Shown here one piece after another: positions 1 through 64,000 of a stretch of DNA of 64,000 nucleotides; the first letter of the stretch is position 1; each line of letters begins with the position of its first letter. Origin of the DNA: Meghimatium bilineatum (lineage: Eukaryota > Mollusca > Gastropoda > Stylommatophora > Philomycidae); assembly GCA_034231615.1 (NCBI GenBank), contig CM067298.1, positions 1,121,834 through 1,185,833 on the forward strand, read 5' to 3'. Below the pieces are notes generated by a model that saw only the letters and a program-made list of their open reading frames with translations, searched no databases and was not told the origin of the DNA. A program made the position numbers and the translations under genes.

Positions 1-344
1 ACCAATGTATATTTGTAACAAATCTGAGCTAATGTTACAGATGTATATTTGTAACAAATCTGAGCTAATGTTACCAATGTATATTTGTAACAAATCTGAG
101 CTAATGTTAGAGATGTATATTTGTAACAAATCTGAGCTAATGTTACCAATGTATATTTGTAACAAATCTGAGCTAATGTTACCAATGTATATTTGTAACA
201 AATCTGAGCTAATGTTAGAGATGTATATTTGTAACAAATCTGAGCTAATGTTACCAATGTATATTTGTAACAAATCTGAGCTAATGTTACCAATGTATAT
301 TTGTAACAAATCTGAGCTAATGTTACAGATGTATATTTGTAAAC
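1..344. repeat. 36-bp minisatellite, about 9.5 copies
   Basis: Each unit holds atgtatatttgtaacaaatc followed by tgagctaatgtt. The first bases vary (acca, acag, agag). The unit is 12 codons long and stop-free on the + strand, giving a repetitive pseudo-ORF. The array is cut by the window edge and ends about 50 bp before the acceptor of e1, in the intron upstream of it. Confidence 0.95.
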
Positions 345-392
345 AACATTTTAAGATGCTCATGACAAATGTTTTGTTTTTGTTTTGTTCAG

Positions 393-502
393 TCATATGA
401 CTGGACAGTCATTGAAGATGAGGAGGAACAGAAGAACATTTTCTTTTCACCAGAGCTCAGCAATGTCATTTTCGCTAGTGCCATTGATGGCTGGGGATTC
501 AC
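393..502 (+). CDS. EFL1: EFL1 exon e1 (G5 region of GTPase domain)
   Basis: It encodes SYDWTVIEDEEEQ...FFSPELSNVIFASAIDGWGF. The acidic stretch followed by the ASAIDGWGF block matches the end of the EFL1 G domain. The SA of this block is the G5-like position that contacts guanine in EF-2-type GTPases. A T-rich tract ending ttttgttcag precedes the exon and a strong donor gtaagt follows it. The exon starts in phase 0 and ends two bases into a Thr codon that the next exon completes. The acidic part belongs to the EFL1-specific insertion in the G domain, which is poorly conserved between phyla. Confidence 0.93.
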
Positions 503-533
503 GTAAGTGAGAAACTATACACAACCTTCATTT

Positions 534-1036
534 CTCTTGTGTTGTGTTATCATATCTTTCATGTTATCTTGTGTTGTGTTATCATTTCTTTCATGTTATC
601 TTGTGTTGTGTTATCATTTCTTTCATGTTATCTTATGTTGTGTTATCATTTCTTTCATGTTATCTTATGTTGTGTTATCATTTCTTTCATGTTATCTTAT
701 GTTGTGTTATCATTTCTTTCATGTTATCTTGTGTTGTGTTATCATTTCTTTCATGTTATCTTGTGTTGTGTTATCATTTCTTTCATGTTATCTTGTATTG
801 CTATCATTTCTTTCATGTTATCTTGTGTTGTGTTATCATTTCTTTCATGTTATCTTATGTTGTGTTATCATTTCTTTCATGTTATCTTATGTTGTGTTAT
901 CATTTCTTTCATGTTATCTTGTATTGCTATCATTTCTTTCATGTTATCTTGTGTTGTTATCATTTCTTTCATGTTATCTTGTATTGCTATCATTTCTTTC
1001 ATGTTATCTTGTGTTGTGTTGTGTTATCATATCTTT
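534..1036. repeat. 32-bp minisatellite, left block (split by LINE)
   Basis: Units of 32 bp built on ttgtgttgtgttatcatttc plus tttcatgttatc, with a 30-bp variant using ttgtattgctatc. The array starts about 30 bp after the e1 donor. The same unit resumes at 3013, so the LINE between the blocks interrupted one array. It is stop-free in all three + frames, which yields misleading ORFs. Confidence 0.95.
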
Positions 1037-3012
1037 ACCATCACTGACAGAGAGGAAATTCTCAAACGCTGGGCTGAACATTTTGAAAATGTACTAAACT
1101 GCCCCTCCATCATCAACGAGGAAGCGATTGCGCGCATTATGCAAATACCAATCAATAACTCATTATCGGATCCCCTTGCATTGAGGAAGTGGAGAAAGCT
1201 ATCTCAAATTTGTCCGTAGGAAAAGCGCCGGGCTCAGACTCCATTCCAGCCAAAGTTTACGCTGTTAGTGGTCCTGTCATGTCTGCCAAACTTACAGAGC
1301 TCTTCCAGACAATGTGGAACCTGGAATCGATACCACAAGACTTTAAGGATGCTTCCATCATACAAGAGAAAAGGAAATCGCCTATCTTGCGACAACCATC
1401 AAGGCATATCCTTGCTCTCTATAGCAGGCAAAATTCTGGCTAGGGTCCTGTTAAACAGACTGCAAGCCCATCTTGAGACAGCTCCTTCCAGAGAGCCAAT
1501 GTGGCTTCCGACAGGGCAGAGGTACTGTTGATATGATTTTCACTGCCAGACAACTACAGGAAAAGTGTTGTGAACAGAACATTGGTCTCTACACCACATT
1601 TGTCGACCTAACTACGGCATTCGACACTGTAAATCGCGAAGGACTATGGAAGATCATGGACAAATTTGGATGTCCCGAAAAATTTACCAACATGGTTCGC
1701 CAGTTCCATGATGGTATGACAGCCTGTGTGCAAAATGACGGCGCACGCTCAAACCCCTTTCCAGTGACCAACGGCGTCAAACATGGTTGCGTCCTGACTC
1801 CGACGCTATTCAGCGTGGTGTTCTCTGCCATGTTAAATGATGCCTTCTAGAATAACAGTGCAGGAATTTTGTTTTCGCTATCGAGATGACAGAGGACTAT
1901 TCAATCTTAGTAGATTGAAGGTCAAGACCAAAACTAAGACGGACATTGTTCGTAACTTCTTGTTCGCCAACGATTGTGCATTAAATGCTACCAGTCTGAA
2001 AGACATGCAAGACAGCATGGACCTCTTTTCTTAGGCCTGTGATGCGTTCGGTCTCACCATCAGCACCCCGAAGACTTTAGTAATGTATCAACCAGCGTCA
2101 GGTGTCCCCTACACAGAGCCAGTGATCACAGTAAAGGGACAAAAACTTAATACTGCCAATAAGTTTGTATATCTCTGCAGCACACTATCACAAACTGCGA
2201 CAATTGATGAGGATGTTGCCCTGCGTATTGCTCGTGCCAGTGCAGCTTTCGGGAGCCTTCATGCTAACGTCTGGATCAGGCGTGGTCTCAGTCTGACAAC
2301 TAAGTTGGACGTGTACCGAGCAGTGGTTCTACCAACACTGCTTTATGCTGCGTCATCCTGGACTGTCTATATGAGACACGCTCGACAGCTGAACTCTTTT
2401 CATCTTCGGTTCCTACGAAACCTCATGGTAGTACGTTGGCAGGATCGTGTACCAGATACAGAAATTTTTCAATTCCCGTATGCAAAGCATCCATGCAATG
2501 CTGACTAGTTCCCAACTCCGCTGGACTGGCCACATTGTCCGAATGCCAGACAAGTGCCTTCCAAAGAGATTATTCTATGGGGAGCTGTGCCAAGGTAAAC
2601 GTTTAAGTGGAGGGCAGAAAAAGCGCTTCAATGATCACCTAAAAAGCTCTCTCAAGAACTGCAGCATTGATCCTAGCTCCTGGGAGACTACAGCAGTTGA
2701 TAGCTCAGCTGGCACACCCAGATCACTGCTGGCATCACGAAATTTGAAAAAGAAAGATCACTGCAGGCAATCCACAAGCACAAGAAGTGGAAGGACAAAT
2801 CCGTAAATTCTCCTACCCCGAACCTTCAGCACTCCTGCATGCACTGTAATAGAACTTTCCATGCATGAATCGGGCTCATCGGGCATCTACGAACTCACAA
2901 ACCAAATTAGTTAATTACCAATTTTTAATTATATATATTTTTTGTTCATCGCATTTAATGTTTTTCATGCCATGCTCATCTTCGCTTGCGAAGGAGGAAC
3001 ATCATAATCGTC
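1037..3012 (+). mobile_element. 5'-truncated LINE, copy 1 (reverse transcriptase, dead)
   Basis: It carries remnants of a non-LTR reverse transcriptase. In order these are a pre-RT block (EILKRWAEHFENVLN), ISLLSIAGKILARVLLNRL, ESQCGFRQGRGTVDMIFTAR, the palm-A block TAFDTVNREGLW near 1619, and the palm-C box mutated to FAND (1963-1974). Then come the thumb region and a C-terminal C2H2-like finger (CMHCNRTFHA, stop, IGLIGHLRTH near 2840-2890). At least four frameshifts and three in-frame stops interrupt it, including a TAG at 1848. The endonuclease is missing, as in a 5'-truncated insertion. The 3' end is gcttgcgaaggaggaacatc with a short CAT-rich tail. A second copy lies at 50.2-51.5 kb. The clade is uncertain: RTE- or CR1-like. 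Confidence 0.92.
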
Positions 3013-3386
3013 ATCATTTCTTTCTTGTTATCTTGTGTTGTGTTATCATATCTTTCATGTTATCTTCTGTTGTGTTATCATTTCTTTCATGTTATCTTGT
3101 GTTGTGTTATCATATCTTTTATGTTATCTTGTGTTGTGTTATCATATCTTTCATGTTATCTTGTGTTGTGTTATCATTTCATTCATGTTATCTTGTGTTG
3201 TGTTATCATTTCTTTCATGTTATCTTGTGTTGTGTTATCATTTCTTTCATGTTATCTTGTGTTGTGTTATCATATCTTTCATGTTATCTTGTGTTGTGTT
3301 ATGATATCTTTCATGTTATCTTGTGTTGTGTTATCATTTCATTCATGTTATCTTGTGTTGTGTTATCATTTCTTTCATATTATCAA
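3013..3386. repeat. 32-bp minisatellite, right block
   Basis: Same 32-bp unit as 534-1036, about 12 copies, continuing directly after the LINE 3' end. Confidence 0.95.
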
Positions 3387-3547
3387 AATATGTTAGCAAT
3401 ATCTTCGCTCGATGTAACAACAGCTCACCACATAATGTCTGCCACATAGCAAATACGATGAATCAATATTTTGATCAAAATATCTAGGTTAAATTGTGAA
3501 TTGGTGCTGAAATATTTGTTGAAAGTTTGACTTATTGTGTAGGACCA

Positions 3548-3800
3548 CATGATGTTATGTATTTGAATGTTTGGTGTAACGGTCACATGACATGTTGTTC
3601 AATGTTTTGTAAAATTATCACATGACATGTTTTGTGTAATGATTACATGATATTATGTTTTGTGTAATGATTACATGACATGTTTTGTGTAATGATTACA
3701 TGATATTATGTTTTGTGTAATGATTACATGACATGTTTTGTGTAATGATTCCATGACATGTTGTATGATTGGTGTAAAGGTCACATGACATGTTGTTGTT
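3548..3800. repeat. Degenerate 24-31 bp repeat
   Basis: Repeats of gtgtaatgattacatgac followed by atgtttt, alternating with longer copies carrying gatattatg. About nine imperfect copies lie between the split minisatellite and e2. Confidence 0.85.
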
Positions 3801-3866
3801 AAATGTTTGCTTATCAGATATCAAAGAATGAAATGAATAAAGTAATTTATCTCCTCTTGAACTTAG

Positions 3867-3990
3867 CATGAGGGACTTTGCTCGGATGTACGCAGTCAAG
3901 CTGGGTGTCAAAGAGCACATACTTCACAAGACCTTGTGGGGAGACTACTATATGAATATGAAAGCCAAGCGTATCATGAAGGGAGCACAG
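3867..3990 (+). CDS. EFL1: EFL1 exon e2
   Basis: It encodes (T)[14 protein letters not shown]...[24 protein letters not shown]. The LWGDYYMN block is highly conserved in EFL1 and corresponds to the LWGDRYF segment after the G domain of EF-2. The first base completes the Thr codon split after e1, and the exon ends in phase 0 at gcacag before gtttct. That donor is weak (GTTTCT instead of GTRAGT). Continuing to the next stop adds residues with no EFL1 similarity, so the CAG boundary is preferred. Confidence 0.95.
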
Positions 3991-4183
3991 GTTTCTTATT
4001 TTAAAGTTTCCTTATATACATGTATGCTGCAGACACACTCAATATTATTTTTTTGTATGCTGTTACGTATGTAAGCCATTTGATTAGTCTGTGACTTGTA
4101 AAATGTATGTCTTGACATAGGAAACCAAGAACTTCGCTTTGTTCTTTGTGTGAATCCCATTATCAGACAACTAAGCCTCATTG

Positions 4184-4520
4184 TATGATTACAAGTGTTA
4201 GAAAAATAATCACAAGACATGCTGTGTGAATTGCAATGTTAGACAAGTAATCACAAGACCCATTGTGTGAATGCTAGTGTTAGACAAGTAATCACAAGAC
4301 CCACTGTTTGAATCCCAGTGTTAGACAAGTAATCACAAGACCCATTGTGTGAGTGCTAGTGTTAGACAAGTAATCACAAGACCCACTGTTTGAATCCCAG
4401 TGTTAGACACATAACCAAGATCGCTGTGTGAATGCCAGTGTTGGATGAGTAACCAAAACCTACTGAGTGGATCCCAGTGCTAAAAAGGCCTACTTTGTGG
4501 ATCCCAGTGTTAGACAATTC
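4184..4520. repeat. About 41-bp minisatellite, 7-8 copies
   Basis: Repeats of gttagacaagtaatcacaag plus acccactgtttgaatccca. Copies degrade towards the right end (4400-4520). Confidence 0.88.
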
Positions 4521-4604
4521 ACCAAGACCCACTGAATCATAGTGTCTTCATTCATCTGTAGGGATAAATCTTCTAAGAAAATCACAAAATGACATTACTG
4601 ACAT

Positions 4605-4926
4605 GGAACGAGGTTTGATGTACTGGATGACATCGCTCACTTGTAACCAGGTTTGATGTACTGGATGACATTGCTCACTTGTAACCAGGTTTGATGTACT
4701 GGATGACATCACTCACTTGTAACCAGGTTTGATGTTCTGGATGACATCACTCACTTGTAACCAGGTTTTATGTACTGGATGACATTGCTCACTTGTAACC
4801 AGGTTTGATGTACTGGATGACATCGCTCACTTGTAACCAGGTTTGATGTACTGGATGACATCGCTCACTTGTAACCAGGTTTGATGTACTGGATGACATC
4901 ACTCATTTGTAACCAGGTTTGATTTA
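4605..4926. repeat. 38-bp minisatellite, about 8 copies
   Basis: The unit contains aggtttgatgtactggatga, then catcgctcacttgtaacc. Variation is limited to single bases (atcg, attg, atca). Confidence 0.95.
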
Positions 4927-5112
4927 CTGGACAGCATAAGAGACTTGTTTATAATTTTATTTCACTCCTGTTTTGGGATTTCTTAAAGAGAATGTCACTG
5001 GAGCAGAGAACAGGACACTAGCTAGCATGATAGCTGATTGTTGAGACATTTGTCTCTATTACAGACACCGTTTACTATTTGGTTTATCTCACATGCTAAT
5101 ATTTTTGTTCAG

Positions 5113-5192
5113 TCTAAAGGAAAGAAGCCATTGTTTGTGCAGTTTGCATTGGACAACATCTGGGCCGTCTATGAGTCAGTCTTGGAAAAAAA
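5113..5192 (+). CDS. EFL1: EFL1 exon e3
   Basis: It encodes [20 protein letters not shown] then ESVLEK, matching the KGKKPLFVQ(L)ILENIWSLYDAVL block of EFL1. This segment links the G domain to domain II and parallels FCQLILDPIFKVFDAI in EF-2. The acceptor is atttttgttcag. The donor is gtgagt, after two bases of a Lys codon completed in e4. A run of seven adenines at the 3' end codes for Lys-rich sequence. Confidence 0.94.
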
Positions 5193-6055
5193 GTGAGTAC
5201 AGTCGGAGTTGTGTTACCAAATAGAATAAGTCATTTGTGAATATACACATACTGAACTATTCCTGAATACTCTGGGAATAGGCAGAGTTCTGAACAGGCC
5301 ATTAATGTCTGCAGATAGTTTGTGTTTAATATGATTAGGTTATTAATGTCTGCAGATAGTTTGTGTTTAACCTGTAGCCCACTGTCGTAGAATATCGCAA
5401 ACGGATCTCTTTCCATAAATATATGTCATCTGATAAAATCGATCATTGCTATGCACTCATTTATCAGTGAGGAACTACATTCTGTTTTAGAGTCACATGA
5501 CCGGGAATTAGCGTCCTATATGCTATGATTATGTTACGTCCTAAATTCTTTTTCAACTAAGTTGTAAAATAGAGTGTATTTGGAAATCATCTGTTCCAAT
5601 TGATCGGAATCTGTTTAAATGGAAGCCATTTTTTCATGAAATTTTTATGGTTTCTGATTCCAATGAAGAGGAATTCTTGAGATTTACATACGTAGATCTT
5701 GCTCCATTTGCCGATAGTACCTGTGATGGGGATAATACTAGCTCTGTGTCCGACATGTCTGAGGGAGACAATACTGCTTTTAGCTATATCGGACCTTCAG
5801 GTTATAGTCATGTCTGACTTCATGACTTTTCTGTAGCTGTACCACCACTAGGCCTAAATCATATAATGTTAGTGAGGTAAACATGTTTCATTTGTTTATG
5901 ACATATTTTGAACACGTTGGTGACCAATGACCATTACATGCTAAGCAGGTTAGTGACTTGAAGAAAGACAGCACAGTGGTATTTCATCTCATGTGAAGCT
6001 GTGGAAGGCCAAATGTCCTGACTGAGTCAAGGTGGACAAATCCTCAGAGTTCTGC
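5193..6055. other. Intronic sequence, mostly unique
   Basis: It contains a two-copy direct repeat of about 45 bp (5300-5375, attaatgtctgcagatagtt). A short acidic open stretch at about 5635-5817 reads VSDSNEEEFLRFTYVDLAPF and ends at a stop. The acidic composition resembles the N-terminus of some DNA-transposon proteins, but no family can be assigned. Confidence 0.4.
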
Positions 6056-6059
6056 TATC

Positions 6060-6612
6060 TCATTCACTGATCCAGAGTTCTGACATCACATTCACTGACC
6101 CAAGTTCTGTCATCACATTCACTGATCCAAGTTCTGTCATCACATTAACTGACCCAAGTTCTGTCATCACATTCACTGACCCAAGTTCTGTCATCACATT
6201 CACTGACCCAAGTTCTGGCATCACATTCACTGACCCAAGTTTTGTCATCACATTCACTGACCCAAGTTCTGCCATCACATTCACTGACCCAAGTTATGCC
6301 ATCACATTCACTGACCCAAGTTTTGTCATCACATTCACTGACCCAAGTTTTGTCATCACATTCACTGACCCAAGTTTTGTCATCACATTCACTGACCCAA
6401 GTTTTGTCATCACATTCACTGACCCAAGTTTTGTCATCACATTCATTGACCCACGTTCTGCCATCCCAGTCACTGACCCAAGTTCTGCCATCACATTCAC
6501 TGACCCAAGATCTGCCATCACATTCACTGACCCAAGTTTCTGCCATTACATTCACTTACCCAGAGTTATGTTATCACATTCACTGACCCAGAGTTATGTT
6601 ATCACATTCCTG
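6060..6612. repeat. 27-bp minisatellite, about 20 copies
   Basis: The unit is cattcactgacccaagttct plus gtcatca (9 codons). It is stop-free in several frames on both strands, which explains the overlapping pseudo-ORFs here. Variation is concentrated at the ttctg/ttttg/ttatg position. Confidence 0.95.
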
Positions 6613-6645
6613 CCTTCATTAACATTTGTAAGTTATTTTACATAC

Positions 6646-7018
6646 TGACATTTGTTTGCCTGACTGTCAACATTCATATGTTATCTTGCACACTATGCTA
6701 ACTGTTTGCCTGACTGACAACATTCATATGTTATCTTGCACACTATGCTAACTGTTTGCCTGACTGACAACATTCATATGTTATCTTGCACACTATGCTA
6801 ACATTTGTTTGCCTGACTGACAACATTCATATGTTATCTTGCACACTATGCTAACATTTGTTTGCCTGACTGACAACATTCATATGTTATCTTGCACACT
6901 ATGCTAACATTTGTTTGCCTGACTGACAACATTCATATGTTATCTTGCACACTATGCTAACATTTGTTTGCCTGACTGACAACATTCATATGTTATCTTG
7001 CACACTATGCTAACATTT
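6646..7018. repeat. 50-53 bp minisatellite, 7 copies
   Basis: The unit contains gcctgactgacaacattcat and atgttatcttgcacactatg. The first copies end ctaact and the later ones ctaacattt, so two unit lengths are present in blocks. Confidence 0.93.
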
Positions 7019-7059
7019 GTATACTCCCCACTCTGTCGGATATCCTCTGACATTTTAGT

Positions 7060-7375
7060 TATTTATAACTAAACTTCTGTCAGCTATTTACAGACATTTG
7101 TGTGTAGCTAAACTTCTGTTAGAGGGAAATATGTATTTTTCCGTTCATTGCTCTGTATTGCACCAGCCCTCACATCTTTAGTATGTTAGGTTGTTCCCTA
7201 ACACTGAGCACTAACTTCTATTATCTATTTATACTCATTTGTTTATAACTAAACTTCCATCTGATTTTATAAATAATTTGTGTGTACCTAAACTTCTATC
7301 AGCTGTTGACAGTAATTTAATGTAACTAAACTTTTATCAACTATTTACAGTCATTTGCATGTAACTAAACTTTTA
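7060..7375. repeat. Degenerate relatives of the 39-bp array at 8.4 kb
   Basis: Several diverged copies of taactaaacttctatcagct followed by atttacag and a T/G-rich stretch, spaced irregularly. They resemble the homogeneous units at 8387-8852 and may be older remnants of the same family. Confidence 0.7.
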
Positions 7376-7382
7376 TCTGTAC

Positions 7383-7641
7383 ATGTTAGGTGAATGTAGT
7401 CTCATCACATGTTAGGTGAATGTAGCCTCATCACATGTTAGGTGAATGTAGCCTCATCACATGTTAGGTGAATGTAGCCTCATCACATGTTAGGTGAATG
7501 TAGCCTCATCACATGTTAGGTGAATGTAGCCTCATCACATGTTAGGTGAATGTAGCCTCATCACATGTTAGGTGAATGTAGCCTCATCACATGTTAGGTG
7601 AATGTAGCCTCATCACATGTTAGGTGAATGTAGCCTCATCA
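7383..7641. repeat. 26-bp minisatellite, about 10 copies
   Basis: The unit is acatgttaggtgaatgtagc plus ctcatc. Copies are nearly identical; only the first differs (gtagtctc). Confidence 0.96.
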
Positions 7642-7940
7642 CATGATGACAGTCCAACTTATTGAATTTTTTTGCTGTGGACAATCATGCAATCTCTGTT
7701 TTTGCTGTGGACAATCATGCAATCTCTGTTATAGTTTGGGTATCTTTCGTGTAGTCACAGAGATTTCACATGATTAGCAGACGACTCAGCTCTAAACCAA
7801 CATGGCTAATGCAATCACAGAGTTCTGTTTACTGAGCTTGCCAGTAAAAATCGAATACTAATCCTAACCACAACCCTCCCCCCCCTTGTGATACCACCCT
7901 ACAAATAAATAACCTTCCCTCTTCCCCAGAAACTAAAATA

Positions 7941-8290
7941 CACTGTCTCCCATCCAAGCTATATTCCTCAACTGTCTCCCATCCAAGCTATATTCCTCAA
8001 CTGTCTCCCATCCAAGCTATATTCCTCAACTGTCTCCCATCCAAGCTATATTCCTCAACTGTCTCCCATCCAAGCTATATTCCTCAACTGTCTCCCATCC
8101 AAGCTATATTCTCAACTGTCTCCCATCCAAGCTATATTCCTCAACTGTCTCCCATCCAAGCTATATTCCTCAACTGTCTCCCATCCAAGCTATATTCCTC
8201 AACTGTCTCCCATCCAAGCTATATTCCTCAACTGTCTCCCATCCAAGCTATATTCCTCAACTGTCTCCTATCCAAGCTATATTTCTCAAC
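7941..8290. repeat. 29-bp minisatellite, about 12 copies
   Basis: The unit is ctgtctcccatccaagctat plus attcctcaa. One copy lacks two bases near 8110. Confidence 0.96.
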
Positions 8291-8386
8291 TGAGTTTCGT
8301 ACACTAATGCTAATTAAATTTTTTTTTATGAGACTAATGTTTGTTCCCTAAAAAAATAAGCCACATCTGCTTATACATGAACCTTT

Positions 8387-8852
8387 TTATCAGCTATTTA
8401 CAATAATATTTGTGTAACTAGACTTCTATCAGCTATTTACAATAATATTTGTGTAACTAGACTTCTATCAGCTGTTGACAGTAATTTGTGTGTAACTAAA
8501 CTTCTATCAGCTGTTGACAGTAATTTGTGTGTAACTAAACTTCTATCAGCTGTTGACAGTAATTTTTGTGTAACTAAACTTCTATCAGCTGTTGACAGTA
8601 ATTTTTGTGTAACTAAACTTCTATCAGCTGTTGACAGTAATTTTTGTGTAACTAAACTTCTATCAGCTGTTGACAGTAATTTTTGTGTAACTAAACTTCT
8701 ATCAGCTGTTGACAGTAATTTGTGCGTAACTAAACTTCTATCGGCTGTTGGCAGTAATTTGTGTGTAACTAAACTTCTATCAGCTGTTGGCAGTAATTTG
8801 TGTGTAACTAAACTTCTATCAGCTGTCGACAGTAATTTGTGTGTAACTAAAC
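8387..8852. repeat. 39-bp minisatellite, about 12 copies
   Basis: The unit is cttctatcagctgttgacag plus taatttgtgtgtaactaaa. At 39 bp it is a whole number of codons and stop-free on both strands in one frame. It ends about 55 bp before the e4 acceptor. Confidence 0.95.
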
Positions 8853-8907
8853 AAATTCTTGCAAATGTAAACATTTACAGCATTTTCCTGTTTATCTAAT
8901 ACTCCAG

Positions 8908-9044
8908 AGACAGTGCTATGACAGAGAAAATTGTTACATCATTAGATTTGATACTTGCTCCCAAAGACCTTAAACAGAAAGATAGTCGAAACCTGCTTCA
9001 ATCTATTATGGGACAGTGGCTCCCTCTATCAGGCGCAGTATTGG
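8908..9044 (+). CDS. EFL1: EFL1 exon e4
   Basis: It encodes (K)DSAMTEKIVTSLDLILAPKD...LLQSIMGQWLPLSGAVLG. The GQWLPLSGAVL block matches the SQWLPISHAVL segment of EFL1 (RRWLPAGDALL in EF-2), just before domain II. The acceptor is ctaatactccag and the donor gtaagt. The first base completes the Lys codon begun in e3, and the last base starts an Asp codon completed by e5. The middle is variable between species, as expected. Confidence 0.94.
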
Positions 9045-9147
9045 GTAAGTTAATCAGTGTTGTCCAATAGTTTTGCATATTTTATTATTGTATCAGTTTA
9101 CAGTATATCAGATGTCATCACTAATTTAAATCCAATATTAGATAATG

Positions 9148-9250
9148 TCAGTCATCTTAATACAGCACGTGATATCAATCATCTTAATACAGCACTAGGT
9201 GATATCAATCATCTTAATACAGCACTAGGTGATATCAATCATCTTAAACC
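9148..9250. repeat. 30-bp repeat, about 3.5 copies
   Basis: Repeats of gatatcaatcatcttaatac plus agcactaggt; the first copy is shortened. Confidence 0.85.
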
Positions 9251-9399
9251 AGTTCTTCAGTTTCAGTTTGTGTCAGATATGACATAGCTACCATATGACA
9301 GTAGTCGGTACAATTTGTTCCTGTTAACACTGTAAGTAGGGCTGTGTCTACTTATCTTGAAACAATCCACTTTGTGCCAATGGCTTCAGGCATAGAAGC

Positions 9400-10985
9400 A
9401 CATGAGGTAGGATACAAGCCTTATCCTAGGACAAGGAAATGCAGCCATAAAGCAAATGGTGTGTGCAGATGATTTCTCAGCCTTGGGGCTTGGTGCTAGG
9501 TAAAATCTGAAAAATATGCTGTATATAAATTGTACCATGTCATTAAAATGAAAAATAAAAAATTTAGGCTTCGGCTTGGAACCTGGAATGTCCGAATCAT
9601 GTGTCCAGGACATTCAACAGACATCAGTGACATTGATGATTTGAGGAAAATGAATGTTACTGATTCTGAATTCAGTCTTAACACAGATATTGCTGATCTG
9701 CAGGAGACATTTCTTCTTGAGGATGGGTCACTTAGAGAAAGGCAATAGACCTATACTTCTGTCTCCTCTTGAAACATGCTTTTCACGACCAGGTATATTC
9801 AGCCATTCTAGTACAAATGGTGACCTCTACAATGCTCAAAGGTTGAGTCAAATCCAGGATAAAGAAGGTCCTTATAAGAGAGTTGCTCTGTGCAGATAAT
9901 GTTGCAATTATGTCACACTCAGAAGAGGAACAGCAGAACTAACTAGCTTTGTTTGCTGATGCTTGCTTGCCATAAGTTTGTACTAACAAAGGAGGAACTA
10001 CAAAACTTACTAGCTGTGTTTTCTGATGCCTGCCATGGGCTTGGACTAACAATCAGCAAAAATAAGAAGATGCAAATTGTGAAGCAGACTGCCATCAATG
10101 AACGACAATTTGTCATCGATGGTGATGAGCTAGAGGTTGTTGACCACTCTACTATATCTAGGATCCTCAAGTCAACAATCATTTATCCCTTGTTCAAGGA
10201 ATAAGCATTAGAATTGGCAATGCATCAACAACAATGAACAGACTGAATATAGACATGAATAAAGGGTCTGGGGAGATAGAAAATTAACAATAAAAACTAA
10301 ACTCCTGGTTTGCCAGGTTTGTGTCCCCGCACCCTCTTCTCCAGCAGTGAAATATGGACAACCTATATTCACCAGGAGAAATAACTAAACAGCTATCACA
10401 TGCTACGTAGAGTTCTTGGAGTTAGGTGGCAGGATAAAGTCACGAACACTGATGTATTGGAAAGAAGAAACAATAACAATATTGTCTATGCTCAGTCTGT
10501 GTCGACTTAAATAGCTGGGACACACTAGGAGGATGGAAGATGGCTGGGACACACTAGGAGGATGGAAGATGGCTGGGACACACTAGGAGGATGGAAGATG
10601 GCAGAATATCAAAGGATCTACTTTATGAAGGATAACAGTCTGGGAAAAGATCTCATGGTCAACCTCTAATTCGGTACAAATACGTATGCAAGCACAATAT
10701 GCATAATACAGGCAGTTATACAGAATCATGGGAACATGATGCCATGGATTGTGTTGCTATGGAGGGGAAAGATCAGGAATGGTATAAAGACAGAGGAAAA
10801 GTGATAGCAGTAAGTTCAAGTGCTGCATGTCTAAGAAGACACACAACAGAAAAAGAAAGTATAAGAAGACCTGTGATTCCTATTACATACTGTAGAAGAC
10901 ACTTTGTGTCTCAGATTGGTCTTGTGAGTCACTTCCATCATCGCCATGGATCACAGATGATATTTCTTATATCACAACAATAACA
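9400..10985 (+). mobile_element. Decayed LINE with endonuclease and C-terminal finger remnants
   Basis: At 9565-9748 the frame reads LRLGTWNVRIMCPGHSTD and later ADLQET. This is the start of a LINE apurinic-like endonuclease, with the Asn of TWNV and the Glu of QET that normally bind metal. At 9953-10202 a second frame gives post-palm RT sequence (DACHGLGLTISKNKK, FVIDGDELEVVD). Further fragments include LGHTRRMEDGRISKDLLYE-like sequence near 10530-10640 and a C-terminal finger remnant YCRRHFVSQIGLVSH near 10880-10950. The RT palm core is absent, so a large internal deletion has occurred besides many frame breaks. The family resembles, but is not identical to, the LINE at 1.0 kb. Confidence 0.85.
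10516..10606. repeat. 29-bp triplication inside the LINE
   Basis: Three copies of ggctgggacacactaggagg plus atggaagat. They lie within the LINE C-terminal coding remnant (GHTRRMED region), so the array was seeded from retroelement sequence. Confidence 0.9.
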
Positions 10986-10989
10986 CTAT

Positions 10990-11277
10990 CATCTAGAGAA
11001 CTGCCTACTAACCCAGCACTAGATTGTCTAGAGAACTGCCTACTAACCCAGCACTAGATTGTCTAGAGAACTGCCTACTAACCCAGCACTAGATTGTCTA
11101 GAGAACTGCCTACTAACCCAGCACTAGATTGTCTAGAGAACTGCCTACTAACCCAGCACTAGATTGTCTAGAGAGTTGCCTACTAACTCAGCACTAGATT
11201 GTCTAGAGAGTTGCCTACTAACTCAGCACTAGATTGTCTACAGAGTTGCCTACTAACCCAGCACTAGATTGTCTATT
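10990..11277. repeat. 35-bp minisatellite, 8 copies
   Basis: The unit is tctagagaactgcctactaa plus cccagcactagattg. The later copies read gagttgcc and aactcagc, so left and right variant blocks exist. Confidence 0.95.
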
Positions 11278-11346
11278 GAACTCATTTTATCATTTTAAAA
11301 ACATTTGGTTGTAGATATAATCATTGTTCTGGTTTATCTATGTTAG

Positions 11347-11469
11347 ATACTGTGACATCACACATTCCATCACCCCTGGAGATGTCTGAAGAAAGAGTAC
11401 AGAACCTTATGTGTACCAACAGACAACAGTTTTCTTTGCTTCCTGAAGCTACTCAACAATTGCAGAAAG
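11347..11469 (+). CDS. EFL1: EFL1 exon e5
   Basis: It encodes (D)TVTSHIPSPLEMSEERVQNL then MCTNRQQFSLLPEATQQLQK. The IPSPLE...RV..LM block is the conserved LPSPLDITAERVEKLM segment of EFL1, at the entry to domain II. The acceptor is tttatctatgttag. The donor gttgga is weak at positions +3 to +5 but gives the phase (1) that e6 requires. Confidence 0.94.
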
Positions 11470-11535
11470 GTTGGAATTTCATAGTTATAATGTTATATAG
11501 TATTATATCTCTATGTAAGTCATGTTGTTTGTTGT

Positions 11536-11685
11536 GTTTGTTCCCTCTGGTATTATTAGCACTAGAACATTTGTTTGTTCCCTCTGGTATTATTAGCACT
11601 AGAACATTTGTTTGTTCCCTCTGGTATTATTAGCACTAGAACATTTGTTTGTTCCCTCTGGTATTATTAGCACTAGAACATTTGT
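11536..11685. repeat. 37-bp minisatellite, 4 copies
   Basis: The unit is tgtttgttccctctggtatt plus attagcactagaacatt; all four copies are nearly identical. Confidence 0.95.
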
Positions 11686-11999
11686 ATTAAGTGGAATAGA
11701 GAATTTCTTCCAGAGATTTATTTCGTGCCCAGACGGCTCCAACTTTCAGCATTATGTAATGCTTGAAAAAAGTCTTTCAACTCAGACAGGTAAAACAGAA
11801 TTGTATACATGATGATGGTGGTCATGCAATGATTTCTGTAACTGTGAGCAGGGGTAGCTATTGACAATAATGCAGAGAAAATGAAGATATTGACAATCCA
11901 AAACCTTTCTAACAAAAGTACATCCTCTTTGTTGAATAACCGAGGTGATACCTGAGCTCATGTACAGGCTATTCTCTTAAAGTTATAGTTGTTGGTGGT

Positions 12000-12427
12000 T
12001 TATAGATGTATGTTTATAGATGTATGTTTAACAATTCCTGCTTATAGATGCATGTTTATAGATGCATGTTTAAAGATTCCTGCTTATAGATGTGTTTATA
12101 GATGTATGTTTATAGATGCATGTTTATAGATGTATGTTTATAGATTCATGTTTAAAGATTCATGTTTAAAGATTCCTGCTTATAGATGCATGTTTATAGA
12201 TGTATGTTTATAGATGCATGTTTATAGATGTATGTTTATGGATGCATGTTTAAAGATTCCTGCTTATAGATGTATGTTTATAGATGTATGTTTATAGATG
12301 CATGTTTATAGATGTATGCTTATAGATGTATGTTTATGGATGCATGTTTAAAGATTCCTGCTTATAGATGCATTTTTATAGATGTATGCTTATAGATGCA
12401 TGTTTATAGATGCATGTTTTGTCTGTG
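12000..12427. repeat. 16-bp repeat family with longer composite units
   Basis: Built from tatagatgtatgttta and tatagatgcatgttta, punctuated by aaagattcctgct. The composite pattern recurs about every 60-110 bp. Confidence 0.92.
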
Positions 12428-12440
12428 AAGGGGCATGCAT

Positions 12441-12492
12441 ATATAAACATTCACCTATAAACATACATCTATAAGCAGGAATCTATAAACAT
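12441..12492. repeat. Inverted copy of the 16-bp repeat
   Basis: The stretch cataaacattcacctataaa and what follows, including ctataagcaggaatctataa, is the reverse complement of the array immediately to its left. This creates a potential long hairpin. Confidence 0.85.
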
Positions 12493-12599
12493 AACCTGTG
12501 AATTCACCAGAAGGGCTATGGGCTGTCAAGAGCTTCCTGCTCACAGCAAAAGGGATTGAATCATCATCATCATTCTCAAATTGATACAAAATCCATGTT

Positions 12600-12720
12600 G
12601 AAATTTCATGTGTAATGCAGAGCAGAAAGGTGCAGATATTGCAGCTACACGAAACCATGACAACACATTCTATTTTATAGACCACATTCGATTAACTTGC
12701 AGGAGTTTGAGAAAGAATAC
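12600..12720 (+). mobile_element. Partial SINE-B copy (3' part, diverged)
   Basis: Aligns with the last ~110 bases of the element at 13921-14202: aaaggtgcagatattgcagc, then accatgacaacacattc, ending ttgcaggagtttgagaa. It is the most diverged of three copies in the window. Confidence 0.75.
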
Positions 12721-13210
12721 AAATCAGATCTATAGATAGACATGAGCCAATAACAAGTATAAATCAAATCTACAAATACATATGAGTCAATTACAGGTAT
12801 AAATCATATCTACATATACATATGACTCAATTACAATTACAGGTATAAATCAGATCTACAAATACATATGACTCAATTACAGGTATAAATCAGATCTACA
12901 GACATGAGCCAATAACAAGTATAAATCAAATCTTTAAATACATATGAGTCAATTACAGGTATAAATCAGATATACATATACATATGACTCAATAACAAGT
13001 ATAAATCAAATCTACAAATACATATGAGCCAATTACAGGTATAAATAAGATCTACAAATACATATGAGCCAATTACAGGTATAAATCAGATCTACATATA
13101 CATATGACTCAATTACAGGTATAAATCAGATCTAGGCATCAGATAAAAACAGGCACAAATAAGATCTACAGATAGACATAAATCAATTACAGGCAAAAAT
13201 CAGATCGACA
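12721..13210. repeat. About 40-bp minisatellite, left block
   Basis: Units contain ggtataaatcagatctacag followed by a tail like atagacatgagccaattaca. This block mixes catatgactc and catgagcc variants. The array resumes after each of two inserted elements. Confidence 0.92.
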
Positions 13211-13640
13211 GATGGTTGGTTGGTTGGTTGGTTGATGATCCAGCGGGCCATGGGCTCATGCCCTTTGATTATATTGCTGGGAAGTCTGTGGATTTTCGGC
13301 CCACCCCGGGACAGAGCCAGAGAACAACTATCACACCTCCAGGAAGGTAGGTTTCAACCCATGGACTGCTCCTAGCCACTGTAGCCAAGATAGGGTTCAC
13401 TGTGCTCATTCCCCACCACCAATTGACTACTGGTTATGCAGAACTTCTCTATTGCTCCAGGCATGCAACCAAATGTTCACGTCAAAAGGATTGTCACGTC
13501 CTGAGTCAGTGTGCCTCTATGATGGGCCTCAGCCATAGGAAAAACAGTGCTGTCAGTTTCCTCCTCCCCACTGCTACGCAGCAAATCTCTGGCTCCCTCT
13601 CAATCACAGAGGGTGCATACATAAACAAATAAAAGAAAAC
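13211..13640 (-). mobile_element. tRNA-related SINE-like insertion (minus orientation)
   Basis: Unlike the repeats around it, this block is unique and GC-richer. Read on the minus strand it has a Pol III A-box-like tggctacagtgg (about 13371-13382), a B-box-like gggttgaaacc (about 13350) and a terminal (CCAA)n tail, seen as ggttggttggttgg at 13216-13232. The spacing suits a tRNA-derived SINE head. The block sits in the 40-bp array. Box matches are imperfect. Confidence 0.55.
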
Positions 13641-13824
13641 AACATGGCATAAAATACATTGTAACAAAAAAAAAAGTATGAGAGGCATAATTGGATAGAT
13701 GACATGCCATGAAGCTTCTATAAAAAGATAACCTCAATATAACAGCTTGTCATCTACTAAGGTTTTTCTGTTGCATGGGTGGTTTGTCTAATGGGCCATT
13801 GGTGAGACCCACAGACGCAAACCA
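13641..13824. other. Unique insert continuing from the SINE-like block
   Basis: Contains a poly-A run near 13665-13675 and no recognisable coding or repeat structure before the 40-bp array resumes. Confidence 0.4.
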
Positions 13825-14450
13825 ATTACAGATCTACAGATAGACATGAGCCAATTATAGGTATAAATCAGATCTACAGATATACATGAGCCAATTACAG
13901 ACACAAATCAGATCTACAGACGCTCGTGTGTTGCCAGGGCCCGAAAGGGGAGCAAAGAATAGCAACACTGTTTACCTTCCACGCATGTCGTAAAAGGCGA
14001 CTAAGGAGGTTATGGGATGGAGTTGGCTGTCTCATCCCATATAGGGTCAGTGACCCAAAGCCATGCTGAAGTCGGATGTGTCAGGACGAAAGGCGCAGAT
14101 ATCGCAGCAATGCTGTAAACCATGACACAATGCATTCCTTTCTCCGGACTACATCCTGCTAATCTGCAGGAGTTTGAGAACGAACGCAGAAGAAGAAGAA
14201 GAAGATCTACAGATAGACATGAGCCAATTACAGGCACAAATTAGATCTACAGATAGACATGAGCCAATTACAGGCACAAATCAGATCTACAGATAGACGA
14301 GCCAATTACAGGCAAAAATCAGATTTACAGATAGACATGAGCCAATTACAAGTATAAATCAGATATACAGATAGACATGAGCCAATTACAGACACTAATT
14401 AGATCTACAGACAAACATGAGCCAATTACAGACACAAATCAGAAAATGAC
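13825..14450. repeat. About 40-bp minisatellite, right block (split by SINE-B)
   Basis: Same unit as 12721-13210 with the catgagccaattacag variant dominant. SINE-B interrupts it at 13921-14202. Confidence 0.9.
13921..14202 (+). mobile_element. SINE-B, full copy with 11-bp flanking duplication
   Basis: This short GC-richer element starts cgctcgtgtgttgccagggc and ends in a GAA-rich tail (agaagaagaagaagaag). It is flanked on both sides by agatctacaga (13910-13920 and 14203-14213). That fits a target-site duplication from retroposition, although the array itself contains that word. A second copy lies at 57746-57985 and a partial copy at 12600-12720. No convincing tRNA promoter is seen, so it could instead be a conserved LINE 3' end. 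Confidence 0.8.
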
Positions 14451-14676
14451 ATAATTGAAAGTCTTCAATATAAAACTCCCGCTGGATCTCTATTGTAACA
14501 GCACGATGGTCCTACAAGATTTCCAGCAGGATATATTCCAGAGAATGGAAATGTGTTGTGTCACCATTTTATTTGTGCCAATGACCCAACACATCCATCT
14601 TCAACATAAAAGTGTTTAACAACAGACTCATACTGGCAATTGTTGATTGATGTTCAATGAATGTGAAATATTTCAG

Positions 14677-14776
14677 ATTTCCAAGCCTGCAGTTCTCATC
14701 CAGATGTTCCAGTCATCATTTTTGTTTCTAAGATGTTTCCTATGGAGAAAAAATGTTTACCAAGAAATAAATCAAG
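14677..14776 (+). CDS. EFL1: EFL1 exon e6 (start of domain II)
   Basis: It encodes (D)FQACSSHPDVPVIIFVSKMF then PMEKKCLPRNKS. PVIIFVSKMF is a hallmark block at the first strand of EFL1 domain II (VMYISKMV in EF-2). The acceptor is gtgaaatatttcag and the donor gtgaat, after two bases of an Arg codon. The last bases plus the donor (aataaatcaaggtgaatact) are repeated twice more immediately downstream. Confidence 0.94.
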
Positions 14777-14875
14777 GTGAATACTTACTTTTATTGTTGT
14801 AATAAATCAAGGTGAATACTTACTTTTGTTGTTGTAATAAATCAAGGTGAATACTTACTTTTATTGTAATATTGT
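14766..14875. repeat. Triplicated exon end plus 5' splice site of e6
   Basis: Three copies of aataaatcaaggtgaatact plus ttacttttattgt, about 37 and 35 bp apart. The first overlaps the e6/intron junction, so the duplications carry the last ~11 exon bases and the GT donor. Confidence 0.93.
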
Positions 14876-14879
14876 GTAT

Positions 14880-15140
14880 ACTTGCAGTCATGTTATTGTA
14901 TTTACTTGCAGTCATGTTATTGTATTTACTTGCAGCCATGTTATTGCAGTGATGTTACATCATATATTGTTGTTCCTGTATTGATGTTGTCAGTTTTATT
15001 GTTGTGATGTTCTTGTGTAGATTGTTGTTCCTGTATTGATGTTGTCAGTTTTATTGTTGTGATGTTCTTGTGTAGATTGTTGTTCCTGTATTGATGTTGT
15101 CAGTTTTATTGTTGTGATGTTCTTGTGTAGATTGTGTTGC
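14880..15140. repeat. 24-bp and 55-bp repeats
   Basis: First cttgcagtcatgttattgta plus ttta in three copies. Then a 55-bp unit beginning gattgttgttcctgtattga in three copies. Confidence 0.88.
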
Positions 15141-15196
15141 TTTAATATTGTGTTTTCACAGTCATGTTCTCATTGTTATTATAATGCTAATTTTTC

Positions 15197-15300
15197 ACAG
15201 ATGTTGTACACAGTGTACTTTAAGTGTTCTTGCTATTCAGCTATTGTCTAGTTTCTTTCACAGATGTTGTACACAGTGTACTTTAAGTGTTCTAGCTATT
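15197..15300. repeat. Two-copy direct repeat upstream of e7
   Basis: tttcacagatgttgtacaca followed by gtgtactttaagtgttct occurs twice, about 61 bp apart. Each copy carries a ttcacag acceptor-like word, about 90-150 bp before the real acceptor. Confidence 0.85.
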
Positions 15301-15349
15301 TGGCTATGACCTAGATTTCATAGTATTGAAAATACAACTTTTCCCACAG

Positions 15350-15510
15350 GCCCTTGACAGACGAAGAAGTTCTGCAAAGACGAGATGAGGCAAGGAGGCG
15401 ACATGCTGAGATTCATGTCAAACGAGACAGGGCTGAGACTAATGAAGGAAATGATGTCAGGCAGGCAAACACTAACTTATCACAAACAAATGGTCATACA
15501 TATCTTTCTG
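15350..15510 (+). CDS. EFL1: EFL1 exon e7 (charged insertion in domain II)
   Basis: It encodes (R)PLTDEEVLQRRDEARRRHAE, then IHVKRDRAE and a polar tail. PLT.EE...RR..AR.RHAE matches the EFL1-specific insertion [20 protein letters not shown], predicted helical and very basic/acidic. EF-2 has no equivalent. The second half is Asn/Gln-rich and unconserved. The acceptor is caacttttcccacag and the donor gtaaat. Phases (in 2, out 1) fit the neighbours. This is the least conserved exon end to end, but the first 20 residues settle the assignment. Confidence 0.92.
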
Positions 15511-15859
15511 GTAAATTTTGATTGCTTTCTTGACATTATGTTCTTTTTTTTGGAGACAGTTTCCATATCACTTCATTTGAATATTAAAATAGAAAATAGT
15601 GTTCGGTGAAAGAGAGGGTAATAATAAAGTCTTACAATCCCAGTTTATGAAGTAGATAAAGATTTGCAGCACAGAGAAATTTTGTTGCAGATGTTTCACT
15701 AGTCATGTGACTAGATTTGTTGGTGAAAACGTGGATGTTTGACAAGTCATATAACTGCATTTGTCAATGGTCACTAACACTTCTTACTTTAGTTTAAAAC
15801 ATGACCTTTTTTTGTTTTTGAAAACTGGAAACATATCTGAAAGATATTTCAATGTGGAT

Positions 15860-15962
15860 TAATTTGTTTGTGGTGTTTGTTTGTGGTGTTTGTTTATGGT
15901 GATTATTTGTGGTGTTTGTTTGTGGTGATTGTTTGTGGTGTTTGTTTGTGGTGTTTGCAGTG
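15860..15962. repeat. GTTTGTGGT-based repeat
   Basis: Short units of tgtttgtggtgtttg and tgtttatggtgattat, about 7 copies. Confidence 0.85.
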
Positions 15963-16185
15963 TGAAAAATTAAACAATCAGTCATATGTTCTTCTTGCTG
16001 TTCAACTTATTTATGCAATTTCTCAACTGTTGCGGTAGTAGAGGCAAAGGTTGACCAAGACATCACTGGGCAAAAGATATTCAGGAATGTATGCACATTT
16101 TGCTAAAGGAAGCTGGACAAATTGTCAGAGACCGCTGGGATTTCAGGACATGCATAAGGAAGATCATGATCTGGAAAGAATTTGT

Positions 16186-18470
16186 CACATATAACTCTCA
16201 GTTACATGGTATTCTATCTGCTAAACTCTCAGTTACATGGTATTATATCTGTTGTTAAACTCTCAGTTACATGGTATTCTATCTGTTAAACTCTCAGTTA
16301 CATGGTATTCTATCTGTTAAACTCTCAGTTACATGGTATTCTATCTGTTGTTAAACTCTCAGTTACATGGTATTCTATCTGTTGTTAAACTCTCAGTTAC
16401 ATGGTATTCTATCTGTTAAACTCTCAGTTACATGGTATTCTATCTGTTGTTAAACTCTCAGTTACATGGTATTCTATCTGTTAAACTCTCAGTTACATGG
16501 TATTCTATCTGTTAAACTCTCAGTTACATGGTATTCTATCTGTTAAACTCTCAGTTACATGGTATTCTATCTGTTGTTAAACTCTCAGTTACATGGTATT
16601 AGATCTGTTGTTAAACTCTCAGTTACATGGTATTCTATCTGTTGTTAAACTCTCAGTTACATGGTATTCTATCTGTTGTTAAACTCTCAGTTACATGGTA
16701 TTCTATCTGTTGTTAAACTCTCAGTTACATGGTATTCTATCTGTTGTTAAACTCTCAGTTACATGGTATTCTATCTGTTGTTAAACTCTCAGTTACATGG
16801 TATTATATCTGTTGTTAAACTCTCAGTTACATGGTATTCTATCTGTTGTTAAACTCTCAGTTACATGGTATTCTATCTGTTAAACTCTCAGTTACATGGT
16901 ATTCTATCTGTTAAACTCTCAGTTACATGGTATTCTATCTGTTGTTAAACTCTCAGTTACATGGTATTCTATCTGTTAAACTCTCAGTTACATGGTATTA
17001 TATCTGTTGTTAAACTCTCAGTTACATGGTATTATATCTGTTGTTAAACTCTCAGTTACATGGTATTCTATCTGTTGTTAAACTCTCAGTTACATGGTAT
17101 TATATCTGTTGTTAAACTCTCAGTTACATGGTATTCTATCTGTTAAACTCTCAGTTACATGGTATTCTATCTGTTAAACTCTCAGTTACATGGTATTATA
17201 TCTGTTGTTAAACTCTCAGTTACATGGTATTCTATCTGTTGTTAAACTCTCAGTTACATGGTATTCTATCTGTTGTTAAACTCTCAGTTACATGGTATTC
17301 TATCTGTTAAACTCTCAGTTACATGGTATTCTATCTGTTAAACTCTCAGTTACATGGTATTCTATCTGTTGTTAAACTCTCAGTTACATGGTATTCTATC
17401 TGTTAAACTCTCAGTTACATGGTATTATATCTGTTGTTAAACTCTCAGTTACATGGTATTATATCTGTTGTTAAACTCTCAGTTACATGGTATTCTATCT
17501 GTTGTTAAACTCTCAGTTACATGGTATTATATCTGTTGTTAAACTCTCAGTTACATGGTATTCTATCTGTTGTTAAACTCTCAGTTACATGGTATTATAT
17601 CTGTTGTTAAACTCTCAGTTACATGGTATTATATCTGTTGTTAAACTCTCAGTTACATGGTATTCTATCTGTTAAACTCTCAGTTACATGGTATTCTATC
17701 TGTTAAACTCTCAGTTACATGGTATTATATCTGTTGTTAAACTCTCAGTTACATGGTATTCTATCTGTTGTTAAACTCTCAGTTACATGGTATTCTATCT
17801 GTTGTTAAACTCTCAGTTACATGGTATTCTATCTGTTAAACTCTCAGTTACATGGTATTCTATCTGTTAAACTCTCAGTTACATGGTATTCTATCTGTTG
17901 TTAAACTCTCAGTTACATGGTATTATATCTGTTGTTAAACTCTCAGTTACATGGTATTCTATCTGTTGTTAAACTCTCAGTTACATGGTATTATATCTGT
18001 TGTTAAACTCTCAGTTACATGGTATTATATCTGTTGTTAAACTCTCAGTTACATGGTATTCTATCTGTTGTTAAACTCTCAGTTACATGGTATTCTATCT
18101 GTTGTTAAACTCTCAGTTACATGGTATTATATCTGTTGTTAAACTCTCAGTTACATGGTATTCTATCTGTTAAACTCTCAGTTACATGGTATTATATCTG
18201 TTGTTAAACTCTCAGTTACATGGTATTCTATCTGTTGTTAAACTCTCAGTTACATGGTATTCTATCTGTTGTTAAACTCTCAGTTACATGGTATTCTATC
18301 TGTTAAACTCTCAGTTACATGGTATTCTATCTGTTAAACTCTCAGTTACATGGTATTATATCTGTTGTTAAACTCTCAGTTACATGGTATTATATCTGTT
18401 GTTAAACTCTCAGTTACATGGTATTATATCTGTTGTTAAACTCTCTGTTACATGGTATTCTGTTGTTAAA
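16186..18470. repeat. 31/34-bp minisatellite, about 70 copies
   Basis: The unit is aactctcagttacatggtat plus tctatctgtta, with or without an extra gtt (31 or 34 bp) and with a ttctat/ttatat substitution. The three common variants recur in a fixed order over long stretches, showing higher-order structure. It fills most of the e7-e8 intron. Confidence 0.97.
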
Positions 18471-19224
18471 CATTTAAGTGAACATTTTCCTGCCCAATTT
18501 CGATGGTCGTCTCAAATTTCTTTTACGTAACCTTCATGACCAACTTTGAGGATAATCGAATCTATTATGATAATCATAAATGCAGCAACCGTATTGATAG
18601 TGTTACTAAAAATAGCTTGCCAAGGATTGTACATTATTCCAAAATGCTGCATCCGTGAAATATAGTCTATACAAGTCATTTATGAGTATTAATCATGAAG
18701 TTATCAGATTTTTAAAGCTGAAATTTGGTCATATATATATATATAAAGTGCAAAAATTTGGTCATATATATATTCAAAAATTCAAAAGTGCAAAAATTCA
18801 TTATGACACATAAAAAGTTACATGGCTTCTCTTGCAGAAGCTGGATTTTAGACAGATTTTTCAAGACGGTGATGTCAATGTCTAAAAGTTAAACGGCTTC
18901 TCTCGTATGAGTTCAGTTTATTACAGATTTTTCAAGACAGTGATGTCAGTGTCTAAAAGATGTGTTAACATCAGCTCTGTATTTCTGGTCAGCACAGTGT
19001 TCATTTAGTATTTCAGTAGTTTACTGTATCTGGAGTGTGCTGTTGGGTGTGTTCTGTAGTGAGCTCTTTGGTGTGAGCTGTTTGGTATGTTCTGGAGTCA
19101 GCTGTCTGGTGTGTTCTACCAAAGCTGTATTATGTGCAGCTTGAGCATGTATGTTAATTATTCAATTACAATTTAACTCAATGCCCTATAATGATAACTG
19201 TAATAATCCCACACAGATGACATG
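18471..19224. other. Intronic sequence with small duplications
   Basis: Holds a two-copy unit around gcttctctcgtatgag and agatttttcaagac (18815-18960). There is a short TA tract with a duplicated tttggtcatatatata (18725-18775) and a GT-rich stretch with ggtgtgttctg. No gene seen. Confidence 0.6.
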
Positions 19225-19385
19225 CTCCCACACACACACACACCAACACACATACACACCAATACGTTCGCACATACGTGCATGCACACACACACACCAA
19301 TACACACACATGCACACACCAACATTGAAACACACTAACACACACATATACACCAGAGTGCACACACAACACCAACACGCACAAG
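19225..19385. repeat. CA-rich degenerate microsatellite
   Basis: Runs of cacacacacacaccaacaca interspersed with imperfect CA words; stop-free in several frames. Confidence 0.9.
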
Positions 19386-19446
19386 CATACTGTGATTGCA
19401 TGTTGAGTCAGGTAAAACATTCCCCTCCCCCTCCCTCTAACTACAG

Positions 19447-19586
19447 CTCCCACAAGCACAGATGAGAAAGACACAGATGACCATGTTTTCATTGCATTTG
19501 CAAGAATTTTCAGTGGAACTGTTCGCAGTGGCTCTCAAGTTTATTTTCTCAGTCCAAAACATGACCCCAGGCAAATTTTACAAGAG
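19447..19586 (+). CDS. EFL1: EFL1 exon e8 (domain II beta-barrel)
   Basis: It encodes (A)PTSTDEKDTDDHVFIAFARI then FSGTVRSGSQVYFLSPKHDP and RQILQE. FIAFARIFSGTVR.G..V..L.PK is the domain II barrel core ([21 protein letters not shown] in human EFL1; AFGRVFSG in EF-2). A pyrimidine-rich tract (cccctccccctccctctaac) precedes the acceptor tacag. The donor gtaatc follows in phase 0. Confidence 0.95.
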
Positions 19587-19669
19587 GTAATCCACAACAT
19601 TGCTGTGATTGTAATTATAAGAAGTTATCATTGTTAGAAATTTGGCAAGAGATAAACTACAATAGTAAG

Positions 19670-19830
19670 CCATATTTAATCATCTTTTATGGTGTAGTCA
19701 GCCATATTTAATCATCTTTTATGGTGTAGTCAACTATATTTAGACAACGTTTATGGTATAGTCAGCCATCTTTATTCATATCTTTTATGGTGTAGTCAGC
19801 CATATTTAATCAACTTTTATTATGTAGTCA
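19670..19830. repeat. About 35-bp repeat, 4-5 copies
   Basis: Units contain agtcagccatatttaatcat plus cttttatggtgt, with substitutions (aactat, tatggtat). Confidence 0.85.
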
Positions 19831-19839
19831 ACTATTGTC

Positions 19840-20290
19840 TAGTACTGGATTGGTGTGGTCTTTGTCTTTATTGTTTTTGTTCCGTCATTTATTCATCTTT
19901 TTGTTTGTTTCGTTTCCACATATATTTACGTTTTTTATGTGCTTCCTGACCTTCCATCATCTCATTTCCATATTTCCGTTGGATGCGTTTGTTTGTTGTG
20001 ATAATTTTTCCTTTCGTCGTCTTTTGATGTTTTGTGTGTATCTTGATAAAGACTTGAAATGCTGAATATGATTTGTGTATTGTAATTTGTATGTTTTCTT
20101 GTGTGCACATCATTACCCCCAAGTTTTAGTTATAGTCCATCATGTCTGAGTGAAGCGATTATATAAAACCTGTGTTTTACATAAGTACAATTAGAACACA
20201 AGCTCGATTAGTTTTACAATGAGTGCACAGACATGCCTTCAGACTATAGGGTATGAGTATAAATAAATACAAATAACAGTATACATGGCA
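19840..20290. other. Intronic unique sequence
   Basis: T-rich, no gene or tandem array recognised. Confidence 0.5.
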
Positions 20291-20292
20291 TT

Positions 20293-20475
20293 TTCAACAT
20301 TTCAACCGCAAAGTCTTTTTCAAGAAATCATTTCAACCTTAAGGTCTTTTTCAAGAAATCGTTTCAACCTTAAGGTCTTTTTCTTTCAAATTGTATCAAC
20401 CTTAAGGTCTTTTTAAGAAATCATTTCAACCTTAAGGTCTTTTTCAAGAAAATGTTTTGACCCTAAGGTCTTTTT
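20293..20475. repeat. About 31-bp repeat with internal palindrome
   Basis: Copies of tttcaaccttaaggtctttt plus tcaagaaatca, about six. Each contains the perfect palindrome accttaaggt. An inverted isolated copy (cttgaaaaagaccttaaggg plus ttgaaac) occurs at 45454-45480. Confidence 0.88.
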
Positions 20476-20529
20476 TTCCAAGAACAGATAATTTTGTGTT
20501 TAATGTAGGGTTTTTCTGTGTCTCCACAG

Positions 20530-20812
20530 CTATCCTCTCTGAACGCTGAAGAATTACATTCCAACTCAGAGTTCCTTGCAAGTCATCCTTTCATCACGTC
20601 CGTGGTTGTCAATGATTTATACCTTTTGATGGGCAGAGAGCTTGAATCCCTGGAGGAAATTCCTGCTGGAAATGTCTTTGGAATCGGTGGTTTAGAAGGT
20701 GTTGTAGTAAAATCAGGAACCTTGTCTTCCACACTAGCTTGTCCAGCTTTCACAGATATGTACTTTGATGCTGCTGCAATTGTTCGTGTTGCTGTGGAAC
20801 CAGTAAATGCAG
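20530..20812 (+). CDS. EFL1: EFL1 exon e9 (domain II C-terminal half)
   Basis: It encodes 94 residues from LSSLNAEELHSN through NDLYLLMGRELESLEEIPAG, NVFGIGGLEGVVVKSGTLSS and AAAIVRVAVEPVNA. LYLLMGRELE.LEE.P.GNV.GIGGL is nearly identical to other EFL1 proteins ([26 protein letters not shown] in EF-2). VRVAVEP marks the start of domain III. The acceptor is tgtgtctccacag and the donor gtaaga, in phase 1. This is one of the largest and best conserved exons. Confidence 0.97.
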
Positions 20813-20879
20813 GTAAGAAATTTCATCTATCTATACACTGTTTAACTCCCTTTGTGAGCTAAGATCCTCAGCAAATCTC

Positions 20880-21100
20880 TTGTATTGATCTTTAGCAACT
20901 ATCACTTATTCCTTGTCCAAACTGGTCTTTGTGTCAGTCTCATTGCATGATCAGTAATTCTGTGCTTTTGCTATTTCTGAGAGATGACCATTAACTGCTA
21001 GTGTACAGTAAACCCATTATTCTTCAACATTAATAACTGAAAGAATATTCCAAGTATGGTACAAATGACACAAACATTTCAACCTCTTAACTGTGTATCT
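20880..21100. other. Intronic unique sequence
   Basis: No gene or array recognised. Confidence 0.4.
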
Positions 21101-21362
21101 TAACGCTTTCAGGACTGGATTATTTTTAGGTTTGGACCAAATTAATTTTCATTGTATAAAATTGGATAAAATCATTCACCGTATACAAATTTCCTGAAAT
21201 ATGTTTTTCCCATTGTATCACTTGACATAACTAATATGGATCAATTATGTATAATAAATATATCATTGGGAAGGGAAGTGGTTACAGAATATGAATATAT
21301 AAATACATGAATAATATTTGTGATTACTTCACAAGGTTAGAGTTAGTCCAATACAAAACAAG
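21101..21362 (+). repeat. Dispersed repeat X, plus copy
   Basis: Begins taacgctttcaggactggat with ttaggtttggaccaaattaa soon after, and ends tgtgattacttcacaaggtt plus agagttagtc. Both ends match, inverted, the sequence at 30728-30946. The middle is diverged. Probably a short non-autonomous transposon, family unknown. Confidence 0.75.
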
Positions 21363-21392
21363 AAATAGGTCACACATAATAACAAAGAGAGT

Positions 21393-21663
21393 TGGGGATC
21401 TCCCTAGCATAGTGGTTAGGCTGTTTGTCTTGTGTTTAAGAGGTCATGGGTTCGAATCCGGATCGTGACTGGATGTTTGATTCTTCTTGTGTACAAGGTG
21501 GATTTTTTTGGAGATCCCTGTGGATAATCGCTTGAATCTACAGAGTTACGTGCTATGAGTGATACTCTCGGCAGGAAGCTTGCCGCTTCGTTGAGAGGGA
21601 CGGAGTACATATGGGAAACCGAGTACAATGAAATCAATCCTCTATGATTTTTCAACCCTTTTT
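21393..21663 (+). mobile_element. tRNA-derived SINE-A, copy 1
   Basis: The head is tRNA-like: A-box tagcatagtggttagg and B-box gggttcgaatcc, about 45 bases apart. The non-tRNA body includes tacaaggtggatttttttgg, tacagagttacgtgctatga and atatgggaaaccgagtac. A second copy with the same head and body is at 52293-52547. The tail is T-rich (tttttcaaccctttttc). Confidence 0.9.
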
Positions 21664-22079
21664 CAACAAAGAGAGTCAGGAGTTCAGGACAACTAACCGC
21701 AAGATTGGTCAATCATACAGTCTAGATTTCTTAAAATTCATCAGGAGAGTAGTAAAAAAATGACTGTTGTCTACCAAACACACACAAACTACTTTCAACA
21801 GCAATAACCTGTTAACAGAACTCATTACAAATGATATGAAATCATCGTTAGAACACATCAAGCAAGTGTGTAGGTTAAATTCACATTTCGCTGACAGCAC
21901 CATTGATAGCACCAACAAAACAAAAGGAGCAGTTGCGAGAGTGATGGAGTGCGTGCTCTTGACACTTGTTCCGTCAGATATAGGTTCAGGTTCTCATTAA
22001 ATTAGAAATGCACACACTGAGGAGGATTTTCTAAGGGAAGGGCAGGCAAGAGGAGTAAGAAGGAAAGTAAGCAGGAGAC

Positions 22080-23350
22080 ACAGGCCAAACAATGATCATT
22101 TCAGGGCTTAGTGAGCTATGTTAACCCGGCAAGCCTCACATATCACAGTGAGGTGATCCTCGTACAAAGTGACATTCCACACTGTCTGCTCGACCTGACA
22201 TCTTGGGATAATGGAGATAGGGATTTTCAGGGAGTACAGATCATAATTCATGGACGAAGATGGAGCAGTATTAATATCTATGTTCGAAACTGTTCCCATG
22301 TCAAGACTTGAATTATCTCAATGAGTTGGAAGACTTCCCAGAAGATTTTCCATTAGTGTGCAGAGACTTTAATTCTCGCAATATCGTCTGGGGAAACACA
22401 AACAATAACACACAGAGAATGACACTATGTTAAGCCTTGCTAGAAACTGGTCTCACTATTCTTAATTGTGATAGAATGACCAGGTTAGCTACCAAAGAGA
22501 CAGACTCAGATTCAAACATTGACCTTGCACTGGTGTCGTGTCATGATGAAATGGAAACGATGTGGGCGGCACTGGCTTACCATGGTAGTGATCACCTACC
22601 ATGCTCTGTAACAATCACAATAGGGCAGAACTGTAGAAATAACACGAGACAACATGCCTTTAAATATAGGCGCAACGAAGAGTCAATCTTGGGCAAGTTG
22701 CGACAACTGGCATGGCAAAGAAACACCGTGAGACCAAACATACGACAACCCCCATGGTGGACTGAAGAGATAGAGTCTGCATAGGTAATGAAGAAGCAAA
22801 GTATCAGGGAGTGGCAACATAAGTCACCATGGAAAGCAAAAAAGAGACAGAGATTACTATGAAGACGACCACTGAAGCCTTTAAACAAATCATAAATGAA
22901 GCCAAGAAAGAATACTGGGATAATTTCACACAAGATGTTGCTGCTGACAGTGCCATATACATGTTTTTGGAAATTACACAAGGCAATGAATTGAAAAACT
23001 GACACAAAATTAAACTTGTACTTGAAGGACGAGTCTGGGATTATACTAACCACAGATGAGCAGAAGTTCAGCACTTTCTTCAGCAGATACCTCCAAAAAA
23101 TCAGATCAGAACAATACTGATGAATGTAAGACTACAGTGGCCACTTTAACAGCATCGCTGGTAACAAGTGATCTCTAATGAGGAATAGATCGTGTTGGAA
23201 AATGGTACAGAGGCCATAAAGAAAACAGATCAAGACCCGACAGAATACACTACAGCCTCCTGAAAGATATTGCAGACGACAGGTTTAAAACAACAGTTAA
23301 TGATTTCAACACAAGTCTGAAAACAGGTAGTTCCATATTTGCAAAAAACA
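22080..23350 (+). mobile_element. LINE remnant with Jockey-like endonuclease
   Basis: At about 22340-22415 the frame reads RDFNSRNIVWGNTNNNTQ, like GDFN...WG of LINE endonucleases. At 22437-22781 it reads NIDLALVSCHDEMETMWAAL then YHGSDHLPCSVTI, where the SDH triad ends the catalytic site, followed by PPWWTEEIESA and a stop. At about 23225-23330, PDRIHYSLLKDIADDRF marks the start of an RT domain. Frame breaks separate the blocks and the RT palm is missing. EN layout suggests the Jockey/CR1 group. Confidence 0.85.
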
Positions 23351-23800
23351 ATCATCTTAAATAAACTTGTGTTTCAGAACTAGTGGTGGTGTAAAGACAT
23401 GATCTAGTTCCATAGTTGCCAATAATCATCTTAAATAAACTCATGCTTCAGACTCACTGTGGTATAAAGACATAGAAGATATAAGTCATTGCCCATGGAA
23501 TTGTTTTACGGTTCTGGCACAATTATAATTTTTTTATATTTTTGTTGTTGCACATCCATCATATGAAAAAATAGTGCTTTTAAATATATTTAAATTATAA
23601 TGTAATATATACATTTATAACAAGGAATGGGCAGAGAATCTGGTTATCACAAGTTTTGTTACATCTGAATTTTAGTGTGTAAAATTAACTTTTATAAAAT
23701 TTAGTTTATAAAAATAAAAAATTTAATTTGTATGATATGAAATGAGAAAGTACCAAACTTCCAAATCAATAACTCCTACTCAAACTGTACCAGTTTTGTA
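23351..23800. other. Intronic AT-rich sequence
   Basis: Holds a diverged two-copy repeat (aataatcatcttaaataaac at about 23348 and 23425) and a very AT-rich stretch; no gene seen. Confidence 0.5.
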
Positions 23801-23805
23801 ATCAA

Positions 23806-24570
23806 TGTGGACACCCCTATGACCCTGACGGGCTATGTCTCAATGTGACACCCCTACGACCCTGACGGGTTATGTCTCAATGTGACACCCCTACGTCCCT
23901 GACGGGTTATGTTTCAATGTGACACCCCTACATCCCTGTTGGGTTATGTCTCAATGTGACACTTCTACGTCCCTGGCGGGTTATGTCTCAATGTGACCCC
24001 CTACGTCCCTGACGGGTTATGTCTAAATGTGACACCCCAATGTCCCTGACAGTTATGTCTCAATGTGACACCCCTACGTCCCTGGCGGGTTATGTCTCAA
24101 TGTGACACCCCTACGTCCCTGACGGGTTATGTCTCAATGTGACACCCCTACATCCCTGACGGGTTATGTCTCAATGTGACACCCCTACGTCCCTGACAGG
24201 TTATGTCTCAATGTGACACCCCAACGACCCTGGCGGGTTATGTCTCAATGTGACACCCCTATGTCCCTGACAGTTATGTCTCAATGTGACACCCTACGTC
24301 CCTGACGGGTTATGTCTCAATGTGACACCCCTACGTCCCTGACGGGTTATATCTCAATGTGACACCCCTACGTCCCTGATGGGTTATGTCTCAATGTGAC
24401 ACCCCTACGTCCCTGACGGGTTATGTCTCAATGTGACACCCCAACGACCCTGACGGGTTATGTCTCAATGTGACACCCCTATGTCCCTAACAGTTATGTC
24501 TCAATGTGACACCCTACGTCCCTGACGGGTTATGTCTCAATGTGACACCCCTACGTCCCTAACGGGTTAT
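23806..24570. repeat. 37-bp minisatellite, about 20 copies
   Basis: The unit is tgtgacacccctacgtccct plus gacgggttatgtctcaa. Variants lack one C or the GG of gacgggt. A block of about five units (two gacgggttat, then accccaacg and a cagttatg deletion copy) occurs twice, at about 24190-24330 and 24420-24540. Confidence 0.95.
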
Positions 24571-24771
24571 GGGTTTTATTATTATTCTTATTATTCTATT
24601 GATCAATCTTCATAATTTTTAACTAAGTTACCTGAAATATTATTGGTTGAATTTCAAGATGTTATTAAACAGTCTCACTTTTCAGGGTCCACTTTAAATA
24701 AAGAAATATATTTACCGTAGTTTATTTTAGATCATGTACATAACCAGCTTAATGTTTGATTTGTTTTCTAG

Positions 24772-24919
24772 GTGATATGAACAAGCTGGTAGCAGGACTC
24801 CGTCTTTTAAACCAAGCTGATCCTTGTGTAGAGGTCAGAGTTCAGGAAACAGGCGAGCATGTTATTATAGCAGCCGGAGAAGTACACCTGCAGAAATGTA
24901 TTGATGATCTTAAGACCAG
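24772..24919 (+). CDS. EFL1: EFL1 exon e10 (domain III)
   Basis: It encodes (G)[20 protein letters not shown] then [20 protein letters not shown] and [20 protein letters not shown] and ETGEHVI.AAGE.HL..C..DL are the domain III signatures of EFL1 (LVEGLKRLAKSDPMVQ...HIIAGAGELHLEICLKDL in EF-2). The acceptor is gatttgttttctag. The donor gtgaga follows two bases of an Arg codon (acc ag). The last ~24 exon bases plus this donor form the unit of the huge array that follows, so the authentic donor is the first of about 140 equivalents. Reading past it meets TGA immediately. Confidence 0.97.
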
Positions 24920-27900
24920 GTGAGAGGTGACTGAATGTATTGATGATCTTAAGACTAGGTGAGAGGTGACTGAATGTATTGATGATCTTAAGACCAGGTG
25001 AGAGGTGACTGAATGTATTGATGATCTTAAGACCAGGTGAGAGGTGACTGAATGTATTGATGATCTTAAGACTAGGTGAGAGGTGACTGAATGTATTGAT
25101 GATCTTAAGACCAGGTGAGAGGTGACTGAATGTATTGATGATCTTAAGGCCAGGTGAGAGGTGACTGAATGTATTGATGATCTTAAGACCAGGTGAGAGG
25201 TGACTGAATGTATTGATGATCTTAAGACCAGGTGAGAGGTGACTGAATGTATTGATGATCTTAAGACCAGGTGAGAGGTGACTGAATGTATTGATGATCT
25301 TAAGACCAGGTGAGAGGTGACTGAATGTATTGATGATCTTAAGACCAGGTGAGAGGTGACTGAATGTATTGATGATCTTAAGACCTGGTGAGAGGTGACT
25401 GAATGTATTGATGATCTTAAGACCAGGTGAGAGGTGACTGAATGTATTGATGATCTTAAGACCAGGTGAGAGGTGACTGAATGTATTGATGATCTTAAGA
25501 CTAGGTGAGAGGTGACTGAATGTATTGATGATCTTAAGACCAGGTGAGAGGTGACTGAATGTATTGATGATCTTAAGACCAGGTGAGAGGTGACTGAATG
25601 TATTGATGATCGTAAGGCCAGGTGAGAGGTGACTGAATGTATTGATGATCTTAAGACCAGGTGAGAGGTGACTGAATGTATTGATGATCTTAAGACCAGG
25701 TGAGAGGTGACTGAATGTATTGATGATCTTAAGGCCAGGTGAGAGGTGACTGAATGTATTGATGATCTTAAGACCAGGTGAGAGGTGACTGAATGTATTG
25801 ATGATCTTAAGACCAGGTGAGAGGTGACTGAATGTATTGATGATCTTAAGACCAGGTGAGAGGTGACTGAATGTATTGATGATCTTAAGACCAGGTGAGA
25901 GGTGACTGAATGTATTGATGATCTTAAGACCAGGTGAGAGGTGACTGAATGTATTGATGATCTTAAGACCTGGTGAGAGGTGACTGAATGTATTGATGAT
26001 CTTAAGACCAGGTGAGAGGTGACTGAATGTATTGAATATCTTAAGACTAGGTGAGAGGTGACTGAATGTATTGATGATCTTAAGACCAGGTGAGAGGTGA
26101 CTGAATGTATTGATGATCTTAAGACTAGGTGAGAGGTGACTGAATGTATTGATGATCTTAAGACCAGGTGAGAGGTGACTGAATGTATTGATCATCTTAA
26201 GACCACGTAAGAGGTGACTGAATTTATTGATGATCTTAAGACCCTGTGAGAGGTGACTGAATGTATTGATGATCTTAAGACTAGGTGAGAGGTGACTGAA
26301 TGTATTGATGATCTTAAGACTAGGTGAGAGGTGACTGAATGTATTGATGATCTTAAGACTAGGTGAGAGGTGACTGAATGTATTGATGATCTTAAGACTA
26401 GGTGAGAAGTGACTGAATGTATTGATGATCTTAAGACCAGGTGAGAGGTGACTGAATGTATTGATGATCTTAAGACCAGGTGAGAGGTGACTGAATGTAT
26501 TGCTGATCTTAAGACCAGGTGAGAGGTGACTGAATGTATTGATGATCTTAAGACCAGGTGAGAGGTGACTGAATGTATTGATGATCTTAAGACTAGGTGA
26601 GAGGTGCCTGAATGTATTGATAATCTTAAGACCAGATGAGAGGTGCCTGAATGTATTGATGATCTTAAGACCAGGTGAGAGGTGACTGAATGTATTGAAT
26701 ATCTTAAGACCAGGTGAGAGGTGACTGAATGTATTGATGATCTTAAGACCAGGTGAGAGGTGACTGAATGTATTGATGATCTTAAGACCAGGTGAGAGGT
26801 GACTGAATGTATTGATGATCTTAAGACCAGGTGAGAGGTGACTGAATGTATTGATGATCTTAAGACCAGGTGAGAGGTGACTGAATGTATTGATGATCTT
26901 AAGACCAGGTGAGAGGTGACTGAATGTATTGATGATCTTAAGACCAGGTGAGAGGTGACTGAATGTATTGATGATCTTAAGACTAGGTGAGAGGTGACTG
27001 AATGTATTGATGATCTTAAGACCAGGTGAGAGGTGACTGAATGTATTGATGATCTTAAGACCAGGTGAGAGGTGACTGAATGTATTGATGATCTTAAGAC
27101 TAGGTGAGAGGTGACTGAATGTATTGATGATCTTAAGACCAGGTGAGAGGTGACTGAATGTATTGATGATCTTAAGGCCAGGTGAGAGGTGACTGAATGT
27201 ATTGATGATCTTAAGACCAGGTGAGAGGTGACTGAATGTATTGATGATCTTAAGACCAGGTGAGAGGTGACTGAATGTATTGATGATCTTAAGACCAGGT
27301 GAGAGGTGACTGAATGTATTGATGATCTTAAGACCAGGTGAGAGGTGACTGAATGTATTGATGATCTTAAGACCAGGTGAGAGGTGACTGAATGTATTGA
27401 TGATCTTAAGACCTGGTGAGAGGTGACTGAATGTATTGATGATCTTAAGACCAGGTGAGAGGTGACTGAATGTATTGATGATCTTAAGACCAGGTGAGAG
27501 GTGACTGAATGTATTGATGATCTTAAGACTAGGTGAGAGGTGACTGAATGTATTGATGATCTTAAGACCAGGTGAGAGGTGACTGAATGTATTGATGATC
27601 TTAAGACCAGGTGAGAGGTGACTGAATGTATTGATGATCGTAAGGCCAGGTGAGAGGTGACTGAATGTATTGATGATCTTAAGACCAGGTGAGAGGTGAC
27701 TGAATGTATTGATGATCTTAAGACCAGGTGAGAGGTGACTGAATGTATTGATGATCTTAAGGCCAGGTGAGAGGTGACTGAATGTATTGATGATCTTAAG
27801 ACCAGGTGAGAGGTGACTGAATGTATTGATGATCTTAAGACCAGGTGAGAGGTGACTGAATGTATTGATGATCTTAAGACCAGGTGAGAGGTGACTGAAT

Positions 27901-30425
27901 GTATTGATGATCTTAAGACCAGGTGAGAGGTGACTGAATGTATTGATGATCTTAAGACCAGGTGAGAGGTGACTGAATGTATTGATGATCTTAAGACCTG
28001 GTGAGAGGTGACTGAATGTATTGATGATCTTAAGACCAGGTGAGAGGTGACTGAATGTATTGAATATCTTAAGACTAGGTGAGAGGTGACTGAATGTATT
28101 GATGATCTTAAGACCAGGTGAGAGGTGACTGAATGTATTGATGATCTTAAGACTAGGTGAGAGGTGACTGAATGTATTGATGATCTTAAGACCAGGTGAG
28201 AGGTGACTGAATGTATTGATCATCTTAAGACCACGTAAGAGGTGACTGAATTTATTGATGATCTTAAGACCCTGTGAGAGGTGACTGAATGTATTGATGA
28301 TCTTAAGACTAGGTGAGAGGTGACTGAATGTATTGATGATCTTAAGACTAGGTGAGAGGTGACTGAATGTATTGATGATCTTAAGACTAGGTGAGAGGTG
28401 ACTGAATGTATTGATGATCTTAAGACTAGGTGAGAAGTGACTGAATGTATTGATGATCTTAAGACCAGGTGAGAGGTGACTGAATGTATTGATGATCTTA
28501 AGACCAGGTGAGAGGTGACTGAATGTATTGCTGATCTTAAGACCAGGTGAGAGGTGACTGAATGTATTGATGATCTTAAGACCAGGTGAGAGGTGACTGA
28601 ATGTATTGATGATCTTAAGACTAGGTGAGAGGTGCCTGAATGTATTGATAATCTTAAGACCAGATGAGAGGTGCCTGAATGTATTGATGATCTTAAGACC
28701 AGGTGAGAGGTGACTGAATGTATTGAATATCTTAAGACCAGGTCAGAGGTGACTGAATGTATTGATGATCTTAAGACCAGGTGAGAGGTGACTGAATGTA
28801 TTGATGATCTTAAGACCAGGTGAGAGGTGACTGAATGTATTGATGATCTTAAGACCAGGTGAGAGGTGACTGAATGTATTGATGATCTTAAGACCAGGTG
28901 AGAGGTGACTGAATGTATTGATGATCTTAAGACCAGGTGAGAGGTGACTGAATGTATTGATGATCTTAAGACCAGGTGAGAGGTGACTGAATGTATTGAT
29001 GATCTTAAGACTAGGTGAGAGGTGACTGAATGTATTGATGATCTTAAGACCAGGTGAGAGGTGACTGAATGTATTGATGATCTTAAGACCAGGTGAGAGG
29101 TGACTGAATGTATTGATGATCTTAAGACTAGGTGAGAGGTGACTGAATGTATTGATGATCTTAAGACTAGGTGAGAGGTGACTGAATGTATTGATGATCT
29201 TAAGATCAGGTGAGAGGTGACTGAATGTATTGATGATCTTAAGACCAGGTGAGAGGTGACTGAATGTATTGATGATCTTAAGACCAGGTGAGAGGTGACT
29301 GAATGTATTGATAATCTTAAGACCAGGTGAGAGGTGACTGAATGTATTGATGATCTTAAGACTAGGTGAGAGGTGACTGAATGTATTGATGATCTTAAGA
29401 TCAGGTGAGAGGTGACTGAATGTATTGATGATCTTAAGACCAGGTGAGAGGTGACTGAATGTATTGATGATCTTAAGACCAGGTGAGAGGTGACTGAATG
29501 TATTGATGATCTTAAGACCAGGTGAGAGGTAACTGAATGTAATGAATATCTTAAGACTAGGTGAGAGGTGCCTGAATGTATTGATGATCTTAAGACCAGG
29601 TGAGAGGTGACTGAATGTATTGATGATGTTAAGACCAGGTGAGAGGTGACTGAATGTATTGAATATCTTAAGACTAGGTGAGAGGTGACTGAATGTATTG
29701 ATGATCTTAAGACCAGGTGAGAGGTGACTGAATGTATTGATGATCTTAAGACCAGGTGAGAGGTGACTGAATGTATTGATGATCTTAAGACCAGGTGAGA
29801 GGTGACTGAATGTATTGATGATCTTAAGACCAGGTGAGAGGTGACTGAATGTATTGAATATCTTAAGACTAGGTGAGAGGTGACTGAATGTATTGATGAT
29901 CTTAAGACCAGGTGAGAGGTGACTGAATGTATTGATGATCTTAAGACCAGGTGAGAGGTGACTGAATGTATTGATGATCTTAAGACCAGGTGAGAGGTGA
30001 CTGAATGTATTGATGATCTTAAGACCAGGTGAGAGGTGACTGAATGTATTGAATATCTTAAGACTAGGTGAGAGGTGACTGAATGTATTGATGATATTAA
30101 GACCAGGTGAGAGGTGACTGAATGTATTGATGATCTTAAGACCAGGTGAGAGGTGACTGAATGTATTGATGATCATAAGACCAGGTGAGAGGTGACTGAA
30201 TGTATTGATGATCTTAAGATCAGGTGAGAGGTGACTGAATGTATTGATGATCTTAAGGCCAGGTGAGAGGTGACTGAATGTATTGATGATCTTAAAACCA
30301 GGTGAGAGGTGACTGAATGTATTGATGATCTTAAGACCAGGTGAGATGTGACTGAATGTATTGATGATCTTAAGACCAGGTGAGAGGTGACTGAATGTAT
30401 TGATGATCTTAAGATCAGGTGAGTG
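24893..30425. repeat. 39-bp array of exon end plus splice donor, about 141 copies
   Basis: Each unit reads tgtattgatgatcttaagac plus caggtgagaggtgactgaa. It copies the last coding bases of e10 (C-I-D-D-L-K-T-R) together with the GTGAGA 5' splice site. Common variants are actagg, acctgg, ggccagg, gatcagg and ttgaatatc. At 39 bp (13 codons) it is stop-free on the minus strand, producing meaningless ORFs of 1138 and 572 codons. Internal structure: a 2028-bp (52-unit) tandem duplication and a 195-bp higher-order repeat. Confidence 0.98.
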
Positions 30426-30727
30426 AGGACAAATTGCATTGATAATCTTAATTTCTCTCATCCACTAAGCTGCTTAAATCTACATTTTGATACAAGTTTA
30501 CTATCTCTAATTATAAACATCATGTTGTCTGTAAAATCAAATGAACCGTTCCTAATTGCGTTACTTCCGTTCCAGAGATAATCGATTTAGAAAGTCATGC
30601 TTCATTAAAAATAATAAATATTGTATTTGAGCATTAATATAAACAAGTGTGATAAAATGGATATTAACAACTCTAGCTATGAATACATTTGAGTCAATCA
30701 CAAAATTTGTAATAATATATTTGTATT
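30426..30727. other. AT-rich intronic sequence after the array
   Basis: No gene or array seen. It sits between the homogeneous array and dispersed repeat X, and may belong to the same insertion. Confidence 0.4.
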
Positions 30728-30946
30728 TTCATGTTTTGTTTTTGACTAACTCTAACCCTGTGAAGTAATCACATATAATCCATGTAGACACATTTTCGTA
30801 TATTGTTTGACCTTTAACCCTGTGAACTCTAACCGTGTGAAGTAATCACATATAATCCATGTAGACACATTAAGGGAAATTTCTATACACCTGAAAATTA
30901 ATTTGGTCCAAACCTAAAATTAATCAAGTCCTGAAAGAGTTACGAC
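30728..30946 (-). repeat. Dispersed repeat X, minus copy
   Basis: Reverse complement of the repeat at 21101-21362: about 48 of 51 bases match at one end (tttggtccaaacctaaaatt) and about 38 of 42 at the other (gactaactctaaccctgtga). An internal segment (gtgaagtaatcacatataat plus ccatgtagacacatt) is duplicated. Confidence 0.75.
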
Positions 30947-31075
30947 CAGGTGAGAGATAGTTAAATGTATGACTCTTTCAGATATCAAGACCAGGTGAGA
31001 GAAGGCTGAATGTATTGATGATTTTAAGACCAGGTGAGATAACAGAATGATAATCATAAAACTAGGTGAGAAATT
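30947..31075. repeat. Degenerate tail of the 39-bp array
   Basis: Four decayed units with gaccaggtgaga, aagaccaggtgagagaaggc, tgatgattttaagaccaggt and aaaactaggtgaga. They show that the array once extended past dispersed repeat X. Confidence 0.85.
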
Positions 31076-31237
31076 GCTGCAGAACCTACAAAGTTCTGTA
31101 GTAGGTTACTACTCTCTATTGTCAATTATCTACTCTATGTTGTCAACTGTCTTGTCTAGTTTTTGCATGAACTTCACTAAAAATGTATAGATATTTTCTG
31201 TTTGAGATGACGTGAGAGAATTGTTTCTCATCTACAG

Positions 31238-31379
31238 ATATGCTAACATTGAGGTGAATGTCTCTGAGCCGATTGTTCCATTCCGTGAAACTATAGTTAT
31301 ACCCCCCAAACTGGATATGGTCAATGAAAATATTCAAGAGTCGGATGAACTGGTGCTGGATAACAATGGAGTCATCCAG
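31238..31379 (+). CDS. EFL1: EFL1 exon e11 (domain III/IV junction)
   Basis: It encodes (R)YANIEVNVSEPIVPFRETIV then IPPKLDMVNENIQES and LVLDNNGVIQ. VSEPIVPFRETI.PPK.DMVNE is almost invariant in EFL1 (SDPVVSYRETV in EF-2). The acceptor is gtttctcatctacag. The donor gttact is weak, but ending at ATC CAG gives exact register with e12 (13 residues to the LLR block, as in human). The open frame runs on into intron without similarity. The exon is 47 codons plus one base, ending in phase 0. Confidence 0.95.
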
Positions 31380-31630
31380 GTTACTGCAAGATATGAACTA
31401 TATAAAGATCTGACTAGCTGGACAGTGTCTTACAGAGATGTTTATCATGTTTTGTTTCCTAAAAATTTCATTTGTATATTTACATTCATGATTACTGATT
31501 CATCATCATCAAGTGCTAACTCCACATCAAAGGTTGGCTGCAATGGACTGCCAGCATTTTCTGTCCTTTGTCTTGGTGGTGTACTCAGCTAGATTGTATC
31601 CTGTCCATCTCGTGATGTTTCCCTCCCATT
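31380..31630. other. Intronic unique sequence
   Basis: Nothing recognised. It is open in the e11 frame for some distance but shows no EFL1 similarity. Confidence 0.4.
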
Positions 31631-31635
31631 TGTAT

Positions 31636-32542
31636 CTCTCTCTCTCTCTACCTCTTGCTCGCCACCCCCTTCAAGTAAGGTCTAAAACATCTCTCTCTAC
31701 CTCTTGCTCGCCACCCCCTTCAAGTAAGGTCTAAAACATCTCTCTCTACCTCTTGCTCGCCACCCCCTTCAAGTAAGGTCTAAAACATCTCTCTCTACCT
31801 CTTGCTCGCCACCCCCTTCAAGTAAGGTCTAAAACATCTCTCTCTACCTCTTGCTAGCCACCCCTTCAAGTAAGGTCTAAAACATCTCTCTCTACCTCTT
31901 GCTAGCCACCCCCTTCAAGTAAGGTCTAAAACATCTCTCGCTACCTCTTGCTCGCCACCCCTTCAAGTAAGGTCTAAAACATCTCTCTCTACCTCTTGCT
32001 CGCCACCCCCTTCAAGTAAGGTCTAAAACATCTCTCTCTCTCTACCTCTTGCTCGCCACCCCCTTCAAGTAAGGTCTAAAACATCTCTCTCTATCTCTTG
32101 CTAGCCACCCCTTCAAGTAAGGTCTAAAACATCTCTCTCTACCTCTTACTAGCCACCCCTTCAAGTAAGGTCTAAAACATCTCTCTCTCTACCTCTTGCT
32201 CGCCACCCCCTTCAAGTAAGGTCTAAAACTTCTCTCTCTACCTCTTGCTCGCCACCCCCTTCAAGTAAGGTCTAAAACATCTCTCTCTACCTCTTGCTAG
32301 CCACCCCTTCAAGTAAGGTCTAAAACATCTCTCTCTACCTCTTGCTAGCCACCCCATCAAGTAAGGTCTAAAACATCTCTCTCTACCTCTTGCTAGCCAC
32401 CCCCTTCAAGTAAGGTCTAAAACATCTCTCTCTACCTCTTGCTAGCCACCCCCTTCAAGTAAGGTCTAAAACATCTCTCTCTACCTCTTGCTAGCCACCC
32501 CCTTCAAGTAAGGTCTAAAACATCTCTCTCTACTTCATCTCA
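31636..32542. repeat. 48-49 bp pyrimidine-rich minisatellite, about 19 copies
   Basis: The unit is tctctctctacctcttgctc plus gccacccccttcaagtaagg and tctaaaaca. Each unit is a long polypyrimidine tract ending cttcaag and running straight into gtaagg, so it looks like an acceptor and a donor overlapping. Variants: gctag for gctcg and one C fewer. Confidence 0.96.
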
Positions 32543-32827
32543 GTTCTAAAACAAAAAAAGAAAGATCTAGTGTCTTTCAATATGTCCAAAATATTTGATG
32601 TGTTTGATTTGTATTTCTTTGAATATGAGGCATGTTCAAATGAAACCCATCGAAGTGGGTTTATTACAAGATTAGGAAGGGTTCATTGGCAGTTGTATTA
32701 TAATTTAGTAAAATGATTATTAGAGAACATTTATATACCTGGGTCATCAGAAGTCACCATTAGCATTCAAACATACATCCCATTCTTTGGGTAGAGATGT
32801 GAATTCCATCAAAGAAGGACTTTGTTT

Positions 32828-32945
32828 GAGCATTGAACCATTTGTTTGAGCATTGAACCATTTGTTTGAGCATTGAACCATTTGTTTGAGCATTGAACCA
32901 TTTTTTTTAGCATTGAACCATTTTTTTTAGCATTGAACCATTTGA
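32828..32945. repeat. 20-bp repeat inside the mariner copy
   Basis: Six copies of tgtttgagcattgaaccatt, the last two with ttttttta. The seed is the minus-strand transposase stretch WFNAQT. Confidence 0.92.
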
Positions 32946-33157
32946 CCACTGCTGTTATATCATCATCATTGGAGCGGCATCAGTGTCCAGTTAGAGCTTC
33001 TTTACAGGTACAAACAAATGAAAGTCTTGTGATGGTAGATCGAGGGAGTACTTCAAAACTGTCAATATTTTCCATGCTAATCCTTCCTACACAGCTTTTC
33101 CTCATTCAGGCATGCAACACAAAGACACCGCACAACAGTATGCTGCTCGCTTATTCT

Positions 33158-33575
33158 TGATGGCTGTATGCAGCTTGTCTCGTTTGTTCTTGTATCTGAT
33201 AGCATTGATGTTCACACTTGATGGCTGTATGCAGCTTGTCTCGTTTGTTCTTGTATCTGATAGCATTGATGTTCACACTTGATGGCTGTATGCAGCTTGT
33301 CTTATTTGTTCTTGTATCTGATAGCATTGATGTTCACACTTGATGGCTGTATGCAGCTTGTCTTATTTGTTCTTGTATCTGATAGCATTGATGTTCACAC
33401 TTGATGGCTGTATGCAGCTTGTCTTATTTGTTCTTGTATCTGATAGCATTGATGTTCACACTTGATGGCTGTATGCAGCTTGTCTTATTTGTTCTTGTAT
33501 CTGATAGCATTGATGTTCACACTTGATGGCTGTATGCAGCTTGTCTTATTTGTTCTTGTATCTGATAGCATTGAA
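33158..33575. repeat. 61-bp array seeded in mariner transposase, 7 copies
   Basis: The unit contains cttgatggctgtatgcagct and gttcttgtatctgatagcat. On the minus strand it translates as VNINAIRYKNK..KLHTAIK, a segment expected between the second and third catalytic regions of mariner transposase. The amplified unit is therefore transposon coding sequence. Confidence 0.9.
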
Positions 33576-33810
33576 GTTTACATGACGCTCTTTAAATCAT
33601 TCTTGGTAAAAAAATACCATACGTATAACCTTTCCTGCAGAAATTTTGTATTTCAATTTTGTGCTCTTGATTACCCAGGATGTTTCCATTGCTTGCTGAC
33701 TTTTTTTGCTGCATGGCTCAATGTGGTGACACCATGAATTACTGCCTGCCACTATTCGCAAAATAAATGCATCACCCTCCGCATGGTAATGCTGCAAAAG
33801 GTTCAAACTC

Positions 33811-34065
33811 TACCCCACACATTCTTCTTTATGGTGGTCACTTTTATCAGAACTTCTTTATTTTTTCCCTCTTTCCGTGATGTTCTCCCTATTCTATATC
33901 CACATCTCAAAAACAGAATTCTGCCCACAATCTGTTTGTTCATTATCCATGTTTCTGAGCCTTATATTAATGTAGTATAGGTGTATCATTTTATAATTCT
34001 CATTTTTAATTTGCTTGTTTGTCTTTGGTTGTTAACATGTTGTTCATGTCATTGAAAATACTTGT
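33811..34065. other. Intronic sequence, possibly mariner 5' region
   Basis: No clear coding match. It may hold the minus-strand N-terminal end of the mariner copy, but no terminal repeat was found. Confidence 0.3.
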
Positions 34066-34132
34066 AGCCATTCCTACTTGCCTGTTAATATTCCTACTTG
34101 CCTGTTAACATTCCTACTTGCCTGTTAACCTT
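34066..34132. repeat. 20-bp repeat, about 3.5 copies
   Basis: Copies of ttcctacttgcctgttaaca. Confidence 0.88.
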
Positions 34133-34407
34133 TAGGATGCCATATCCGAGATATTTCAACAAAGATGGTTGTGATGTCAACAGCTATGGTCAAGATATTT
34201 CAACCGTTGCTAAATCCCCTATTCAGTGAAGTGAAAATAAGACAATCACTAATGTCATGTGACTAGAATAAGCAAATCATAGTAGCTGTATTCAGCTTCC
34301 TGTGCCGGTAACGGTGTATGGAGATAGAAGACATTTGTAGAACAAGAAGTTGCAAATCACGAGACATCCAGATTGAAATCCATCGGAGGGTTACAGTGAC
34401 CGTAAAT

Positions 34408-35468
34408 ATGTATAAATGACATACAATCATTATATATAATTGACATACAATCATTATGTATAAATGACATACAATCATTATGTATAAATGACATACAATC
34501 ATTATGTACAAATGACATACAATCATTATGTATAACTGACATACAATCATTATGTACAATTGACATACAATCATTATGTACAATTGACATACAATCATTA
34601 TGTACAATTGACATATAATCATTATGTACAAATGACGTACAATCATTATGTATAAATGACATACAATCATTATGTACAATTGACATACAATCATTATGTA
34701 CAAATGACATACAATCATTATGTATAACTGACATACAATCATTATGTACAATTGACATACAATCATTATGTACAATTGACATACAATCATTATGTACAAA
34801 TGACATACAATCATTATGTATAAATGACATACAATCATTATGTACAATTGACATACAATCAATATGTACAATTGACATACAATCATTATGTACAAATGAC
34901 ATACAATCATTATGTACAATTGACATACAATCATTATGTACAAATTACATACAATCATTATGTATAAATGACATACAATCATTATGTACAATTGACATAC
35001 AATCATTATGTACAAATGACATACAATCATTATGTATATCTGACATACAATCATTATGTACAATTGACATACAATCATTATGTATAACTGACATACAATC
35101 ATTATGTACAATTGACATACAATCATTATGTACAATTGACATACAATCATTATGTACAAATGACGTACAATCATTATGTATAAATGACATACAATCATTA
35201 TGTACAATTGACATACAATCATTATGTACAAATGACATACAATCATTATGTATAACTGACATACAATCATTATGTACAGTTGACATACAATCATTATGTA
35301 CAATTGACATACAATCATTATGTACAAATGACATACAATCATTATGTACAAATGACATACAATCATTATGTACAATTGACATACAATCATTATGTACAAA
35401 TGACATACAATCATTATGTACAAATGACATACAATCATTATGTACAAATGACATACAATCATTATGGA
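34408..35468. repeat. 24-bp minisatellite, about 44 copies
   Basis: The unit is gacatacaatcattatgtac plus aatt; variants end aaat, taaat, taact. At 24 bp it is open on both strands (MIVCHLYI on minus). A 22-unit block (528 bp) is duplicated, marked by the rare gacgtacaatc at 34634 and 35162. Confidence 0.97.
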
Positions 35469-36510
35469 ATGTGATTCTGATAGTAAGGAATTCTTGGGAA
35501 TAATATTTATTGTAAAATCAGTAACAAGTTAGTTACATAATGAGCTTATATCAAACAAGCATGGGACTAACATATTGACAGATTTACAGACAACATTAGG
35601 TCTATGTTTCTAGAACCATTTTTTCCATCAGGTAAGTTATATTTATATGTTTTATTTATTTCCCCATCAATATTATGTTAGCTTGGTTATGAAACTACAT
35701 AAATACGATGGACATAGGTGTGTTACAGTGTACAAAATGATAATTTCAGAGTTGCTACGTCGGAAATAAATAAAGGTGAGCAATTCTTACAGAAAAATGT
35801 TCTCATTTTACAGTGGAATAACGTTCTTAAAGGATCTCCCTCTTTACACATTTTTCAAATCCCTAATTATTTCAACACTTTGTCTTAACAGTTGTTTTTT
35901 ATAGTGCATGCATTTAAACAAATATCCCAATACCATGATACTCAGGTAGTATATCTTAATCACAATCACACACACACACTCACACACACACACTCCATTA
36001 GAACAAATTCCAATCACAATATATCCCTCTATAATGCACTATTTCAATTTGTTTTTTGAAAAATGTAGTCTCTGAACTTTTGATCAATGTGTGTGTGTTT
36101 GAAAAGGTGGACAAAAGACTGCAACACTGTGTGCACAGAAACAGCAGAACACAAAGCTTTATAAACTACTATTCAGTATTGTATGCTGGTGTCTTGAAAT
36201 AAAATAAATCACCACAGCCAAAGAATGCTGGGTTGCTGGCTATGTCCTGGATACCTACACCATCAAATTTTTGTTAAAGCTGCACCACATGTGGAATATA
36301 GTCTGACTGTTCTATCAGGCCAAACCTTTTAAAGTGGGACATTTGTATTTTCCCGTACTTTAGTTGGTCAATTTTTGTCAACAGGCAATGAAAGTCACTG
36401 GAAAAGTCAAGTTAGGATGATATCTAATTCAGCCCACAGGTCTTACAAGATGTTTCAAATGAAGCTATGCTGTGATATTGTCGATGGTCATTTAGTGGTG
36501 TACAACAATA
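35469..36510. other. Intronic unique sequence
   Basis: Contains a short CA microsatellite (35968-35998) and otherwise AT-rich sequence without recognisable genes. Confidence 0.5.
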
Positions 36511-36514
36511 CCCT

Positions 36515-36990
36515 CTGAAAATGGGGGGGGGGGGGGGGTGTAGGTTGGTGACCTTGCATTCCATTCACTTGAACTAAACACACAATGCTGGCCTTGCTTG
36601 TTAAAACCCTGGAGTAAGAGAGGGTGGGGAGTGTAGAGGGGGAACCTTGCATTCCATTCACCAGAACTAAACACACAATGCTGATCTTGCTTGTTAAAAC
36701 TCTGGAGTCAGGAGGGGGGGGGGGTGTAGGGGGAACCTTGCATTCCATTCACCGGAACTAAACACACAATGCTGACCTTGCTTGTTAAAACCCTGGAGTC
36801 AGAGAGGGGGGGGGGAGTGTAGGGGGGGGACCTTGCATTCCATTCACTTGAACTAAACACACAATGCTGACCCTGCTTGTTAAAACCCTGGAGTCAGAGG
36901 GGGGGGGGGGAGTGTAGGGGGGGGGGAAACCTTGCATTCCATTCACCGGAACTAAACACACAATGCTCACCTTGCTTGTGGTGTCTAGGA
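36515..36990. repeat. About 100-bp repeat with poly-G tracts, 4-5 copies
   Basis: Each unit ends in one or two G runs of 6-15 bases, followed by ccttgcattccattcac, gaactaaacacacaatgctg and ttgttaaaaccctggagt. The runs lie on the + strand and differ in length between units. Confidence 0.93.
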
Positions 36991-37524
36991 AACACAATCT
37001 ATTCTTATTTTGAAAAAAAGGAAGGAGTTCCCTAAAAGCCTAGGCCATAAAACTCTCGACAATACAGGCCTCCTAGCTGAATTAATTTGGACCCTGTTCG
37101 TTACGTTTTTGATTATTGTTGGACTTTTCATTGGTCGCTATTTACATACTTGGGGTCGCATGCCAAAAATAGCTATGTCAATCAATAGACTTCATGGAAA
37201 TCTGAGACTAACTCATGTTTACGTTTTAGCATACAAGTGTTCTATACTGCCGACGGTCGCAGCCATAATGACTTTAAATTAAGTCTTGGCTGGTTGAAAG
37301 AGAAATGTTAAATTATGATGAAAGTAATTGGCAGTGAGACTGTATCTGTGTATCTGTTTCACAAGAAACAACCCATGCTTGGAAGAGAGGTAACAGAACA
37401 TGGAAACACCATTCTTTTCATTGACACACAATCACAAAAGGGGCATTAAGTATGTTAATATTGTCATAAACCATATATAACAAATTGCAGTTGTAATGCA
37501 CATTGCAATGTCAGTCCCAACCAA
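36991..37524. other. Intronic unique sequence
   Basis: A 90-codon open frame (37010-37279) has a hydrophobic stretch (LFVTFLIIVGLFIGRYLHTW). It has no recognised relatives, so it is not called as a gene. Confidence 0.35.
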
Positions 37525-37549
37525 TTCGTTATAATGGGATTCCACTGTA
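37525..37549 (-). repeat. MITE/pogo-like terminus
   Basis: ttcgttataatgggattcca plus ctgta is, on the minus strand, tacagtggaatcccattata plus acgaa. It resembles the left terminus of the MITE at 54939. No partner terminus was found nearby. Confidence 0.5.
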
Positions 37550-37606
37550 TATACATTTGTTACATATGCAGTTTATATATGAAATATGTCCATCACAAGT
37601 CATGAT

Positions 37607-37770
37607 GACTATTTGTTACATCCACTGTTTGCTGCATCCACTGTTTGTTGCAGCCACTGTTTGTTGTATCCACTGTTTGTTGCATCCACTGTTTGTTGCA
37701 TCCACTGTTTGTTACATCCACTGTTTTTCACATCCACTGTTTGTTATATCCACAGTTTGTCACATCCACT
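37607..37770. repeat. 16-bp repeat, about 10 copies
   Basis: Copies of catccactgtttgttg with cagcc, tatcc and acatcc variants. Confidence 0.93.
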
Positions 37771-37814
37771 TTTGAAATTCAATTTGAGTTATGTCTGCAG
37801 GTTATCATCACCAC

Positions 37815-38275
37815 ACTCCGGGCAAGTCCATGGGTGCTCTGACCCACTCTGGACATGTCCATGGGTGCTCAGATCCACTCTGGACATGTCCATGGGTGCT
37901 CTGATCCACTCTAGACAAGTCCATGGGTGCTCTGATCCACTCCGGACAAGTTCAAAGAATCCACTCCGGACAAGTCCATGGGTGCTCTGATTCACTCCAG
38001 ACAAGTCCATGGGTGCTCTGATCCACTCAGGCCAAGTCCATGGGTGCTCTGATCCACTCAGGACAATTCCATGGGTGCTCTGATCCACTCAGGACAATTC
38101 CATGGGTGCTCTGATCCACTCAGGACAATTCCATGGGTGCTCTGATCCACTCAGGACAAGTCCATGGGTGCTCTGATCCAATCCGGACAAGTCCATGAGT
38201 GTTCTGATCCATGTCAGCCGACAGGACAAGTCCGTGGGTGCTCTGATCCACATCGACCGACAGATGTTGATTTAT
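37815..38275. repeat. 31-bp minisatellite, about 14 copies
   Basis: The unit is gtccatgggtgctctgatcc plus actccggacaa. The left copies read ctctggacat, the middle ctcaggacaatt, and the last copies are diverged with an extra segment (cagccgacag). Confidence 0.95.
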
Positions 38276-38466
38276 CAGTCTCTGTATATCTATTATGTTT
38301 CTCTTTACAGGCTGTTCTGATCTTTATCAATATCTCGTGCTGTCTTGAGAGCGACCATGATTCACACTTTTGAAAACCTCTGAGCGGACAAAGTCCCTCA
38401 AAACATTTAACCTCTATCAGATAGTCATTCCATTGATGTAATTCAGTTGGAGTAATGTTCTTGTAT

Positions 38467-38474
38467 ATGTATGG

Positions 38475-38542
<68 letters not shown>
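38467..38542. repeat. (TA)n microsatellite
   Basis: Uninterrupted TA dinucleotides directly abutting the mariner terminus; TA repeats resume at 39257-39278 on the other side. Confidence 0.98.
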
Positions 38543-38543
<1 letters not shown>

Positions 38544-39256
38544 GAGGCGTGTTCAAATGAAAACGGGACTTGTTACACCACGCGTGATAGAGCGCACTGA
38601 TATTGATGACATTTTGCACTAGTAATGAGTATCCAATAATTTACATACGGTCACGTGTTCATCTTCCCAGCATGCATATGTGCTGCAGAAGACTGTTAAC
38701 AATATGGCGGGTGTGATTCCGAACCCGTCCAAAGTGAATCAGCGTGCTGTGATCCAGTTTCTTTCATTTGAAGGATGTCAAGCAGTAGACATTCATCGGA
38801 GAATGAAGGCAGCATATGGTGACAAATGTTTGTCGAGGACTAGAGTGATGGAGTGGGTGCGTATGTTTAAAGACGGACGTGAGTTAACGGCAGATCTTGC
38901 ACGGCCAGGTCAGGCGCATATTGTTGCAACAGAAGAAGCCATAGCCGTGCTTGATAAAGCAGTACTGACTGACCGTCGTCGGAGCATTCGTTCGCTTGCA
39001 GAAGAATTCCATATGTCAATTGGGACAGCCCACATGGTTGTTCGGAAGAAATTGAACTAGCAACTTTTTCTCGGACGGCATTCGACGTCTACCTAAACAG
39101 TGGGATGCTTGCCTAAATGCATACGGAGATTTTTTCTGATGAACCCAGGTGCATTCTTATTCACAAGTGGTTGCTTTGTTCAATTCCGTTGAAAATATTA
39201 AATTGCGTATGATACTTTTTAAATAAATCCACAAGTCCCGTTTTCATTTGAACACA
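38543..39256 (+). mobile_element. Internally deleted mariner with perfect terminal repeats
   Basis: A perfect 24-bp inverted repeat bounds the element (38550-38573 and 39231-39254, beginning tgttcaaatgaaaacgggac), and it sits between TA repeats, the mariner target. The ORF from ATG 38704 to TAG 39060 encodes an N-terminal helix-turn-helix domain (NQRAVIQFLSFEGCQAVDIH, RVMEWVRMFKDGRE, RSIRSLAEEFHMSIGTAHMV). Just after, in another frame, FFSDGIRRLPKQWDACLNAY is the transposase C-terminus. The whole DDD catalytic core is missing. It is a non-autonomous copy, possibly still able to bind transposase. Confidence 0.93.
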
Positions 39257-39366
39257 TATATATATATATATATATATGCAGTTTATATATGAAATAAATT
39301 CTCAAATAACTGATATAAGTGTGTTATATGTAGACAGACTGAGATAATTGTTTACACTGTTGGCAG

Positions 39367-39516
39367 GCATCAACAGCTGATCATCAGTGTCACATTCTCC
39401 TGCGTGCAGCTCCTTTACCAGAGAAAGTTACAGAAATTCTACTCCAGAACCAGCATCATCTGAAAGTCTTGGACACTTTAATGCCAGCCATGGGAACTGG
39501 ACGCTCAGGTCTACAG
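39367..39516 (+). CDS. EFL1: EFL1 exon e12 (domain IV)
   Basis: It encodes ASTADHQCHILLRAAPLPEK then VTEILLQNQHHLKVLDTLMP and AMGTGRSGLQ. LRAAPLPE.VT.IL..N is the conserved LSVRAMPLPEEVTQILEEN of EFL1, at the start of the domain IV portion. The exon is exactly 50 codons, phase 0 at both ends. The acceptor is tttacactgttggcag and the donor gtataa. The final tctacag plus donor is repeated twice downstream. Confidence 0.95.
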
Positions 39517-39612
39517 GTATAATTTGTTTCTAATATCACATCTCTACTGGTATCATGTGTTTCTCATATCAAATATCTACAGGTACCATTTGTTTCTAGT
39601 ATCAGTGTTAAT
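39508..39612. repeat. Triplicated exon end plus 5' splice site of e12
   Basis: Three diverged copies, about 33-36 bp each: tctacaggtataatttgttt, tctactggtatcatgtgttt and tctacaggtaccatttgttt. The first spans the e12 donor. Confidence 0.88.
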
Positions 39613-39785
39613 GTGTTGTTACCAGCTTGTTGTTTCTAGTATCAATGTGTTGTTACCAGCTTGTTGTTTCTAGTATCAGAGTTAATGTGTTACCAGCTTG
39701 TTGTTTCTAGTATCAGAGTTAATGTGTTACCAGCTTGTTGTTTCTAGTATCAATGTGTTGTTACCAGCTTGTTGTTTCTAGAAAA
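39596..39785. repeat. 30-40 bp repeat, 5 copies
   Basis: Units of tttctagtatcagtgttaat plus gtgttaccagcttgttg. The first copy merges with the donor-derived repeat (tttctagtatcag), so one array seems to have grown out of the other. Confidence 0.88.
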
Positions 39786-40257
39786 TGTTCATAGCTATTC
39801 ATACATTGTGCTAATTTAAATCTATCCACCCTTAATAACGATATATCGTTGCAGATGGACATCCAATTCTGACGTATCCACAATTATTCTTTCTTGCAGA
39901 TAGGACATCTAAATTTGCTTATTTGGATCGTAAATGAATTAGTATTAAGTTATTTAGCTGTTTAAAATTTAGAAATCTGGCCAAAGCAAAGAAACCCTTG
40001 TGGTACTGTGTGATTAGATGCATGTGACATATTTATTTTAAATTAAAATTCGAACAAAGTAGTTTCAGCTTTTCTGAAATTAGCAAAATGGCTTCATCTT
40101 CAACTAGTAAGAGATCTCAAAGATTTAGCAAACATCTGGCTTTATTTTTCTTTGAGTTTTATTTATTAAAATTGGTAGCATATCCTATCCAGGACGTAGC
40201 TATAAACCCAGCATTTGTTGGCTGTGGTGATTTTCTAGGCAATATAAATACGTTCAG
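39786..40257. other. Intronic sequence, nothing recognised
   Basis: Contains a short open stretch from 40088 with no known relatives. Confidence 0.4.
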
Positions 40258-40374
40258 TAGGTTGCCATTGCTTTCTGAACGGTCCGGATGCACAATTGCC
40301 TGTGGTGAGGATCGAACTCGGTACCTTTGCCGTCACAGACGCGCTGTGTACCACTTCGCCACAGAGCCGGACAT
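40258..40374 (-). mobile_element. tRNA-like SINE head (minus)
   Basis: On the minus strand there is an A-box tggcgaagtggt and a B-box gagttcgatcc with tRNA-like spacing. The acceptor-stem ends do not pair properly and no complete cloverleaf is apparent, so a SINE head or tRNA pseudogene is more likely than a working tRNA. Confidence 0.65.
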
Positions 40375-40387
40375 TGAGTTTTATAAT

Positions 40388-40520
40388 TGTAGATATTATT
40401 TCAAGTGATGTATCAGACAACAACAGTGTATTCTATTTCAAGTGATGTATCAGGCAACAACAGTGTATTCTATTTCAAGTGATGTTATCAGACAACAAAA
40501 GTGTATTCTATTATGACAGT
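40388..40520. repeat. 38-bp repeat, about 3.5 copies
   Basis: Copies of tatttcaagtgatgtatcag plus acaacaacagtgtattc, starting right next to the SINE-like sequence. Confidence 0.88.
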
Positions 40521-40970
40521 AGAGATTACCAACATGTTGAAAATCAGAAAAGAAATAGACCTAATATTATTGGTAAGGGAAAAATAACAGCAAACAAATT
40601 ATGAAACTGTTACCACTGCTATAGTTTCTGAAGAATCAGATAGGTCTAGTGACAGCAATGATAATCTTACACTGCGTTATAGAGAAAATTGAGTTAGACC
40701 TAATAATAATATTGAGTGGAATAAAGTTCAACTTTAGAAATCCAATACTTGGGAGTATTTTGTAAAGTTTTGCAATATTTTGTTCAGTTTTGAAATTTAA
40801 CATGAAACACACAAAACATGGCATAAAACACTAGGCAGTTGATAGATTTACTTCAAATAAACTAGTTATGATAAGGAAAGGGACAGTCAAGGCATCTACT
40901 TTAGTAAAATTTGGATATCAATATTTCAAGACAAGTAAAATTGAGGGTGAGTAGAACAAAATATTTACAT
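40521..40970. other. AT-rich intronic sequence
   Basis: No gene or array recognised. Confidence 0.5.
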
Positions 40971-40972
40971 AA

Positions 40973-41225
40973 AAATGTATAACAAAATATGTGTAAAAAA
41001 AATGTATAACAAAATATGTGTAAAAAAAATGTATAACAAAATATGTGTAAAAAAATGTATAACAAAATATGTGTACAAAAAATGTATAACAAAATATGTG
41101 TACAAAAAAATGTATAACAAAATATGTGTACAAAAAATGTATAACAAAATATGTGTACAAAAAAATGTATAACAAAATATGTGTACAAAAAATGTATAAC
41201 AAAATATGTGTACAAAAAAATATAT
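40973..41225. repeat. 25-28 bp minisatellite, about 10 copies
   Basis: The unit is atgtataacaaaatatgtgt plus a-rich tail. The left copies read gtaaaaaaa and the right ones gtacaaaaa. Confidence 0.96.
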
Positions 41226-41284
41226 GTTCATCTCACATTCCATCATCTCACTTTCCTATAACTTTGTTTATCAAGACAGATCTA

Positions 41285-41530
41285 GCATTCTAGCATATTA
41301 TAGATGAAGTCAGTACAGGTAGATTTATAACACATGCAGGTAAGATAGATCTAGCATATTAGAGATGAAATCAGTACAGGTAGATTTATAACACATGCAG
41401 GTAAGATAGATCTAGCATATTAGAGATGAAGTCAGTACAGGTAAATTTATAACACATGCAGGTAAGATAGATCTAGCATATTAGAGATGAAGTCAGTACA
41501 GGTAGATTTATAACACATGCAGTCAAGACA
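41285..41530. repeat. About 61-bp repeat, 4 copies
   Basis: The unit contains tctagcatattagagatgaa, gtcagtacaggtagatttat and aacacatgcaggtaagat. Each copy carries a donor-like caggtaaga. Confidence 0.93.
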
Positions 41531-41544
41531 GATATTATGTGGAA

Positions 41545-41825
41545 TAAGGGGTAGAAGAGTTCTCTGGAGATAGCCTTTCTGTGTGCTGTTTGTAGGCTTG
41601 TTCCCATAGCCTTTTTGATTTCAGAGGTCCAACTTTTACATGGTCTGCCTCTGGCTTTATAGCCATTGTGTCTTTGCGTCATGGTTATTTGTGACATGCT
41701 ATCTTTTGGTAATTAGGACGTGAATACCACTTAATCTGTTGTCTCTTGATATATTCTAATACTGGTACTGTTTTGGTCTGATGTTATCATTTCTAACTTT
41801 CTCTTAATGAAGCTTCAACTATTCT
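41545..41825 (-). mobile_element. LINE-C 3' fragment (minus)
   Basis: On the minus strand it reads YKARGRPCKSWTSEIKKAMG and HRKAISRELFYP, the extreme C-terminus of a LINE ORF2 (G-R-P-x-x-x-W motif). The same family is at 55175-55930 with RGRP, W and AISRELFYP at matching positions. Confidence 0.82.
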
Positions 41826-41879
41826 TCATAGACACATCATATCTGTTGTCACTAGTTCTCTCTTGTCTTGAATATGATA

Positions 41880-42330
41880 TGGAAGATTGGTATTACAAGA
41901 AATAAACATCAATCTATTCAGATCTCTAGTGCTAAGTAGACTTGTATACGGATGTGAATGCTGGACAATCTATTCAGATCTCTAGTGCTAAGTAGACTTG
42001 TATACGAATGCGAATGCTGGACACTCAATGCCGACATGGAAAGAAGGATTCAGGTTTTTGAATAAAAGTGCTACAGAAGTTTAAGAATTCATTATATAGA
42101 ACACCAGACAAATATTTGTCCAGCAGCAGATAAACTTGCAGATTATCAAGAACCACTTATGGCAGTGGTGAAATGAGTGTAAACTTGTGTGGTGTGGACA
42201 TGTAACCAGACACAGCTCACTTAATAAAATTCTTTGTCAACGATGGAAGGAGACCAGGTGGACAAAGAAAATCTAGGATTAGCATCGAGGATTTGGTCTG
42301 AGCATTATGTTTTTTTAATAGTCACCCAAA
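41880..42330 (+). mobile_element. LINE-D C-terminal fragment (plus)
   Basis: Broken frames read LFRSLVLSRLVYECECWTLN and ADMERRIQVFE, the post-RT LY.SLV.S.LLYGCE.WTL..D.ERRI..FE motif of RTE/CR1-type LINEs. A CGHVTRHSSL-like remnant follows. About 55 bp around tctctagtgctaagtagact is tandemly duplicated (41912-42021). Confidence 0.82.
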
Positions 42331-42504
42331 TGTCTGAGGAAGAAGGTGTTTGGGGAACTTTTTGTGCTTATGTCTCTAGTGTGGCAGCCTCATGACACTG
42401 ATGTCTACAGTGTGGAAGATGCTCTATGACTCTGATGTCTTCAGTATGGCACGCCTACAGTGTGGCACGCGTTTCTCTATCCCTCTCTCTCCCTCCTCTC
42501 TCAT
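42331..42504. other. Intronic sequence, nothing recognised
   Basis: Short GTGTGGCA-containing degenerate repeats; no gene. Confidence 0.4.
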
Positions 42505-42800
42505 ACAGCAGTAATGTAATCTACATAATGCAACTGTCATGTAATCTACATAATGCAACTGTCATGTAATCTATGTAATGCAACCGTCATGTAATCTATG
42601 TAATGTAATTGCCATGTTATCTATGCAATGTAAGTCATGTAATTTACTCAATGCAACAGTCATGTAATCTACGCAATGCAACTGTCATGTAATCTGCGCA
42701 GTGCAGCTGTCGTGTAATCTATGCAATGCATCTGTCACTCGCAATGCAGCTGTAATGTAATTCTACATAATGCAGCTGTAAAGTAATCTATGTAATATAT
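42505..42800. repeat. Degenerate 24-bp repeat
   Basis: Copies of catgtaatctacataatgca plus actgt, increasingly diverged to the right. Confidence 0.88.
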
Positions 42801-42844
42801 CTTTGTTATTTACAAAACCGCCCTGTTCTTCACCTGCTTGACTG

Positions 42845-44038
42845 TATATCAAGTATGTTTGTCACCTTCTCAGCTGTCTATCAGACATGATTGTCACCTG
42901 CTAAACTGTCTATCAGACATGATTGTCACCTGCTGGACTGTCTAGCTGACATGATTGTCACCTGCTAAACTGTCTATCAGACATGATTGTCACCTGCTAA
43001 ACTGTCTATCAGACATGATTGTCACCTGCTGGACTGTCTATCAGACATGATTGTCACCTGCTGGACTGTCTAGCTGACATGATTGTCACCTGCTGGACTG
43101 TCTATCAGACATGATTGTCACCTGCTGGACTGTCTATCAGACATGATTGTCACCTGCTGGACTGTCTAGCTGACATGATTGTCACCTGCTAAACTGTCTA
43201 TCAGACATGATTGTCACCTGCTGGACATTCTAGCTGACATGATTGTAACCTGCTAAACTGTCTATCAGACATGATTGTCACCTGCTGGACTGTCTAGCTG
43301 ACATGATTGTCACCTGCTGGACTGTCTATCAGACATGATTGTCACCTGCTGGACTGTCTAGCTGACATGATTGTCACCTGCTGGACTGTCTATCAGACAT
43401 GATTGTCACCTGCTGGACTGTCTAGCTGACATGATTGTCACCCGCTCGACTGTCTATCAGACATGATTGTCACCTGCTGGACTGTCTAGCTGACATGATT
43501 GTCACCCGCTCGACTGTCTATCAGACATGATTGTCACCTGCTGGACTGTCTATCAGACATGATTGTCAGCTGCTGGACTGTCTATCAGACATGATTGTCA
43601 CCTGCTGGACTGTCTATCAGACATGATTGTCAGCTGCTGGACTGTCTATCAGACATGATTGTCACCTGCTGGACTGTCTATCAGACATGATTGTCACCTG
43701 CTGGACTGTCTATCAGACATGATTGTCACCTGCTGGACTGTCTATCAGACATGATTGTCACCTGCTGGACTGTCTATCAGACATGATTGTCACCTGCTGG
43801 ACTGTCTATCAGACATGATTGTCACCTGCTGGACTGTCTATCAGACATGATTGTCACCTGCTGGACTGTCTATCAGACATGATTGTCACCTGCTGGACTG
43901 TCTATCAGACATGATTGTCACCTGCTGGACTGTCTATCAGACATGATTGTCACCTGCTGGACTGTCTATCAGACATGATTGTCACCTGCTCGACTGTCTA
44001 TCAGACATGATTGTCACCTGCTCGACTGTCTATCAGAC
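42845..44038. repeat. 32-bp minisatellite, about 37 copies
   Basis: The unit is gactgtctatcagacatgat plus tgtcacctgctg. The left half mixes tagctgac, tatcagac and ctaaac variants; the right half (43530-44038) is nearly uniform. Confidence 0.97.
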
Positions 44039-44069
44039 AGGATACTTTTATAGAACACACTATACAACA

Positions 44070-44195
44070 TTTCTGAGATAATAGATGAGATAATAGATGA
44101 GATAATAGATGAGATAATAGATGAGATAATAGATAAGATAATAGATAAGATGTATGCGTTATCTGAGATAATAGATGAGATGTATGCGTTATCGT
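44070..44195. repeat. 13-bp repeat upstream of e13
   Basis: agataatagatg in about eight copies, then tgtatgcgttatc twice. It ends about 20 bp before the e13 acceptor. Confidence 0.92.
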
Positions 44196-44213
44196 CCTGC
44201 TTCCTAATTGCAG

Positions 44214-44913
44214 GTTGGATACTGTGAGTCAGGAACTACTTTAGATATCATCAGACAGCAGTTGAAGGAAGAGTTTGAGAAAGCTGGATCGGAATGGAGT
44301 GGTGCTGAAGAAAATATTTGGAGTTTTGGTCCGAGACGATGTGGACCCAACATATTGCTGAACTGTGTGAAGGGTTACGTTAGACCATCGGTGTGGCAAT
44401 CATTAGAAAAGAGTAGGATAGATGTTTGCAAAATTGCAGACCTGGACAACAGCATTGTTACAGGTTTTCAGATGGCAACTTTAGCAGGACCTTTGTGTGA
44501 GGAACCTATGCATGGCGTCTGTTTCATTGTGGAAGATTGGTGGTATGGGGATAAAGTCAAGCCATCTTCACAAAGTACAGACCCAGTGTCCTCCTCCATA
44601 AATTCCTCAAAGTTTAGTGAGAATTTAGGGTCGAAAGAAATGGATGATCCAAAGACATCTGAAGATTTCCGAACACAAGCATCATCAGCTACAAACTGCC
44701 AGATTGATCCTGCCCAGGACAGACTTAAGCCATCTGTTTATGTTCCAGGATATGAAAGCTTTCATCTGCAACAGAAGACAGCATATGGTCCTGTCTCTGG
44801 TCAGCTAATCTCCACAATGAAAGAAGGATGCCGTCAGGCATTTCAGGCTCAGCCTCAAAGACTTATGGCTGCAATGTATCGATGTGAAACTCAGGCCACT
44901 GTTGAAGTTCTGG
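44214..44913 (+). CDS. EFL1: EFL1 exon e13 (domains IV-V, largest exon)
   Basis: It encodes 233 residues. In order: VGYCESGTTLDIIRQQLKEE, the block NIWSFGPRRCGPNILLN, then DNSIVTGFQMATLAGPLCEE followed by PMHGVCFIVEDW. Next come a variable polar insertion (KPSSQSTDPVSSSINSSKF and beyond) and GPVSGQLISTMKEGCRQAFQ with AQPQRLMAAMYRCETQATVE. IWSFGP..CGPN and GF..AT..GP.CEEP are shared with EF-2 domain IV, and RLMAAMY opens domain V. The polar linker is an unconserved loop in all EFL1s. The acceptor is cttcctaattgcag and the donor gtgagt, in phase 1. The exon shows no sign of repeat invasion. Confidence 0.97.
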
Positions 44914-45319
44914 GTGAGTTAGTTACTCATTAATGTGTTTGCTACGATGCATTAAAAAAAATCTATATCCAATCTTGTTATATAGAAGGCAATCATAGAC
45001 AACTAATGTACAGAAGTTATCCACAGAAATGTAATTGTTACAACTAAACCTTCTTGTTCGGGACGTAGGATTGTATATTCTGCTCTTCTCTCAACTCTTT
45101 TGGTGCCATTTTCTTCAACCAATTCTGTCTTCTCTGACTTTTACTTATTCGCTAGGTATTCTGTGCTCTCCCCCACTGTACTCCAGTAAGTTGTGGAGTA
45201 ATTTGTCCTACCGTGTGGTCTCCAGTAAGTTGCTTGTCTTGTGCTGTTTTCTGAGAACATTTCTCTTATTTATGTGATATATTATACAAACAATATCTGG
45301 CGACACAAGTCACTAATTG

Positions 45320-45324
<5 letters not shown>
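44914..45324. other. Intronic unique sequence
   Basis: A small two-copy motif ctccagtaagttg (about 45180 and 45222) is donor-like. No gene seen. Confidence 0.5.

Positions 45325-45391
<67 letters not shown>
45325..45391. repeat. (TA)n microsatellite
   Basis: About 33 uninterrupted TA dinucleotides. Confidence 0.98.
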
Positions 45392-45393
<2 letters not shown>

Positions 45394-45594
45394 AACAATC
45401 TAGAGGCACAAGTCACTTTTTACTGTTGCCACTTCAATGTTTGTCTTGTTTTCTTGAAAAAGACCTTAAGGGTTGAAACTGTCTTGTATACTGTTATCTG
45501 TAATTTTTGCATACCTATAGTCTGATGGTCTGTGAGTTCATTGTCCAGCTGATGGAGCTTGTGTATTACTCAAGTACTATAGTTGTACAACAGT

Positions 45595-46138
45595 CTCAGT
45601 TATTATTGATTGTTGTCAACATACAAATGTCAGCTGTCTTGATTTATTGATTGTTGTCAACATACAAATGTCAGCTGTCTTGATTTATTGATTGTTGTCA
45701 ATATACAAATGTCAGCTGTCTTGATTTATTGATTGTTGTCAACATACAAATGGCAGCTGTCTTGATTTATTGATTATTGTCAACATACAAATGTCAGCTG
45801 TCTTGATTTATTGATTGTTGTCAACATACAAATGTCAGCTGTCTTGATTTATTGATTGTTGTCAATATACAAATGTCAGCTGTCTTGATTTATTGATTGT
45901 TGTCAACATACAAATGGCAGCTGTCTTGATTTATTGATTATTGTCAACATACAAATGTCAGCTGTCTTGATTTATTGATTGTTGTCAACATACAAATGTC
46001 AGCTGTCTTAATTTATTGATTGTTGTCAACATACAAATGTCAGCTGTCTTAATTTATTGATTGTTGTCAACATACAAATGTCAGCTGTCTTAATTTATTG
46101 ATTGTTGTCAACATACAAATGTCAGCTGTCTTGATCAA
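45595..46138. repeat. 41-bp minisatellite, about 13 copies
   Basis: The unit is ttgattgttgtcaacataca plus aatgtcagctgtcttgattta. A four-unit block marked by caatatac, ggcagc and gattattg occurs twice, 164 bp apart. Confidence 0.96.
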
Positions 46139-46494
46139 CAGACCATGATTTCCACTACTTTCCCATCATTTAACAGATTTACAGTTTGTGTTTTATTCAA
46201 TTATTAAATCATTAATATTCATGATTTCTGTGTATGGTGCATGTCACTATGACATCATTTCTTTCTGTGTATAGTGCATGTCACTATGGCTGGTCAAAAA
46301 TTTGCCAATGCAACAGAGACACATGACTGACATAGTAATTAATGAGTAATAGTAGGCAACTTTCTGTCTTTCCATACACTAGTATTATTGTTGTGCTATA
46401 AGAGAAACACTTTAGTCACTGGTGAAACTGCATAAACATATTTGCTTTGGACATGTTACGAGACACAACTCAATTTCTCAAATAGATATGCAGT
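46139..46494. other. Intronic unique sequence
   Basis: No gene seen; the word tttctgtgtatggtgcatgt occurs twice with small changes (about 46228 and 46263). Confidence 0.4.
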
Positions 46495-47450
46495 TATATA
46501 GTGTGTTATCCCTACATCACTGATGTCTCCAGTGTGTTATCCCTACATCCCTCATATCTCTAGTGTGTTATCCATATATCACTGATGTCTCTACTGTGTT
46601 ATCCCTACATCCCTGATGTCTCTACTGTGTTATCCCTACATCCCTGATGTCTCTACTTTGTTATCCCTACATCCCTGATGTCTCTACTGTGTTATCCCTA
46701 CATCCCTGATGTCTTTACTGTGTTATCCCTACATCTCTGATGTCTCTAGTGTGTTATCCCTACATCACTGTCTCTACTGTGTTATCCTTACATCACTGAT
46801 GTCTCTAGTGTGTTATCCCTACATCACTGATGTCTCTAGTGTGTTATCCCTACATCACTAATGTCTCTAGTGTGTTATCCCTACATCACTGATGTCTCTA
46901 GTGTGTTATCCCTACATCCCTCATATCTCTAGTGTGTTATCCCTACATCACTGCTGTCTCTAGTGTGTTATCCCTACATCCCTCATATCTCTAGTGTATT
47001 ATCCCTACATCACTGATATCTCTACTGTGTTATCCCTACATCACTGATGTCTCTAGTGTTATCCCTACATCACTGATGTCTCTAGTGTGTTATCCCTACA
47101 TCACTGATGTCTCTACTGTGTTATCCCTACATCACTGATGTCTATAGTGTGTTATCCCTACATCCCTGATGTCTCTACTGTGTTATCCCTACATCCCTGA
47201 TGTCTCTAGTGTGTTATCTCTACATCCCTGATGTCTCTACTGTGTTATCCCTACATCACTGATGTCTCTAGTGTGGTATTCCTACATCACTGATGTCTCT
47301 ACTGTGTTATCCCTACATCACTGATGTCTCTACTGTGTTATCCCTACATCACTGATGTCTCTAGTGTGTTATCCCAACATCACTGATGTCTCTACTGTGT
47401 TATCCCTACATGACTGATGTCTCTACTGTGTTATCCCTACAGCCCTCAGC
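46495..47450. repeat. About 31-bp minisatellite, about 31 copies
   Basis: The unit is tctctactgtgttatcccta plus catcactgatg, with tctagtgt/tctactgt and catcact/catccct variants mixed. Confidence 0.96.
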
Positions 47451-47499
47451 CCTGACGTGTTATATATCTTATTATACAAGGAATCACTGTCCAACTTGT

Positions 47500-47560
47500 A
47501 CACTTCAAGTGCTGACTGTTCAAGTGCTGACTGTTCAAGTGCTGCCACTTGTGCTGCTGT
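47500..47560. repeat. Small 15-bp repeat
   Basis: gtgctgactgttcaa three times, next to the large array. Confidence 0.8.
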
Positions 47561-47649
47561 TTGTGTGTCTTTGATGTGCAGTTCTTGAACTAGCTTCTAT
47601 CACTTTCTCCCTTGTCTTTATATTATTCCTGATCTTTCTCATTCATACA

Positions 47650-47945
47650 CTTCACGTTGTATGTGCACATTATTGACTTCACGTTGTATGTGCACATTAT
47701 TGACTTCACGTTGTATGTGCACATTATTGACTTCACATTGTATGTGCACATTATTGACTTCACATTGTATGTGCACATTATTGACTTCACATTGTATGTG
47801 CACATTATTGACTTCACATTGTATGTGCACATTATTGACTTCACGTTGTATGTGCACATTATTGACTTCACATTGTATGTGCACATTATTGACTTCACAT
47901 TGTATGTGCACATTATTGACTTCACATTGTATGTGCACATTATCA
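47650..47945. repeat. 27-bp minisatellite, 11 copies
   Basis: The unit is tgacttcacattgtatgtgc plus acattat; acat/acgt varies by block. Open in several frames on both strands. Confidence 0.97.
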
Positions 47946-48128
47946 CCTCCAGCATTGACTTCACTGTGTAGGAAATCTGTTTTAAAGTCAGCCGTATGCC
48001 TTGTCAACACTGTGACATCAACCATAACATTGCCTGCCAATGGTTCTGCTCTTTCATTGCCTCTGACCCTTGCATGACCTTGGCAGTAATATTTAATAAA
48101 AATATATGTAATACTTAAACCAACCAAG

Positions 48129-48730
48129 TTGTTCAGTCATGTGGCTACCATGGACAACATAGTGCATAATACAGACATCCACATTGTTCAGTCATGTGAC
48201 AACCAAGTTGTTCAATCATGTGACAACCAAGTTGTTCAATCATGTGACAACCACATTGTTCAATCATGTGACAACCAAGTTGTTCAGTCATGTGACAACC
48301 ACATTGTTCAATCATGTGACAACCAAGTTGTTCAATCATGTGACAACCAAGTTGTTCAATCATGTGACAACCAAGTTGTTCAATCATGTGACAACCACAT
48401 TGTTCAATCATGTGACAACCAAGTTGTTCAGTCATGTGACAACCACATTGTTCAATCGTGTGACAACCAAGTTGTTCAGTCATGTGACAACCACATTGTT
48501 CAATCATGTGACAACCAAGTTGTTCAGTCATGTGACAACCACATTGTTCAATCATGTGACAACCACATTGTTCAATCATGTGACAACCACATTGTTCAAT
48601 CATGTGACAACCACATTGTTCAATCATGTGACAACCACATTGTTCAATCATGTGACAACCACATTGTTCAATCATGTGACAACCAAGTTGTTCAATCATG
48701 TGACAACCACATTGTTCAGTCAAGAGACAA
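48129..48730. repeat. 24-bp minisatellite, about 25 copies
   Basis: The unit is ttcaatcatgtgacaaccac plus attg, with caagttg and cagtcatg variants. It ends about 48 bp upstream of the e14 acceptor. Stop-free on both strands. Confidence 0.97.
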
Positions 48731-48777
48731 CCCAGTTTTTGACAAGTCAAGGTGACAATAATCTCTGTGTTTTGCAG

Positions 48778-48962
48778 GTAAACTGCATGGTGTACTATCT
48801 AAGAGATGTGGTCAAGTTTTGTCTGAGGAAATGCAGGAAGGCACTGCAACATTTACTATTACAGCAGTTTTACCAGTTGTGGAAAGTTTTGGATTTGCCG
48901 AGGACATTCGCAAGAAAACTAGCGGCTTGGCCAGTCCTCAACTGAAATTCTCTCACTGGGAG
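48778..48962 (+). CDS. EFL1: EFL1 exon e14 (domain V)
   Basis: It encodes (G)[20 protein letters not shown] then [20 protein letters not shown] and [20 protein letters not shown] with a final [44 protein letters not shown] is the most conserved part of EFL1 (V.RRGHVFEE...F...AYLPV.ESFGF...LR..T.GQA.PQ.VF.HW in EF-2). The acceptor is tctgtgttttgcag and the donor gtacaa, in phase 0. Confidence 0.98.
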
Positions 48963-49039
48963 GTACAATTGTTTTCTTCTGTATTTATTCTAAGATTTCA
49001 ACCGACAGAAATGTTGCCAGTAAAATATTCATTCAAGTT

Positions 49040-49660
49040 GAGTTAATTTGTATTTGACTTTAGTTGAGTTGTGACTTTAATTTAGTTAACTTGGCTTTAG
49101 TTGAGTTAACTTGGATTTAGTTTAGTTAACTTGGCTTTAGTTTAGTTGACTTTAGTTAACTTGGCTTTAGTTTAGTTAACTTGACTTTAGTTTAGTTAAC
49201 TTGACTTTAGTTTAGTTAACTTGGCTTTAGTTTAGTTAACTCGGCTTTAGTTTAGTTAACTTGACTTAAGTTTAGTTAATTTGACTTTAGTTGAGTTGAC
49301 TTTAGTTGAGTTGTGACTGTAATTTAGTTAACTTGACTTTAGTTGAGTGTACTTTAGTTAACTTGACTTTAGTTGAATGTACTTTAGTTTAGTTAGCTTG
49401 ACTTTAGTTTAGTTAACTTGATTACTTGCTAGAAAGTGGTTCCCGGAAGTCACACTTTTCAATATACTTGGCTTTAGTTTAGTTAACTTGACTTTAGTTT
49501 AGTTAACTTGACTTTAGTTTAGTTAACTTGACTTTAGTTGAGTTGACTTTAGTTTAGTTAACTTGGCTTTAGTTTAGTTAGCTTGACTTTAGTTTAGTTA
49601 ACTTGATTACTTGCTAGAAAGTGGTTCCCGGAAGTCACACTTTTCAATATACATACTTTT
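49040..49660. repeat. TTTAGTTAAC-type repeat, first block
   Basis: About 19-bp units of actttagtttagttaacttg with many shortened copies. A 50-bp non-repeat segment (cttgctagaaagtggttccc plus ggaagtcacacttttcaata) is embedded twice, at about 49424 and 49608. Confidence 0.92.
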
Positions 49661-49942
49661 TAATAATTTATATTCTGTTTTCTAGTTTTTAATGCACCAG
49701 AACATTTTCATTCATAGAATGCGCAACATTCATGTCACCACTGAAATCACATTACTAGCAGACCTTGTTGGCACAATTTAATGAGATGTCTGTACACTGA
49801 GCGTCCAACCACAAATAATTTTTAATAATCGATCTGCATGCTACCCACATGGGGTTGGGAACTCTCAGTGGATGGCACACAGATTTATCCATTACCTTGA
49901 CCTATATTTCAGTACATTTTTATTAAATATCACCTAGTTTCT
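49661..49942. other. Intronic unique sequence
   Basis: No gene seen before the piggyBac-like terminus. Confidence 0.4.
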
Positions 49943-49946
49943 TTAA

Positions 49947-51985
49947 CCTGTAGCAACCTAGGGAAAAATCATGCATACTTCCTCTGGAACCATACCATTT
50001 TTTATGACTTCTGGTTTTTCTGCATGTATCTTTTCTTTGTTTTTTTTTAGCATAACATTTTTATTTACTGAGTTATTTATTTTAAATTCGGATACAATTG
50101 AGATAAGTGGATGCTGGGTATGGTTTTGGTGTGTTGTTTGCTTGTATGTGTCAGTGTTATGTTGTGTACAACCAACGTGGACAAATGTACACAAAGTACT
50201 TACATTTTCAAAGAAGAGAAATGCAAATCGCCTAGCTTGCGACAACCATCGAGGCATATCCCTGCTCTCTATAGCAGGCAAAATTCTGGCTAGGGTCCTG
50301 TTAAACAGACTGCAAGCCCATCTTGAGACAGGTATCCTCCCAGAGAGCCAATGTGGCTTCCGACAGGGCAGAGGTACTGTTGACATGATATTCACTGCCA
50401 GACAACTGCAGGAAAAGTGTCGTGAACAGAACATTGGTCTCTACACCACATTTGTCGACCTAGCTACGGTATTCAACACTGTAAATCGCGAAGGACTATG
50501 GAAGATCATGGCCACATTTGGATGTCCCAAAAAATTTACCAACATGGTTTGCCAGTTCCATGATGGTATGACATCCTGTGTGAAAGATGACAGCATACAC
50601 TCAAACCCCTTTCCAGTAACTAATGGCGTTAAGCAGGCTTGAGTCCTGGCTCTGACGTTCTTCAGTATGGTGTTCTCTGCCATGTTAAAGGATGCCTTCC
50701 GGAATAACAGTGCAGGAATTTGTTTTCACTATCGAGCTGACAGAGGACTATTCAATCTTAGTAGATTGAAGGCCAAGACCAAAACTAAGATTGACATTGT
50801 TTGCGACCTCTTGTTCGCCGATGATTGTATACTAAATGCTACCAGTCTGAAAGACATGCAGGACAGCATGGACCTCTTTTCTTTGGCCTGCGATGTGTTC
50901 GGTCTCACCATCAGCACCCCGAAGACTTTAGCAATGTATTAACCAGCGCCAGGTGTCCCCTACACAGAACCAGTGATCACTGTAAAGGGACAAAAACTTA
51001 ATACTGTAATGCAATAATCCATGCAATGCTGACTAGGTCCCAACTCCGCTGGACTGGCCACATCGTCCATATGTCAGACAAGCGCCCTCCAAAGAGATTA
51101 TTCTATGGGGAGTTGTGTGAAGGTAAATGTTCAAGTGGAGGGCAGAAAAGGCGCTTGAAGGATCACCTAAAAATCTCTCTCAAGTACTGCAATATCAATC
51201 CTAGCTCCTGGGAGACTACAGCACTTGATCGGTCAGCCTGCCACACCCAGATCACTGCTGGCATCAAGAAATTGGAAAAAGAAAGAACACTGCGGGCAAT
51301 CCACAAGCGCAAGAAGTGGAAGGATAAATCCGAAAATTCTCCTACCTTCAGCACTCCTGCATGCACTGCAATAGAACTTTCCATGCACGGATCGAACTCA
51401 TCGGACATCTGTGTACTCACAAACCAATAATTACCAATTTTAGTTGTTATTAATTTTTTTGTTTTTTCATCGCATCTTTTGTTTTTCATGCCATGCTCAT
51501 TTTCGCTTGCGAAGGAGGAACATCATCATCAACATGTTCAAGGTCATCCATAGGCTTTTCTTCAGAAAAATATGGCTCCTCAAATTGCTCATAATTGACA
51601 TCACTATTAAATATTATCAACATTTCCCACAACCCCCCACGTTGATCTACAGTACCTGCAACACTGAAGCTTTAAAAATCATCATCATCTGAATCATCGT
51701 CCATGAAGAATTCCCGAACAATGGTGTCACTGAAGTTAGATCCATACAGTATGGCTTGCAAACGTGAAGAGGTCAAATAAATTATGACCGGGTATTTATA
51801 TAGCTGCGAAAAATTCAGTGTCAATCACTCTAAAACGTAGTTATTATAAGAGCATGATGGGAAATTAACATGGACATTTGTTGTTCACGACTACAGATGG
51901 CTACCTCAATGTAGACATTGTCAATATTTGGTTTCGATAACTAGATTAAATTTGTTGACATTTGTAGACTTCTGGTTGCTACAGG
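49947..51985. mobile_element. piggyBac-like element (TTAA, 12-bp inverted ends) carrying a LINE
   Basis: cctgtagcaacc at 49947-49958 and its exact reverse complement at 51974-51985 bound the element, each immediately flanked by TTAA (49943-49946 and 51986-51989). TTAA targets and CC-starting termini are piggyBac traits. The right arm read on the minus strand has an acidic stretch (DSDDDDF near 51695, then FEEPYFSEEKPMDDLE), compatible with a piggyBac transposase N-terminus, but the catalytic core is absent. LINE copy 2 fills the centre (50210-51540). The whole lies inside the TTTAG-rich array region. Confidence 0.75.
50210..51540 (+). mobile_element. LINE copy 2 (same family as 1.0 kb), dead
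   Basis: It is collinear with 1370-2990. A single frame (about 50215-50640) carries RGISLLSIAGKILARVLLNR, ESQCGFRQGRGTVDMIFTAR and NREGLWKIM, ending at TGA 50640. Then come the intact palm-C box FADDC (50814-50825), SPKT-like text and a stop near 50940. About 330 bp present in copy 1 (about 2156-2485) are deleted at about 51006-51015. The C-terminal finger CMHCNRTFHARIELIGHLCT is intact here. The palm-A Asp is changed (TVFNTV instead of AFDTV). The element ends gaaggaggaacatcatcatc. Confidence 0.92.
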
Positions 51986-52292
51986 TTAAATTAGTGGGAC
52001 CGAGTCTTAGGAAAGAACCATTAACATTTGTTTTGTTTAGTTTACTAAAGTTTAGTTTAATTGATGATTTTACTATAGTTTAGTTTAGTTTACTTTAGTT
52101 TAGTTTACTTTAGTTTAATTTGCTTAAGTTTAGTTGAGTCTACTTTAGTTTAGTCTACTATAGTTTAGTCTAGTTTACTATAGTTTAGTTTACTTTAGGG
52201 TTAGTCTACTATAGTTTAGTCTAGTTTACTATAGTTTAGTTTATTATTGTAATTTAGTTTACTTTCTTTAGTTTACTAAATTATACTTTCTT

Positions 52293-52547
52293 CGGGAATC
52301 TCCCTAGCGTAGTGGTTAAGCTGTTCACTTTTTGTTCAAGAGGTCATGAGTTCGAATTTGGTTCATGTCAACTTTTGTACAAAGTGGATTTTTTTCGGAG
52401 TTCCCTGCAGATTATCACTTGAAGATACAGAGTTATGTGCTATAAGTGGTACTCTCGTCAGGTGTCATTCTGCTTCCATGAGAGTGACAAAGCACATATG
52501 GGAAACTGAGTACGGTGAAGTCAATCCTCTATGTCTTTTGAACCCCT
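52293..52547 (+). mobile_element. tRNA-derived SINE-A, copy 2
   Basis: Same head and body as 21393-21663: A-box tagcgtagtggttaag, B-box gagttcgaatttgg (weakened), then tacaaagtggatttttttcg and atatgggaaactgagtac. Inserted within the TTTAG array. Confidence 0.9.
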
Positions 52548-52805
52548 AGTTTGCTATAGCTTAGTTCAGTCTACTATAGTTTATTAGTATAGTCTAGTTT
52601 ACTCTAGTTTAGTTTACTTTAGGGTTAGTCTACTATAGTTTATTAGTATAGTCTAGTTTACTCTACTTTAGGGTTAGTCTACTATAGTTTATTGGTATAG
52701 TCTAGTTTTCTCTAGTTTAGTTTACTTTAGGGTTAGTCTACTATAGTTTATTAGTATAGTCTAGTTTACTCTAGTTTAGTTTACTTTAGGGTTAGTCTAC
52801 TATAG

Positions 52806-53755
52806 TTTCTACCACTTCTGCATTCACTCTCTTGTAACCACCACGAATAAATTGTGTAATTTCCGCCAGGGAGAGTGAAGTACATTGTACTGCTAGTTCT
52901 ACAGTTGAACTGCGTTATTTGCACCTCGGTTGGCTCACTTAGTGGCCCGGACATTTGAGGCCCAGCACATCCGCTTTTGTCATGTCTTTAATTTGGGTAG
53001 TGGGCTTCCCTATCCTTTGACTGCCTGCCTATTTGTTGATGGACGCGCTGGTGTGTAATGACTCTTTGCCGAGACGATTGTCGTTCACGTTTATCTTGCA
53101 TGTGCTGTTTCACAGTCAGTGAACTTGCCTCCTATAGCTAGACGTTCCGTGCCTCTGCCATCATGTATTGAACCTTTTGTCTTTGCAAGCATGTTTCCGG
53201 TATAGGAAAGCTTGACAGTAGAGTTGGGCCAGTGCTGCTTTCTTTGCCAGGTGCCCATGATTGGGTCTTTGCCCTTAAGGATCATCTGTAACTTAGGAGC
53301 TTGTCTTGAGCTAACAGAGCTTGTGTTCCAATTTCCTTTTAATACTTTTCCTTTCAACTTGCACTTGGCACTGCCCTCTGGCGCAGTGCTATTCTTTCAT
53401 TGTACTCAGTATGTTGTCTTTTCATCTCTCGCCACGCATATACCTTTTCTTGTCGTTTTAATTGACTGCCCCATCAATGCTAAGACCAGACTGACTACCA
53501 TCACTGTGTCGACAGTACCACTGCCTGTGTTGGCACAGTGGTATCAGAGATATTGACTATCTCTTTTGAAGTTAATTCTCTTTCCATCTGCTGCCTCTGC
53601 AATAGTGGACACGGTCCCCAAAAATTTTAGCCAGAATCAACATGAGCAGCTGTATTTTTGTTTCTAGGGTGCGCCATGAGGAGGTACTTTTAAGATCTTG
53701 GTTATCTGCTAACCCTGAGTTCGCCGAGAGCAGTGTGTTACCCTTTACACCCCTT
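52806..53755. other. GC-richer insert, possible LTR-retroelement end
   Basis: A unique block interrupts the TTTAG array. ctatagttt flanks both sides, but that word also belongs to the array. The segment from tgtaaccaccac (52831) to about 53536 could be an LTR: it starts TG, ends ggcaca, and is followed by tggtatcagag, like a tRNA primer-binding site. No second LTR or coding sequence is seen. Animal initiator tRNA would predict tggtagcagag, so the match is imperfect. Confidence 0.3.
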
Positions 53756-53811
53756 GCTATAGTTTACTTTACTTTAGTTTAGTCTAGTATAGTTTAGTTT
53801 ACTTTAGTTTA

Positions 53812-53915
53812 GATTTCACAAGACCTGCAATCCCTAGCAACTTATCGACAGGCATGGAGAACTATGACATCCGCCCTATGTGCCAAACTTGGCAAAAGAG
53901 GAACTGACTGACTGA
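53812..53915 (+). mobile_element. Short LINE 3'-end fragment
   Basis: Reads DLQSLATYRQAWRTM and ends gactgactgactgac, like the last residues and microsatellite tail of a LINE. It interrupts the TTTAG array. Confidence 0.5.
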
Positions 53916-54307
53916 CTATAGTTTAGTTTACTATTGTTTAGGTTAGTTTACTATGGTTTAGTTTAGTCTACTGTAGTTTAGTTTAGTATTGTTTAGTTTA
54001 CTTGAGTTTAGTCTACTATAGTTTAGTTTTGCTTACTATATTTTACCTTAGTTTAGTTAAATTTACATTAATTGAGTTTATTTTAGTTTCATTTACTTTG
54101 GTTTACTATAGTTTAGTTTAGTATACTTGTGTTTAGTTTATACAATCACATAACTATACTGAGTGCTACAATCAACACACAATGACACTTTCCATCACTG
54201 ATATTGAAATGATTTCATCGTATATTATGAATTTCTTCAAATGTATTTGTGTGGTGAGTTGAAACAGAAACTTTTCAGATGCAATAATTATTTCTCATTG
54301 GATGCAG

Positions 54308-54496
54308 GTCCTGGCAGTAGATCCCTTCTGGGTACCAACTACAGAAGAAGAGTATGCACACTTTGGTGAGAAAGCAGATGCAGAAAACAGGGCCAGAATA
54401 TACATGAACAAGGTTAGAAGACGTAAGGGTCTTGCCACAGATGAGAAAATTGTAGAGTTTGGAGAAAAACAGCGAACTCTAACCAAAAATAAATAA
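54308..54496 (+). CDS. EFL1: EFL1 exon e15 (C-terminus, stop TAA)
   Basis: It encodes [20 protein letters not shown] then [20 protein letters not shown] and [20 protein letters not shown] with final [33 protein letters not shown]...EKIVE..EKQRTL.KNK is the EFL1 C-terminal tail, absent from EF-2 and almost unchanged from human. The acceptor is ttctcattggatgcag. The stop TAA is at 54494-54496. AATAAA occurs across the stop codon (54488-54493), probably by chance. Confidence 0.98.
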
Positions 54497-54938
54497 TTCT
54501 TTCAATCAAAACTTGGTAATACTTTACTGGTCAACAATCCAAGTGTACTTGTCTGCCATTCTTTCAATCAAAACTTATCTGCCATTACAGACGATGATTG
54601 TAAATGTGTGAGACATCAACTGCACTTCTTTAGAAATCCATATAAAATCTACACATCTTTAGAAATCCATATAAAATCAAACTGTTGACATAGAGCTCTT
54701 AAATGTTCTGTGTATCAGAATAGATGTTTCTATTTTCTGAAAGCCACAAGAGTTATTTCTAAAGTGAAATCCTACTTTTTATAATACTGAGTCTGGATTT
54801 ACTTTCTATGTATCAGGAAAACTCTAGAACTTAGGATTTTTCAGGTTAACAATCATAAACCGCGTCGAGAGATTTATTTTATGGTTTGCCATCATATTGG
54901 AATGATTTAAATTCCTGGATGAGCTATTCTTAGTAATA
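54497..54938 (+). other. EFL1: Probable EFL1 3' UTR
   Basis: AT-rich, with two small duplications (ttctttcaatcaaaact; tttagaaatccatataaaat). It contains no AATAAA or ATTAAA; only tataaa-type variants occur near 54643 and 54673. Confidence 0.5.
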
Positions 54939-55110
54939 CAGTGGAATCTCGCTATAACAACGTGGTCCAGGCCAACCAAATATGTATGTAATAACAGAAA
55001 TTCACTGTATACAGAACAAACAATATACAATAAATATATTTGGAGATTTTGATAAGTGTTGTTACATACAGAAATGTGTTATATAAGGATGCATTATAGA
55101 GTGATTTCAC
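54939..55110. mobile_element. MITE, pogo/Tigger-like ends
   Basis: Starts cagtggaatctcgctataac and ends with an imperfect inverted copy (14 of 18 bases), flanked by TA. An inner inverted pair tatgtaataaca / tgttgttacata extends the stem. It contains the first AATAAA after the EFL1 stop region (55029-55034). Confidence 0.65.
55029..55034 (+). promoter_or_regulatory. Candidate EFL1 polyadenylation signal
   Basis: AATAAA 533 bp after the stop codon, followed by gataagtgttgttac, a GT-rich stretch. It lies inside the MITE. Confidence 0.3.
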
Positions 55111-55174
55111 TATCAATATGGTTACTGTGTTTCTGAAGGCACATAATGGTTTTGACAATTCTATCTATCTATTC

Positions 55175-55930
55175 GCTAAACCCTTCATTGCCTTTCAGCA
55201 TCAGGGGTAGAAGAGTTCTCTGGATATGGCCCTCTTGTGTGCTGAGTACATTGTGAAATTTGTTGCCTCTTTTATTTCGGTGGTCCATCATTTTCGTGGT
55301 CGGCCTCTAGGTCTGCCTTCACTGTATCTGTGTAGCATAGTTTACTGTGGTATGTTGTCTGATGGTAGTCTGCTGATGTGTGCAAACCATTTGATCTGTT
55401 AGCTCTTAATATATTCCAAGATTGTGGTGGCGCTGGTTCTTTGTCTAATGTTCTCATTTCTCACTCTGTCTCTTAGCGATATTCCTAGGATTCTGTGTAT
55501 GCATGCCATTTCAGCTGTTCCAAGTTTACATTTGTCTTGTGCTGTCATTGTCCATGTTTGGCTTTGGTAGCACAATTTTGGTATAATAATCGTTTTGATT
55601 ATAGTGTTATTTTGGTGTTTAAATCTACAATTTTGTTTCTGAAGATTGGTGTCATTTGTCCTAGGGCTTAGTATGATTTACTACATCTTTTGTGTATTTC
55701 TTTGCTGCTCTTGCCGTCTGTTATATTGTTTCCTCTAGATATGTGAATTCTGTCACTTGTTTAAGTCTGTTGTTTCCAATATATATATTGAAGTTTTTAA
55801 AGGTTTGCCATGTTGGATGTAATCTGTCTATTTGTCTTTGTAGTTGCTCTTCTGATGATGCTACTAGTGCTTGGTCATCTGCAAATAGCAATTCATTAAA
55901 GTTTTCCTTCAGATCACTGAATTATCCTTT
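55175..55930 (-). mobile_element. LINE-C remnant with RT palm box (minus)
   Basis: On the minus strand: ELLFADDQALVASSEEQLQR, containing the FADD catalytic box (about 55880), then FNIYIGNNRLKQVTEFTY, and after several frame breaks RGRPRKWWTTEIKEATNF and RAISRELFYP. It extends the family seen at 41545-41825 and reads against EFL1. Confidence 0.85.
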
Positions 55931-56111
55931 CGACAATTCGTCAGTTATATACCAAGGGTATATAAAGAGAATTCTATGAGCATTGAATTTGATCAGTAAA
56001 GTGTTAAGCAGAATAACTGAATCTTCTCACATTTACTGGTTAGACATGAGAGAACTAATTACCAATGGAAAATAAATCTTAATTGAACACAAAAAGAGAC
56101 TGTTTATTTGA

Positions 56112-57282
56112 TTCTATTTCTCTTGCTAGCACCACTGTTATATCTCTTGCTAGCACCACTGTTAATTCTCTTGCTAGCACCACTGTTAAATCTCTTGCTA
56201 GCACCACTGTTAAATCTCTTGCTAGCACCACTGTTAAATCTCTTGCTAGCACCACTGTTAAATCTCTTGCTAGCACCACTGTTAAATCTCTTGCTAGCAC
56301 CACTGTTATATCTCTTGCTAGCACCACTGTTATATCTCTTGCTAGCACCACTGTTAAATCTCTTGCTAGCACCACTGTTAAATCTCTTGCTAGCACCACT
56401 GTTAAATCTCTTGCTAGCACCACTGTTAAATCTCTTGCTAGCACCACTGTTATATCTCTTGCTAGCACCACTGTTATATCTCTTGCTAGCACCACTGTTA
56501 TATCTCTTGCTAGCACCACTGTTAAATCTCTTGCTAGCACCACTGTTATATCTCTTGCTAGCACCACTGTTATATCTCTTGCTAGCACCACTGTTATATC
56601 TCTTGCTAGCACCACTGTTATATCTCTTGCTAGCACCACTGTTATATCTCTTGCTAGCACCATTATATCTCTTGCTGCCACCACTGTTATATCTCTTGCT
56701 AGCACCACTGTTATATCTCTTGCTAGCACCACTGTTATATCTCTTGCTGCCACCACTGTTATATCTCTTGCTAGCACCATTATATCTCTTGCCAGCACCA
56801 TTATATCTCTTGCTAGCACCACTGTTATATCTCTTGCTGCCACCACTGTTATATCTCTTGCTAGCACCATTATATCTCTTGCTAGCACCATTATATCTCT
56901 TGCTAGCACCACTGTTATATCTCTTGCTGCCACCACTGTTATATCTCTTGCTAGCACCATTATATCTCTTGCTAGCACCATTATATCTCTTGCTAGCACC
57001 ACTGTTATATCTCTTGCTGCCACCACTGTTATATCTCTTGCTAGCACCACTGTTATATCTCTTGCTAGCACCACTGTTATATCTCTTGCTGCCACCACTG
57101 TTATATCTCTTGCTAGCACCACTGTTATATCTCTTGCTGCCACCACTGTTATATCTCTTGCTAGCACCACTGTTATATCTCTTGCTAGTATCACTGTTAT
57201 ATCTCTTGCTAGCACCACTGTTATATCTCTTGCTAGCCCCGTTATATCTCTTACTAGCACCACTGTTATATCTCTTGAATAG
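56112..57282. repeat. 24/21-bp minisatellite, about 49 copies
   Basis: The unit is tctcttgctagcaccactgt plus tata; a 21-bp form lacks ctg. It is stop-free in four frames (LASTTVIS, LLLAPLLY, ARDITVVL, SKRYNSGA), giving overlapping 400-codon ORFs that are not credible genes. A 90-bp block (two 21-bp and two 24-bp units, marked by gctgccacc) repeats at 56747, 56837, 56927 and 57017. Confidence 0.97.
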
Positions 57283-57384
57283 ACATGCAACATTTTGTGT
57301 TGACATGTTCTGGTCTGTTTCAATATAACAACAGTTTTTGGTTGAGTTTGTCTGTTTTACATGTCACATGAGAATAATTTGTGT

Positions 57385-57482
57385 GTTTGTTGCTGTAATG
57401 TGTCAATGTAAACTTGGTTGTTGCTGTAATGTGTCAGTGTAAACTTGGTTGTTGCTGTAATGTGTCAGTGTAAACTTGGTTA
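57385..57482. repeat. 31-bp repeat, 3 copies
   Basis: The unit is ttgctgtaatgtgtcagtgt plus aaacttggttg. Confidence 0.93.
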
Positions 57483-57521
57483 CTGTTATTGGTTATTAGT
57501 TGATATTGCACTCTGGACTTA

Positions 57522-57600
57522 GATTGGGGTTGGTGCTGAGATTGGGGTTGGTGCTGAGATTGGGTTGGTGATGAGATTGGGGTTGGTGATGAGATTGGTG
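57522..57600. repeat. 18-19 bp repeat, 4 copies
   Basis: Copies of gattggggttggtgctga; G-rich on the + strand. Confidence 0.92.
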
Positions 57601-57745
57601 CCTAGCGAAAGGCAAAAGTGCATGCATACACTGAGGGGCACTTGTGACAAAAATGGACATCTCTTTACTCATGGCACACCCACACAGATACTCAGTCTGT
57701 TCTAGTTTGCTCAAAGTATCAGCATCAGAGCACAATTGCAGTAGC

Positions 57746-57985
57746 TCGGGCCCGAGAGGGGAGCAAAGAATAACACACTGTTTACCTTCCATGCATGTCG
57801 AAAGAGGTGACTAAGGATGACTAAGGAGGTTATGAAATGGAGTTGGCTGTTCCATCACATATAGGGTCAATGATCCAAAGCTATGCTGAAGTTGAATGTG
57901 TCAGGCTGAAGGGTGCAGATATCGCAGCAATGCTGTAAACCATGACACAGCACATTCTATTCTCCGGACTACATCCTGCTGATCT
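57746..57985 (+). mobile_element. SINE-B, second copy
   Basis: Collinear with 13921-14202: cccgagaggggagcaaagaa, gtttaccttccatgcatgtc, gatatcgcagcaatgctgta, ccggactacatcctgct. The GAA tail is missing. Confidence 0.85.
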
Positions 57986-58379
57986 ATTTCTCATGGTTGA
58001 GTTGTATCTTGTCATTAGCAGATCTCATCCGTGCACATCTCTACCAAACTTGTTTACACATATCATATGCTGGGACTGGTCTCAAGATCAGAGTGTCATC
58101 TGTGATGTAAGTCAGAATTTTTCTGCACAAATCAACTTAATGGATGGGTGGGGGGGCACATAGGTGATGCTGTCCACTAGGATGAGGTTCAATCTGGAGC
58201 TGCATTGTAAGACCTCGTGTTCTCTATTTAAGAGAATCAATCTTGGGTCACTGCCTGTGGTATTCCTAACAAATGCAAGAATAGCACTCCAAGTGCTTCA
58301 TTCTAGAAAATTATCAGATCTGCAAATACTGCTAGCTAATCTAAGCAATCAGCAAAAAGTTGCTTTGCAGTGAATACCA
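57986..58379. other. Unique sequence, no gene recognised
   Basis: A 69-codon open frame (58164-58370) has no recognisable relatives. Confidence 0.35.
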
Positions 58380-58530
58380 TCACATTGTGGCATTAATCCC
58401 ATAGGGTTAAATTATACCAAATTGGGGCATTGATCCCAATGGGTTAAATTATACCAAAATGTGGCATTGATCCTAAAGGGTTAAATTATACCAAATTGTG
58501 GCATTGATCCCAAAGGGTTACATTATACCA
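58380..58530. repeat. 37-bp repeat, 4 copies
   Basis: The unit contains ggcattgatcccaaagggtt plus aaattataccaaattgt. Confidence 0.92.
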
Positions 58531-58849
58531 GATTGATATATAGGGCCTACTATTCAAAAACAGCAAACACAACTTTTTTGAAGTTAATTTTATAAAGGAT
58601 ATTCTCCAATTGGACATTATTCAACCTATCGACTGTGTCCACCTGGTCATTAACTTCTGCTTGTGGTTACCTGAACTGTACTCACCTCATGATTTGTGAG
58701 GTCATGAAAGAAGTCAAAGTAAAAAAAGCAATTTTTGGTAATAAGGCATGACATCTTCATGATCTCATGGACATGAACACAATATTCTTTGACCATATTA
58801 TTGAATGTCTATAAAATATTGGCGGTCCTCAAATAAATTCTGTTTAAAT
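58531..58849. other. Unique sequence, no gene recognised
   Basis: May include the left end of the Tc1-like element; no terminal repeat was identified. Confidence 0.35.
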
Positions 58850-59029
58850 TTCAATGCGCAGTTATGGTTCATCTCACTACAGATACATCACCATTGGACG
58901 CTTACAGACTGGACAATCACAAAGTGTAGTGGCCAGACAATTTAATGTGGTTAGATGCACTATTAGTCGCCTTTGGAGCTGATTTCAACAAACTGACTCA
59001 GTGGCAGAACAACAGTGGCAGAAGACCCA

Positions 59030-59185
59030 GAGTCACAACTCCTACTGAAGATCGCTTCATAAGGCTGCGTCACCTGAGGAAGAGTCACAACTCCTACTGA
59101 GGACAGCATCATACGGCTGCATCACCTGAGGAAGAGTCACAACTCCTACTGAAGATCGCTTCATACGGCTGCGTCACCTCAGGAA
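59030..59185. repeat. Triplicated transposase segment
   Basis: agagtcacaactcctactga plus agatcgcttcataaggctgc and gtcacctgaggaa occurs three times, about 57-61 bp apart. It encodes RVTTPTEDRFIRLRHLR. Confidence 0.92.
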
Positions 59186-59621
59186 TCTATTTTCATCTGC
59201 ATCCTCCTCAGTCCACCCAATGCCAGCAGCTCTTTGAATGTCAGATCAAACGGTCAGGAATCAACTGCACGACACTGGTCTTTGGGCTAGAATACCCTAC
59301 ATACGTCCTATTCGTATAGACCGGCATCATCAGACCTGACTACAGCGGTGAACCAGCATCCTCAGTGGACTGTTGGGAATGACTGGAGACAGGTTTGGTT
59401 TAGTGATTAATCATTTTTTGTGCTCCAGCAGTACAATAGAAGGAGAAGAGTTTATCGCAGAGTCCATGAGCTCTACACCCAGAACAGTGTTGATGAGGCT
59501 GCTCCACATGATGGTGGAGGTGTACTGATGTCAGGGGTGATCAACTTCATCGGAAGAAGTGACCTGGTGCAAATTGAAGAACACCTGAATGCCAAACAAT
59601 ACTTTGCTGAAATTGTCCTCA

Positions 59622-59944
59622 ATTACACAGAATTAAGAAACAATGTCATAAGAGAAAGATTGGAAGTCATATTAATTCTACAATACATACAAAAACAACA
59701 GATACAATGTTTTAGTTATTTGGAATGTCATGTGATTCTTTAGTTTATAAAGCATATATGCAGAGAAGAGAAGCAGAAAGAAGAGCCAAGGGTAGACCTA
59801 GAGTATGCTGGATCGACAACATCAAAGAGACATTACACGAACACCAAATAACATTATCTGAAGCTGCCAGAAAAGCGAGAAGAAGAACATTATATCTCCC
59901 TCAACACCCGTAAATGGTAAAAGAGGAAGGAAAGAAGAAGAAGT
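59622..59944 (+). mobile_element. LINE 3' fragment inserted in Tc1, 9-bp target duplication
   Basis: ttgtcctca occurs on both sides (59613-59621 and 59945-59953), joining the Tc1 frame AEIVL... to ...PHFLPILTVCGSIF. The insert encodes RREAERRAKGRPRVCWIDNI and KETLHEHQITLSEAARKARR, a LINE ORF2 C-terminus, and ends in a GAA-rich tail (gaaagaagaagaag). A 5'-truncated retroposition event. Confidence 0.92.
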
Positions 59945-60300
59945 TTGTCCTCACTTCCTTCCAATTTTGACTGTATGTGGGTCTATTTTTCAGCAGGATA
60001 ATGCTGGACTTTATGTGACACAACTCTCCACCCAGTTTATTGCTGACAACAACATCCAGACCATTCTATGGCCAGCCATGTCATCACACATGAACCCCAT
60101 AGAACACTTATGGGATAAACTCAACAGACGCCTTCGTCAACAAGACGTAGCTCCAGCCAATCTCCAACAGTTGTCTCTTGCACTGTTGGAAGAGTGGGCA
60201 GACATTCCAGAACAACAGATCTAAGGACTAATCGGATCCATGTCACAGAGATGTCATTCTCTGATAGAGACCAGAAGAGGCCTCAGTCGCAAAGAATAAA

Positions 60301-60629
60301 ATTCCAAACCAAATATAATGAACATCATTTCATTGTTAAACTCTGAAAGGTTCATCATGCCAAGGTTGAAACATTAATTCCATAAAATATCTTTTTGATA
60401 CACGTTTGAAATTTCCTGTTCATGATGAGTATGGCTGTCACGTATATCGTGGGTACCTCAATGGCCCGTGCCATTGAAGTGGTCAGCAGATATTAGCAAT
60501 CATCCTATTCTCTGCATTGCTAATCTCAATTCTGGAGTAATTCAAAGATAATATCTGATTGAAGAAATTCTTTGTCGGATCATAATATCTATCAAGTGTG
60601 ACCCTTGGGGCTTAGGTGATCATGCTTCT
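60301..60629. other. Unique sequence, no gene recognised
   Basis: Nothing recognised. Confidence 0.35.
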
Positions 60630-60740
60630 CCACAACACCCTGTTTCTTGTGTTGTTGACACGTTCTCCACAACACCATGTCTCTTGTGTTGTTAGCATCT
60701 TCTCCGCAACACCCCATCTCTTGTGTTGTTAATATGTTCA
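60630..60740. repeat. About 46-bp repeat with internal hairpin, 3 copies
   Basis: The unit contains tctccacaacaccatgtctc plus ttgtgttgttagca; acaacac and gtgttgt pair within each unit. Confidence 0.88.
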
Positions 60741-60769
60741 GTCTGTAGCTTTCTGCCATGTTATTGTTG

Positions 60770-60940
60770 CTACTGATTCAGACATTTTTCTCTGTGTCTC
60801 TGCCTCTTGTTCCCTTGTCATTACCTTTGATAGTAAATGTTCAAGCTTGAAATTTCTCATGAGGTGCCCTAGAAATGTGGGCTGCCTGCTTATAATTTTT
60901 GATATAATCTGTTTCTTTACTTCAGCATATCAAAGGAATT
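60770..60940 (-). mobile_element. LINE C-terminal scrap (minus)
   Basis: Minus strand reads EVKKQIISKIISRQPTFLGH and LMRNFKLEHLLSK, like the I.R.R.L.FLGHI.R...LE.L segment of LINE ORF2. Confidence 0.6.
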
Positions 60941-60979
60941 CTAGTTTTCGTAACTGCCTATGTTACCTGTTCAAAATAT

Positions 60980-62985
60980 GCACAGAGTTGACATAGACTA
61001 AACATGGACATAGACTAAACATGGATATAGACTAAGCATGGGCAATCTTCATAGATTAAGCATGGACATAGACTAAACATGGACATAGACTAAGCATGGA
61101 CATAGACTAAGCATGGACATTGACTAATCAATGACAATCTTCATAGATTAAGCATGGACATAGACTAAGCATGGACAATCTTCATAGATTAAGCATGGAC
61201 ATAGACTAAACATGGACATAGACTAAGCATGGACAATCTTCATAGATTAAGCATGGACATAGACTAAACATGGACATAGACTAAGCATGGACATAGAATA
61301 AGCATGGACATAGACTAAGCATGGACAATCTTCATAGATTAAGCATGGACATAGACTAAGCATGGACATAGACTAAGCATGGACAATCTTCATAGATTAA
61401 GCATGGACATAGACTAAACATGGACATAGACTAAGCATGGACAATCTTCATAGATTAAGCATGGACATAGACTAAACATGGACATAGACTAAGCATGGAC
61501 ATAGAATAAGCATGGATATAGAATAAGCATGGATATAGACTAAACATGGACATAGACTAAACATGGACATAGACTAAACATGGACATAGACTAAACATGG
61601 ACAATCTTCATAGACTAAGCATGGACATAGACTAAACATGGACAATCTTCTTAGACTAAGCATGGACATAGACTAAACATGGACAATCTTCTTAGACTAA
61701 GCATGAACATAGACTAAGCATGGACATAGGCTAAACATGGACATAGGCTAAGCATGGACATAGACTAAGCATGGGCAATCATCATAGATTAAGCGTGGAC
61801 ATAGACTACGCATGGACATAGACTAAGCATGGACAATCTTCATAGATTAAGCATGGACATAGACTAAACATGGACATAGACTAAGCATGGACATAGACTA
61901 ATCATGGGCAATCTTCATAGATTAAGCATGGACATAGACTAAGCATGGACAATCTTCATAGATTAAGCATGGACATAGACTAAACATGGACATAGACTAA
62001 GCATGGACAATCCTCATAGATTAAGCATGGACATAGAATAAGCATGGACATAGACTAAACATGGACATAGACTAAGCATGGACAATCTTCATAGATTAAG
62101 CATGGACATAGACTAAGCATGGACATAGACTAAGCATGGACAATCTTCATAGATTAAGCATGGACATAGACTAAACATGGACATAGACTAAACATGGACA
62201 TAGACTAAGCATGGACAATCTTCATAGATTAAGCATGGACATAGACTAAACATGGACATAGACTAAGCATGGACATAGAATAAGCATGGATATAGACTAA
62301 ACATGGACATAGACTAAACATGGACAATCTTCAGATTAAGCATGGACATAGACTAAGCATGGACAATCTTCATAGATTAAGCATGGACATAGACTAAACA
62401 TGGACATAGACTAAGCATGGACATAGACTAATCATGGACAATCTTCATAGATTAAGCATGGACATAGACTAAGCATGGACATAGACTAACATAGACAATC
62501 TTCATAGATTAAGCATGGACATAGACTAAGCATGGACATGAATAAAGCATGGATATAGTCTAAACATGGACAATGTTCATAGACTAAGCATGGACATAGA
62601 CTAAACATGGACATAGACTAAACATGGACAATCTTCATAGACTAAGCATGGACATAGACTAAACATGGACAATCTTCTTAGACTATGCATGGACATAGAC
62701 TAAACATGGACAATCTTCTTAGACTAAGCATGTACATAGACTAAGCATGGACAATCTTCTTAGACTAAACATGGACATATGCTAAACATGGACATAGACT
62801 AAGCATGGACAATCTTCTTAGACTAAACATGGACATAGACTAAACATGGACATAGACTAAGCATGGACATATACTAAACATGGACATAGACTAAACATGG
62901 ACAATCTTCATAGACTAAACATGGACATAGACTAAACATGGACATAGACTAAACATGGACATAGACTAAACATGGACAATACTTT
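60980..62985. repeat. 17-bp based array with composite units, about 2 kb
   Basis: The basic unit is catggacatagactaag/a (17 bp). A longer unit gcatggacaatcttcatag plus atta occurs every two to four basic units, giving a ~57-75 bp higher-order pattern. Variants include ttcttagac, agaataagc and a few gatatag. Confidence 0.96.
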
Positions 62986-63074
62986 GAAAACATTTCTATT
63001 CTTTCCTCTATCTCAGTGTTAGTATCTTAACAAATAATAGTACAGGCATACACAGATAATAATAATGGTATTTC

Positions 63075-63945
63075 TGAGCACAGGCTCATTTTCACCACTA
63101 TAACACAGGCACAATATGTCAAACATTTATCACTATAACACAGGCACAATATGTCAAACATTTATCACTATAACACAGGCACAATATGTCAAACATTTAT
63201 CACTATAACACAGGCACAATATGTCAAACATTTATCACTATAACACAGGCACAACATGTCAAACATTTATCACTATAACACAGACACAACATGTCAAACA
63301 TTTATCACTATAACACAGGCACAATATGTCAAACATTTATCACTATAACACAGACACAACATGTCAAACATTTATCACTATAACACAGACAGACACAACA
63401 TGTCAAACATTTATCACTATAACACAGACAGACACAACATGTCAAACATTTATCACTATAACACAGACACAACATGTCAAACATTTATCACTATAACACA
63501 GACAGACACAACATGTCAAACATTTATCACTATAACACAGACACAACATGTCAAACATTTATCACTATAACACAGACACAACATGTCAAACATTCACCAC
63601 TATAACACAGACAGACACAACATGTCAAACATTTATCACTATAACACAGACACAACATTTCAAACAGTCACCACTATAACACAGACACAACATTTCAAAC
63701 AGTCACCACTATAACACAGACACAACATTTCAAACAGTCACCACTATAACACAGACAGACACAACATGTCAAACATTCACCACTATAACACAGACACAAC
63801 ATTTCAAACATTCACCACTATAACACAGACAGACACAACATGTCAAACATTTATCACTATAACACAGACAGACACAACATGTCAAACATTTATCACTATA
63901 ACACAGACAGACACAACATGTCAAACATTTATCACTATAACAAAC
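63075..63945. repeat. 35/39-bp minisatellite, about 24 copies
   Basis: The unit is atcactataacacaggcaca plus atatgtcaaacattt. The left copies have ggcacaatatg, the right ones gacacaacatg, and some carry an extra agac (39 bp). Confidence 0.96.
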
Positions 63946-64000
63946 ATCTTTATACCATATCGGCCAATAAACACCAGTTCCGCTGCTAGAACTAGTCAGA

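Follow-up and report, generated by a model that had tools for sequence, protein, structure and literature searches.

The exon 16/intron 16 boundary of EFL1 in the heterobranch gastropod Meghimatium bilineatum is spanned by a 39-bp tandem array of 142 units with a donor position in each (24895..30432, + strand; TRF and unit decomposition; all coordinates refer to the window, the whole analysed stretch of 64,000 nucleotides). We regard it as likely that this array is a giant minisatellite spanning the donor, structurally a mirage, which is tolerated since splicing takes donor 1 and any slip ends in nonsense. A tandem array of 5.5 kb is not of chance origin.

In a homology-guided splice search with gastropod EFL1 proteins the gene was resolved into 21 coding exons with 1,120 codons and no internal stop. 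Among 43 homologues, 415 columns reach a conservation of at least 90%, and the gene retains 398 of them. EFL1 is single copy, as 20 of 34 protein matches fall inside the gene (74-99% identity) and the remaining 14 reach only 35-61%; a second copy that would leave the array-bearing one free to decay is thereby ruled out. Repeats detected by TRF occupy 48,255 of the 91,297 bp of EFL1, compared to 1.6-21.7% of six other gene regions. Exon 16 (24772..24919, + strand; same search), termed e10 in the original prediction, matches PDB chain 5anb_K (elongation factor Tu GTP-binding domain-containing protein 1) with an E-value of 1.6e-18. It ends in phase 2, and its final codon is split AG|A with exon 17 (e11; 31238..31379, + strand), which pairs with the real donor. 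Intron 16 opens at the genuine 5' splice site, CAG|GTGAGAGGT (first intron bases at 24920..24928, + strand). The proposed joint from 24919 to 31238 is in frame and agrees with homology, judged from the sequence, and around it (residues 658-672) none of the 43 aligned homologues has a gap or an insertion. An array-driven change of the exon was considered and set aside: the repeated codons carry R658K and a unique T665, which is nothing special because 17 of the 415 conserved columns deviate across the whole protein.

TRF reports a single array at 24895-30451 with period 39, 142.5 copies, 96% matches and 0% indels. Unit decomposition yields 142 units in strict register and free of indels, the last of which diverges after GTGAGT. 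About 141 copies at 24893..30425 had been expected; the array itself stands, with 142 units, while its end had to be moved a few bases further (24895-30432). Each unit consists of 25 exon-derived and 14 intron-derived bases, unit 1 being the end of exon 16, so that the proposed composition from the last coding and first intronic bases together with the donor is confirmed by decomposition and homology. Letter for letter, 82 of the 142 units are identical to the exonic unit 1, and the consensus unit includes CCAGGTGAG. The donor GT is retained in 140 of 142 units. The donor 9-mers are CAGGTGAGA (102 units), TAGGTGAGA (28), CTGGTGAGA (4), CACGTAAGA (2) and CCTGTGAGA (2), with the rarer forms CAGATGAGA (2, GT lost), CAGGTCAGA (1) and CAGGTGAGT (1). 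Thus the exact real 9-mer, CAG|GTGAGA, is found again in 101 of the 141 units downstream of the real donor.

Behind the last unit the array continues in degenerate form (attgcattgataatcttaa; 30433..30455, + strand, from the sequence; TRF reaches 30451). Further on, at approximately 30944..31075 (+ strand), four degenerate remnants of the unit stand apart, with GTGAG cores at 30950, 30995, 31034 and 31066; the tandem-donor pattern also matches this stretch, at C1:1152780. Within the array an inner block is doubled. A comparison at lag 52 in the one assembled sequence shows that units 1-57 (24895..27117, + strand) recur with one mismatch as units 53-109 (26923..29145, + strand), 52 units or 2,028 bp further on. 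Either the present length of the array is recent, or the block is a duplication of the assembly.

Because of its phase-2 end, exon 16 reads on beyond the donor directly into AGG TGA, with the in-frame TGA at 24921-24923 just past the real donor. The original prediction that use of donor n adds 39n bases and runs straight into this stop is correct, and all downstream donors with an intact GT lead through the same stop. More than 100 equal cut sites are on offer, and going by the reading frame the first alone can yield the normal protein. It had been said that the choice of this first site is left unexplained by the sequence, and this still holds: predicted local RNA accessibility ranks the first donor only 105th of 142. 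An RNA structure masking all donors but the first was rejected, the predicted accessibility of the first donor (0.0037) being lower than the median of the others (0.0063).

Concerning variation among the units, we counted 8 distinct variants in the 9 donor columns and 18 in the other 30 columns. The variants per column over the 142 units give no sign of selection either keeping or killing downstream donors. Because donor and non-donor columns vary alike, the downstream donors appear neither protected nor eroded, and neutrality fits better than function. In a post hoc comparison, a stop occurs within two codons of 7 out of 8 array donors and of 2 out of 16 other EFL1 donors.

We propose that a short tandem duplication may once have spanned the exon 16/intron 16 boundary, and that it could have expanded through unequal exchange within a stretch of the chromosome arm rich in minisatellites. 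In the functional mRNA, splicing presumably takes place from donor 1 at 24919, the intron-distal one, as the other donors leave the in-frame TGA in the message and the 43 homologues are continuous over the exon 16/17 joint. Downstream donors would be mostly silent, and their occasional use would lead to a nonsense product that is probably cleared by NMD. The persistence of arrays at donors may therefore be read as tolerance, with the 5'-most donor used and errors ending in nonsense, and not as a regulatory device. In favor of this, the accessible parts of two reports on amphioxus describe mirages without disturbance of splicing (PMC3087553, PMC3902484). Against the choice of the first donor, work with two donors indicates, in the part of the report at hand, that SRSF1 can favor the intron-proximal site (PMC5585400).

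The array at exon 16 has companions. Tandem arrays cover 4 of the 20 donors in EFL1 and 0 of the 20 acceptors; for the donors 0.8 were expected (Poisson P 0.009, calculated post hoc). Two of the three further arrays lie in the window, one at the end of exon 12 (14766..14867, + strand; 35-bp unit, 2.9 copies by TRF; donor AAG|GTGAAT at 14776/14777) and one at the end of exon 18 (39510..39604, + strand; 33-bp unit, 2.9 copies with 82% matches by TRF; donor CAG|GTATAA at 39516/39517). The exon-6 array comprises 128 units and starts exactly at intron base 1, and 127 of its 128 units read TCT|GTAAGA and are devoid of AG. One further tandem array in EFL1 stops 20 bases short of the exon 19 acceptor and leaves the acceptor itself uncovered.

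Genome-wide, the donor word occurs in 6,408 tandem triplets compared to 2,616, 2,717 and 3,096 for control words of the same composition, a 2.1-2.45-fold excess among triplet matches that are not independent of each other. As a single word it is no commoner than its reversed form, one of the three controls (71,516 and 70,615 occurrences), and in 200 kb of genes, sense strand only, we counted 5 donor words against 7 and 8 control words. An acceptor word shows no excess of tandem triplets in the genome. At the level of independent arrays, 9 donor-word arrays stand against 2 for the control CAGATRGG in the first 4.23 Mb of C1 (p 0.065, two-sided; p 0.109 with the exon 16 array removed). The 4 of 20 donors in EFL1 and the genome-wide excess would not readily arise by passive seeding, so that a bias or a benefit may be involved, which counts against mere tolerance.

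Out of 8 further tandem-donor arrays inspected, 5 lie on exon ends like the arrays of EFL1; two of the entries (L038 and L039) represent a single duplicated locus. At the other three (L033, L035, L036) no coding exon is visible, and L035 sits in retrotransposon-like sequence. A tenth donor-word cluster (C1:1093406) falls within intron 3 of EFL1, runs in opposite orientation and was tallied as off-exon. For L034 there was no Pfam match, and the assignment of L040 to HRDC is weak, as its Pfam E of 0.0065 falls short of the cut-off and the best PDB E of 0.25 is no match. The L040 array is an exception to the stop-first pattern in that its read-through is open; this and the 3 of 8 donor-word arrays off visible coding exons count against the reading as tolerance. 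Up to 4.1 Mb of C1, at least 16 acceptor-word clusters were counted by eye among the matches listed, the first 8 of which by position were inspected. By eye and with a simple open-frame test, 7 out of these 8 revealed no real acceptor, while one (L047) may adjoin a real acceptor.

The asymmetry between donors and acceptors could also arise from mutation, if tandem duplication begins preferentially at 5' splice sites and selection only purges harmful arrays; R-loops or nicking where U1 binds to nascent RNA would be a possible route. The triplet excess at near-equal single counts, the surplus of donor arrays in EFL1 and the exact start of the exon-6 array at intron base 1 agree with this. Tolerance of donor arrays combined with loss of acceptor arrays could yield an identical asymmetry, however, and given the dependent triplets and the restricted sample behind the in-gene word frequency we consider such a bias unlikely. 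Somewhat less probable still is a regulatory brake, akin to the tuning of EFL1 output through NMD raised in the original prediction, in which U1 is spread over a selected field of donors, a fixed share of nonsense isoforms results and the length of the array sets the output of EFL1. The shared stop behind all GT-keeping downstream donors, the near-complete retention of GT and the genome-wide enrichment of the donor word but not of the acceptor word would suit a brake. The variation in the donor columns, as high as elsewhere in the unit, the apparently recent re-expansion of the array and array lengths within EFL1 of 2.9, 2.9, 128 and 142 units, which have nothing in common, argue against it.

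That the assembler inflated the whole array or the 52-unit block is very improbable. The single base separating the two copies of the block points in this direction, but approximately 90 units with many distinct variants in fixed order are left without the block, and the same gene has three further donor arrays, one of them with 128 units. Splicing within the array, with the AG of a unit serving as acceptor for an upstream donor so that the donor is regenerated and the intron shortened without trace, is hardly to be expected. AG and GT are adjacent in most units (AG|GTGAG) and multiples of the unit from 78 bp upwards would presumably be of spliceable length; we nevertheless judged this candidate weak, as the pyrimidine tract before the AG is absent and nearly all units of the exon-6 array are without AG.

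A wider reading is put forward tentatively and is perhaps rather doubtful: in this gastropod lineage arrays might arise or persist with a preference for 5' splice sites, by extrapolation in hundreds of genes, with a filter keeping those with a stop within two codons, the spliceosome taking the 5'-most of more than 100 equal donors, and acceptor arrays without excess. If this is true, the genome has repeatedly run an experiment with many equal donors. To our knowledge, work on the competition of duplicated 5' splice sites has so far relied on minigenes with two or few sites. EFL1, a conserved single-copy gene, harbors two introns with 142 and 128 donors while its protein is still required, and the array offers near-identical donors at graded distances for reading the choice of donor and its frequency. 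Should the preference for donors and the early stops extend to the whole genome, junk repeats would become a readout of the tolerance of splicing errors.

The primary paper on amphioxus mirages is reportedly that of Canestro et al. 2002. A donor minisatellite of the IFI6 type reportedly supplies repeated splice donors to a transcript, several of which are said to be used in mature transcripts; the EFL1 array likewise carries repeated donors, but its later ones would yield nonsense. The kind of array is already known, and mirages, minisatellites at exon-intron boundaries, are described in the available portions of the amphioxus reports for Adh3, the globins BflGb6 and BflGb9, TnC and PGBD5, with short units (10-72 bp in Adh3) and unstable length (PMC3087553, PMC3902484). 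EFL1 shares with them the position across the boundary and the duplicated splice signal. It differs in its mollusc host, in its 142 and 128 units compared to 6 and 3 in the two BflGb6 haplotypes, and in the restriction of its arrays to donors, whereas the amphioxus mirages, in the same portions, hit donor and acceptor boundaries. New here are the size of the array, the mollusc host, the donor bias and the post hoc stop-first pattern.

Tandem duplication of AGGT segments is known as a source of introns (Rogers 1989, Hellsten 2011, and 24-bp AGGT repeats in fission yeast, PMC4974935; seen in excerpt). The EFL1 unit similarly contains AGGT in tandem copies of a short AG|GT segment. According to these excerpts the new intron arises within an exon, whereas the EFL1 copies lengthen an intron that already has donor and acceptor; a new intron between copies in a former exon was not seen, the array lying inside intron 16 with the acceptor at 31238 outside it. 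Earthworm metallothionein introns contain minisatellites, and copied donors go unmentioned in the portion of the report available (PMC12783039). Intronic VNTRs that affect splicing are described, in the passages at hand, for TERT intron 6 with 38-bp repeats (PMC3948165) and for ABCA7 (PMC5954066). The TERT repeat lies more than 1 kb from exon-intron junctions and acts through RNA pairing, copying of splice sites not being stated in those passages (PMC3948165). EFL1 resembles both in having an intronic repeat in a splicing-relevant gene, and its unit is similar in length to that of TERT.

The exon end and 5' splice site of EFL1 exon 16, which the original prediction held to be amplified about 141 times, are repeated in 142 units of 39 bp at window positions 24895-30432; the units keep a perfect register, and no indel interrupts them. 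Each unit joins 25 bases from the exon end (AATGTATTGATGATCTTAAGACCAG) to 14 bases from the intron start (GTGAGAGGTGACTG). The first unit is matched identically by 82 of the 142 units, the 9-mer CAG/GTGAGA of the real donor occurs in 102 (the real site counted), and GT is retained in 140. The sequence past the last unit is degenerate. As relics of the unit persist directly after it, and then about 500 bases on near the real acceptor, the array is likely to be older, and to have been longer or more dispersed in the past. Units 1-57 and units 53-109 differ by a single mismatch, and a block of 52 units was duplicated either very recently or by the assembler. On the minus strand long open frames of up to 1,311 codons cover window 24807-30464, because the 39-bp unit is stop-free in those frames.

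A gene model was built with gastropod EFL1 proteins as a guide. It spans window -36800 to 54496 (G000:C1:1085033-1176329, C1 being the contig that carries the window). Its 21 coding exons have GT-AG ends and amount to 3,363 bp, or 1,120 codons, with no internal stops; the exons earlier called e10 and e11 are its exons 16 and 17. The closest proteins are those of the heterobranch gastropods Plakobranchus, Lymnaea, Biomphalaria, Physella and Aplysia, with 69-71% identity in the alignment. In the 1.61 Gb assembly EFL1 occurs once: of 34 protein matches, 20 fall inside the gene (74-99% identity) and the remaining 14 outside it (35-61%). Of the columns that show conservation in 90% or more of 43 homologues (a selection from 120 listed), 415 in all, the protein differs at 17, and by this simple measure EFL1 is under purifying selection. 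None of the 43 homologues has a gap or insertion round the joint of exons 16 and 17 (residues 658-672). Two of the exon 16 codons that the array copies encode Lys658, which is Arg in 41 of the 43 homologues, and Thr665, where none of the 43 has Thr; it is conceivable that these codons were converted by array copies.

Exon 16 ends in phase 2, and read-through past the real donor gives AGG TGA, the stop that had been foreseen. Splicing from any later unit would carry this stop with five coding exons remaining, and a functional EFL1 message should therefore need the donor at 24919. There is no sign of selection keeping the downstream donors of the array. The choice of the first donor may plausibly reflect exon definition, as the exon measures 148 nt to this donor and is longer to all others; its earlier emergence in transcription is likewise a plausible cause. 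The accessibility predicted for the RNA offers no explanation.

Altogether four of the 20 EFL1 donors (exons 6, 12, 16 and 18) lie at the beginning of a tandem array or just inside it, and none of the 20 acceptors lies within one; one array stops 20 bases short of exon 19. Given the 90 EFL1 arrays of period at least 10, with evenly spread seeds, 0.8 donors would be expected in arrays (four or more: Poisson P 0.009); with the exon-16 array, which drew attention, left out, the count is 3 of 19 (P 0.042). The array at exon 6 (L011:2203-6467 in the stretch of this exon, window -17630 to -13366) starts exactly at intron base 1 and has 128 copies of a 33-34-bp unit. GT is retained in all 128, with TCT/GTAAGA in 127 and TTG/GTAAGA at the real site only, so that the first donor alone has G at -1. 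The arrays at exon 12 (35 bp) and exon 18 (33 bp, 82% matches) have 2.9 copies each. About 260 bases past exon 17, an intron 17 array of 18 units of 49 bp (window 31641-32533) carries the donor-like CAAGTAAGG in its consensus.

Genome-wide we counted the pattern donor-gap-donor-gap-donor with the word CAGGTRAG, the matches of which are dependent, large arrays being counted many times. Such triplets number 3,060 + 3,348, compared to 1,546 + 1,070 for the reversed word, 1,308 + 1,409 for the permuted word CAGATRGG and 1,649 + 1,447 for its reverse. Singly, the word and its reverse are equally frequent (71,516 vs 70,615; single counts were made for these two), so that the surplus relative to the reverse belongs to tandem arrays. 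EFL1 exon 16 supplies 57 of the 100 CAGGTRAG triplet matches listed. Triplets of the acceptor word TTTNCAG show no excess (35,645 vs 38,488), although this word is less specific than the donor word and a weak excess might be diluted; its single count on the sense strand of 200 kb of gene regions is 122 vs 73 for the reverse.

Among the matches listed, at least ten donor-word clusters lie on C1 up to 4.23 Mb. Eight of ten were examined (L033-L040); the other two are the exon-16 array and an array in EFL1 intron 3 on the opposite strand. In five of the eight, or four of seven with L038 and L039 taken as one, an open frame that resembles an exon, and has an acceptor or domain match, ends in the first unit; no such frame was found at L033, L035 and L036. 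L038:1-1401 and L039:1-1501 are one duplicated locus, the copies of which are separated by about 266 kb on C1 and share 95.6% identity over 1,284 bases. Each has a KCTD-type BTB exon (Pfam BTB_2, scoring at the cut-off; PDB KCTD15, E 0.0011) with a donor array of about ten 20-bp units. The frame of L034 has no Pfam match and may resemble TAF1B, and that of L037 is a putative exon of 38 bases. At the HRDC-like exon of L040 (Pfam E 0.0065, below cut-off; no PDB match) a 21-bp array (L040:1183-1401) reads through open, as a GEWRKLT-type repeat, as far as the examined stretch reaches; its later donors, if used, would insert a variable seven-residue repeat into the protein. One of eight acceptor-word arrays examined may adjoin an exon: the TTTACAG-unit array L047:1-451 perhaps ends just 5' of a real acceptor, and is a possible acceptor-side counterpart of the donor arrays.

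Past the four EFL1 array donors the first in-frame stop follows after 2, 1, 1 and 1 codons, compared to a stop within two codons at 2 of the 16 other EFL1 donors (one-sided Fisher p 0.003). L034, L037 and L038/L039 also give an immediate stop, and L040 is open. The resulting 7 of 8 vs 2 of 16 (p 0.0007) is a post hoc comparison of few cases, in which every non-array donor comes from EFL1, the phase taken for L034 and for L037 is that of a single open frame, and the GTRA of the searched word biases towards stops in phase 2.

We propose, as the most likely course, that a short tandem duplication over a donor would do no harm while the original, 5'-most donor is in use, and that such duplications then enlarge in this genome, presumably through unequal exchange. 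An array would extend into the intron because coding selection holds the exon side, the intron side being free. An array is likely to disappear if its downstream donors would extend the protein; if they give immediate nonsense, the errors would be discarded. The same duplication at an acceptor should be less tolerated, as the upstream AG would be used.

A human minisatellite with multiple donors was reportedly described by Turri et al. in 1995. Two papers on amphioxus (PMC3087553, PMC3902484) describe mirages, tandemly duplicated exon-intron boundaries in the Adh3, globin, TnC and PGBD5 genes, many copies of which have splice signals; their length is unstable, and no harm to splicing is reported. 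The exon-16 array shares the structure of the mirages; its size, host lineage and donor bias set it apart. As the structure matches, and searches of an open-access library found neither a molluscan case nor a genome-wide donor bias (a weak negative), the array belongs to an already known mirage-like kind and appears to be new in its size, mollusc host and donor bias.

The neighbourhood of EFL1 is rich in MINISATELLITE, and tandem repeats make up 48,255 bp of the gene span (91,297 bp); in six other gene regions, 200 kb in total, their shares are only 3.1, 1.6, 2.5, 10.8, 9.0 and 21.7%. The 21.7% region lies 0.7 Mb and EFL1 1.1 Mb from a contig end, and 21 control-word arrays on C1, judged by eye, are likewise crowded near contig ends. 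Subtelomeric crowding of minisatellites is common, and our observations would fit it if the contig ends are telomeric. The EFL1 introns also hold reverse-transcriptase-like retrotransposon fragments and a mariner-like fragment, recognized by eye from open frames (window 1159-2865, 38629-39057 and 50100-51430).
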